Positions 1-45,989 of a DNA stretch of 45,989 nucleotides are shown one piece after another. The position numbers were made by a program, and so were the translations under genes. The stretch comes from an uncultured Bacteroidales bacterium (GTDB lineage Bacteria > Bacteroidota > Bacteroidia > Bacteroidales > F082), in contig CAMUYT010000004.1 of NCBI GenBank assembly GCA_947164955.1, positions 1-45,989 of the forward strand. The letters are read 5' to 3'. Within the stretch, counting starts at the first letter, position 1; each line of letters starts with the position of its first letter. Under the pieces are notes generated by a model, which searched no databases, was not told the DNA's origin, and was given only the letters and a program-made list of their open reading frames with translations.

Positions 1-29
1 TGTCATCCCCACGTGGGGAGGTGCGGGGC

Positions 30-1055
30 ATGGGATCTATACTTTCTAAGGCTTCCCAAGTTTTCATCCTTACCGATGAAAACGTCGCTCCGTTTTGGCT
101 GCCCGAAACCGAATATTGGCTTGGCTGCGAAAACGCGGTCGAGATCGTGATAAAATCTGGCGAGAAATACAAAACCCTGCAAACAATCCAACATATCTGG
201 AAAACCTTGATGCGCCATCATGCCGACCGCAACGCCTTGTTAGTCAACCTCGGAGGCGGTGTGATAACCGACTTGGGCGGCTTTGTGGCTTCTACGTACA
301 TGCGTGGTATCAAGTTCATCAACATTCCGACGACCTTGCTTGGTATGGTCGACGCGGCGATAGGAGGGAAGACGGGCATCGACTTCGGCGGCGCAAAAAA
401 CCAAATCGGCACTTTTGCAGAAGCAATGGCAGTAATCACCGACCCTGTTTATTTGGAGACTTTGGATGCGCGCGAAATTAGGTCGGGCCTTGCCGAAATG
501 CTGAAATACGGTTTCATTGCCGACCCTAAATTGCTTCATGCGGATGCGGAGAATTACGTCCCTTATATAAAAAGGTGTGGAGAAATCAAGCGCGAAATCG
601 TGAAGAAAGACCCGACGGAGAAAGGCGTGCGCAAAATCCTGAATTTTGGTCATACCCTTGGCCATGCCATAGAAAGCCATTGCTTGACGACAGATTATCC
701 CCTGCTTCACGGCGAGGCGGTGGCCTTGGGAATGGCTGCGGCTCTTTGGATTTCGGTGAAACAGTGTGACTTGGCTGCTTCGGTTTTGAAAAACTTTGAA
801 AACAAGTTGCCGATGCTGCTTTCTGAATGCCCAATCCAGCTTTCGGAGGCTGATATTGAACCGATTATGGAATATTTGGTGTTCGACAAGAAAAACAAAG
901 GAGAAAAACCGCAATTCGTTCTGCTTGAGTCGGTCGGGAAGCCGGTTTGGGATGTGGAAGTGGAACCGGTTCTCGTGTCGGAAGCCCTGTCTTATTTGTT
1001 AAAGTGGATCTCAAACAATTGCTCCGAGGAGCGTCGTTTTTGTTTACCGTTCTGA
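30..1055 (+). CDS. aroB: 3-dehydroquinate synthase (start uncertain: GTG at 21, ATG at 30, or upstream of the window)
   Basis: Translation has NLGGGVITDLGGFVASTYMRGIKFINIPTTLLGMVDAAIGGKTGID and FGHTLGHAIE, typical of AroB; frame is open to the window edge. Confidence 0.93.
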   Translation: MGSILSKASQVFILTDENVAPFWLPETEYWLGCENAVEIVIKSGEKYKTLQTIQHIWKTLMRHHADRNALLVNLGGGVITDLGGFVASTYMRGIKFINIPTTLLGMVDAAIGGKTGIDFGGAKNQIGTFAEAMAVITDPVYLETLDAREIRSGLAEMLKYGFIADPKLLHADAENYVPYIKRCGEIKREIVKKDPTEKGVRKILNFGHTLGHAIESHCLTTDYPLLHGEAVALGMAAALWISVKQCDLAASVLKNFENKLPMLLSECPIQLSEADIEPIMEYLVFDKKNKGEKPQFVLLESVGKPVWDVEVEPVLVSEALSYLLKWISNNCSEERRFCLPF

Positions 1056-1059
1056 GCCA

Positions 1060-2304
1060 ATGCTTAAGAAAACCGTCATATTGCCCGCCAGCAAAAGCGA
1101 ATCGAACCGCGCCTTGATGATCGCGGCGTATGGCGGGTTTTCCCCCGATGTTGCGAATCTTTCTGATTCCCAAGACACCAAGGTGTTGCGGGAAGCATTG
1201 ATGTTTTGCCATGAGCGGAAAACCATCGACATCGCCGATTGCGGCACGGCAGCACGTTTCATGACCACCTATTTGGCCTGCCATGACGGAGATTGGCTCC
1301 TCACGGGCACTGACCGCATGAAACAACGTCCAATCAAGCCGTTGGTGGACGTGCTGAGAAAGCTTGGATCCAGTATCGAATATGTTGAAAGCGAAGGTTT
1401 TCTGCCGTTGAAAATCCACGGAAAATCCATTGCTGGCGGAAAAGCATCGCTCGATGTTTCGCAAAGCAGCCAGTTTGCCTCATCTTTGTTGCTTGCTGCC
1501 CCGATGTGGCGCGACGGCCTTGAGCTCGAACTCATTGGCAATTTCAATTCGGTGCCTTATCTCGACATGACCATCGCTATGATGTGCCATTTTTCGGCAC
1601 AGGTGGAGCGGAAAGGGAGTGTGGTTACAGTGAAGCCCAAACCCTACCGCCCCAACAGCTTTACGGTCGAAGCCGACTGGAGCGCTGCCTCCTATTGGTA
1701 TGAGTTGGCCGCACTGAGCGAGGCCTGCGAGATTAGCCTGATGGGGTTGTGTAGTCCTTCAACAGTTCGACGAGCACCGTCCCCTGCGAGTCTTCAGGGC
1801 GATGCCATCATCGCCGACTGGATGCAGGCCTTCGGTGTGATGACGACAGAAATGGACTCGGCGTTGGTTTTAACAAAAAAATCATTTACCAATACGACCC
1901 TGTCTTTTGATTTTTCCAACACGCCCGACCTTTTTCCGACGATTGTAGCTACCTGTGCAGGCTTGCAACGCCCTGCTCGTTTTACGGGCATCGCCAATCT
2001 CATGTTCAAAGAATCAGACAGGGAGGACGCGATGCAGGCTGAAGTGGCAAAAATCGGAACAAAACTCAATAAAGTTTCTGATAATGAGGCTGTTCTTATT
2101 CCCAGCGTAAGGTTGCCTTATTTTGAGAAAAAACGCCCACTGCACTTCCTCTCCCATGACGATCACCGTGTCGTCATGGCCTTGGCACCTTTGGCCATGA
2201 AAGTAGGCGACCTTCTTTTCGACCATCCTGAAGTGGTGCGAAAATCCTATCCAAATTTTTGGGAACAGATGGGTTTTACGGGTTTTTGGCCAAAAAAAGC
2301 GTAA
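1060..2304 (+). CDS. aroA: 3-phosphoshikimate 1-carboxyvinyltransferase (EPSP synthase)
   Basis: LPASKSESNRALMIAA, DCGTAARFMTTYLA, SLQGDA, DHRVVMALAPLA motifs; 5 nt downstream of aroB. Confidence 0.93.
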   Translation: MLKKTVILPASKSESNRALMIAAYGGFSPDVANLSDSQDTKVLREALMFCHERKTIDIADCGTAARFMTTYLACHDGDWLLTGTDRMKQRPIKPLVDVLRKLGSSIEYVESEGFLPLKIHGKSIAGGKASLDVSQSSQFASSLLLAAPMWRDGLELELIGNFNSVPYLDMTIAMMCHFSAQVERKGSVVTVKPKPYRPNSFTVEADWSAASYWYELAALSEACEISLMGLCSPSTVRRAPSPASLQGDAIIADWMQAFGVMTTEMDSALVLTKKSFTNTTLSFDFSNTPDLFPTIVATCAGLQRPARFTGIANLMFKESDREDAMQAEVAKIGTKLNKVSDNEAVLIPSVRLPYFEKKRPLHFLSHDDHRVVMALAPLAMKVGDLLFDHPEVVRKSYPNFWEQMGFTGFWPKKA

Positions 2305-2317
2305 TATTTGTATTGGT

Positions 2318-2351
2318 TTTGTAAAAAGTATGAATAAAATCTGTATTTTTG
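2318..2351 (+). promoter_or_regulatory. Candidate Bacteroidetes-type promoter (TTTG, 22-nt spacer, TATTTTTG)
   Basis: TTTG at 2318-2321 and TAnnTTTG at 2344-2351, about 22 nt before the ATG at 2374. Confidence 0.55.
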
Positions 2352-2373
2352 CACGGATTTTCGCGCGAAATAT

Positions 2374-3096
2374 ATGAAAGTTGAGTTGTTTGTACCCTGC
2401 ATCATTGACCAGTTCTATCCTGAAGTGGCTTCCAATACAGTGAAGGTGTTGGAACGCGCAGGCGTTGAAGTGGAGTACAATCCGGAGCAGACCTGTTGCG
2501 GACGTTTTGCCTATAATGCGGGCTTTATTGAAGATGCAAAGGAGTTGGGCGACAAGTTCCTTAATGACTTTTCGTACAACGGTCCTGTAGTGGCCCCCTC
2601 GGCAGCTTGTGTGCATTACATCAAAAAACGTTATCCTGAGTTGTTCTTTAACACTGCCAACCATTTGAATTTCAAGCGGATGGTGGCTAATGTCTACGAG
2701 TTGACCGATTTCTTGGTCAACAAGGTGCAATTCGACGATTTTGGTGCCGAGTTCCCTTATAAGGTGACGTTCCACGACAGCTGTAGTGCCTTGCGTGGCT
2801 CGGGATTGGGTAAGGAGGCGCGGCAACTGCTGTCAAAGGTTAAAGGCTTGGAGCTCATCGAGATGAAACAGCCCGATTTGTGCTGTGGCGCTGATTTTTC
2901 CTTGGAAGTGGGGCATGAAATCCTGTCGGAAGGCATGGCAAGCCACAAGGTGAAGAATGCCTTGAACACGGGTGCCGAATACATCGTTTCGACTGACATG
3001 ACTTGCCTTATGCACCAAAAAGCATACATCGAGAAAGAAGGATTGCCCATCAAGGTGATCCATATCGCCGATGTTTTGGCTTCGGGATGGTTCTAA
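2374..3096 (+). CDS. (Fe-S)-binding protein, LutA/YkgE-like CCG-domain protein
   Basis: CIIDQFYPEVA...CCGRFAYNAG and HDSCSALRGSGLG...DLCCGADFS repeated CCG-type cysteine motifs. Confidence 0.85.
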   Translation: MKVELFVPCIIDQFYPEVASNTVKVLERAGVEVEYNPEQTCCGRFAYNAGFIEDAKELGDKFLNDFSYNGPVVAPSAACVHYIKKRYPELFFNTANHLNFKRMVANVYELTDFLVNKVQFDDFGAEFPYKVTFHDSCSALRGSGLGKEARQLLSKVKGLELIEMKQPDLCCGADFSLEVGHEILSEGMASHKVKNALNTGAEYIVSTDMTCLMHQKAYIEKEGLPIKVIHIADVLASGWF

Positions 3097-3100
3097 ACAA

Positions 3101-3670
3101 ATGAATATGAATGATTATTATATACATGAAAGCAGCTTCGTAGATGATAACGTGAGCATCGGGAAAGGTACGAAAATTTGGCATTTCTGCCATATTCAGT
3201 CGGGTGCTGTCATCGGCGAGAACTGCTCTTTCGGACAAAATGTGAACATCGGCAACAACGTGCATATCGGCAATGGTGTGCGCATCCAAAACAATGTGTC
3301 GGTCTATGAAGGTGTCGAGATTGAAGACAACGTGTTCTGCGGTCCGAGCTGCGTGTTCACCAATGTGACCAAGCCTCGGGCGCATTTCCCCGTGCACGGT
3401 GTCTACGCCAAGACCAAGATTTGCGAAGGTGCTTCGTTGGGCGCCAACTGCACCGTGGTTTGTGGCCATACGGTCGGCAAGTGCGCTCTCATCGCCGCAG
3501 GTGCCGTGGTCACCAAAGACGTGAAACCCTATGCCTTGATGGCAGGCGTTCCCGCCCGTCAAATCGGCTGGGTGTGTGAATGCGGTCAACGCCTCGATGC
3601 CTTGTTGCAGTGCAGTTGCGGCAGAGAATACAAAGAAATAAACGGTGAATTGAAACCGGTAAAGCCCTGA
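3101..3670 (+). CDS. Left-handed beta-helix (hexapeptide) acetyltransferase, WbpD/WlbB-like
   Basis: Hexapeptide repeats (IGENCSFGQNVNIGNNVHIGNGVRI); C-terminal CECGQRLDALLQCSCGREYK as in WbpD-type enzymes; ATG at 3101 preferred over 3071. Confidence 0.85.
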   Translation: MNMNDYYIHESSFVDDNVSIGKGTKIWHFCHIQSGAVIGENCSFGQNVNIGNNVHIGNGVRIQNNVSVYEGVEIEDNVFCGPSCVFTNVTKPRAHFPVHGVYAKTKICEGASLGANCTVVCGHTVGKCALIAAGAVVTKDVKPYALMAGVPARQIGWVCECGQRLDALLQCSCGREYKEINGELKPVKP

Positions 3671-3722
3671 CGGGGCGACCCTATATCAACGGGGATATCC
3701 CTGAAAAACAAAAACAGAGAAT

Positions 3723-4853
3723 ATGCAATTCAGAGACCTAAAAACACAATATGCTGTCCTGAAGGACGAAATGGATAAGGCCATTCTCGATGTGGTCGCC
3801 TCAAGCGCCTACGTGATGGGCCCTAAGATTAAGGAGATGGAGACCGCATTTGCCGAGTACGTCGGTGTGAAGCACTGCATCGCCTGCAATAGCGGCACCG
3901 ATGCCTTGCTGCTTGCCTTGAAGGTGTGGGACGTGAAACCTGGCGACGCCGTGTTCGTACCCAGCTTCACCTTCTTCGCTTCTGCCGAGGTCATCGCCAT
4001 GCAAGGGGCAACGCCGGTCTTCGTCGATGTCGACAAGGATACGTTCAATATGGACGTGGCCGATCTCGAACGTAAGATTGAACAGACCCTGAAGCGGGAC
4101 AAATTGACGCCACGCGTTATTATTGCGGTCGACCTGTTTGGCCTTCCAGCCGACTTCAAGGCGATCCGTAAGGTGGCCGAAAAACATAACCTCTTTGTAC
4201 TTGAAGACGGTGCCCAAGGCTTTGGTGGCCGCATCGGCAATCAAAAAGCCTGTACGTTCGGCGACATCTCCACCACCTCGTTCTTCCCTGCCAAGCCTGT
4301 GGGGTGCTACGGTGACGGTGGTGCTGTGTTCACCGACAACGACGAGTGGGCCGCTTTGCTCGATTCCTACCATATCCACGGCAAGGGCAACGACCGCTAC
4401 GACAACGTGCGTATCGGCATGAACTCACGCTTGGACAGCATCCAGGCGGCCATCCTCATGGTCAAGTTGAAGGCCTTTGCAGCGCATGAGTTGGAATATG
4501 TCAACAAGGTGGCGGCACGTTATACGGAGTTGCTCCACGACGTGGTAAAGACGCCTATCGTGCCTGAAGGCTTCTATTCCAGTTGGGCACAATACACGCT
4601 ACAACTTGAAAATAAGGAAGTCAGATCGGGATTGCAGAACGCCTTGAAGGCCCTCGACATCCCCACGGCCATCTATTATCCCATCCCGATGCATCGCCAA
4701 ACGGCGTTCAACTATCTGTGCCTGGATGAGAACCGTTGCCCTGTGTCCGACCAGCTGGCCGACACGGTCATTTCCTTGCCCGTCCATCCCTATCTCTCGG
4801 AAGAGGATCAGGATAGGATTTGCGAGGCTGTACGTCAATATTTGGGAAAATAA
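3723..4853 (+). CDS. DegT/DnrJ/EryC1/StrS family sugar aminotransferase, WbpE-like
   Basis: CNSGTDALLLAL, EDGAQGFGGRI, TTSFFPAKPVGCYGDGGA PLP-aminotransferase motifs. Confidence 0.9.
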   Translation: MQFRDLKTQYAVLKDEMDKAILDVVASSAYVMGPKIKEMETAFAEYVGVKHCIACNSGTDALLLALKVWDVKPGDAVFVPSFTFFASAEVIAMQGATPVFVDVDKDTFNMDVADLERKIEQTLKRDKLTPRVIIAVDLFGLPADFKAIRKVAEKHNLFVLEDGAQGFGGRIGNQKACTFGDISTTSFFPAKPVGCYGDGGAVFTDNDEWAALLDSYHIHGKGNDRYDNVRIGMNSRLDSIQAAILMVKLKAFAAHELEYVNKVAARYTELLHDVVKTPIVPEGFYSSWAQYTLQLENKEVRSGLQNALKALDIPTAIYYPIPMHRQTAFNYLCLDENRCPVSDQLADTVISLPVHPYLSEEDQDRICEAVRQYLGK

Positions 4854-4865
4854 AAATAGCGGGGC

Positions 4866-5987
4866 ATGGGTGTTAAGTCGTTTTTCAACGAAATGATTGC
4901 TCGCGACAATTACGACGAGGTGATGGAGTACCTTGCCGTGACCGAGACCCAGCATGCCCCGAGATTCGAGTTTGACCAGGCCCCCGACCAGCTTCGCGAG
5001 TTGATTGCCATGGCTGAGACCCCGCGCAGCGAGGAACGCTCACAGTGGCTCAACGACTATGCCGACAGATCATGGTCGGCTCCCGATGGCGAGGCCGAGG
5101 TGCTGCTGGCCAAAGACCATCTGAACGCCATCCGTTATCTGAATCGTTACCTGCGTAAAGCCAACGCCAAGCTGAAGCAAGACGGCTATCTCGTCTGTAG
5201 CTTCGACACAGCGCAGAAGCGCAGGGCACAGATTTTCAGCAAATACCCTAAATTTATTGCAAAGATTGTCTATTTCTTTGATTTTCTTTGGCATAGGGTA
5301 TGCCCTAAAACCAGGTTGACGCGGCGTTTCTACTATTTCTGTACGCGCAAGGTGAGAAAAGTGTTTCCCCGTCCTGAGGTGCTTGGCAGGTTGTATTATT
5401 GTGGCTTCGATGTGGTGAGCGAGCAATACATCCACGACCGTTATTGCGTGATCGCCCAAAAGAAACGTCAGCCCAGCAAGGAGCAACACACCTACGGGGC
5501 ACTGGTGCGCTTGCGTCGTTACGGAAAGGATGGCAAGCTCTTCAATGTGTTCAAGTTTCGCACCATGTATGCCTATTCGGAGTATTTGCAGACCTATGTG
5601 TATGAAAACAACGACTTGGATGCAGGCGGCAAGTTCCGCGACGACTATCGGGTGACAGAGTGGGGGCGTTTCTTGCGCAAGACGTGGCTCGACGAGCTGC
5701 CCATGCTCATCAACCTGCTGAAAGGACAGATGAAGATCGTGGGCGTCAGGCCGTTAAGTCAGCAATATTTCAATCTTTATAGCGAAGAATTGCAGCAACT
5801 TAGGATCAAGACCAAGCCTGGGTTGTTGCCACCATTCTATGTCGACATGCCTGAGACTTTGGACGAGATCCAGGAGAGCGAACGCAACTATCTGGAGGCA
5901 TATTTAGAGCATCCTTTCCGCACTGATTGGAAATATTTTTGGAAAATTATCCGCAACATTGTCTTCAAAGGGGAAAGGTCCAAATAA
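4866..5987 (+). CDS. Bacterial sugar transferase (PF02397-like C-terminal half) with an atypical N-terminal region
   Basis: FNVFKFRTM...DYRVTEWGRFLRKTWLDELPMLINLLKGQMKIVGVRPL typical of the catalytic region of undecaprenyl-phosphate sugar transferases. Confidence 0.8.
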   Translation: MGVKSFFNEMIARDNYDEVMEYLAVTETQHAPRFEFDQAPDQLRELIAMAETPRSEERSQWLNDYADRSWSAPDGEAEVLLAKDHLNAIRYLNRYLRKANAKLKQDGYLVCSFDTAQKRRAQIFSKYPKFIAKIVYFFDFLWHRVCPKTRLTRRFYYFCTRKVRKVFPRPEVLGRLYYCGFDVVSEQYIHDRYCVIAQKKRQPSKEQHTYGALVRLRRYGKDGKLFNVFKFRTMYAYSEYLQTYVYENNDLDAGGKFRDDYRVTEWGRFLRKTWLDELPMLINLLKGQMKIVGVRPLSQQYFNLYSEELQQLRIKTKPGLLPPFYVDMPETLDEIQESERNYLEAYLEHPFRTDWKYFWKIIRNIVFKGERSK

Positions 5988-6023
5988 GTCCTTGTTATTT
6001 TTCTTGTAATTTTTCCTTTTATT

Positions 6024-6057
6024 TTTGTTGTTTTATCGTAAAAAAGCTTTATTTTTG
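6024..6057 (+). promoter_or_regulatory. Candidate Bacteroidetes-type promoter upstream of the ABC permease
   Basis: TTTG at 6024-6027, 22-nt spacer, TATTTTTG at 6050-6057. Confidence 0.5.
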
Positions 6058-6209
6058 CAAATTGTATTCCGTTTGTGAATGCAATTCGGGATGCGAGCAA
6101 AAATTGCTTCTCTTAATGATAGAATTAAGTGATTGCAAATCAGTAAATTACTGCTTCTTGATGTGAGTCAAGGCAGCGAAGCTATACACTTTCTTGAATT
6201 ATTTGGAAA

Positions 6210-7085
6210 ATGGCTCAAACGACAGAAGAAAACTGGACCACCGTCATCAAGCCGCGCAATGGCTTGTTTGAGGTGAACCTGAAAGAGATATGGGATTACC
6301 GTGATTTGCTTGGTATGTTTGTGAAGCGCGACATCACGGTGGCCTACAAGCAAACCATTCTTGGCCCGCTTTGGTGGATCATCCAGCCTGCTTTGACGGT
6401 CATCATGTACATGGTGGTGTTTGGCGGCATCGCTGGTATCCCTACCGATGGCATTCCGCAGCCTTTGTTCTACCTTGGCGGCGTGTGTATGTGGCAATAT
6501 TTCGCTGATTGCCTGAATCGTACGGCCAACACTTTTGTGAGCCATGCGGGCATCTTCGGCAAGGTGTACTTCCCGCGCCTGATTATGCCTTTGGCCAATG
6601 TCACGAGTAACCTGGTGCGTTTCGGCATCCAGTTTGGTTTGTTTGTTGTCGTCTACGTGTATTATGCCTGCATAGGGATGGCACCGAGTCCCAATTGGTA
6701 TTTCCTGCTGTTCCCATTGCTTGTGGTGATGATGGCCGGATTGGCTTTGGGCTTTGGCATCATCATCTCTTCGATGACGACCAAATATCGCGACTTGCAG
6801 ATCCTATTCACCTTCGTCGTGCAGCTGTGGATGTATGCCACTCCGATTGTCTATCCGTTGAGTCAAGTGGCCGGGAAGAAGGTGCTGGGCATGGACTTGA
6901 CCACCATCATGTGCCTCAACCCCGTGACCCCTGTCATTGAGACCTTCAAGCACGGAGCCTTGGGCGCAGGCCAGTTCATAGGTTGGGGCTGGTTGACCTA
7001 CAGTTTCGTGTTCATGGTTGTTGTCCTCGTCCTCGGCATCCTGATTTTCAACAAGGTGCAGAAGAGCTTTATGGATACGGTTTGA
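6210..7085 (+). CDS. Polysaccharide ABC transporter permease (Wzm-like)
   Basis: FVKRDITVAYKQTILGPLWWIIQP and a polytopic membrane pattern typical of ABC-2 polysaccharide exporters. Confidence 0.9.
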   Translation: MAQTTEENWTTVIKPRNGLFEVNLKEIWDYRDLLGMFVKRDITVAYKQTILGPLWWIIQPALTVIMYMVVFGGIAGIPTDGIPQPLFYLGGVCMWQYFADCLNRTANTFVSHAGIFGKVYFPRLIMPLANVTSNLVRFGIQFGLFVVVYVYYACIGMAPSPNWYFLLFPLLVVMMAGLALGFGIIISSMTTKYRDLQILFTFVVQLWMYATPIVYPLSQVAGKKVLGMDLTTIMCLNPVTPVIETFKHGALGAGQFIGWGWLTYSFVFMVVVLVLGILIFNKVQKSFMDTV

Positions 7086-7131
7086 GGCATAGCGTATAAA
7101 AGTGTAATTCTGGTTTCGACATTATCAGGAA

Positions 7132-8676
7132 ATGAAATATCCCATTGGCATACAAAACTTTGAGGAAATCCGCACCAAAGGTTTCGCTTATGTGGACAAG
7201 ACGCGCTTGTTGTATAAGTTGGTCGATGAAGGGAAGTATTATTTCCTGTCGAGGCCCCGTAGGTTCGGCAAGTCGTTGCTCCTTTCAACCATAGAGTCGT
7301 TTTTCCAAGGTAGGAAAGATCTGTTTGAAGGTCTGGCTATTGAGAAACTTGAAAACAAGTGGGAAAGCCATCCCATCATGCATCTCGACCTCAACACCGA
7401 GAGGTATGACACGAAAGAGGCACTAGATAATAGGCTGAGCCTTGCCTTGTCGGGCTGGGAGGAACTTTACGGGGGCAACCACAACGAGAAATCGCTCAGT
7501 TCGAGGTTTGAAGGGGTGATAGCCAGGGCGGCCAAGCATACGGGCAGGCAGGTGGTGATATTGGTGGACGAGTACGACAAGCCGATGCTTCAGGCCATTG
7601 GCAACGAGGCGTTGCAGGCCGAGTATCGTGCCACGTTGAAAGCGTTCTACGGTGCCTTGAAGTCGTGCGATCGGCATATTCGCTTCGCTTTCCTCACCGG
7701 CGTGACCAAGTTCGGCAAGGTGAGCGTGTTCAGCGACCTGAACAACCTGTTTGACATATCCTTCGACAAGCGTTATGTGTCGATTTGTGGAATAACGGAA
7801 AGCGAACTCCGAACCCAGTTTGACGCTAGTGTAGAGACGCTTGCTAAGGCAAACGGGATGAGCAAAGGGGAATGCTATGCGCGATTGAAACACGACTTTG
7901 ACGGCTATCACTTCGAGTGGAATACGGAAGGCATTTACAACCCGTTCAGCCTGCTAAACACACTTTCGAGCTGCCAGTTCCGCGACTATTGGTTCGAGAC
8001 GGGGACTCCTTCCTTCCTCGTGCACCAGTTGCAGAAGACCAACTACCGCTTGGAGGAGATGACGGAGGAACCCTTGACAGCTGATACATTGAACTCCATC
8101 GACATCATGGACGAGAACCCCTTGCCGCTGCTCTACCAGAGCGGCTACCTGACGATAAAGGACTATGACCCTGAGTTCAAGACTTTTCTGCTTGATTTTC
8201 CCAATAGGGAAGTGCGCGACGGTTTCATCAAATATCTTGTGCCGTTCTACATGCCCAAGAAGAACGACAAGAGTACTTTTGACATTTCCAATTTCGTCAG
8301 GGAGGTCAGGTCGGGCGATGCCGAAGGCTTCATGCGACGGTTGGAGGCATTCTTCGCTAACGGCGATTATGCCTTGATGGGCGACCGCGAGTTGTATTTC
8401 CACAACGCTATGTACGTGTTCTTCACTTTGTTGGGCCTGTATGTTGAAGTGGAGCGACACACCACCAATGGGCGAATGGACATTCTGGTCCAGACAAAGG
8501 ATTTCATTTACATCTTCGAATTGAAGATTGATAAAAGCGCTGACATTGCTTTGCAGCAGATAGAAGAGAAAGGCTATGCCCGCCCGTTTGCCAGCGATCC
8601 GCGCAAGCTTTTCAAGATTGGCGTTAATTTTTCCACCGAGAAGAGGTGCATTGACGGGTGGAAGATTGAAGAATGA
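7132..8676 (+). CDS. AAA-ATPase-like / PD-(D/E)XK nuclease-like domain protein, common Bacteroidetes accessory family
   Basis: YPIGIQNFEEIRTKGFAYVDKTRLLYKLVDEGKYYFLSRPRRFGKSLLLSTIESFFQG, ILVDEYDKP; C-terminal GRMDILVQTKDFIYIFELKIDKSADIALQQIEEKGYA. Confidence 0.9.
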   Translation: MKYPIGIQNFEEIRTKGFAYVDKTRLLYKLVDEGKYYFLSRPRRFGKSLLLSTIESFFQGRKDLFEGLAIEKLENKWESHPIMHLDLNTERYDTKEALDNRLSLALSGWEELYGGNHNEKSLSSRFEGVIARAAKHTGRQVVILVDEYDKPMLQAIGNEALQAEYRATLKAFYGALKSCDRHIRFAFLTGVTKFGKVSVFSDLNNLFDISFDKRYVSICGITESELRTQFDASVETLAKANGMSKGECYARLKHDFDGYHFEWNTEGIYNPFSLLNTLSSCQFRDYWFETGTPSFLVHQLQKTNYRLEEMTEEPLTADTLNSIDIMDENPLPLLYQSGYLTIKDYDPEFKTFLLDFPNREVRDGFIKYLVPFYMPKKNDKSTFDISNFVREVRSGDAEGFMRRLEAFFANGDYALMGDRELYFHNAMYVFFTLLGLYVEVERHTTNGRMDILVQTKDFIYIFELKIDKSADIALQQIEEKGYARPFASDPRKLFKIGVNFSTEKRCIDGWKIEE

Positions 8677-8924
8677 AAGATTCCCACTGCCGAAGACCTG
8701 CACGCCGAACTCAAGACCTCGTTTGGCGAGTGAGCATAAATATATAAATTATCATTTTTCAATTATCATAAAGTAATAAAACTTTGAAAAGGTTATATGG
8801 CCTGTTTATAATCAATTGATTAGATAGTGATACATGCTCCGTTTACGACCTGTTTTTGGGCTATTGGATACAAAAGGAGTTTTGAAGGGTTGCGCGGGGG
8901 GAAGTAAGCATAAATGGGTAATTA

Positions 8925-9059
8925 ATGAAATCGATAGTTGTGACAAAAACAAAATCCATACAATTAGCCAATTCCTATGATTGCATTGGATGCGGAGCAT
9001 GTGCATCCACCTGTCCTGTGGATTGTATCCGGATGGTTGAGGATAAGGAAGAATGGTGA
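8925..9059 (+). pseudogene. Truncated ferredoxin-type fragment (44 aa), possible remnant of a larger Fe-S protein
   Basis: Manual translation MKSIVVTKTKSIQLANSYDCIGCGACASTCPVDCIRMVEDKEEW* with one CxxCxxCxxxCP motif, then stop; not in the supplied ORF track. Confidence 0.55.
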
Positions 9060-9286
9060 AGTCTTTATATGTGGATGAAGATTTGTTGGAACTCTGCGAT
9101 TATGAGGTCTATAAGTCATACAGAAGGATAATGGGAATGATGAAGGAATTCAGCGTCAAGAACGATGCTATCAAATCCCAATTGCGGTCAAGACTTTTGT
9201 CTGTGATTGGATTGGGGAAGTTGGTAAGGTATGAAGTGCAAAGGGACAAACGCAGACTAATGAATAAACTAAAAAAGATACGGTAG
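9053..9286 (+). CDS. Small basic hypothetical protein, possibly the C-terminal remnant of a disrupted gene
   Basis: 77-aa ORF overlapping the ferredoxin fragment in another frame, ending 2 nt before the next gene. Confidence 0.4.
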   Translation: MVKSLYVDEDLLELCDYEVYKSYRRIMGMMKEFSVKNDAIKSQLRSRLLSVIGLGKLVRYEVQRDKRRLMNKLKKIR

Positions 9287-9288
9287 TT

Positions 9289-10281
9289 ATGAAAAAGCTC
9301 CTAACTGTTGTGGTTCCTGTATATAAAGTCGAGCCCTACATCAACAAATGTTTGGATTCCTTGATATTGGACGACGATAATCTGATGAACCAACTTGAGG
9401 TCATCATAGTGAATGACGGCACTCCCGACCGCTCAGCGGAAATGAGCCGCGAGTATGTGAAACGATATCCCCAAACCTTCCGCCAAATCGACAAGGAGAA
9501 TGGCGGACATGGTTCTGCGTGGAACGTTGGCTTGAAGGAAGCAACAGGGAAGTATTTGCGTTTCTTGGATTCGGATGATTGGCTGACGAATTTGGGGGAG
9601 TTTATGAGACGTTTAAAGGAAGAAGTGGCTGACTGTGTCATTACGAATCAACTTGTTTATGATGAGAAAACGAAAAAAACAAAGGAAAGAAGAATGAAAA
9701 AAAATGGAGATGGGGTACTTGGGAAGATGGAACAATTCTCTTTTGATGACTTTGATGGGGCTACTGACACTTTTCTATTCCTATATTGCACTTATAAGAC
9801 ATCGTTGTTACAACCATTATATCCATTATTCATGGAGAAGGTGATGTATGACGATAGCATATTATATGCAATTCCAATCCTGTTTGCTGATACTTTTGTG
9901 TGGTACGACTTATATCTATATAATTATCTGTCAGGAAGAGAGGGCCAAACTATGAGTGCGGATGTGCAAAGACATAATGTAGATAAACTCGTCAGGGTTT
10001 ATCGCCGCGACATGGAATTTATCGAAAAACGAAGGAAGGGAGTTTCCGGAAGCAGGAATAGACAGATCAATCGTGTGATGGCATCTGACAGTTGTTACTT
10101 GGTTGATAAATTGGTGTATTTGCCTTATAAGCAATTTAAACAGACAATTATGGAATTGGGGCAATATTTCCATTTTGAAGAGAAAGAGTGGAGGCGCTCA
10201 AAGCAGGCCATTCGTTTTATGAAATATCCAATGTGGCTGTTTTATCTTACCGAAAGGCTACGACGTCTGAAGAATAAATGA
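9289..10281 (+). CDS. Glycosyltransferase family 2
   Basis: LTVVVPVYKVEPYINKCLDSL...VIIVNDGTPD...LRFLDSDDWL. Confidence 0.92.
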   Translation: MKKLLTVVVPVYKVEPYINKCLDSLILDDDNLMNQLEVIIVNDGTPDRSAEMSREYVKRYPQTFRQIDKENGGHGSAWNVGLKEATGKYLRFLDSDDWLTNLGEFMRRLKEEVADCVITNQLVYDEKTKKTKERRMKKNGDGVLGKMEQFSFDDFDGATDTFLFLYCTYKTSLLQPLYPLFMEKVMYDDSILYAIPILFADTFVWYDLYLYNYLSGREGQTMSADVQRHNVDKLVRVYRRDMEFIEKRRKGVSGSRNRQINRVMASDSCYLVDKLVYLPYKQFKQTIMELGQYFHFEEKEWRRSKQAIRFMKYPMWLFYLTERLRRLKNK

Positions 10282-11298
10282 TTGTGTTTTCCGATGCTAC
10301 TTTCTTTTATCATACCGGCTTACAATGCAGCAAAAACATTGCCTGCGTGTTTGGATAGTGTATTCGCTTCTGGTTTGGACAGTGATGATTTTGAGGTAAT
10401 CATTGTAGACGATTGTTCTATTGATAATACTTGTGCTTTAGTTGAGCATTATGCGCAGAAGCATGCTAATTTGCAATTATTTCGCCAGCCTCAAAATCAT
10501 CGTCAGGGAGCTGCACGTAATCGAGGTTTGAAGGAAGCTAAGGGAGATTATATCACATATATAGATGCAGATGATTTGGTGTTGGATGGATTCTCTAAAG
10601 CCTGGCAGGTGGCGATTGATACAAAGGCGGATATGATTTACGGCTTTATGGAAATTGAAAAACCTAACGGCGTACATATCCACAAACTATCAGCCGTTCC
10701 AAAATCGATTATGACTGGTAAAGAATTCGGTGATGCTTATTGTGCAGATGGCGTTTTCTATTATCCGCCTTCATATATTTATAAACGCTCGTTTATGGAG
10801 CGAATCAATACTCGATTTGTAGAAGAACGTCAACATGAAGATCGAGATTGGCTAGCCAGTGTATTGGTTCAAGCAGAGACGGTTGCAGTGTGTCCTTATA
10901 CAACGTACCGCTACACACTAAACCCAAATTCAACATGCCATGCTCCTCGCTATTCCACCATTTTTGATCATGTGGCGAGTGGCATTCGGCACATTGATTT
11001 GGCAAAACAATTGCGAGCGGATTGCCCGAAACTGTCGGCTACCCTGTATGCCTTTGGAATGGAGGAGATACATCATTCTGTTCGACTTCGCAATCTTACA
11101 AAATATCCTTGGGTAGAGAATAGGTGTTTGTATGATGAGAATCATCTTATGCCGTTGATGAAGGATTTGAAACGGGTATGTAAGGATAACAAAGTACATA
11201 GCGAAGTGAAAATCGTTGCATATTGGCCTTTATTAACTAAAATAATGGTGTTGATTGCCAGCCCGCTGGCTCATCTTGTCAGAATTGTTAAACATTGA
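10282..11298 (+). CDS. Glycosyltransferase family 2
   Basis: LSFIIPAYNAAKTLPACLDSV...VIIVDDCSIDNT...YITYIDADD; internal ATG at 10294 is an alternative start. Confidence 0.92.
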   Translation: MCFPMLLSFIIPAYNAAKTLPACLDSVFASGLDSDDFEVIIVDDCSIDNTCALVEHYAQKHANLQLFRQPQNHRQGAARNRGLKEAKGDYITYIDADDLVLDGFSKAWQVAIDTKADMIYGFMEIEKPNGVHIHKLSAVPKSIMTGKEFGDAYCADGVFYYPPSYIYKRSFMERINTRFVEERQHEDRDWLASVLVQAETVAVCPYTTYRYTLNPNSTCHAPRYSTIFDHVASGIRHIDLAKQLRADCPKLSATLYAFGMEEIHHSVRLRNLTKYPWVENRCLYDENHLMPLMKDLKRVCKDNKVHSEVKIVAYWPLLTKIMVLIASPLAHLVRIVKH

Positions 11299-12335
11299 TT
11301 CCCATGCAGAAACTCCTCTCCATTGTAATTCCCGTCTATAAAGTCGAGGACTACATCAAAAAGTGCCTTGATTCATTACTTGTACCTGCCGAACAATTGC
11401 AACTGTTAGACGTTGTTGTCGTCAACGATGGTACGCCCGACAATTCCGCAGTGATGGCCAAGGAATATGAAAAGAAATATCCTAGCGTTTTTCGCGTCAT
11501 CGACCAGGAGAATCGTGGGCATGGCGGCGCGTGGAACCATGGTACGGAACTGGCTGTCGGCAAGTATCTGTTCTATCTCGATTCAGACGACTGGTTCGAT
11601 ACTGACCAATTCTCCAAATTGATTGCATATCTCGGCCATTGCGACACCGACATGGTTCTAATGGACAGAAAAAAATATTATGCTCAGGAAGACCGTTACG
11701 AGGATGTTGTGCTGATAAACATGGAACCCGATAAAGTGTATGATGCCAACGTGTACGATTGGCTCGGAAGCGGCAATGGCTCTAATATCACATACGCACA
11801 CAACACGGTTTATCGCACGACGATGATGCAAAAGTATTTGCCTCTCTTCTGCGAACATGTGATGTACGATGACGTGTCGCTTCAGGTGATTCCCATTGCC
11901 ATTGCCGAAAGTTTTGTCTACACCAAGCTGAATGTGTATCGTTATTACATCGGCAGGGTGGGGCAAAGTTTCGACCCGCAGGTTCGAGCAAAGCATGGCG
12001 ACCATGTCACGACGGTGCTTAAATTTGTTCTCGCCTGGATGAAGCAGTATCGCGACGAAGTGCCGGAAAATACCACTCGTCGCGCCTGGTTTGATAATCT
12101 TTGGTGGGCATTCGGTTCTTGCCATTATGAAGAGTTGTCGTTGTTTCCTTACAATATGGCTCAACCGAGGCTCAAGGAATGGGACGCCTATATGTTGGAG
12201 GAGTTTCCCGACGTGAAAGTCTCGAAAACGGTAAGAGATTACCGCCAATTGCCGTTCCCTTTGTATTGGGTCAAGTTTAAGGTTGGGCGGCAAATCAGCA
12301 GAGTCAAAAAATTTATAAAGAGAAAAATGAAATGA
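11295..12335 (+). CDS. Glycosyltransferase family 2, paralogous to 9289-10281
   Basis: LLSIVIPVYKVEDYIKKCLDSLL...VVVVNDGTPDNS...YLDSDDWF; 4-nt overlap with the upstream gene. Confidence 0.92.
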   Translation: MIPMQKLLSIVIPVYKVEDYIKKCLDSLLVPAEQLQLLDVVVVNDGTPDNSAVMAKEYEKKYPSVFRVIDQENRGHGGAWNHGTELAVGKYLFYLDSDDWFDTDQFSKLIAYLGHCDTDMVLMDRKKYYAQEDRYEDVVLINMEPDKVYDANVYDWLGSGNGSNITYAHNTVYRTTMMQKYLPLFCEHVMYDDVSLQVIPIAIAESFVYTKLNVYRYYIGRVGQSFDPQVRAKHGDHVTTVLKFVLAWMKQYRDEVPENTTRRAWFDNLWWAFGSCHYEELSLFPYNMAQPRLKEWDAYMLEEFPDVKVSKTVRDYRQLPFPLYWVKFKVGRQISRVKKFIKRKMK

Positions 12336-13456
12336 AACCTTACGACTACCTTATTGTCGGCTCAGGTCTCTATGGAGCCACTTTCGCCTATTTTGCCAAA
12401 CAAAAAAGCAAAAATTGCCTTGTTATAGACAAACGCCCTCATTTGGGTGGCAATGTGTATTGCGAAAGCGTTGAAGGCATCAACGTGCACAAGTATGGTG
12501 CGCACATTTTCCACACTTCCAACCATGAGGTTTGGGACTTCGTGAACGGCATCGTGCCTTTCAACCGATACACGAATTGCCCTGTGGCCAAATACAAAGG
12601 CAAACTCTACAACTTGCCTTTCAACATGAACACATTCTACCAGATGTGGGGAACGACCACGCCTGATGAGGCCAAAACCAAAATTGATGAGCAACGTGCC
12701 GAGGCGATGGCAGCCCTGAAAGGTCGCGAGCCAGCTAACCTTGAGGAACAGGCACTGAGCCTCGTTGGAAAAGACATCTACGAAGCTCTGATCAAAGGTT
12801 ACACCGAGAAGCAGTGGGGCAGGCCATGTACAGAGCTTCCAGCCTTCATCATCAAGCGGCTGCCGGTAAGGTTGGTGTTCGACAACAACTATTTCAACGA
12901 CACTTACCAAGGCATTCCCATTGGCGGTTATAACAAACTGATTGAGGGTTTGCTTGATGGGATTGAGACCCATACAAACTGCGATTTCTTCGCCCATCGT
13001 GCCGAATTGTCTGCATTGGCCGAAAAGATTGTGTATACAGGACAAATCGACGAATTCTACGACTTTCGCTTTGGCCACTTAGATTTTCGCACGGTTTCGT
13101 TTGAGCAGGAAACCAAAGATGTGGCCAATTGGCAGGGCAATGCTGTAGTGAATTATACGGAACGTGAAGTGCCATACACCCGTATCATCGAACACAAGCA
13201 TTTCGAGATGTTCGGTCAGGCGGTATACGATTGCCCACGGACGGTGATTTCGCGCGAATACAGCACCGAATGGAAACCAGGGATGGAACCTTATTATCCT
13301 GTGAATGATGCCAAAAACAACGAATTGTACCAGAAATATAAAGCCTTGGCTGAACAAGAGAAGAATGTCATCTTTGGAGGACGTTTGGCCGAATACAAGT
13401 ATTACGACATGGCACCTGTGATTGAGCAGGCGATGAAAATGAAAGACAACATCTGA
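12332..13456 (+). CDS. glf: UDP-galactopyranose mutase
   Basis: YDYLIVGSGLYGATFAYFAKQ, LGGNVYCESVEGINVHKYGAHIFHTSNHEVWDFVN, NLPFNMNTFYQMWG, EKQWGRPCTELPAFIIKRLPVR. Confidence 0.95.
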   Translation: MKPYDYLIVGSGLYGATFAYFAKQKSKNCLVIDKRPHLGGNVYCESVEGINVHKYGAHIFHTSNHEVWDFVNGIVPFNRYTNCPVAKYKGKLYNLPFNMNTFYQMWGTTTPDEAKTKIDEQRAEAMAALKGREPANLEEQALSLVGKDIYEALIKGYTEKQWGRPCTELPAFIIKRLPVRLVFDNNYFNDTYQGIPIGGYNKLIEGLLDGIETHTNCDFFAHRAELSALAEKIVYTGQIDEFYDFRFGHLDFRTVSFEQETKDVANWQGNAVVNYTEREVPYTRIIEHKHFEMFGQAVYDCPRTVISREYSTEWKPGMEPYYPVNDAKNNELYQKYKALAEQEKNVIFGGRLAEYKYYDMAPVIEQAMKMKDNI

Positions 13457-13461
13457 AGATT

Positions 13462-14724
13462 ATGTCAACAGCAATAGAATTCAACAATATCAGCAAGCAA
13501 TACCGCTTGGGCTTGGTCTCTACCAAAACCCTCAGCCACGACCTCAACCGATGGTGGCAAACGGCCATACTGCACAAGGAAGACCCTTACCTAAAAATCG
13601 GTTCCGTGAACGACCGCTCCAAGGCCGCCGACAGTGAATATGTCTGGGCATTGAAGGACATCGACTTCAAGGTGGAGCAAGGCGATGTGGTAGGCATTAT
13701 CGGGAAGAACGGTGCTGGAAAGAGCACGCTGCTGAAGCTTCTTTCTCGTGTTACAGGACCAACCACGGGAACCATCAAAGCCAAAGGTCGCATCGGCTCT
13801 TTGCTTGAGGTGGGCACGGGTTTCCATCCCGAGATGACTGGACGCGAGAACATTTATATGAACGGCGCCATCTTGGGCATGACCAAGGCCGAAATCACCC
13901 GTAAGTTAGATGAGATTGTTGATTTCTCTGGATGCGAACGCTATATTGATACTCCTGTAAAACGCTACAGCAGTGGCATGATGGTGCGTCTTGGCTTTGC
14001 TGTGGCCGCCCATCTTGACCCTGAAATCCTTGTGGTGGACGAGGTTTTGGCTGTTGGCGATGCCGAGTTCCAGAAGAAAGCCATTGGCAAGATGCAGGAT
14101 GTGGCTCAGGGTGAAGGCAGGACGGTGTTGTTTGTGAGTCATAATATGGCTAGTGTCCGTGCTTTATGTACAAGTGGTATGTTATTAGAAAAAGGACAAA
14201 TTGCTTTTGTTGGAAGTATTGGTGAAACCATTGACCGATACATCTTGAACAGCAATGGGTCAAATGAGGGAGATACATTAAATGGCATATTCCGGATTCG
14301 TAATCATGAGATTGAAATCACATCTGTTCGGGTCAATGGATCTAATTCTACTTTTTGCGAACTTGTTTTCCCTAATAAGACAATTGAATTGGATGTTGAA
14401 GGCTTCATACATGGTAGTCATTGTTTGGATTTAGAAACCACTTTTCACGATAAAAGCGGAGTTCTTTATGCTCGTCATGCAGATGGCTTGTTTACAGGTA
14501 ATTATGAGCACTTTTCGGAAGAAAAATTTCATTTGCATCGCGTGATTCAGTTGCCGCAAGGCATTGCTAATGGAGAGTATTGTATTAATATAGATATTAC
14601 GCATCCTCAGGTTCAGACATTTGCATATACAAGATTCCCAATTCGAATGTCTGTTTCGGGCAACTTTACAGCGAATGGTTTTTCCATCAATCAAGGGTTT
14701 TACGGTTTCCAATGTATAGAATGA
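13462..14724 (+). CDS. Polysaccharide ABC transporter ATP-binding protein (Wzt-like) with C-terminal extension
   Basis: Walker A GIIGKNGAGKSTLLKLLSRV, YSSGMMVRLGFAVAAHLDPEILVVDEVLAVGD; about 150-aa C-terminal domain. Confidence 0.93.
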   Translation: MSTAIEFNNISKQYRLGLVSTKTLSHDLNRWWQTAILHKEDPYLKIGSVNDRSKAADSEYVWALKDIDFKVEQGDVVGIIGKNGAGKSTLLKLLSRVTGPTTGTIKAKGRIGSLLEVGTGFHPEMTGRENIYMNGAILGMTKAEITRKLDEIVDFSGCERYIDTPVKRYSSGMMVRLGFAVAAHLDPEILVVDEVLAVGDAEFQKKAIGKMQDVAQGEGRTVLFVSHNMASVRALCTSGMLLEKGQIAFVGSIGETIDRYILNSNGSNEGDTLNGIFRIRNHEIEITSVRVNGSNSTFCELVFPNKTIELDVEGFIHGSHCLDLETTFHDKSGVLYARHADGLFTGNYEHFSEEKFHLHRVIQLPQGIANGEYCINIDITHPQVQTFAYTRFPIRMSVSGNFTANGFSINQGFYGFQCIE

Positions 14725-14823
14725 GGTTGCAATATGGCAATGTTTAATAATAAAATATCGAGTTCTATAAATATTGTTATTTCCCTTACGCAATGATAAG
14801 TTAAACAAAAAGAGTAGGAAGCG

Positions 14824-15726
14824 ATGTTCCGTAAAATAAAACGTTATATACGTGACCCTTATCATGAGATTGGGTACGATATGCTTTGGAAGCATCCTAA
14901 TTGGATGTCGGATAAGTGGTATCTTAAGGCGTTATGGAAACGAACTTTTGGCTACGAGCTGGACTTGAAGCATCCTAAGACCTTCAATGAGAAGCTCCAG
15001 TGGCTGAAATTGTACGACAGGAGGCCTGAATATACGATTATGGTCGATAAATACCGGGCCAAGCAATGGGTGGCCGAGCGTGTTGGCGAAGAATACATTA
15101 TTCCTACATTGGCCGTGTATCAATCTGTGGATGAGATTGATTTGGACAAGCTGCCCAACCAGTTTGTGCTGAAATGCAACCACGACAGCGGCAATGTGGT
15201 AATATGTAGGGATAAATCCACATTCGACCTTGAGGCTGCGAAGCAAAAGCTTGCAGCGGCTTTGAGGAAAGACTATTATTTGAAATGGAGAGAGTGGCCA
15301 TATAAGAATGTTAAGCGCTGTGTGTTTGCAGAAGAGTATCTTAAAGGTTTTTCAGGAACAGAGGTGGCGGATTACAAGTTTTTCTGTTTTGACGGATCTG
15401 TAAAAGCCATGTTCGTTGCTACTGAAAGATTCTCAGATGAAGTTAAGTTTGATTTCTACGATTCGAGTTTTAATCATTTAGATATATGTCAGATACATCC
15501 TATGTCGGGAAGGACGATACAAAAACCAGCTGGATTTGAGGATATGAAGGATATTGCCTCTAGGTTGTCAAAAGGTTTTCCCCATATTAGAGTTGATATG
15601 TACGAGGTGGAAGGAAGGATATATTGTGGTGAAATCACACTCTATCATCATGCAGGATTTGAACCTTTCCATCCTAATCGATGGGATGCTGTTTTTGGTG
15701 ATTGGATAGACTTGCCTTTAGATTGA
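14824..15726 (+). CDS. TupA-like ATP-grasp family protein
   Basis: HPKTFNEKLQWLKLYDRRPEYTIMVDKYRAKQWV...PNQFVLKCNHDSGNVVICRDK...EEYL...DYKFFCFDG. Confidence 0.85.
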   Translation: MFRKIKRYIRDPYHEIGYDMLWKHPNWMSDKWYLKALWKRTFGYELDLKHPKTFNEKLQWLKLYDRRPEYTIMVDKYRAKQWVAERVGEEYIIPTLAVYQSVDEIDLDKLPNQFVLKCNHDSGNVVICRDKSTFDLEAAKQKLAAALRKDYYLKWREWPYKNVKRCVFAEEYLKGFSGTEVADYKFFCFDGSVKAMFVATERFSDEVKFDFYDSSFNHLDICQIHPMSGRTIQKPAGFEDMKDIASRLSKGFPHIRVDMYEVEGRIYCGEITLYHHAGFEPFHPNRWDAVFGDWIDLPLD

Positions 15727-15731
15727 TTGTT

Positions 15732-16787
15732 ATGGAAGCAAAAGAGAGTGGGTTAAATAAAGTGCTGGTTACAGGCGCGGCAGGTTTCATAGGCTCGCGT
15801 CTTGTTTTTGAGTTGGCGAAACGAGGCTACGATGTTGTTGGTGTTGACAATATCAACGATTACTATGATGTGCGGTTCAAATACGGTCGTTTGCGTGAAT
15901 GTGGCATTATAGCTGATGTTGCAGATATGCCATGGAACAAGGGCTACAGAAGCTCACTGTTCCCCAATATTGAATTTGTGCGAATATCAATTGACGATAA
16001 GGAAGCGTTGGACAGCCTGTTTGGGCATAGCCACTTTGACATTGTGGTTAACCTCGCAGCACAGGCTGGTGTGCGTTACAGCATAACCAATCCCTATAGT
16101 TATTTGCAAAGCAATCTGGCGGGTTTCCTTAATATCCTTGAAGCATGTAGAAACACGAATGTCTCGAAACTTGTTTTTGCATCATCGTCGTCGGTGTATG
16201 GAATGAATGCCAAAGTGCCGTATTCGGAGGATGACAAGGTGGACGAGCCTGTTTCGTTATATGCTGCGACAAAGAAGTCGAATGAGCTGATGGCTCATTG
16301 TTATAGTAAACTGTATGGAATACAAACCATAGGCTTGCGATATTTCACCGTTTATGGTCCTTGGGGACGACCCGACATGTCTCCCATGCTATTTACCGAT
16401 GCTTTGAGAACAGGGCAACCAATCAAGGTGTTCAATAATGGCAATATGCTTCGTGATTTCACTTATATCGATGACATAGTGGAAGGCACCCTTCGTGCAG
16501 TGGATTACTGTCTTGAGTTGGATAAAGAAGGCGCGGCATACCGAATTTATAATATTGGTTGCGGTCACCCCGTTCCATTGATGGAGTTTATTGAGGAATT
16601 GGAAGCGGCTTATGGAAAGAAAGCCGGAAAAGTGTTTTTGCCCATGCAACAAGGCGATGTGTATCAAACCTATGCCGATACCACTCGGTTGGAGCATGAT
16701 ATGGGCTATCGCCCCCACTGGTCACTTCATGATGGCGTTGCCGAGTTTATGAAATGGTATAAGAGCGATAAGAATCCCTTGCGTTGA
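15732..16787 (+). CDS. NAD-dependent epimerase/dehydratase, UDP-glucuronate 4-epimerase-like
   Basis: VLVTGAAGFIGSRLVFELAKRGYDVVGVDNINDYYDVRFKYGRL, ASSSSVYG, YAATKKSNELMAHCYSKLY, GLRYFTVYGPWGRPDM; ATG at 15732 preferred. Confidence 0.87.
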   Translation: MEAKESGLNKVLVTGAAGFIGSRLVFELAKRGYDVVGVDNINDYYDVRFKYGRLRECGIIADVADMPWNKGYRSSLFPNIEFVRISIDDKEALDSLFGHSHFDIVVNLAAQAGVRYSITNPYSYLQSNLAGFLNILEACRNTNVSKLVFASSSSVYGMNAKVPYSEDDKVDEPVSLYAATKKSNELMAHCYSKLYGIQTIGLRYFTVYGPWGRPDMSPMLFTDALRTGQPIKVFNNGNMLRDFTYIDDIVEGTLRAVDYCLELDKEGAAYRIYNIGCGHPVPLMEFIEELEAAYGKKAGKVFLPMQQGDVYQTYADTTRLEHDMGYRPHWSLHDGVAEFMKWYKSDKNPLR

Positions 16788-16796
16788 CAACTTTGA

Positions 16797-17702
16797 ATGG
16801 CCAATAAATTTGTCGTATATACTGTAATTACAGGTTGTTTTGACTCTGTCAGACAGCCGGAGGTGATAGATCCTCGTTTCGATTATATTTTGTTTACGGA
16901 TTCAGTAACAAATCCTAGGATAGGAGCATGGACTGTTCGGAAGATTGAATATGATTGTAAAGATTCTCGGAAAAAATCGCGTTTCCCGAAAATACATCCT
17001 GAAGTGTTGTTGTCAGAGTATGATGCTTCGTTATATATTGACGGGAACATTTGCATCACTTCCCAGTTTGTATATGACCGCTGTGTTGCTTTGGCAACCG
17101 AAGGAGTGGATTGGGCCGGAATTAAACACAAAAGAGATTGTGTGTATGATGAGATGAATGCCATCATCGGTTTGGGTTGGGTGCATGATTACGAGGTACT
17201 GGATTGGTATCGGTTTTTGCGTAGTGAAAAGTATCCCGACCATAATGGCTTGTTCGAAAACAATATAATTTTCCGTCGGCATTCACAAGTAGTAAAGCAA
17301 ATTGATGACAATTGGTGGTGGACACTTGAAGAGCAACAGGTTAAAAGAGACCAATTTTCGTTGATGTATGCAATATGGAAATTGCCAGAAGTAAAAACAG
17401 CCTATTTCCTTTCAGAAGATGAGAATGCGTGGAATAATTCTGGACATTTTGATTGCGAGTCGCATAATCCTCATAAAAGGATTCTTAAGAAAACTCTATG
17501 GGAAAAGTTACGAGACCGTTATGTTCGTATGTTTTATTGTGATGGTGGATGGGAAGTTTTTTATACCCATTGGTTTGACAAGTTGTTGAAGTTCCCTTTC
17601 CCACATCTGGCTATGCATCTTTGGACGGCTTGGATTGCAGTGCGAGACGATTTCGGATTCCTGTTGAAAAAAACGGTGAACAAAATAAAACGAAATAATT
17701 GA
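16797..17702 (+). CDS. DUF616-like putative glycosyltransferase
   Basis: VVYTVITGCFDSV...FDYILFTDS...KIHPEVLLSEYDASLYIDGNI. Confidence 0.75.
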   Translation: MANKFVVYTVITGCFDSVRQPEVIDPRFDYILFTDSVTNPRIGAWTVRKIEYDCKDSRKKSRFPKIHPEVLLSEYDASLYIDGNICITSQFVYDRCVALATEGVDWAGIKHKRDCVYDEMNAIIGLGWVHDYEVLDWYRFLRSEKYPDHNGLFENNIIFRRHSQVVKQIDDNWWWTLEEQQVKRDQFSLMYAIWKLPEVKTAYFLSEDENAWNNSGHFDCESHNPHKRILKKTLWEKLRDRYVRMFYCDGGWEVFYTHWFDKLLKFPFPHLAMHLWTAWIAVRDDFGFLLKKTVNKIKRNN

Positions 17703-17711
17703 AATAATTTT

Positions 17712-19760
17712 ATGAAACTTTTAATAATAGGTGGCGGTGCGATTGCAGATGGCAATCATATACCTTCTGCAAAAAAAATACTAGATATCGCTGATATTTA
17801 TTTAGCAGAGCCAAGTATGCAACAAGCAGAAAAGCTCAGAACCAAACATGGGCTGAAAAATGTGGTTAGTGATTACCATGAAGTCTTGACTTTAGTGGAC
17901 GCTTGCGTCATTTGTACACCACCACATGTCCGCAATAGCATCCTTAAGGACTGTCTTGCAGCCCATAAGCATGTGCTTTGCGAGAAACCACTCTCGCCAT
18001 CGTCAGTTGAGACGAAGCAGATCCTGAAATCAGGTCCAAATGACCTTGTTATTGGGATGTGTCACAGCTACCGTTTCTTCCCAAGCAGACGGAAGATACG
18101 TCAGATGATAAAGGATGGTTTCTTCGGAAAACAAGTCACCATAAGCATCAATGAAGGCTTGGCCTCAAATTGGCCTACAGTGTCGGGGTATTGCTTCCGC
18201 AAGGAATTAGTGCCTGGCGGTGCACTTTACGACAATGGCATTCATTCTTTGGATTTTTTGCTTTGGTGTCTGGGTCAGCCTGATAAGATAAAATATGAAG
18301 ACGATGCAATGGGTGGCTTAGAAAGTAATCTTACTATCGATATGAGTTTTGGTGAGGCCAAGGCATTTTACAAGTTGAGTCGTACGAGGGAGCTTTCCAA
18401 TACCATTACTATTGAAGGCAATGGGCATAAAGCCCTCCTTGGAGTCTTCGATTCAAGAAAGATGATGCTTGATGGCAAGGAATTGGTGCTTGAAGGTGAT
18501 GGCACATCGCAATTGGGCAATTTCCTTGGTGCAATAGAAGGGAAAGAAAAGTTGGTGTGTCCAGTGGAGGACGGATTGGCGGTCATTGAAATGTTGGAGC
18601 GGTGTTATGCGCAGAAAAAGCAGCAAGACTACGAAAAACGTCCTCTTGGCGGTTTTGAAGGGAAGACGGTGTTTATTACAGGCGGCACTGGCTTTATTGG
18701 CAGTCACTTGGTTGAACAACTGGTTCTCCATGAAGGAGCAAAGGTAAAGGTGTTGGTACACAAATGGGGTAAGGCTGCATATGTCAGCCGTTTTGATGTT
18801 GACTTCATCCAAGCTGATATTCTTGATGCGGAAGCCATGGCAAAGGCAATGGAAGGATGTGACTTTGTTTTCCATTTGGCTATCGTAGGTGGAGCCGAGA
18901 CCAATGTCAAGGCCACGGAATCGATTCTTGCCGCTGCAAAGAAAACAGGCATTAAGCACGTTGTTCAGATGAGCAGTGTCGTAGTTCATGGCGAGACAGT
19001 TCCACCAGATTTGACTGCCGATTCTCCGTTGATTCCGTATGACGACTCGTATGCGCAAAGCAAGTTGCAGTCTGAGAAACGCTTTTGGGAACTCTTAGAT
19101 GAGTATGGTTTACATGGTTCGATAGTTCGCCCGACTTACGTTTGGGGACCTTATTCCATGTGGTACACTATTTATATCATGGAGTTGATGCGAAAAGGAG
19201 AGTTTAGCTGGGTCGATAAAGGAAATGGCATCTGCAATGCGGTGTATGTGGGCAATGTCGTTGACTTATGTTTGCTTTGTTGCACCAATCCTAAAGCAGA
19301 TGGACAGGCATTTATCGCTACTGATGGTGAGCAGAAGACATGGCGTGAGTTTTATGGGCATTATTTGAATGTGATAGGGAAAAAGCCAGAGGATTATCCT
19401 TCGGTGCCACTCAAGGATGGTGCTTTCAGGAAGATGCGTTTGAATATCAAGAATGCCTTGTGGAAACGTATGGTTGTGTTGATGGACAAATACGAAGCTA
19501 AGCGTTCCACTTCGCCTCGATTGGCCTTGTGGCTATATAAAGCTCCTCGAAAAGTGCTTCGTCTGATCCGTAAGGTGGTAATGCAAAACCTCCCGGAGAA
19601 AAACGCGACCGAAATGGCCATATATAGTCAATCTGCCCCAATCAATGTCCAGAAAAATAATGAAGTTCTTGGTTTCCAGCCCCGCTATTCAGTGGAAAAG
19701 GGGATGGAAATTACTTGTGAATGGCTGAAATGGAGCGATTTGAATAATAATAAAGGTTAA
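17712..19760 (+). CDS. Fusion: N-terminal Gfo/Idh/MocA-type oxidoreductase + C-terminal NAD-dependent epimerase (SDR)
   Basis: N-terminus LLIIGGGAIADGNHIPSAKK...HVLCEKPLSPS...GGALYDNGIHSLDFLLWCLG; second Rossmann motif KTVFITGGTGFIGSHLVEQ from about 18661; Y-x3-K as YAQSK. Confidence 0.88.
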   Translation: MKLLIIGGGAIADGNHIPSAKKILDIADIYLAEPSMQQAEKLRTKHGLKNVVSDYHEVLTLVDACVICTPPHVRNSILKDCLAAHKHVLCEKPLSPSSVETKQILKSGPNDLVIGMCHSYRFFPSRRKIRQMIKDGFFGKQVTISINEGLASNWPTVSGYCFRKELVPGGALYDNGIHSLDFLLWCLGQPDKIKYEDDAMGGLESNLTIDMSFGEAKAFYKLSRTRELSNTITIEGNGHKALLGVFDSRKMMLDGKELVLEGDGTSQLGNFLGAIEGKEKLVCPVEDGLAVIEMLERCYAQKKQQDYEKRPLGGFEGKTVFITGGTGFIGSHLVEQLVLHEGAKVKVLVHKWGKAAYVSRFDVDFIQADILDAEAMAKAMEGCDFVFHLAIVGGAETNVKATESILAAAKKTGIKHVVQMSSVVVHGETVPPDLTADSPLIPYDDSYAQSKLQSEKRFWELLDEYGLHGSIVRPTYVWGPYSMWYTIYIMELMRKGEFSWVDKGNGICNAVYVGNVVDLCLLCCTNPKADGQAFIATDGEQKTWREFYGHYLNVIGKKPEDYPSVPLKDGAFRKMRLNIKNALWKRMVVLMDKYEAKRSTSPRLALWLYKAPRKVLRLIRKVVMQNLPEKNATEMAIYSQSAPINVQKNNEVLGFQPRYSVEKGMEITCEWLKWSDLNNNKG

Positions 19761-19764
19761 TGCC

Positions 19765-20703
19765 ATGTCTTTAAGATTGTCTATTATTATTCCGTTTTAT
19801 AATGTAGAGCAATATATTGCCGAATGCTTGGAAAGCGTGTATCAGCAAGATATTCCGTTGGACGAGTATGAAGTGATTTGTGTGGATGACTGTTCACCAG
19901 ATAACTCTTTGAAAATAGTCGAAGACTATGCCAAGAAATATGCCAACTTGGTTCTGGTCCGAAACCAACAGAATCGCAAATTGGGTGGTGCCAGAAATGC
20001 AGGAATTGATGTGGCAAAAGGTAGGTATGTCTGGTTCGTTGATTCTGATGATTTCATAGAAAGGAATGTCATAGGGAATCTGCTTTCTATTGCAGAAAGT
20101 AAAGATTTGGACGTCTTGCATTTTAACTACACCGAATTTCCGAATGCGAATATGCCCCCAAGGCGTCCTAAAGAAACCGCTGTGATGAATGGCCCAGAGC
20201 TGTTTTTTGACCAAGGCTTTAAATGGCATCACGATTTGGTTACCGCTTGGCGGAAATTGTACAAACTGCATTTTTTGTTAGAGAATAGCATTAGATTTGC
20301 CGAGCATATAATGTTTGAGGACAATGATTATGCCATTGAGGTTTTTGCCAATGCGCAACGCGTAAAGCATATCGATGTTATTGCATATCGATACAGAAAT
20401 AATCCCGATTCGATTACGCATGTCAATTATACTTCTGCGCATGTCTTCTATTGGCTTGATTTGTGCCATCGGTTGTGCCGTTTAAATGAAACGCTGATGC
20501 GAAAACAAAAGGATTTGCGTTTCAAGCCCGTTATAGACGCCTTTATCCGCTTTCATATTAGTAATGTGCTTATAGTGTATGAGAAGATGGATGCTACTCA
20601 ACAAAAGGAGGCCCGTCGGATTATATGCAGAGAAATGAATGCTGAGTTAAAGCCATATACGTCGAAACAAACCTATTATAAAATGAAATTTGGTGTTATA
20701 TGA
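19765..20703 (+). CDS. Glycosyltransferase family 2
   Basis: LSIIIPFYNVEQYIAECLESVY...VICVDDCSPDNS...VWFVDSDDF. Confidence 0.92.
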   Translation: MSLRLSIIIPFYNVEQYIAECLESVYQQDIPLDEYEVICVDDCSPDNSLKIVEDYAKKYANLVLVRNQQNRKLGGARNAGIDVAKGRYVWFVDSDDFIERNVIGNLLSIAESKDLDVLHFNYTEFPNANMPPRRPKETAVMNGPELFFDQGFKWHHDLVTAWRKLYKLHFLLENSIRFAEHIMFEDNDYAIEVFANAQRVKHIDVIAYRYRNNPDSITHVNYTSAHVFYWLDLCHRLCRLNETLMRKQKDLRFKPVIDAFIRFHISNVLIVYEKMDATQQKEARRIICREMNAELKPYTSKQTYYKMKFGVI

Positions 20704-21641
20704 ATCCAATCAATGTCATTTGTGCATCGGATGATAAATATGTTCCTTATTGCGGAGTGATGTTAACCTCTCTTTTTGAAAACAACAAGGAGAGGAAGAT
20801 TGATGTGTATATTATGATAGACAAACCGTTGTCAGGCCAAAGCACATCCAGATTAAATCAACTTCAGGAAAAATATGATCAGGGCATCCATTATTGTGTG
20901 GTGGATAGCTCTTTCTTTGAAAAGTACCCTATCAAGGGGGCTGGGATGGACCATTTGTCAATCGTAACCTACTATCGTCTCTATGCTGCTGATTTGTTGC
21001 CTCAAGAAGTGGATAAGGTTTTGTATTTGGATTGCGATATTATTGTGGATGGCCCGATTGGTGAGTTGTTCGATATGGATTGGAATGATGTGGCGATAGG
21101 AGCGGTTCCAGACATGTGCTCGGAATGGCAAGAGTTTTATGACAGGTTACAATACGATAGGTCATTGGGGTATTTTAATGCAGGTGCAGTCTTGATGAAT
21201 CTTGATTATTGGAGGAAGCATGATGTCGCAAAGCAGTGTTTTGATTATTTGTCCAATAATTACGATAAGACGGAAAACAATGACCAAGATGTATTGAATG
21301 TGGTTTTGAGGAACCTTAAACGGAGGTTGCCGGTTACTTACAATTACCAAATCCAAATGAGGATGCCATATTTTTATAATACGTTCTCAAAAGAACTGCA
21401 AGAAGAGATTCTCAAAGAGAAAACGCCAAAAATTATTCATTATGCAGCAGAATTGAAGCCGTGGATGGCATACTATTATGCTTTTCCGTTCAATAAAGTA
21501 TGGCATAAATACAAGAAGAAGTCGCCTTGGCGTTGGATGTGTGACCAGTTGCCCAAGACTCGCAAATTTGTTGCGATAATAAAACGATATGTTTTATGGC
21601 CTTTAGGTATAAAACTTAAAAAGCCTCAGCTTGTGGAGTAG
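20700..21641 (+). CDS. Glycosyltransferase family 8 (LgtC-like)
   Basis: NVICASDDKYVPYCGVMLTSLFENN...KVLYLDCDIIVDGPIGELF...GYFNAGAVLMNL. Confidence 0.92.
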   Translation: MNPINVICASDDKYVPYCGVMLTSLFENNKERKIDVYIMIDKPLSGQSTSRLNQLQEKYDQGIHYCVVDSSFFEKYPIKGAGMDHLSIVTYYRLYAADLLPQEVDKVLYLDCDIIVDGPIGELFDMDWNDVAIGAVPDMCSEWQEFYDRLQYDRSLGYFNAGAVLMNLDYWRKHDVAKQCFDYLSNNYDKTENNDQDVLNVVLRNLKRRLPVTYNYQIQMRMPYFYNTFSKELQEEILKEKTPKIIHYAAELKPWMAYYYAFPFNKVWHKYKKKSPWRWMCDQLPKTRKFVAIIKRYVLWPLGIKLKKPQLVE

Positions 21642-21646
21642 CAGAT

Positions 21647-22741
21647 ATGAATATACTACTTGTCACATTGTTTTCTTTAGAGCGTAACACCTCTGTTGCT
21701 ATTAGTAATATTAATATTACAAAAGGTCTTTTGGCATTAGGGCATAAGCTCACCTGGGTGATGCCTCATTGGGCGCAGTGCGAAACGGTGTTTGATGCTT
21801 CTGAGGTTCGTGTTGTCCGTATTCCTGGCCAAGACCAGCCTCGTGATGTAGGGATGATTCGCAATAGAATTCGTTCGCATTTCGGTATGCTTGATTTCAC
21901 GCGCTCTTATTTACAGCAAGTACGAAACACCCATGTTCCAGATGAGTATTACGATGTGGTCATTTCTACCTCTGACCCCAAGACATCTCATGTGTTTACA
22001 AAACGTCTTTTACGCCATATTCGCTATGGTCGATGGATTCAACATTGGGGTGATCCGCTGTTGGATGACATCACGCGTAATTTTTGGTGGCCACGATGGT
22101 GTGTCAAGTGTTATGAGTGGAATATCCTAAGAAAGGCGGAGAAAGTGGTCTATGTTACGCCTTTTACGTGCGACGCCCAAAGAAAAGCGTATCCAAAGAT
22201 GGCAAACAAATTTGCCTTTATCCCTCTTCCCGCTGATATGTGTAGCACCCACACCGTGCCGCATCCTGATCAACTGCGCGTGGCATATTTGGGCGACTAT
22301 AATCCTGCTTTTCGCAATCTTAACCCCCTATATAAGGCATGTGCAGGTGTGGATTCCGTCTATCTTACCATAGCCGGTCATGGCCCACAATACAATACAC
22401 TTTCTAACGTAAAAGTCTTGTCCCGGATTCCACAGGAACAAGCGTTGAAGATTGAAAATGATGCTGATGTAATCTTTTGTGTGTGTAATAAACGAGGTAC
22501 ACAAATACCAGGCAAAATAATGTATAAGGCTTCTTCGGATAAACATATCTTGATTGCGGTAGAGCGTGAGTTGCATGATGAAATGTGCCGATTCTTTGAA
22601 TCGTTTGGACGTTTTTTGGTCTGTGACAATACCCCCGAGTCCATCTCAACCGCTTTGCAATCGCTTCGTCATCATCCGCATGATTATGTTACTCCTGATT
22701 GTTTGTTGCCTATCAATGTTGTAAAAGAATTGCTCCAATGA
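21647..22741 (+). CDS. GT-B type glycosyltransferase (GT4-like)
   Basis: Overall layout and [55 protein letters not shown]. Confidence 0.7.
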
Positions 22742-23895
22742 AGACCGTCCTTTTAGTTTTTGGAACGCGGCCAGAGGCCATCAAGATGGCGCCGCTCGTG
22801 AAAACCCTGCAATCTCGTCCAGATGCTTTTCGGACTATCGTTGCGGTGACAGGTCAACACCGTCAAATGCTGGACCAAGTGCTGCATATTTTTGATATCA
22901 CGCCTGATTATGATTTGGATATCATGCAGGCCAATCAGGATCTCTATGATGTGACTTCACGCGTTCTTGTCGGCATGCGTGATGTTGTTCGTGATGTGAA
23001 ACCTGATGTTGTTCTCGTCCATGGCGATACCACTACGTCGACTGCTGCCGCTCTTGCGGCGTTCTACCAGCAAGTCCCCGTTGGCCATGTTGAGGCGGGA
23101 CTGCGAACCAATAATATCTATAGCCCATGGCCGGAGGAGATGAACCGTCAACTGACGGGACGCATCGCTACGTATCATTTTGCGCCTACGCCATTGTCGA
23201 AGTCCAACCTGTTGCGTGAAAACGTGGCAGAGTCGCGTATTCTCGTCACAGGCAACACGGTCATTGACGCCCTCTACATGGTCTTGGACAAGATCAAAAA
23301 TGATGCTGTTTTGGAGGCACAGCTGCGAGAGATACTTGTGAATGCCGGATACGACACGAGCCGATTGCAGTCGGATCGCCGTCTGGTACTCATCACAGGC
23401 CATCGTCGCGAGAACTTTGGTGATGGTTTTATCAGCATGTGTACTGCGATTCGTGATTTGGCTGCCAAATATCCCAATGTGGATTTTGTGTATCCCATGC
23501 ATCTCAATCCCAACGTCCGCAAACCTATTCACAAAGTGTTTGGTGAAGATTTAGGTGCCTATCCTAACCTGTTCTTCATCGAACCGTTGGAGTATTTGAG
23601 TTTTGTGTATCTGATGGAACAAAGCAGCATCGTGCTCACCGATTCGGGAGGAATCCAAGAAGAGGCCCCAGGCCTTGGCAAACCTGTTCTTGTCATGCGC
23701 AACACAACCGAACGTCCCGAAGCACTTGAGTCGGGTACGGTTCATCTTGTTGGCACCGATTACAATCGTATCACAGCAGAGGTCAGCACCCTGTTGGATG
23801 CCCCCATTGCCTATCAACGTATGTCACAGGCGGTTAATCCTTATGGTGACGGCCAGGCATGTGAAAGAATTGCTGGTTTTCTTGAGAAGCTATAA
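22738..23895 (+). CDS. wecB: UDP-N-acetylglucosamine 2-epimerase (non-hydrolysing)
   Basis: [100 protein letters not shown] overlap with the upstream stop. Confidence 0.95.
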
Positions 23896-23900
23896 TCGGA

Positions 23901-24746
23901 ATGAAACTCTCCATTGTCACCATCAATTGGAATAACGCTGAAGGGCTTGAGAAGACCCTGCAAAGCGTTGCCTCCCAAACTTATAAGGAGTTTGAATACA
24001 TCATTATTGACGGAGCCTCGACGGATGACAGCGTTGAAGTGATCAAGAAATACGAACAGCAATTTGCCCATTTGAAATGGCTGTCGGAACCCGATGCTGG
24101 CATATACAATGCCATGAACAAAGGCATCCGTATGGCTACAGGCGACTACATCCAGATTCTCAATTCTGCCGATGCCTTGGCCTCGGATGTGGTGACGGAA
24201 AAGATGTTGGTGGCTTTGGAGGAAAAGGGAAAGCCTTCCATTTTGTATGGCAATATGATAAAATGCTTCCCCGATGGGCGCAAGATGGTCGATAAGTGCT
24301 TTGCGGGGCAAGAAATCTCCATGTTGGGCATGTATACTGGCACCTTGAACCACGACCCCGCCTATATTCGCCGCAACTTGTTTGAGCGATACGGCTATTA
24401 TGACGAGTCGTTGAAAATTGTTTCAGACTGGAAATGGTATCTGCAAGCCATCATCCTTGGTGGTGAGAAACCGCAATATGTCGACATAGACGTGACCTTA
24501 TTTGATATGACAGGCATCAGCGAGACCAACAAGGCGTTGGACAAGGCTGAACGCCAGCAGGTTCTGACGCAGCTGTTTCCTAAAGCTGTTCTTGCCGATT
24601 ATGAACGCTATGCGTTTCCTATCGATCAAATCAAACGGCTGAAAAGGCATCCTTTGGCCTACAAGTTGGTCTGGTTTTTGGAACGTTGCCTGTTCAAGGT
24701 GGAAAAGCAGAAACGAAAAAAAGCATCGGTTTCAAAGTACGAATGA
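23901..24746 (+). CDS. Glycosyltransferase family 2
   Basis: LSIVTINWNNAEGLEKTLQSVASQTYKEFEYIIIDGASTDDS. Confidence 0.92.
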   Translation: MKLSIVTINWNNAEGLEKTLQSVASQTYKEFEYIIIDGASTDDSVEVIKKYEQQFAHLKWLSEPDAGIYNAMNKGIRMATGDYIQILNSADALASDVVTEKMLVALEEKGKPSILYGNMIKCFPDGRKMVDKCFAGQEISMLGMYTGTLNHDPAYIRRNLFERYGYYDESLKIVSDWKWYLQAIILGGEKPQYVDIDVTLFDMTGISETNKALDKAERQQVLTQLFPKAVLADYERYAFPIDQIKRLKRHPLAYKLVWFLERCLFKVEKQKRKKASVSKYE

Positions 24747-25693
24747 AATTCTCTGTCATCATACCGCTCTATAACAAAGCGCCTTACGTAACGAAAGCCA
24801 TTGGAAGCGTGCTGGCGCAGACCTTCGCCGACTACGAGCTTATCATCGTTGATGATGGCAGCAAGGACAACTCTGTCCAGATCGCCGAAAAAGTCATTGA
24901 AGGCCACGACAATTGCTGCCTAATCCGCCAGGAAAACGCAGGCGTATCGGTGGCCAGAAATAATGGCGTCGCTCTTTCGCAAGGCGAATATCTCTGTTTC
25001 CTCGATGCTGACGACTGGTGGGCACCGACTTTCTTGGAGGAAATGTCCAATTTGATTGCCGAGTTCCCTGAGGCTGGCATTTATGGGACGGCCTACACCA
25101 TTGTGAACGAAACCAAACGCAAGACGCGTGTCTCGCCTATTGGAGTGGAGCCGGGTTTCGAGAAAGGCTACATCAACTATTGCCAAGTCTATGCCAAGAC
25201 CTTGGCCATGCCATTGTGGACGGGGGCGGTTTGCATTCTTCGGCCTGTGTTTGATGAGATGGGCGGCTTCCCGAAGGGCATCAAATTGGGTGAGGATTTT
25301 TTGCTGTGGATTCATATCGCATTGAAATACAAAGTGGCTTTCTTGAATAAGCCTTTGGCATTTTACAACCAGGATGTGGAGGCGGAAAATAGAGCCAGAC
25401 ATCATCTACATCCTCCTAAAAATCATATGCTGTGGCATCTTGATGATTTGCAAGTATTTGAGCGAGAGAATATGGATTATAAAGTATTGGTGGATAGGCT
25501 ACGTGTGTTTTCGCTTCAGTACTATCTTTTAGACAAGCGATACGAAAAAGATGCTCGTGCTGAGTTGGCCAAAGTAGAATGGAAACAGCAGTCAAGAAGT
25601 GCCTTTTTGTTGTGTCATTCCCCTTTTTGGGCTTTAAAGATTAGAGAAAAAATCTATAAGATGTTGTCCGCAATTAAAAGTGTTTTCACATGA
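24743..25693 (+). CDS. Glycosyltransferase family 2
   Basis: FSVIIPLYNKAPYVTKAIGSVLAQTFADYELIIVDDGSKDNS...LCFLDADDWW; ATGA overlap. Confidence 0.92.
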   Translation: MKFSVIIPLYNKAPYVTKAIGSVLAQTFADYELIIVDDGSKDNSVQIAEKVIEGHDNCCLIRQENAGVSVARNNGVALSQGEYLCFLDADDWWAPTFLEEMSNLIAEFPEAGIYGTAYTIVNETKRKTRVSPIGVEPGFEKGYINYCQVYAKTLAMPLWTGAVCILRPVFDEMGGFPKGIKLGEDFLLWIHIALKYKVAFLNKPLAFYNQDVEAENRARHHLHPPKNHMLWHLDDLQVFERENMDYKVLVDRLRVFSLQYYLLDKRYEKDARAELAKVEWKQQSRSAFLLCHSPFWALKIREKIYKMLSAIKSVFT

Positions 25694-26679
25694 GCAAGGA
25701 GTCTTCATTTAGCTATTCAATCGTTATTCGCACATTGGGTAATACGGGAGATAAGTACCGTAAAATGCTGGATGCTATAATAAATCAAACTATACAACCA
25801 GTTGAAATAATAGTTGTAATCCCATTCGGATACACAATTGATCACACAATTGGGAGTGAAAGAGTGTGTTTTTCCCAAAAAGGGATGGTTAGCCAACGGG
25901 TTGTTGGAATAGAAGAGGCTTGCGGTGACTATCTGTTGGTTTTAGATGACGACTTGGATTTTCCTCCAGACTTTGTGGAAAAACTATATCATCATATAAT
26001 TCAAAACAACAGTGATTGTGTATTGGCTTTTGGTAGTGGAAAAAATGAAGCACAAATCAGCGGGAAAAGATCATTTTCATTTTCGCGTTTCGCAATGCGA
26101 ATGCGTGGTGCGTTTACCGGACAGTATTTTTATAGTCGGAGGAAATCTGATTATTTTGACACCATTACACGGACTGCAGGACATAGAATGTACGTTAACC
26201 ACAGGGAAAAACCATGTCAAACAGGTTGCTTCCAGTGTTTCTTTATTAAGAAAAACAAGGCGAAGGGAGTGCATTTTGAAAAAGAACAATGGTTGGAACA
26301 AGGTACTTTGTCACAATATGCGGCTTATGACGATGCAGTGTTTTTTTACAAATTGTTCTTGTCAGGAGGCATGATATCATATACAACTGAAACCGAGTAT
26401 AAGCATTTGGATGCAGGTGTGGGAAGAATCGCAAAAAACAGACTCGAGGCTAAACGCACCCGTTTGTATGCTATAGCGCGTAATCGCACGATTTTTTGGA
26501 ATCATTTCATCGTTACGAGTCGTCCAGGGTTGTTGACTTGGATAGCAGGTGTTTATGGCTTGGGTAATTATGCTCTTTATAGTATAATAATAAACCTTTT
26601 GCCTCGAAATTGGCCTGCTATATCAGCTTTGGTACAGGGTTATAGAGACGCATACAGATTCTTAAGAACAAACAAATGA
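25690..26679 (+). CDS. Glycosyltransferase family 2-like
   Basis: YSIVIRTLGNTGDKYRKMLDAIINQTIQPVEIIVV...LLVLDDDLDFPPDFVEK. Confidence 0.82.
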   Translation: MSKESSFSYSIVIRTLGNTGDKYRKMLDAIINQTIQPVEIIVVIPFGYTIDHTIGSERVCFSQKGMVSQRVVGIEEACGDYLLVLDDDLDFPPDFVEKLYHHIIQNNSDCVLAFGSGKNEAQISGKRSFSFSRFAMRMRGAFTGQYFYSRRKSDYFDTITRTAGHRMYVNHREKPCQTGCFQCFFIKKNKAKGVHFEKEQWLEQGTLSQYAAYDDAVFFYKLFLSGGMISYTTETEYKHLDAGVGRIAKNRLEAKRTRLYAIARNRTIFWNHFIVTSRPGLLTWIAGVYGLGNYALYSIIINLLPRNWPAISALVQGYRDAYRFLRTNK

Positions 26680-27395
26680 TCCCCAAAATAATCCATTACT
26701 GTTGGTTTGGCTCTGGCGAGATGCCTGAGTTGGCGCAGACATGCATCGCCTCGTGGCATAATTATATGCCCGATTGGGAGTATAAACTATGGAACGAGGA
26801 TAACTTCGACATCAACCAAATTGCCTATACTAGAGAGTCTTACGCAGCCAAGAAGTTTGCCTTCGTGAGTGATTATGTCCGCCTTTGGGCGCTGTGCAAC
26901 GAAGGCGGTGTTTATCTGGATACAGATGTCGAGGTTTTCAAGCCATTCGATGATTTGCTTTCATACGGTGCTTTTGCAGGTTTCGAAGGAAGCAAACGTG
27001 TCCCAATCGGCACCTGCGTGATGGCAAGTGAGGCAAACGGAATTTGGGTGAAAGAGATGTTTGATGCCTATCAGAACCGCAGTTTCATAGATTCAGACGG
27101 TTCTTTCGACATGACTACCAACGTCCAGTTCATGACGGCTATTATGAGTCGTAATGGTTTTGTCCAAGATGGTCGGGAGCAAGATTACAAGGATTTACAT
27201 GTTTTTCCAGTGGATTATTTTTCGCCACGGCACACCACAGGCGAGTATATAAGAACCGACAATACCTATTGCGAACATCTGGGCTTGGGCTCGTGGGTCG
27301 AAACTGGAGGTGGCTGGAAGGCGAGGGTAGGAAGAATTCTTGGCCAAAAAAACATGACCCGATTAATCAAACTGAAGCGCAAGTTGTTCGGATAA
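26676..27395 (+). CDS. Capsular polysaccharide synthesis glycosyltransferase, GT32 (DXD-containing)
   Basis: IPKIIHYCWFGSGEMPELAQTCIASWHNYMPDWEYKLWNEDNFD...AFVSDYVRLWALCNEGGVYLDTDVEV. Confidence 0.92.
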   Translation: MIPKIIHYCWFGSGEMPELAQTCIASWHNYMPDWEYKLWNEDNFDINQIAYTRESYAAKKFAFVSDYVRLWALCNEGGVYLDTDVEVFKPFDDLLSYGAFAGFEGSKRVPIGTCVMASEANGIWVKEMFDAYQNRSFIDSDGSFDMTTNVQFMTAIMSRNGFVQDGREQDYKDLHVFPVDYFSPRHTTGEYIRTDNTYCEHLGLGSWVETGGGWKARVGRILGQKNMTRLIKLKRKLFG

Positions 27396-27437
27396 TTGAA
27401 ATAATGCCTATTGTTGTGGACTAAAACAATGTAATTG

Positions 27438-28844
27438 ATGTTAACCTATTTCCCAAAATATTTTTCTTCAAGAGCCATTTATTGTTATATCATCACACTG
27501 GCTTTGGTGAGCGTGATTTTTATCAATTTTGCCATGCCTTTCCAGTTCATGTTGTTTGGCTTTGTGGCTGTAATCGTTTTTTTTGTGTATGGTAATCGTC
27601 TTACCATGGATTGGCAGCGGTATAGTTCAGAGACTTTCACGAAGAGGCTGTTTGTTACCGCATTGGTGATTAGATTGGTATATGTGATTTTTATTTATTT
27701 TTATTATATTGATATGACAGGGCAACCTCATGCATATCACCCTGGAGATGAATTGCTTTATACATATGTGGGGACGTTGTGGAAAGATTCTGGCTTTGTT
27801 GAGATGGGAAGGCTCCTAAAAGATTATAAAATTGGTTTATCAGATTCTGGCTATTGTTGGTGGTTGGCTTTTGAGAATTTGTTATTAGGAAAGCATGTGC
27901 TTCCTCCACGAATATTCAAGTGTTTTATTGATGCCTTTTCGTGTGTTTTAATGTACAATTTGGCCAAACGTAATTTTGGCGAAGAAGTAGGCAGGATGAC
28001 AGCTGTTTTCTGTATGTTGATGCCCAATATGTGGTATTATTGCGGAGTTACCTTGAAAGAGACTGAAATGGCCTTCTTGACCATTCTCTTTGCGGAAAGG
28101 GCAGACTTGGTGCTACGGTCTCCCAAAATTAAGGTGGCTGGTGTGATCATACCCGCTCTATGCATTTTGGCTATGTTTACATTCCGTACCGCATTGGCCG
28201 CTGTGATGTTTGCTGCCTTGGCTGCGGGATTGATTTTTACCACTTCAAAACAACTGCAAGTGTGGAAAAAGATTATGTATACTTCAGTCTTTGCGGTTTG
28301 GATGGCAGCTACAGTAGGAGTTGAAATTGTGCAAGAAACCCAACAATTGTGGGAAGGAAGGGCAACGAACCAAGAGCAAGGTATGGAATGGCGTGCGAAT
28401 CGAGCAGGGGGTAACCAATTCGCTAAGTATGCTTCGGCCACATTGTTTGCCCCAGCAATCTTTACCATGCCGTTTTCGTCGATGGTTGCCATTCCTAATC
28501 AAGAAAACCAGATGATGCTGAATGGTGCGAATTTCATCAAGAATGTCCTTTCGGGTTTTGTCATCTTTGCCTTGTTTTCATTGCTGCTGAGTGGGGAATG
28601 GCGAAAACATGTGTTGCCCATAGCCATGATGTGTGGCTATTTGGTGGTTTTGGTGTTTAGTAATTTTGCCCACTCTGAGCGGTTCCACTTCCCTATACTG
28701 GCTTTGGAATTGATGTTCGCGGCGTATGGGGTCACTCTGATGAAAAACAAGCACAAGCGTTGGTATATGATTTGGCTGGCAGTGGTTTGTGCGATTGTGG
28801 TTGGTTGGGCTTGGTTTAAACTTGCAGGAAGAGGTTGGGCGTGA
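27438..28844 (+). CDS. Polytopic membrane protein, candidate GT-C-type glycosyltransferase or polymerase
   Basis: About 10 or more hydrophobic segments; loop HPGDELLYTYVGTLWKDSGF resembles GT-C acidic loops; no decisive motif. Confidence 0.6.
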   Translation: MLTYFPKYFSSRAIYCYIITLALVSVIFINFAMPFQFMLFGFVAVIVFFVYGNRLTMDWQRYSSETFTKRLFVTALVIRLVYVIFIYFYYIDMTGQPHAYHPGDELLYTYVGTLWKDSGFVEMGRLLKDYKIGLSDSGYCWWLAFENLLLGKHVLPPRIFKCFIDAFSCVLMYNLAKRNFGEEVGRMTAVFCMLMPNMWYYCGVTLKETEMAFLTILFAERADLVLRSPKIKVAGVIIPALCILAMFTFRTALAAVMFAALAAGLIFTTSKQLQVWKKIMYTSVFAVWMAATVGVEIVQETQQLWEGRATNQEQGMEWRANRAGGNQFAKYASATLFAPAIFTMPFSSMVAIPNQENQMMLNGANFIKNVLSGFVIFALFSLLLSGEWRKHVLPIAMMCGYLVVLVFSNFAHSERFHFPILALELMFAAYGVTLMKNKHKRWYMIWLAVVCAIVVGWAWFKLAGRGWA

Positions 28845-29770
28845 TGAAAGTACTCGTAGTGGCATCATACAATAAAGGTCGCTTCGCGCCTTTTATCATC
28901 GAGCAAGCGGAAGCCCTAAAGAAACAGGGCTGTCAGGTCGAGTTTTTTGGCTTGCATGGCAAAGGATTATGGGGGTATGTGAAGAATCTGCCAGCATTAA
29001 GGCATCAGATGAAATCGTTTTGCCCTGATGTCATCCATGCCCATTATGGCCTCTCGGGCCTTTTTGCCAATATGCAAAGACGGATTCCAGTAGTGACCAC
29101 CTATCATGGTTCCGACATTAACGACAAAAGCGTGCTTCGTTTCTCCAGGATGGCCATCTGCCTTTCGGCTTGGAATGTCTTTGTTTCCACCAAAACATTG
29201 GAGATTGCAAAGCCAAAGAAAAAATACTCACTTATTCCCTGTGGCATAGACCTTTCCGACTTGCAACTGACTGAAAAATCAGCAGCGCGGCAAAAGATGA
29301 ATCTGTCTGCCGAAAAAAAATACGTCCTCTTTGCAGGGGCTTTTGACAACAAGGTCAAAAATGCGCCATTGGCCAAAGAGGCTGTTTCGCTTTTTCGTGA
29401 TAATAATGTTGAGCTATTAGAACTGAAAGGGTATTCACGTGACGAAGTGACCCTTTTGATGTGCGCTGCCGATGCCTTTCTGATGACCTCGTTCACGGAG
29501 GGTTCACCGCAGGTGGTCAAGGAAGCTTTGGCCTGTGGCTGCCCTATTGTGAGCGTGGATGTAGGCGATGTGAAGGAAAGGACGCAAGGCGTAGAAGGAT
29601 GCTATGTGGCAAAGACGCGCGAGCCTCAGGAACTGGCTGAATTGCTTCGGAATGCGATGACGTTTGAAAGAAAGACCAAAGGCAGGGAAAGAATTCTTGC
29701 TGATGGATTGGACAATTGTCAGGTAGCAGCCAAATTGACAGATATTTACCAGATAATCCAAAAATCATGA
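28844..29770 (+). CDS. Glycosyltransferase family 4-like
   Basis: VIHAHYGLSGLFANMQRRIPVVTTYHGSDIN...PCGIDLSDL...FLMTSFTEGSPQVVKEALACGCPIVSVDVGDV. Confidence 0.92.
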   Translation: MKVLVVASYNKGRFAPFIIEQAEALKKQGCQVEFFGLHGKGLWGYVKNLPALRHQMKSFCPDVIHAHYGLSGLFANMQRRIPVVTTYHGSDINDKSVLRFSRMAICLSAWNVFVSTKTLEIAKPKKKYSLIPCGIDLSDLQLTEKSAARQKMNLSAEKKYVLFAGAFDNKVKNAPLAKEAVSLFRDNNVELLELKGYSRDEVTLLMCAADAFLMTSFTEGSPQVVKEALACGCPIVSVDVGDVKERTQGVEGCYVAKTREPQELAELLRNAMTFERKTKGRERILADGLDNCQVAAKLTDIYQIIQKS

Positions 29771-30390
29771 AAGCATATCTTGAACTGAAAAAACAACCAG
29801 TTCCCAACTATGAGGCCAACGGCTTGTGGAAAACCATGCGTCTGTCGGCTAAGGAACATGGATATAAGTCGGCTTTGGTGTTCGGCTTTGTGCGCTGGAA
29901 AGACCACATGCTCAATGTGTGGGCGCAGACTTTTCCCTGGAACAAGGCCCGCATCAAGATGCAGCGTTGGAGAGGCGTTAAGATTGGCAAGAACGTGCAT
30001 GTGGGCACCTATGTCAATTTGGACTTGCCTTATCCTTATTTCATTACCGTCGAGGATGGTGTGTCGCTGGCGGGTAGCATCACGATCTTGACGCATAACA
30101 AGCCATTGGGGTACCATCGCAATTGCAGTGAATCCTATATCGCGCCTGTCACCGTCCATAAAAATGCTTGGGTGGCGGTTAATGTGACGATTCTTCCTGG
30201 CGTGGAGATAGGAGAGGGCGCCATTGTGGCGTCCAATAGCTTGGTGAACAAGGATGTCCCACCATTGACTTTTTGCGGTGGCATTCCAGCCAAGGTGATT
30301 AAGGATTTGTCGGACAAGTTGAAAGACAATTATACGCCTGAGGAGTTTGAAAGAATACTCGCCGAGAGAAAAGAAAAATACGGAATCTGA
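29767..30390 (+). CDS. Hexapeptide-repeat acyltransferase (paralog of 37322-37924)
   Basis: RWRGVKIGKNVHVGTYVNLD...ITILTHNKPLGYHR...NAWVAVNVTILPGVEIGEGAIVASNSLVNKDVPP. Confidence 0.9.
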   Translation: MKAYLELKKQPVPNYEANGLWKTMRLSAKEHGYKSALVFGFVRWKDHMLNVWAQTFPWNKARIKMQRWRGVKIGKNVHVGTYVNLDLPYPYFITVEDGVSLAGSITILTHNKPLGYHRNCSESYIAPVTVHKNAWVAVNVTILPGVEIGEGAIVASNSLVNKDVPPLTFCGGIPAKVIKDLSDKLKDNYTPEEFERILAERKEKYGI

Positions 30391-31491
30391 ATGATTATTC
30401 TCATCCAACTGAGCCATCCTGCTCATTTTCACCTTTATAAGAATGTGGCCAAAAACCTGATGGCTGACGGCCACAAAGTCTTTATCCTCATCAAGACCAA
30501 GGATATACTTGAAGACTTGCTCAAGCAGTCGGGGTTGCCCTATCACAATATCCTGAAGGAAGCCCATCGCAAGAGCAAACTAGGCATCTTGTGGGATATG
30601 TTGGTGCGAGACTGGAGAATGCTGCGTTTTGTAAAGAATAACAAAATCGACTTGTTGACAGGCTCTACAGTAGAAGTGGCCCAGGTGGGCTGGCTGACGA
30701 GGAAATATCGCGTGAACACGGGGGAGGATGACATGCGGATTGTACCTCTTTTCCAAAAGATGGCAGGGCCTTTTATCCAAACCATTCTGTCTCCTGTGTC
30801 GTGCGACAATTGGAAGCTTGAACCGAAATCCATCAAATACAACGGTTATCATAAATTAGCTTATCTTCATCCAAATCAATTTCAGCCAGATAGGACTGTC
30901 GTTGAACGGTATTTCTCGATGGATAAACCTTATTTTGTTTTGCGTTTCGCCAAACTGAAAGCCTATCACGATATTGAATCGGATGCCCATGGGATCAATA
31001 CGGAGATAGCGCAGCATCTTATCGACGTGCTGCTGCCGCATGGAAACGTCTATATCACTTCGGAACGTGAATTGGAACCGCAATTTGAGAAGTACCGCTT
31101 GATTATCAATCCCTTGGATATTCATCATGTTTTGGCTTTTGCTAAGCTTTATGTAGGCGACAGCCAAAGTATGGCGGTGGAAGCGGCCATGTTGGGCACA
31201 CCAAGTTTGCGATTTAACGACTTTGCAGGAAAAATTGGCGTACTCGAAGAGTTGGAACATAAGTATGAACTTACCTTCGCCATTTCGCCATCCGAGCCCC
31301 AAAAGCTTTACGATAAGGTGGCGGAATTGCTGTCCATGCCAGATTTACATGAGACCTTCCAACAACGTCGACAGAAAATGCTCTCTGAAAAAGTCGATGT
31401 GACAGCGTTTTTTACCTGGTTCATCGAGGATTATCCGGAAAGCCGCAAGATAATGAAAGAGAATCCGAACTATCAGCTACGGTTTAGATAG
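30391..31491 (+). CDS. DUF354-like GT-B fold protein
   Basis: IQLSHPAHFHLYKNVAKNLMADGHKVFILIKTKDILEDLLK...VGDSQSMAVEAAMLGTPSLRFND. Confidence 0.85.
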   Translation: MIILIQLSHPAHFHLYKNVAKNLMADGHKVFILIKTKDILEDLLKQSGLPYHNILKEAHRKSKLGILWDMLVRDWRMLRFVKNNKIDLLTGSTVEVAQVGWLTRKYRVNTGEDDMRIVPLFQKMAGPFIQTILSPVSCDNWKLEPKSIKYNGYHKLAYLHPNQFQPDRTVVERYFSMDKPYFVLRFAKLKAYHDIESDAHGINTEIAQHLIDVLLPHGNVYITSERELEPQFEKYRLIINPLDIHHVLAFAKLYVGDSQSMAVEAAMLGTPSLRFNDFAGKIGVLEELEHKYELTFAISPSEPQKLYDKVAELLSMPDLHETFQQRRQKMLSEKVDVTAFFTWFIEDYPESRKIMKENPNYQLRFR

Positions 31492-31536
31492 TTTTCTGCT
31501 CTGTTTGTTAAACCAATTATGTAAGATAGTGCTATT

Positions 31537-32619
31537 ATGTCAAAAACGGCTTTAATCACAGGCATTACGGGTCAGGATGGCTCGTTTTTGGCCGAGTTCC
31601 TTCTAGAGAAAGGCTATGAGGTGCACGGCATTATCCGTCGCTCCTCATCGTTCAACACAGGACGTATCGAACACCTATACCTTGATGAATGGGTGCGCGA
31701 CATGAAAAACAAACGCCTGCTCACCTTGCATTATGGCGATATGACCGACTCGTCGTCGCTGGTGCGCATCATCCAAAAGATACAGCCCGACGAAATCTAT
31801 AATCTGGCTGCTCAAAGCCATGTCAAGGTGTCGTTCGACTGCCCCGAGTACACCGCCGAAGCCGACGCCGTCGGCACGCTGCGTCTGCTCGAAGCCGTAC
31901 GCATCCTCGGCCTGGAGAAGAAATGCAGGATATACCAAGCCTCTACGTCGGAGCTCTTCGGCCTCGTGCAAGAGGTGCCGCAAAAGGAAACTACACCCTT
32001 CTATCCGCGTTCGCCCTACGGCGTGGCCAAGCAGTACGGCTTCTGGATCGTGAAGAACTATCGTGAAAGTTATGGCATGTTCGCCGTAAACGGTATCCTC
32101 TTTAACCACGAGAGCGAGCGACGAGGCGAGACTTTTGTCACGCGCAAGATTACTTTGGCGGCAGCACGCATCAAACAGGGCTATCAGGACAAGCTCTATC
32201 TCGGCAACCTCAACTCGCTTCGCGATTGGGGCTACGCCAAGGACTATGTGGAGTGCATGTGGCTCATCATGCAACAGGAAAAACCAGAGGACTTTGTCAT
32301 CGCCACGGGAGAATACCATACGGTCCGTGAGTTTTGTACATTGGCTTTCAAACACGTTGGCATCACCCTTCGCTGGGAAGGCGAAGGCGTCAATGAGAAA
32401 GGCGTAGATGTCGCTACGGGCAAGTCGCTCGTTGAAGTTGACCCACGTTTCTTCCGCCCAGCCGAAGTGGACCAGTTGCTGGGTGACCCCACGAAGGCGA
32501 AGACGCTTCTTGGCTGGAATCCACGTAAGACCTCTTTTGAAAACCTTGTCAAGATCATGGTTGAGCATGACTTGCGCTTTGTCAAGAAACTTTACCTTAA
32601 AGCACATCTGGAAGAGTGA
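31537..32619 (+). CDS. gmd: GDP-mannose 4,6-dehydratase
   Basis: [95 protein letters not shown]. Confidence 0.96.
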
Positions 32620-32620
32620 A

Positions 32621-33562
32621 ATGAACAAAGATAGTAAGATATATGTGGCTGGCCATCGTGGGATGGTGGGAAGTGCCATCGTGCGCGAATTGCAACGACA
32701 AGGCTATGTCACTATCGTTACCCGCACCCATGAGGAACTCGACCTCTGTCGGCAGGAACAAGTTGAAGCTTTTTTCGCCGCTGAGCAACCAGAATACGTG
32801 TTTCTTGCAGCAGCGAAAGTAGGGGGTATCGTTGCCAACCAAAACGCCCTCGCCGACTTCATGTACGACAACATGATTCTTGAGATGAATGTCATCCATT
32901 CGGCTTGGAAAAACGGCTGTAAGAAGTTAGAGTTCCTCGGCTCGTCGTGCATCTATCCTCGCATGGCGCCACAACCCATGGCAGAGAGCTGCTTGCTCAC
33001 TGGCGCACTGGAGAAGACCAACGAAGCCTATGCCTTAGCGAAAATCAGCGGGCTGAAATATTGTGAGTTCCTTAACCGACAATATGGCACCGACTACATC
33101 AGTGTGATGCCCACCAACCTCTATGGACCCAATGACAATTACCACCCCGAACACAGTCATGTGTTGCCCGCTTTGATTCGTCGCTTCCACGAGGCAAAAA
33201 TCAATGGACTGAAAGAGGTGACCTGTTGGGGCGACGGCTCGCCGTTGCGCGAGTTCCTCTATGTTGACGATTTGGCCAATCTTTGCGTGTTCCTGATGAA
33301 CCACTATTCAGGCAATGAGACGGTCAATGCAGGCACGGGCAAAGAATTGACTATCAAGGCGCTCACGGAGCTGGTCGCCAAGGTTGTTGGATATCAAGGC
33401 GTAATCAGATGGGATGCCACACGGCCCAATGGAACGCCCCGCAAGTTGCTGGATGTGAGCAAGGCAAAGGCACTTGGATGGACCTATAAGACCGAACTTG
33501 AAGATGGCATCCGCTTAGCCTATGATGACTTTTTGAATAACCCGATGCGTGCCGAACGATGA
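32621..33562 (+). CDS. fcl: GDP-L-fucose synthase
   Basis: IYVAGHRGMVGSAIVRELQRQGY, FLAAAKVGGIVANQNALADFMYDNMILEMNVIHSAW, LGSSCIYPRMAPQPMAESCLLTGALEKTNEAYALAKISGLKYCE; ATG at 32621 rather than 32408. Confidence 0.96.
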   Translation: MNKDSKIYVAGHRGMVGSAIVRELQRQGYVTIVTRTHEELDLCRQEQVEAFFAAEQPEYVFLAAAKVGGIVANQNALADFMYDNMILEMNVIHSAWKNGCKKLEFLGSSCIYPRMAPQPMAESCLLTGALEKTNEAYALAKISGLKYCEFLNRQYGTDYISVMPTNLYGPNDNYHPEHSHVLPALIRRFHEAKINGLKEVTCWGDGSPLREFLYVDDLANLCVFLMNHYSGNETVNAGTGKELTIKALTELVAKVVGYQGVIRWDATRPNGTPRKLLDVSKAKALGWTYKTELEDGIRLAYDDFLNNPMRAER

Positions 33563-34728
33563 GCAAGAAAGTTTTTGTTTCAGGATGCTATGACTTGTTG
33601 CATAGCGGCCATGTGGAGTTCTTCCGGCAGGCCGCGCAGTATGGCGACCTTTATGTGGGCATCGGCTCTGATGAGACCATCCTACACTACAAGCATCATA
33701 AGACCCTATATCCGGAAAAAGAGCGTCTTTTCATGGTGAAGGCCATCCGTTATGTCAAGGATGCCTTCATCAATGATGGCGATGGGGTGATGGACTTTGT
33801 TGGCACTGTCGAGCGACTGAAGCCCGACGTGTTTGTGGTCAACGAGGACGGCTCTTCTGAAGCAAAACGTAGGTTTTGTGAGGAGCATGGCATTGAATAT
33901 ATAGTGCTGCAACGTACCCCTTCGGAAGGATTGGAAGCCCGTTCTTCCACCTCACTAAAACATGACTTGTGCCAAATCCCTACCCGCTTGGACCTGGCCG
34001 GCACGTGGATTGACCAGCCTTATGTCTCCTGCTACGCCCCAGGATGGGCCATTACCATTTCGTTGGAGCCGACTTTTGAGGTGCGCGAACGCTGTGGCCT
34101 CTCCACTTCGACGCGCAATATGATAAAGCGGATATGGCCCATGAAGCTCCCCGACATGGATCCCGAGACGTTAGCCAAACTCGTTTTCTGCTTTGAGAAC
34201 GATCCGGAACGTAGTGATGGCATCATCAGTGGCGCACAAGACAGCATCGGTATCTGTATGCCTGGATTGGTGCGACATTATTATGACAAACTCTATTGGC
34301 CTATTAAGTTTGAGACTTGCCAGGATGACGAAGTCCTGAGTTGGCTTGAACGGCATCTCATCATGATTCCTATGGAGCCACGGCGTCAGGGCTGCTCGGT
34401 GGTGGAAGGCAAGGACATCACCGAGCCCAAGGTCAGGGCTTTGGCTCAGGCCGCCGACGATTGTTGGAATGCGATTTTGGCCAAGAATCTGGACGCATTT
34501 GCCTTGGCGTACAAATCCTCATTTGACGCACAAACCGCCATGTTCCCCGCCATGATCCAGGGCTCGGTGCAAAGTTATATTGATAGGTATTCCGCCACTG
34601 ATGGGGTGCTGGCATGGAAGATGCCTGGTGCCGGGGGCGGTGGTTATCTTGCTTGTGTGGTCACTGATGCGCAAACGTTCTGCCAAAACCATCCCGAAGC
34701 GATTTCACTCAAAATCAGAAGAAAATGA
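33559..34728 (+). CDS. Fusion: N-terminal cytidylyltransferase-like (HxGH) domain + C-terminal GHMP kinase-like domain
   Basis: VFVSGCYDLLHSGHVEFFRQAAQYGDLYVGIGSDETI and RSSTSLK; then PTRLDLAGTWIDQPYVSCYAPGWAITISLEP, SGAQDSIGICMPGL, MPGAGGGGYLACV. Confidence 0.85.
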   Translation: MSKKVFVSGCYDLLHSGHVEFFRQAAQYGDLYVGIGSDETILHYKHHKTLYPEKERLFMVKAIRYVKDAFINDGDGVMDFVGTVERLKPDVFVVNEDGSSEAKRRFCEEHGIEYIVLQRTPSEGLEARSSTSLKHDLCQIPTRLDLAGTWIDQPYVSCYAPGWAITISLEPTFEVRERCGLSTSTRNMIKRIWPMKLPDMDPETLAKLVFCFENDPERSDGIISGAQDSIGICMPGLVRHYYDKLYWPIKFETCQDDEVLSWLERHLIMIPMEPRRQGCSVVEGKDITEPKVRALAQAADDCWNAILAKNLDAFALAYKSSFDAQTAMFPAMIQGSVQSYIDRYSATDGVLAWKMPGAGGGGYLACVVTDAQTFCQNHPEAISLKIRRK

Positions 34729-36023
34729 ACAAAGTAGTTGAAAGGAGATATCTATTGGCCTTTGTGTTGGTGACCTGTTGCTTTGCCCTATGGGGATTTG
34801 CCAACGACATCACCAACCCTATGGTGAAAGCCTTCTCCAAGATCTTCCGAATGAGCGTCACCGATGGAGCTTTGGTGCAATTGGCTTTCTATGGCGGTTA
34901 TTTCTGCATGGCCTTGCCTGCAGCCCTGTTTGTACGCAAGCACTCATTCAAGGCAGGCTTGCTGATGGGCCTCGGCTTATATGCAGTGGGCGCGCTGATG
35001 TTTGTCCCTGCCAAGGCCATAGGCAGTTACTATCCGTTTCTTATAGCTTATTTTGTGCTTACCTGTGGCCTCTCTTTTCTTGAGACAACAGCCAATCCCT
35101 ACATTTTGGCGATGGGCTCGAAAGAGACGGCTACGCGTCGTCTCAACCTTGCCCAAGCCTTCAATCCAATTGGTTCGCTGGCTGGCATGTTTGTGGCGAT
35201 GCAATGTATTCAAGCCAAGCTCAATCCCTTGAGTACCGAGGAACGCGCCTTGCTTAACGACGAACAGTTTGATGCGGTGAAAAACGCCGACCTCGCCGTG
35301 CTGAGTCGTCCCTATGTCATTATCGGGGCGGTATTGGTTGTTTTTTTCGTTGTCATCTTGTTGCTGGTGAAGAACCATGCCATGGCTGAAGAAAACACTG
35401 CAGGCCAGCATTTCGGTCCTACGGTGAAGCGTCTTTGGCAAAACAGGCCTTATCGATATGGTGTGTTGGCACAGTTCTTTTACGTCGGTGTGCAGATCAT
35501 GTGCTGGACCTTTATTATCCAGTATGGCACACGCATCTTCATGGATGAAGGCATGGCCGAGCAGGCCGCCGAGGTGCTCTCGCAGCGCTACAACATCGTG
35601 GCGATGGCCATTTTCTGTGTGAGTCGTTTCATTTGCACCTTCCTGCTGAAGTATATCCATCCTTCAAAGCTGCTTACCTGTCTTGGTGTGGTGGGTGTGG
35701 TATTGGTGCTTGGCGTCATTTTTTGGGATGGAAGGATGGGATTGTATTGTTTAGTGGCGGTGTCGGCTTGCATGAGTCTCATGTTTCCCACTATTTATGG
35801 CATTGCCTTGGCGGATACAGGTGAAGATGCGAAGATTGGTGCGGCAGGACTTATCATGGCCATCTTGGGCGGCTCGGTGTTGCCGCCGTTGCAAGCGCGC
35901 ATTATCGACGGCAATGGGTTGGGCGGCGTCTCTTCAGTGAATCTGAGTTTCATTTTGCCATTGCTTTGTTTTGTTGTAATCGTGCTGTATGGATGTTTTA
36001 TCACAAAAACGGAGAAGCGATGA
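34725..36023 (+). CDS. fucP: Major facilitator sugar permease, FucP-like (L-fucose:H+ symporter family)
   Basis: LVTCCFALWGFANDITNPMVKAFSKIF, FLETTANPYILAMGSKETATRRLNLAQAFNPIGSLAGMFVA, MFPTIYGIALADTGEDAKIGAAGLIMAILGG. Confidence 0.9.
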   Translation: MNKVVERRYLLAFVLVTCCFALWGFANDITNPMVKAFSKIFRMSVTDGALVQLAFYGGYFCMALPAALFVRKHSFKAGLLMGLGLYAVGALMFVPAKAIGSYYPFLIAYFVLTCGLSFLETTANPYILAMGSKETATRRLNLAQAFNPIGSLAGMFVAMQCIQAKLNPLSTEERALLNDEQFDAVKNADLAVLSRPYVIIGAVLVVFFVVILLLVKNHAMAEENTAGQHFGPTVKRLWQNRPYRYGVLAQFFYVGVQIMCWTFIIQYGTRIFMDEGMAEQAAEVLSQRYNIVAMAIFCVSRFICTFLLKYIHPSKLLTCLGVVGVVLVLGVIFWDGRMGLYCLVAVSACMSLMFPTIYGIALADTGEDAKIGAAGLIMAILGGSVLPPLQARIIDGNGLGGVSSVNLSFILPLLCFVVIVLYGCFITKTEKR

Positions 36024-36349
36024 AAAGATATTGCCAAGCTTTGGAATTGGTCGACGATCCAGAAATGATTGAAAAGTATTGTGAGGCACACGCCCACGTT
36101 TGGCCCGAGGTGATCGCTGGCCAACGGGAAGTGGGTATCCTCTCAATGGAAATATGGCGGCATGGTCGTCGGCTTTTCATGATCATGGACACGGCGGATG
36201 ATTTCGATTTTGGTCGCGACATGGCCCGATTGGCCACATTGCCGCGTCAGGCGGAGTGGGAGGCCTATGTGTCCCAGTTTCAAGGTTGCGCCGCCGGAGC
36301 AAGTTCAGCGGAGAAATGGCAGCGGATGGAGGTGATTTTTAGAAGTTAG
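36020..36349 (+). CDS. L-rhamnose mutarotase family protein (possible fucose mutarotase by context)
   Basis: MKRYCQALELVDDPEMIEKYCEAHAHVWPEVIAGQREVGILSMEIWRHGRRLFMIMDTADDF; overlaps the fucP stop. Confidence 0.88.
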   Translation: MKRYCQALELVDDPEMIEKYCEAHAHVWPEVIAGQREVGILSMEIWRHGRRLFMIMDTADDFDFGRDMARLATLPRQAEWEAYVSQFQGCAAGASSAEKWQRMEVIFRS

Positions 36350-36401
36350 TCAGATTTTTGGATGCTATTTGTGTATAACTATGTAATGGTAATTGCTGCG
36401 A

Positions 36402-37325
36402 ATGAAAACTGAACGCATTTGTTTGATTACTAACGACGTAGAGACCACGTCTATTCTGAATCACAAGCTACGCGACAAGACGGGCGAATATGTCCTTAAT
36501 CAAGGCATGCCTCGATTGTTGGATTTGTATGACAAGTATGGTGTGAAGGCCACGTTTTTTTATACGGGGCATATCGCCAAACTTTATCCCGATGTGGTGA
36601 GAATAGCCTATGAACGAGGCCATGAAGTGGGCTCGCATGGCCTGACGCATGAGGTAAGCAAGGCTTTTGACGTACTTTCGCCCGAAGAACAGCTGTCGCA
36701 TCTGAGGCAGTCGAAACAGATTTTGGAAGACATCATCGGCGAGGAGGTGGTATCGTTTCGCGCTCCTGCGGCTCGGGTCGATGAGCGGTTCCCGCTCATC
36801 ATGAGAGAGGCGGGCTTTAAAGTCGACAGCTCGGTTTCCTCACAGCGATTGGATATGATGTTTTCTTTCGGCGCTTTGAAAAAACTGCATTGGATTACAG
36901 CTCCGCGTAAAGCATATTTTACAAAGGAGGACAACATCTTTAAGAGAGGCGGTTCTGAGATATTGGAAGTGCCCATTTCAGCGATGGGCTTCCCCTATAT
37001 TGGCACGTTTATGCGGATCGCTCCAGCGTTGAATCGTTGCACGAGACAGGTGCTCTATTGGGAGACTTTGTGCAATGGACGTCAGTTCGTGTTTCTCACG
37101 CATCCCAACGAGTTCATTGACGAAGACCAAGAGACCACAGAAATCGAGCGGCGGGCAAAGAACTACATCTCATACCTACTGGGGGACGTGATTCGTCATA
37201 GGTTGAAGGTGAAAAACTTGGGCGCGAAGGCTTTGCCGCTCTATGACAGGGAATTGGAGTTCTTCCAAAGGAAAGATTTCGAGTTTGTTACATGTAAAGA
37301 ATACTACAAAAGAATCAAAAAATGA
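36402..37325 (+). CDS. Polysaccharide deacetylase (NodB homology)
   Basis: LITNDVETTS...LLDLYDKYGVKATFFYTGHIAKLYPDVVRIAYERGHEVGSHGLTHE...SFRAPAARVD. Confidence 0.9.
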   Translation: MKTERICLITNDVETTSILNHKLRDKTGEYVLNQGMPRLLDLYDKYGVKATFFYTGHIAKLYPDVVRIAYERGHEVGSHGLTHEVSKAFDVLSPEEQLSHLRQSKQILEDIIGEEVVSFRAPAARVDERFPLIMREAGFKVDSSVSSQRLDMMFSFGALKKLHWITAPRKAYFTKEDNIFKRGGSEILEVPISAMGFPYIGTFMRIAPALNRCTRQVLYWETLCNGRQFVFLTHPNEFIDEDQETTEIERRAKNYISYLLGDVIRHRLKVKNLGAKALPLYDRELEFFQRKDFEFVTCKEYYKRIKK

Positions 37326-37924
37326 AAGACTATTGGCCATTAGAGAAGAGGCCTTTGCCCAACCATAAAGAAAGAGGATTCTTTCAGGCATGCAAGCTGT
37401 CGGCCAAGGAGCATGGTTATACGGGCTTCATGGCAAGCGCAAGGTTCTTGTATCGACGATATATGGATTATTTTTGGCAAGTGCTTGCTTTTAGGGTAAT
37501 TCCTTATAGTAAGATGCGTGTGAAACTGCACAAATGGCGTGGAGTGAAAATCGGCAAGAATGTGATGATTGGCCCTCAAGTGGTCATTGATGACGTCTAT
37601 CCCAATTTCGTCGTAATTGAAGATGGCGTTTCGCTTGCGGCCAATGACTATATCTTGACGCATAGCAAGCCACTCGAATATCATCAGTTTCTCACCGAAT
37701 CATATGTTGCCCCTGTCATCATCAAGAAGAATGCTTGGATAGCCATCAGTGTGACTATCCTTCCTGGAGTCACTGTTGGAGAAGGGTCCATCGTGGCAGC
37801 GGGGTCAGTGGTGACTAAAGACGTGCCGCCTTTCTGCATGGTTGCAGGAGCTCCTGCAAAAGTGATTCGAGAGTTTGAAATGAAGGATGGTATACCTGTA
37901 GGCTTTAAACCTAAACTGCCATGA
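37322..37924 (+). CDS. Hexapeptide-repeat acyltransferase (paralog of 29767-30390)
   Basis: LSAKEHGYTGF...KWRGVKIGKNVMIGPQVVID...ILTHSKPLEYHQ...NAWIAISVTILPGVTVGEGSIVAAGSVVTKDVPP. Confidence 0.9.
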   Translation: MKDYWPLEKRPLPNHKERGFFQACKLSAKEHGYTGFMASARFLYRRYMDYFWQVLAFRVIPYSKMRVKLHKWRGVKIGKNVMIGPQVVIDDVYPNFVVIEDGVSLAANDYILTHSKPLEYHQFLTESYVAPVIIKKNAWIAISVTILPGVTVGEGSIVAAGSVVTKDVPPFCMVAGAPAKVIREFEMKDGIPVGFKPKLP

Positions 37925-38322
37925 GAATCGACGATTTTTATGTAGGGCAAACTGCTTCTTTGAAGAAAGTATTTCTTACAGAAGAGGTTGAGGCATTTGC
38001 TGAAATGTCATTAGACTGTAATCCTATACATATCGACCTCGACTATGCAGAACATTCCTTATTTGGTGCCCGAATTGTCCATGGCTTCTTGGTCGGTTCG
38101 TTGATTAGTGCTGTGTTTGGGACGCAACTTCCAGGCGAGGGTGCCATTTATCTTCACCAAGAAATGAACTTCAGAAAACCAGTGTTTCATGGTGAGGAAA
38201 TTACTGCTACTGTGGTTGTTACGAATGTAAGAAAAGACAAATCCATTCTTTATTTCGATACGAAATGTGAGAACGCCAAAAGGGAAGTTGTCATTGAAGG
38301 GAAGGCAGTCCTAAAAGTATAG
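37921..38322 (+). CDS. MaoC-like hotdog-fold (R)-specific enoyl-CoA hydratase family protein
   Basis: FYVGQTASLKKVFLTEEVEAFAEMSLDCNPIHIDLDYAEHSLFGARIVHGFLVGSLISAVFGTQLPGEGAIYLHQEMNFRKPVFHGEEITATVVV. Confidence 0.9.
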   Translation: MRIDDFYVGQTASLKKVFLTEEVEAFAEMSLDCNPIHIDLDYAEHSLFGARIVHGFLVGSLISAVFGTQLPGEGAIYLHQEMNFRKPVFHGEEITATVVVTNVRKDKSILYFDTKCENAKREVVIEGKAVLKV

Positions 38323-38327
38323 TAAAG

Positions 38328-39134
38328 ATGCGTGACTTTACCCTGAAATCATATCGGTCCTTATTGGAGGCTTTCCAATCGGCAGGCTACCATTTCCAGA
38401 CTTTCGAGGAATTGATGACGGCTCCCGTTGAAGGCAGGTCGGTGGTTATGCGCCATGACGTGGATGAGTTGGCATGGAATGCCTTGAAGATGGCTAAACT
38501 TGAGCATGCCTTGGGTATTCGTGCCACCTATTTCTTCCGTGTTGTCAAGCAAAGCAATGTGCCTGAGGTGATTGAGAGAATTGCACGCATGGGGCATGAG
38601 GTAGGATACCATTACGAAGACTTGGCCTTGGCTGAAGGCGACGAAGGCAATGCCATCGAATCTTTTAAGTCCAATTTGGCGTATTTTCGCGGTTTCTATC
38701 CCGTGAGGTCGGTTTGCATGCATGGTAGCTCGACTTCCAGATACGACAATCGCCTGCTGTGGAAAAACCATTCGTTATCAGAATTTGGTTTGGTGGGTGA
38801 GCCATACCTTTCCGTTGACTTCGACAAGGTGTATTACATGACCGACACAGGATATGCTTGGGATGGAGGGAAGTATGCCACACGTGACATTGTGGAGAGT
38901 CCGTTTGAATTGAAGTTTCATACGACACAACAAGTTGTGGAGTGTATCAATGCTGGTCAGTTTCCACATCATGCCTTGATTTTGGCCCATACGCTTTGGA
39001 CGGATAGCTTGTTTCAGTGGAACTACTTGCATTTCAGGGAGTTCCTTAGGAATCATGTCAAATTATTGGCCAAGAACAATCGGCTTGTAGCTAAGCTTTA
39101 CGGTAAACTGGTCGATGCCTATTGGAAAAAATGA
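38328..39134 (+). CDS. NodB-superfamily polysaccharide deacetylase-like protein
   Basis: VVMRHDVDELAWNALKMAKLEHALGIRATYFFRV...RIARMGHEVGYHYEDL...CMHGSSTSRYDN. Confidence 0.75.
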   Translation: MRDFTLKSYRSLLEAFQSAGYHFQTFEELMTAPVEGRSVVMRHDVDELAWNALKMAKLEHALGIRATYFFRVVKQSNVPEVIERIARMGHEVGYHYEDLALAEGDEGNAIESFKSNLAYFRGFYPVRSVCMHGSSTSRYDNRLLWKNHSLSEFGLVGEPYLSVDFDKVYYMTDTGYAWDGGKYATRDIVESPFELKFHTTQQVVECINAGQFPHHALILAHTLWTDSLFQWNYLHFREFLRNHVKLLAKNNRLVAKLYGKLVDAYWKK

Positions 39135-39178
39135 TTTAAATCTAAGGCTTATAGGACTTTTTTTTCCAAATTTCTTTG

Positions 39179-39186
39179 TACTTTTG
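39179..39186 (+). promoter_or_regulatory. Candidate -7 element TACTTTTG (TAnnTTTG) upstream of the export gene
   Basis: Motif 28 nt before the ATG at 39214; no clean -33 TTTG at the expected distance. Confidence 0.4.
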
Positions 39187-39213
39187 CACCATCTTTTTAA
39201 TACAATCATACAA

Positions 39214-39999
39214 ATGAAGAGAGTCATTTTCCCCTTAATGATTTTGGCCTGTTTGGCTGTGATGAACACCTCATGCGTCACTTCAAAGAAAGTGCGCTAT
39301 TTGAGAGATATGCCTACTTGGGGCGTTCCGTTGAATGAGAAATATGAAGCCATTATTGTGCCTTATGACGAACTGCGCATTTATGTCTTGCCCGACGGCA
39401 AGAACGATGAGCTGGTGAAACCCTTCAATGTGTTGGGCTCGGTGGATAATACAGCTACTCAGAATCGTATGGGTTATCTTGTGGATGTGAACGGCAACAT
39501 TGAGTTCCCCGTTTTGGGTGAACTTCATGTGGAAGGCCTGACGCGTTTGCAGCTGCAAGACACCATCGCTGCCCGCATCGAACGGAATGGCTACTTGAAC
39601 AATCCCAATGTGATGGTGCGCTGCACCAATTTCAAGGTGTTTTTCCTTGGGACCGAAAGCGGCAAGGTCATCAATGTGGAGAATGAAAGGTGCACCTTCC
39701 TCGAAGCTTTGGCTATGTCGGGCGGGCTTGATCTATACACCCGTCGCGATCGTATCGGCGTCATGCGCCAGGTGAATGGCAAGATGGTCATCCATTATTT
39801 GGATCCGCGCTCTACTGAGATTTTCAATGACGAATTCTTCTTGCTGCAGCAGAACGACATCATCTTTATGGAAGCAGGCTCGCATCGTTTCCTCAAAGAG
39901 GGTTATTCCAATTGGCAATGGATCTTTTCTGGGATATCTTCACTGGTGTCGTTGTATCTGCTGTATAAGAGCATAGAGAACGATTTGCAAAAACCTTGA
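39214..39999 (+). CDS. Polysaccharide export outer-membrane lipoprotein (Wza/OPX-like)
   Basis: Lipoprotein signal MKRVIFPLMILACLAVMNTSC; YLVDVNGNIEFPVLGELHVEGLTRLQLQDTIAARI...NPNVMVRCTNFKVFFLG. Confidence 0.9.
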   Translation: MKRVIFPLMILACLAVMNTSCVTSKKVRYLRDMPTWGVPLNEKYEAIIVPYDELRIYVLPDGKNDELVKPFNVLGSVDNTATQNRMGYLVDVNGNIEFPVLGELHVEGLTRLQLQDTIAARIERNGYLNNPNVMVRCTNFKVFFLGTESGKVINVENERCTFLEALAMSGGLDLYTRRDRIGVMRQVNGKMVIHYLDPRSTEIFNDEFFLLQQNDIIFMEAGSHRFLKEGYSNWQWIFSGISSLVSLYLLYKSIENDLQKP

Positions 40000-40011
40000 A
40001 TGAATTGAGAA

Positions 40012-42528
40012 ATGGAAAACAATAATAACACTAAACCTGCAAACGAGGCTGCGTTTTTTGACGAAGATACCAATAGCGGCTTCAAGTTTAAGGATGTCGT
40101 TTTCTTGGTGCTGCGCAATCTGCACTGGTTTGTGCTGTGTGCGCTTGCCGGCGGACTGATTGCGTATTATAACGTGAGGACCAAAGACCGCATTTATGCA
40201 AGTGGTGCCTCCATCATGATTAAGATGCAAGCCAGTGGCGGCTCGGAAACCTATCGTGGTTCATCGGCAATAAATTCCATTACGGGACAAGGCTTGATGG
40301 TAAGCACGGTCAACAATGAGATGATGGTGCTGAAGTCGCAAACCAATATGGAGAACATGGTGCGCCAATTGGGGCTCAATACCATGTATTCCTATAAGAC
40401 GAAAGTGGCCAAACGCAACAGGGATTTGTATAAGACATCCCCTGTGGAAGTAGGTTTCCCTGGGATGGACGAGCAAACGAACCTTTCCTTCACCGTGAGG
40501 CCGTTGGACGACAACTATGTGGTGGTTGAGGATGTGGGCGGCAATGTGCCTTCCATGAAGGTGCGGCTGAACGATACGGTGATGATTCCCCAAGGGAAGA
40601 TTGTGGTGAAGCCTACATGGATTTATAAGGATTACATGAATACGCCGATTACCGTGGCCCATCGTCCGCTTTCGTCGGTGGCCGCCTCTTACCGTAGTCG
40701 CATCCGAGTAAGCCGTGATGATGACCGAAACTCCATTTTGCGACTGTCGTTGCAAGACACCTCGCCTTTGCGTGCTGCCGATGCCTTGAATACCTTGATT
40801 GATGTCTATAACCAAGAGTCCATTGATGACCAGCAACGTGTTCTCGACTATTCCGAGAAATTCATCAATGATCGTATCACTTACTTGATGAACGACATTC
40901 AGGATTATGAGCAGGTTTTCGTCGACTTCAAGCGTTCGCACAATTTGATCGACACCAAGACGTATGGTCAGAACTATATGGCCAGCAGTGCTGCTTCAAC
41001 AGAAGAAGCCAAGCTGTTGAGAGCCGAAGCCTCCAATGTGCGCTTTTTGATCAGCTTTATCGAGAACAATGAAAACCAAACCATTCCTGTTGGATCGTTG
41101 GATCTTGGAACAGGTGTGGCTGATATAATTAAGACCTATAATGCCAACCAAACCACCTTGGAAGGCTATAAGGCTGATGGTACGCTCAACAACCCCGTGG
41201 CGGTCAATCTGCAAGAGTCACAAAGAACCTTGCGGGCTTCTATTTTGGCGACGTTACAAAGCTCGTTGCAAGGCTTGGAGTCGCGCATTGATGCCGCAGA
41301 ACGTGAGCGCAGCATTGCGAATGCCCAAATTCAGTCGGTGCCTACGGCTCAGTTGCAACTGAACGAGGTGAGCCGTTTGCAGAATGTCAAGGAGAATCTG
41401 TATTTGCAACTGCTGAGCAAACGCGAGGAATTGATTTTGACGAGCCCACAACTTGAAGCCACCTCAAAGGTAATCGACTATGCCCATCCCAATAACAAGC
41501 CGGTGGCTCCCGACGAGAGAAAGTCCATCATGATGGGTATCCTCATTGGTCTGGCTATTCCCATTTTGATTCTCTTGTTGAAGAAACTGTTGGACACCGC
41601 CATTCACGACAGGGCCGATGTGCAGAAGAACACCAATACGCCGTTCTTGGGCGATGTGCCTTTTGAGAAAGGCCTTGCCGACCATGCCATTATGGTGCGA
41701 GAGAATGGCCGCGACTCGCTTTCAGAGTCGTTCCGCTTGATTCGTTCGAGCTTGGAGTATATGAAAGACAGGAAAGATGGCGCTCATGTCGTCATGTTCA
41801 CCTCGTTTATGGTGTCGTCAGGTAAGACGTTTGTCTCCACCAACCTGGCAGCGAGTTTCGCCATGGCCAAGCGTAAGACGGTCATCGTCGACTTGGATAT
41901 CCGCAAAGGTACCTTGTTCAAGGTGTTTGATGTCAACACGAGGGCGGGTGTGTCCAACTATTTGTCGGGCAAGACTGACAACCTCGATGATATCATCCAT
42001 AGCGATGTCAACATCGTGGGCCTTGATGTCATCTATTCAGGTCCTGTACCGCCCAACCCGGCTGAATTGCTGATGAGCACCCGCTTGGAGGATATGATCG
42101 TCGAACTGCGCAAGCGTTATGAATACATCTTCTTGGATAACGTGCCGGTAGGCATGGTGGCCGACTCCGACATCGTGAAGCGTGTGGCCGACACCACCAT
42201 CTTTGTGTTGAGAGCCAACAAGACCGACAAGCGTTTGCTCTTCGATGTGGATAAGTTCTATAAGGACGGTAAATTCCCGAACCTCTGCATTGTCTTGAAT
42301 GGCGTCAACAAGAAGAAGCGCGGCTATGGCTATTATGGTTATGGCTACGGTTATGGCTACGGTTATGGCTACGGTTATGGCTATGGTTATGGCTACGGCT
42401 ACGGCTCCGAAGAAGAGCAGAGAAATAAGAAATGGTATGAGCGTATCTTCAAGAAGAAGCACAAACACCATCATCATCACTCCAGCCATCATGGCAGCGG
42501 CTTGAACCATGAAGACGGCAAGGAATAA
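40012..42528 (+). CDS. Polysaccharide co-polymerase / tyrosine autokinase (Wzc-like)
   Basis: Wzz-like N-terminal region; SLSESFRLIRSSLEYM, FTSFMVSSGKTFVSTNLAASFAMAKRKTVIVDLDIRKGTL, YEYIFLDNVPVGMVADSD; Tyr-rich C-terminus. Confidence 0.94.
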   Translation: MENNNNTKPANEAAFFDEDTNSGFKFKDVVFLVLRNLHWFVLCALAGGLIAYYNVRTKDRIYASGASIMIKMQASGGSETYRGSSAINSITGQGLMVSTVNNEMMVLKSQTNMENMVRQLGLNTMYSYKTKVAKRNRDLYKTSPVEVGFPGMDEQTNLSFTVRPLDDNYVVVEDVGGNVPSMKVRLNDTVMIPQGKIVVKPTWIYKDYMNTPITVAHRPLSSVAASYRSRIRVSRDDDRNSILRLSLQDTSPLRAADALNTLIDVYNQESIDDQQRVLDYSEKFINDRITYLMNDIQDYEQVFVDFKRSHNLIDTKTYGQNYMASSAASTEEAKLLRAEASNVRFLISFIENNENQTIPVGSLDLGTGVADIIKTYNANQTTLEGYKADGTLNNPVAVNLQESQRTLRASILATLQSSLQGLESRIDAAERERSIANAQIQSVPTAQLQLNEVSRLQNVKENLYLQLLSKREELILTSPQLEATSKVIDYAHPNNKPVAPDERKSIMMGILIGLAIPILILLLKKLLDTAIHDRADVQKNTNTPFLGDVPFEKGLADHAIMVRENGRDSLSESFRLIRSSLEYMKDRKDGAHVVMFTSFMVSSGKTFVSTNLAASFAMAKRKTVIVDLDIRKGTLFKVFDVNTRAGVSNYLSGKTDNLDDIIHSDVNIVGLDVIYSGPVPPNPAELLMSTRLEDMIVELRKRYEYIFLDNVPVGMVADSDIVKRVADTTIFVLRANKTDKRLLFDVDKFYKDGKFPNLCIVLNGVNKKKRGYGYYGYGYGYGYGYGYGYGYGYGYGYGSEEEQRNKKWYERIFKKKHKHHHHHSSHHGSGLNHEDGKE
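42322..42402 (+). repeat. In-frame tandem repeat (GGYTAYGGYTAY) encoding GYGYY(GY)11
   Basis: 81 nt, 27 codons, 14 tyrosines; mostly repeats of 12-nt ggttatggctac. Confidence 0.95.
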
Positions 42529-42540
42529 TTGTTGTGTCGT

Positions 42541-43272
42541 ATGTTTGGATTAGGGAAACATAACTTGCCTGAGGATGTCTTCCAGGGCGCCTGCGACATC
42601 CATTGTCATCTCTTGCCTGGGGTGGATGACGGCTTTGCTACGGCTGAGAAGTCGTTGCATGCCCTACAAGTGCTGGAGGCGAAGGGAGTCAAGAAGATGG
42701 TGCTGACACCGCATTTCATGAAAGACTATCCGGACAACGACAGTACTAGCATCATGGCGAAGTTTGAGGCTTTCAAGATGGAGGCTGCCAAAGTGAGCCA
42801 AATCGAATTGCATCTTGCTGCCGAGTATATGCTTGATGCACGCTTCATGAAACATTTCAAGCAGGGCTTCTTGACCTTGGACAAGGGAGGGAACCATGTG
42901 CTGTGTGAGACTTCTTATATGATGTATGAGCACGGCATCACGGAGATGATTTATGAGGTGATGTGTGCGGAGTTCCAACCAGTCATCGCGCATCCCGAGC
43001 GGTATGAGTATGCCAGCAAGGACAATTATTTCCGTTGGAAAGACAAACACTATGAGTTCCAACTGAATCTTTTGTCATTGGGCGGCTGTTATGGTGGTCC
43101 GGCCAAGGCCAAGGCGCTTTTCCTGTTGAAGGAGGGCTTGTATGACTACATTGGATCAGACATGCATGGTTTGGGCAATTTCGAGCGTTTCCTTCCCGAA
43201 ATCAAATTGGGCAAAAAGGAAATCGACGCCTTGTTGCGATTAAAGGAGAACAACAAGAAATTGTTTAGATAA
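42541..43272 (+). CDS. PHP-type tyrosine-protein phosphatase (CpsB/YwqE-like)
   Basis: DIHCHLLPGVDDGFATAEKSLHALQVLEAKGVKKMVLTPHFMKDYPDN, VIAHPERYEYA, DYIGSDMHGL. Confidence 0.92.
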   Translation: MFGLGKHNLPEDVFQGACDIHCHLLPGVDDGFATAEKSLHALQVLEAKGVKKMVLTPHFMKDYPDNDSTSIMAKFEAFKMEAAKVSQIELHLAAEYMLDARFMKHFKQGFLTLDKGGNHVLCETSYMMYEHGITEMIYEVMCAEFQPVIAHPERYEYASKDNYFRWKDKHYEFQLNLLSLGGCYGGPAKAKALFLLKEGLYDYIGSDMHGLGNFERFLPEIKLGKKEIDALLRLKENNKKLFR

Positions 43273-43296
43273 GTTTTTTTGATTGTACATAAGTAC

Positions 43297-43330
43297 GGCC
43301 ATCCCGACTTGTCGGGATGGCCTTTTTTTT
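43297..43330 (+). terminator. Rho-independent terminator closing the export operon
   Basis: GGCCATCCCGAC-TT-GTCGGGATGGCC perfect 12-bp stem followed by T8, 25 nt after the PHP stop. Confidence 0.92.
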
Positions 43331-43332
43331 GT

Positions 43333-45654
43333 TCAGAAAACATAGCCCAAGGCGAAGTAGACACTGAGTTGCTTGGTGCAGTCGGACCATTGTGCGGTGA
43401 GGCTGAATGGGCCAATGAAGCTGTTGTAGGCATAGGTGAGTCCTACGCCAGAAAAGTGCTCCTTGGGGATGAACGGGCGCTCTTCGCCACGGTTAAAGCC
43501 CATGAGGAAGTTGTAGGTTCCGGTCAGGTAGTGTTTCCCGTAGAAATTATATCGTAGGTCGCAGCGTAGCACGGTCGAGAAATCGGGGACTTGGCAGAGG
43601 TGGTTGACGCCAACAAAGGGCATTTGATGGTCGAAATGACGTCCGGCGATGTCGCCGCCAACGAAGTTCCAAAGATTGGCATATTGAGGATTGCTGAAGA
43701 CGGCACGCGCGTAAAGTTGTGGGATGATGGTGAGACGTCCCTGCTTGGGTGTGATGAAGCCATGCATTGCGAGTGAAAGGTCTTGAAAGGTATGGCCTGA
43801 ACCATTTAAGTCAAAATAGAGGTGGCCTGTCAAAGAGGCATCGATGCCGCGGTGGGCAAAATAGCTGTCGTCGAGGTTGTCGTATTTGGCCGTGAAATAT
43901 GGACTTATCATGCGGTTGGTCTTGAAATAGTCCAACGACGTCAGACCTTGGTCGATAGAGTCGTAGCTATAGTCGAAGGGGCCGAGCTTGTCGAATGAGG
44001 TGCTTAGGTAGGATATGCCGACGGCCATGTCGACGTTGAGTAGGTGAATCTGCGAGATGTAGGCGCTCAGCCGGTTATGAAGGTATTGAAGGTTGGAATA
44101 ATTGTCACTGAGGACCATTGCCTTGAAGTGCTGGCTACGGAAATCATACGACACGTTGAAGTTGGCCAAGTTGATGTCGGAATAGGTGGCTGTCAAGTTG
44201 AGCTTGGGATTATAGCTGAGGCGGCCTTTGAGGTTGATTTTGAATCCATTGAGTTGTTTTTCGTTGAGTCCGATGTCGATGAGCATGGCGGCACCTTCTT
44301 CCGTGTCGTAGCGTGCGCCCACGCCAAAGACATGGGGCTGTGTCGGGCTGAAGTTCATGGATAGAGTGTAAGTCTCATGCACAATGCTGTCGATGGTCTG
44401 TGTGCCGTTTTCAGTCAGATTGTAGGTGATGTCATCGAAGGCCCCTGTGCCTCTGTAGATGTTGACGGCACGGTTGCTGTCCTTTTCAGAGATAAACTCG
44501 TTGATTTTCAGGTTTCCTTTGCGCAACAGCCAGTGGCTTTTCTTTGGGTCGAGGCGGTTGATGATAATGGAGTTGACGTATACTGGTGCATCGGCCAGGT
44601 TTCGTGCCTTATTGGCACGGAGCTGTTTGCCGAGTGGGGCGCCGTTGACTGAGTCGAGATGCTGTTTGATGGCCGTAAGAGGTGCTTTGAATTCTTTGGC
44701 TTTCGTGTAGCCACGGTGCACCAAGGTGTCGATGGCATCGTGGGAGAAGCTCAGGGTGCCATAGCCGGTAATGTCGGGGGCGAGATAGATGGCGCAACGG
44801 TCTTGGTTCTCGTTTCGCTTTGAGTTGGTGGCGTTGTTGACAAGGCTGTTGAGTACTTCGGGCAGCGATAGGGTCTCGCCATCGTGAATGGTGTCGCGAT
44901 CCGACACGTCGACGCCGATGATGATGTCGGCACCCATTTCCTCGAGCACGTCGGCGGGGAAGTTGTTGACTAATCCGCCATCGACGAGGAGGTGGTTGTC
45001 CATGCTGACGGGAGCGAACACGCCAGGGATGGCCATGCTGGCACGCATGGCGGTGGGCACGCTCCCGTAGCGGATGTCAACTTCTTTTCCTGTCTTGATG
45101 TCGGTGGCTACACAGGCGAAGGGAATGGGCAAGTTGTTGAAATCCATTTCTTTCTGATACCCAACGCAAAGGTCGTTGAACAGATTGATCAAAGCGGTGT
45201 TGTTGACATAGGCGCTGGGCAGGAAGGTCACAGGGTCGTTGACCTGTTTCTCGTTCAAGATGCCGTTGAAACTGAATGGAATATTGGCAAGGCAGGTGCT
45301 ATAACGCGCTCTGACCTCCTCCGACATGGCGCTGCGCTCGATGCTGTTGCCTACATATTGCGACCAGTTCATTTCGGCGATGAGTTGGGCCAACTCGTCG
45401 GGTGAGTAGCCCATGGCATACAGGCCGCCGATGATGGCGCCCATACTGGTGCCTGCCACATAGTCGACGGGGATGCCTACCTCTTCGAGGTACTTCAATA
45501 CGCCGATGTGGGCGGCACCTTTAGCCCCGCCGCCACTGAGCAATATGCCGACTTTCGGGCGCGGGGCTTTCAGGTTGATGGTTTTCGTTGGGGTTTGGGC
45601 GTGGGCGCTTAAAGCGCCCACGATGATGAATGCTAATGCCAATAATCGCTTCAT
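43333..45654 (-). CDS. Patatin-like phospholipase with C-terminal outer-membrane beta-barrel-like region
   Basis: Signal peptide MKRLLALAFIIVGALSAHAQ; VGILLSGGGAKGAAHIGVLKYLEEVGIPVDYVAGTSMGAIIGGLYA, LVDGGLVNNFPADVL; long C-terminal region ending in aromatic F. Confidence 0.9.
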   Translation of the reverse strand: MKRLLALAFIIVGALSAHAQTPTKTINLKAPRPKVGILLSGGGAKGAAHIGVLKYLEEVGIPVDYVAGTSMGAIIGGLYAMGYSPDELAQLIAEMNWSQYVGNSIERSAMSEEVRARYSTCLANIPFSFNGILNEKQVNDPVTFLPSAYVNNTALINLFNDLCVGYQKEMDFNNLPIPFACVATDIKTGKEVDIRYGSVPTAMRASMAIPGVFAPVSMDNHLLVDGGLVNNFPADVLEEMGADIIIGVDVSDRDTIHDGETLSLPEVLNSLVNNATNSKRNENQDRCAIYLAPDITGYGTLSFSHDAIDTLVHRGYTKAKEFKAPLTAIKQHLDSVNGAPLGKQLRANKARNLADAPVYVNSIIINRLDPKKSHWLLRKGNLKINEFISEKDSNRAVNIYRGTGAFDDITYNLTENGTQTIDSIVHETYTLSMNFSPTQPHVFGVGARYDTEEGAAMLIDIGLNEKQLNGFKINLKGRLSYNPKLNLTATYSDINLANFNVSYDFRSQHFKAMVLSDNYSNLQYLHNRLSAYISQIHLLNVDMAVGISYLSTSFDKLGPFDYSYDSIDQGLTSLDYFKTNRMISPYFTAKYDNLDDSYFAHRGIDASLTGHLYFDLNGSGHTFQDLSLAMHGFITPKQGRLTIIPQLYARAVFSNPQYANLWNFVGGDIAGRHFDHQMPFVGVNHLCQVPDFSTVLRCDLRYNFYGKHYLTGTYNFLMGFNRGEERPFIPKEHFSGVGLTYAYNSFIGPFSLTAQWSDCTKQLSVYFALGYVF
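45600..45622. repeat. Perfect inverted repeat CGTGGGCGCTT-A-AAGCGCCCACG
   Basis: 11-bp arms with 1-nt centre, inside the signal-peptide coding region of the patatin gene. Confidence 0.9.
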
Positions 45655-45678
45655 TTTGTTTGTGTCTTTTGTTTTGTT

Positions 45679-45812
45679 GGCAGGGGTTTGCACCACGTGT
45701 CGTTTTATTATGGCAGGGGTTTACACCACCTGTCGTTTTTATTATCGGCAGGGGTGTTGCACCATTGCCGTTTTTTTTATCGGCAGGGGTTGCATTACAT
45801 TTCACCCCTGCC
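45679..45812. repeat. Four imperfect tandem repeats, about 33-35 bp, each starting GGCAGGGGT
   Basis: Units start at 45679, 45712, 45747 and 45782; the block ends with CACCCCTGCC, the reverse complement of GGCAGGGGTG. Confidence 0.85.
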
Positions 45813-45837
45813 TAATGTCCGTCGTCACTCCGTGACT

Positions 45838-45989
45838 TTATTTCAGGCCACGGGCTTTTAGATAGGGTTCATAATCAGGGTCTTGGCCACGGAACTTGCG
45901 GTATTGCACCATGCCTTCGTCGTTGCCGCATTCCTGCAGGCAGTTCTTGCGGAACGAGGCGGCCAATTCGGGATTGAACAAATCGCCAG
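45838..45989 (-). CDS. C-terminus of a probable M3-family oligopeptidase (partial, runs off window)
   Basis: Minus-strand manual translation GDLFNPELAASFRKNCLQECGNDEGMVQYRKFRGQDPDYEPYLKARGLK*; resembles M3 peptidase C-termini (YRKFRG.DP...L..RGL). Confidence 0.6.
   Translation of the reverse strand, partial: GDLFNPELAASFRKNCLQECGNDEGMVQYRKFRGQDPDYEPYLKARGLK

Follow-up and report, generated by a model that had tools for sequence, protein, structure and literature searches.

A MaoC-type hydratase gene overlapping an acyltransferase gene in a Bacteroidales polysaccharide locus, and its probable part in glycan acylation

Why should a gene of the MaoC type stand in a polysaccharide locus and begin within the stop codon of an acyltransferase gene? 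The question is raised by a stretch of 45,989 nt from a Bacteroidales bacterium (here referred to as the window), which is itself a large polysaccharide locus. A first-pass annotation had regarded MaoC proteins as usually belonging to fatty-acid or PHA metabolism, and had proposed that this one could make a 3-hydroxyacyl-CoA for glycan acylation. We analyzed the genes of the window together with their homologues in related and distant genomes.

Gene organization of the locus

The nearest relatives of the source genome are Bacteroidales MAGs, several of them of ruminant origin. The locus encodes an ABC-2 transporter, an ABC ATPase, glf, an initiating sugar transferase, an aminotransferase and a CpsB/CapC phosphatase and, by our reading of the ORFs, many glycosyltransferases and a Wza-like and a Wzc-like protein. 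Genes for a hexapeptide transferase with a DegT aminotransferase and for a Gfo/Idh-epimerase fusion (3071-4853 and 17712-19760) are WbpD/E/B-like; tentatively, we read them as a diamino-sugar pathway within this locus. The protein encoded at 33559-34728 joins a cytidylyltransferase-like domain at its N-terminus to a C-terminal part like the kinase end of Fkp; it follows gmd/fcl-like genes and adjoins a FucP-like MFS gene (34725) and rhaM (35966), a neighbourhood that is possibly a fucose or heptose activation block.

Near the window end lies a tight run of four forward-strand genes, NodB1-HexAT2-MaoC2-NodB2. NodB1 (36402..37325) is a CE4-type polysaccharide deacetylase gene, identified by Pfam and by its HGLTH, FRAP and LTHP motifs; the ORF list gives its start as TTG at 36393, and its relatives begin at the ATG at 36402. 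HexAT2 (37322..37924) encodes a LacA/maltose-acetyltransferase-like left-handed beta-helix acyltransferase of 200 aa, assigned by Pfam, a PDB match and AlphaFold/Foldseek. The ORF coordinates confirm that MaoC2 (37921..38322, 133 aa) begins within the acyltransferase stop, with its ATG overlapping the TGA of HexAT2 as ATGA at 37921-37924. HexAT2 and NodB1 share a second ATGA overlap in the same manner (37322-37325), and NodB2 (38328..39134), for a CE4-fold (WbmS-like) deacetylase-like protein recognized by a weak fold match and a DVD motif, starts 6 bp past the MaoC2 stop.

A second acyltransferase slot lies upstream on the same strand. It contains HexAT1 (29767..30390), which by comparison is a paralogue of HexAT2 (about 50% identical), and is bordered by a gene for a DUF354 glycosyltransferase-like protein (30391..31491), placed by family scan and synteny. 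We refer to HexAT1-DUF354 as slot 1, which in other loci has the form HexAT1-[MaoC1]-DUF354, and to NodB1-acyltransferase-NodB2 as slot 2.

MaoC2 is a PhaJ-type protein

In the Pfam scan MaoC2 matched MaoC_dehydratas (PF01575) above the cut-off with E 1.3e-18, and the hotdog MaoC domain spans its full length. It aligns without gaps over residues 5-132 to the solved structure of Aeromonas caviae PhaJ (1iq6, E 6e-29). PhaJ has the catalytic dyad Asp31/His36 and the chain-length positions Leu65 and Val130 (PMC4823750). The active-site set is complete in MaoC2, with the dyad Asp32/His37 (PhaJ Asp31/His36, numbered without Met), Gly55 and Ser63. We looked for loss of the Asp/His pair on alignment and found both residues invariant in all 37 aligned homologues; moreover, all four active-site residues are unchanged throughout the window clade and in 18 homologues from glycan loci. 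MaoC2 is 74-83% identical at the amino acid level in five other loci, in which synonymous sites are saturated, and the comparison across related loci shows purifying selection. Because of this conservation, and because the same overlap with the acyltransferase gene occurs in six of six loci, MaoC2 is more than a chance ORF. It is a complete PhaJ-type MaoC protein and, judged by family and catalytic residues, probably an (R)-specific enoyl-CoA hydratase.

The same data bear on the idea that MaoC2 is a decayed or non-catalytic protein, assisting the acyltransferase structurally or by binding CoA. Nothing in the slot-2 clade favours it; a change of VHG to VPG beside the active site of slot-1 MaoCs would fit it, while the invariant Asp, His, Gly and Ser and the purifying selection speak against it, and we regard it as scarcely credible. 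The VPG form itself is found in the slot-1 MaoCs (L033:4249-4653, L062, L063 and L065-L067) and in L068.

At the two chain-length positions of PhaJ, MaoC2 has Phe66 and Leu131. Since these are bulkier than Leu and Val, the sequence suggests a pocket at least as small as that of PhaJ, and hence a short-chain (C4) substrate. The slot-1 MaoCs have Ile/Val at these two positions.

Distribution in related genomes

MaoC2 is the sole MaoC found in its genome, which is 73% complete. A MaoC homologue of any kind is present in only 23 of 173 family genomes, which places MaoC2 outside core metabolism; a housekeeping fatty-acid enzyme was rejected for the same reason, namely that MaoC is missing from most relatives. 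For the coupling to ACYLTRANSFERASES, we sought HexAT1 and HexAT2 in the 173 family genomes at E <= 1e-40. One or both occur in 11 genomes, each of which has a close MaoC as well; among the 162 genomes that have neither, five do. The Fisher value of 6e-14 is descriptive, since the genomes are phylogenetically related, so that the 11 cases are not independent events, and the genes stand in one locus.

HexAT2 is followed by MaoC, ATGA overlap included, in six of six loci. In L062 and L065, slot 2 contains a shorter acyltransferase and no MaoC. In slot 1, a MaoC from another subclade is inserted after HexAT1 in six loci; it is absent from the window and three other loci, all four of which have the slot-2 MaoC. 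L033 has a MaoC in both slots, and in genome G107, 11 kb separate the MaoC from HexAT1 within one locus. As a result, every HexAT1/HexAT2 locus has at least one MaoC, whose location varies. That its place shifts while its presence holds suggests that the product of one MaoC diffuses and is shared as an acyl-CoA donor across the whole locus. The neighbourhood survey that the first-pass annotation had called for thus finds MaoC in company with the acyltransferases of glycan loci.

The genus also has another, distantly related type of MaoC, about 27-30% identical (L022-L024, L026-L029, L059:2481-2945, L073 and L074). In L073 and L074 the gene after it encodes an HpcH/HpaI (CitE-like) lyase, and a neighbour of similar size stands at the other loci; the pair is possibly another acyl-donor module.

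Acyltransferases, deacetylases and the acceptor

The sugar acyltransferases that a 3-hydroxyacylated glycan would require are present in the locus as HexAT1 and HexAT2. HexAT2 has a Hexapep match in Pfam (E 1e-13) and the left-handed beta-helix with a conserved loop histidine; this residue, His114, is invariant in 15 homologues and lies two positions from the template histidine in the PDB alignment. Its AlphaFold model has a pLDDT of 84, and the best Foldseek match is the galactoside O-acetyltransferase 3ftt. Further down the list of left-handed beta-helix fold matches stands the N-acyltransferase AntD (3vbi). By sequence and by fold, HexAT2 matches galactoside and maltose O-acetyltransferases best, and these closest relatives make an amino-sugar acceptor uncertain.

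Both acyltransferases are extremely conserved: HexAT2 (window 37322-37924) has 97.5% amino acid identity over six loci and HexAT1 (window 29767-30390) 93% over nine, although their fourfold sites differ at 56-60%; the neighbouring MaoC, DUF354 and NodB2 have 75-79% identity. These figures come from the window, L030, L033, L034, L062, L065-L067, L070 and L071. Such conservation is unusual among glycan-decoration genes. Recent transfer was rejected as the cause for HexAT2, in which 56% of fourfold-degenerate sites differ at 97.5% protein identity; the same contrast argues for strong selection on the protein. The HexAT1 sequence is nearly the same with or without an adjacent MaoC, which counts against the proposed donor supply.

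The two genes that flank HexAT2-MaoC2 had both been taken for NodB-like deacetylases, a description that fits the upstream one only. NodB1 has a Polysacc_deac_1 match (PF01522, E 5.7e-22), the H-x3-H metal motif (HGLTH) and the RxP motif (FRAP), which are invariant in eight loci, and its closest PDB sequence is the peptidoglycan deacetylase 3qbu; by these signatures it is a canonical CE4 deacetylase. NodB2 is non-canonical. The Pfam scan (E <= 0.001) gave it no match, the resemblance of its predicted fold to CE4 enzymes is weak (Foldseek E 1e-4, TM about 0.4-0.5, with WbmS 3hft among the matches), and the DVD motif and His95 are present while the second metal histidine of H-x3-H is absent. For these reasons NodB2 may not be a deacetylase. 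It belongs to a WbmS-like CE4-fold group with many invariant residues (RHDVD, GYHYE, MHGS).

An acyltransferase directly follows NodB1 in eight of eight loci, and NodB1 is missing where its acyltransferase slot is missing (L066, L067 and L108). This coupling and joint loss favour, in a suggestive way, a scheme in which an amino sugar is deacetylated and then acylated anew. An overlapping variant is that HexAT2 acylates a hydroxyl, while NodB1 acts on another sugar or simply removes acetyl. The O-acetyltransferases at the head of the HexAT2 matches agree with such O-acylation; the regular order of NodB1 and acyltransferase, their loss together, and the left-handed beta-helix N-acyltransferases such as AntD lower in the list of matches to the HexAT2 model do not. 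We give O-acylation somewhat less than an even chance, and favour the amino group.

MaoC-acyltransferase pairs in other bacteria

Homologues of MaoC2 were found beside acyltransferases of several folds. In Acinetobacter and Psychrobacter (L045, L041 and L038, the last two assigned by gene order and sizes) the order is RmlB-RmlA-ketoisomerase-acyltransferase-MaoC-aminotransferase, and the partner of MaoC in L045 and L060 is a PseH-like GNAT. In L035 (Saprospiraceae) and L064 (a second locus of G109), which are Qui3N/Fuc3N-type loci, MaoC lies between ketoisomerase-like genes and an LpxA-like left-handed beta-helix transferase; a similar transferase occurs in L143. L040, from a Lachnospiraceae MAG, has MaoC between a hexapeptide transferase of this helix type and PseG in a pseudaminic-type locus. 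MaoC stands beside an Antibiotic_NAT-fold transferase in L068 and L118, and adjoins a membrane acyltransferase in L061. From the 49 loci of the wider search (L117-L165), the family scan took in ten neighbour proteins.

Among 5426 E. coli genomes, three have MaoC in a Qui3N/Fuc3N-type slot. The order in L110 is rfbB-rfbA-ketoisomerase-N-acetyltransferase-MaoC-aminotransferase, where the N-acetyltransferase and MaoC occupy L110:10262-11423; the HCP8S3_I1 cluster is IS-flanked and near metG/yehI (one genome inspected).

Other relatives, within the family and the order, lie outside glycan loci, between thiolase and SDR genes or beside CoA-transferase genes, and by family and gene order they would belong to C4 acyl-CoA metabolism. 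In plasmid records, all MaoC homologues among the 25 best listed are metabolic. The view of MaoC as an enzyme of fatty-acid or PHA metabolism therefore holds for the superfamily, but not for those relatives that adjoin glycan-locus acyltransferases in several phyla. The tree does not unite the glycan-locus MaoCs in one clade, as the label needs four changes on it, and its deep branches are weak. The association with glycan loci may therefore have more than one origin or have moved repeatedly. Our literature search found no work linking MaoC to O-antigen or capsule loci.

These neighbourhoods bear on whether MaoC2 serves general metabolism (fatty acid, PHA or butyrate) and lies in the locus by accident. 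Such a role would agree with the mostly metabolic superfamily and with homologues outside the genus that often stand beside thiolase, SDR or CoA-transferase genes. It is at odds with a sole MaoC that is missing from most relatives, with the absence of PhaC, with an acyltransferase linkage that persists as the gene changes place, and with the same pairing across phyla; we consider it very improbable.

Probable supply of the acyl donor

PHA synthase (PF07167) is absent from all 13 MaoC genomes of the genus, five of them at least 90% complete, and a phaC-phaJ role in PHA supply was rejected on this ground. On its contig C184 the genome of the window encodes bcd, hbd and a partial crt, which make crotonyl-CoA the obvious substrate of MaoC2; these families are also present in relatives. 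Hbd is (S)-specific. The bcd/hbd/crt pathway passes via crotonyl-CoA, from which a PhaJ-type enzyme would give (R)-3-hydroxybutyryl-CoA, a product out of reach of Hbd. A search of nine genomes of the genus brought up no true thiolase, so that the origin of acetoacetyl-CoA or crotonyl-CoA is only partly traced. At L106, on contig C184, hbd is separated from the crt fragment by two unrelated ORFs, of which one looks RhuM-like by eye, a layout unlike a plain butyrate operon.

Taken together, we hold it likely, with a probability of roughly 0.7, that MaoC2 is a dedicated supplier of (R)-3-hydroxyacyl-CoA, most likely 3-hydroxybutyryl-CoA, for glycan acylation. MaoC2 would hydrate crotonyl-CoA from the hbd/crt/bcd pathway of the cell to (R)-3-hydroxybutyryl-CoA, a diffusible donor serving the whole locus. 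HexAT2 would move the (R)-3-hydroxyacyl group onto a repeat-unit sugar, and its paralogue HexAT1 probably transfers the same group. The favoured acceptor of HexAT2 would be the amino group freed by NodB1, with acetyl exchanged for 3-hydroxyacyl, and acylation of a hydroxyl would be the alternative. The analysis establishes the gene anatomy, family, catalytic residues, selection and recurrent acyltransferase coupling, together with the presence of bcd, hbd and partial crt and the absence of PHA synthase. We infer the direction of the reaction, the C4 chain length, the use of this donor by HexAT2 and HexAT1, and the acceptor. The interpretation first proposed for MaoC2 is thus supported in part, through the glycan-locus coupling, the intact PhaJ residues, the crotonyl-CoA pathway and a PHA explanation ruled out to the extent that the genomes permit; its premise of a second deacetylase has become weaker.

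The donor role could be the same with an (R)-3-hydroxyacyl group other than 3-hydroxybutyryl, one that is longer, is branched or carries further substituents. Chain length varies among MaoC hydratases, the slot-1 MaoCs differ in their Ile/Val pocket and VPG, and the several folds of MaoC-linked acyltransferases mean that the acyl group may differ among loci. For MaoC2 itself we think another acyl group unlikely, as the bulky Phe66 and Leu131 point to a short chain (compare PMC4823750), bcd/hbd and partial crt offer crotonyl-CoA, and the metabolic relatives lie in C4 modules.

Comparison with known systems

Decorations with 3-hydroxybutyryl recur on surface glycans, and the gene sets consulted here give the transferase but do not account for the donor. 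MaoC2 would offer a simple route, in which crotonyl-CoA of butyrate-type metabolism is re-hydrated to the (R)-form. In a wider sense, PhaJ-type hydratases may be a cassette that moves among the surface-glycan loci of bacteria to supply acyl donors, paired with acyltransferases of several unrelated folds, one hydratase per locus being able to serve several transferases via diffusible (R)-3-hydroxyacyl-CoA. We lean slightly towards this generalization, by which 3-hydroxyacylated glycans would be expected wherever such hydratases are present, uncultured gut and rumen Bacteroidales included. The hydratase-transferase pairing recurs in many unrelated bacteria and therefore should predict coats with a 3-hydroxybutyryl-type decoration. 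A hydratase travelling with transferases would be a genomic marker of 3-hydroxyacyl decorations; if this is true, one could predict and test which acyl decoration many unstudied capsules carry, and coat chemistry is tied to fermentation in gut bacteria.

PhaJ of Aeromonas caviae (1iq6) resembles MaoC2 in its length, its full-length ungapped alignment and its catalytic Asp/His, Gly and Ser. However, PhaJ feeds a PHA synthase, whereas MaoC2 lies in a genome without PhaC and next to a glycan acyltransferase, and the chain-length positions are Leu/Val in PhaJ and Phe/Leu in MaoC2.

The Qui3N/Fuc3N gene sets (FdhC of E. coli O103; fdt/qdt of Acinetobacter) likewise have an acyltransferase in a surface-glycan cluster, and (R)-3-hydroxybutanoyl on Fuc3N, Qui3N and pseudaminic acid is known from Acinetobacter and Enterobacteriaceae glycans (PMC3726653, PMC9676051). 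In the Qui3N/Fuc3N-type loci L035, L045, L064 and L110 a MaoC of the same family as MaoC2 adjoins the transferase. The window differs in that its LacA-like transferase lies by CE4 deacetylases and not by a ketoisomerase and aminotransferase pair. The published E. coli gene set for O103-type Fuc3N(R3Hb) has the transferase FdhC and names no hydratase. One E. coli with the O91-type wzy has the acyltransferase slot and no MaoC. O91 carries 3-hydroxybutyryl Qui3N, a point that we take as a lead only. A hydratase is thus not needed everywhere for 3-hydroxybutyryl glycans, and given such sets the presence of MaoC may point to a supply that depends on CoA, or to some other acyl group. The A. baumannii module has the order fdtACDB, and its source paper predicts the acetyl form; this order would fit L045 with MaoC at the place of fdtD.

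In the anthrose operon of Bacillus, the enoyl-CoA hydratase AntA, a crotonase-fold enzyme, makes the acyl donor for the N-acyltransferase AntD. The likeness is a hydratase dedicated to the donor of a sugar acyltransferase, and AntD (3vbi) itself is among the fold matches of HexAT2; MaoC2 differs in its hotdog fold, and the acyl group and locus are others. Polysaccharide PS A2 of Bacteroides fragilis is a Bacteroidales capsule with a C4 3-hydroxy acid, 3-hydroxybutanoic acid on heptose (PMC12648304), but in ether linkage and in the (S) form, which is a different chemistry from that proposed for MaoC2. Glycans with 3-hydroxybutyryl are already known, and donor supply by a MaoC-type enzyme within a glycan locus would be a new variant on them.
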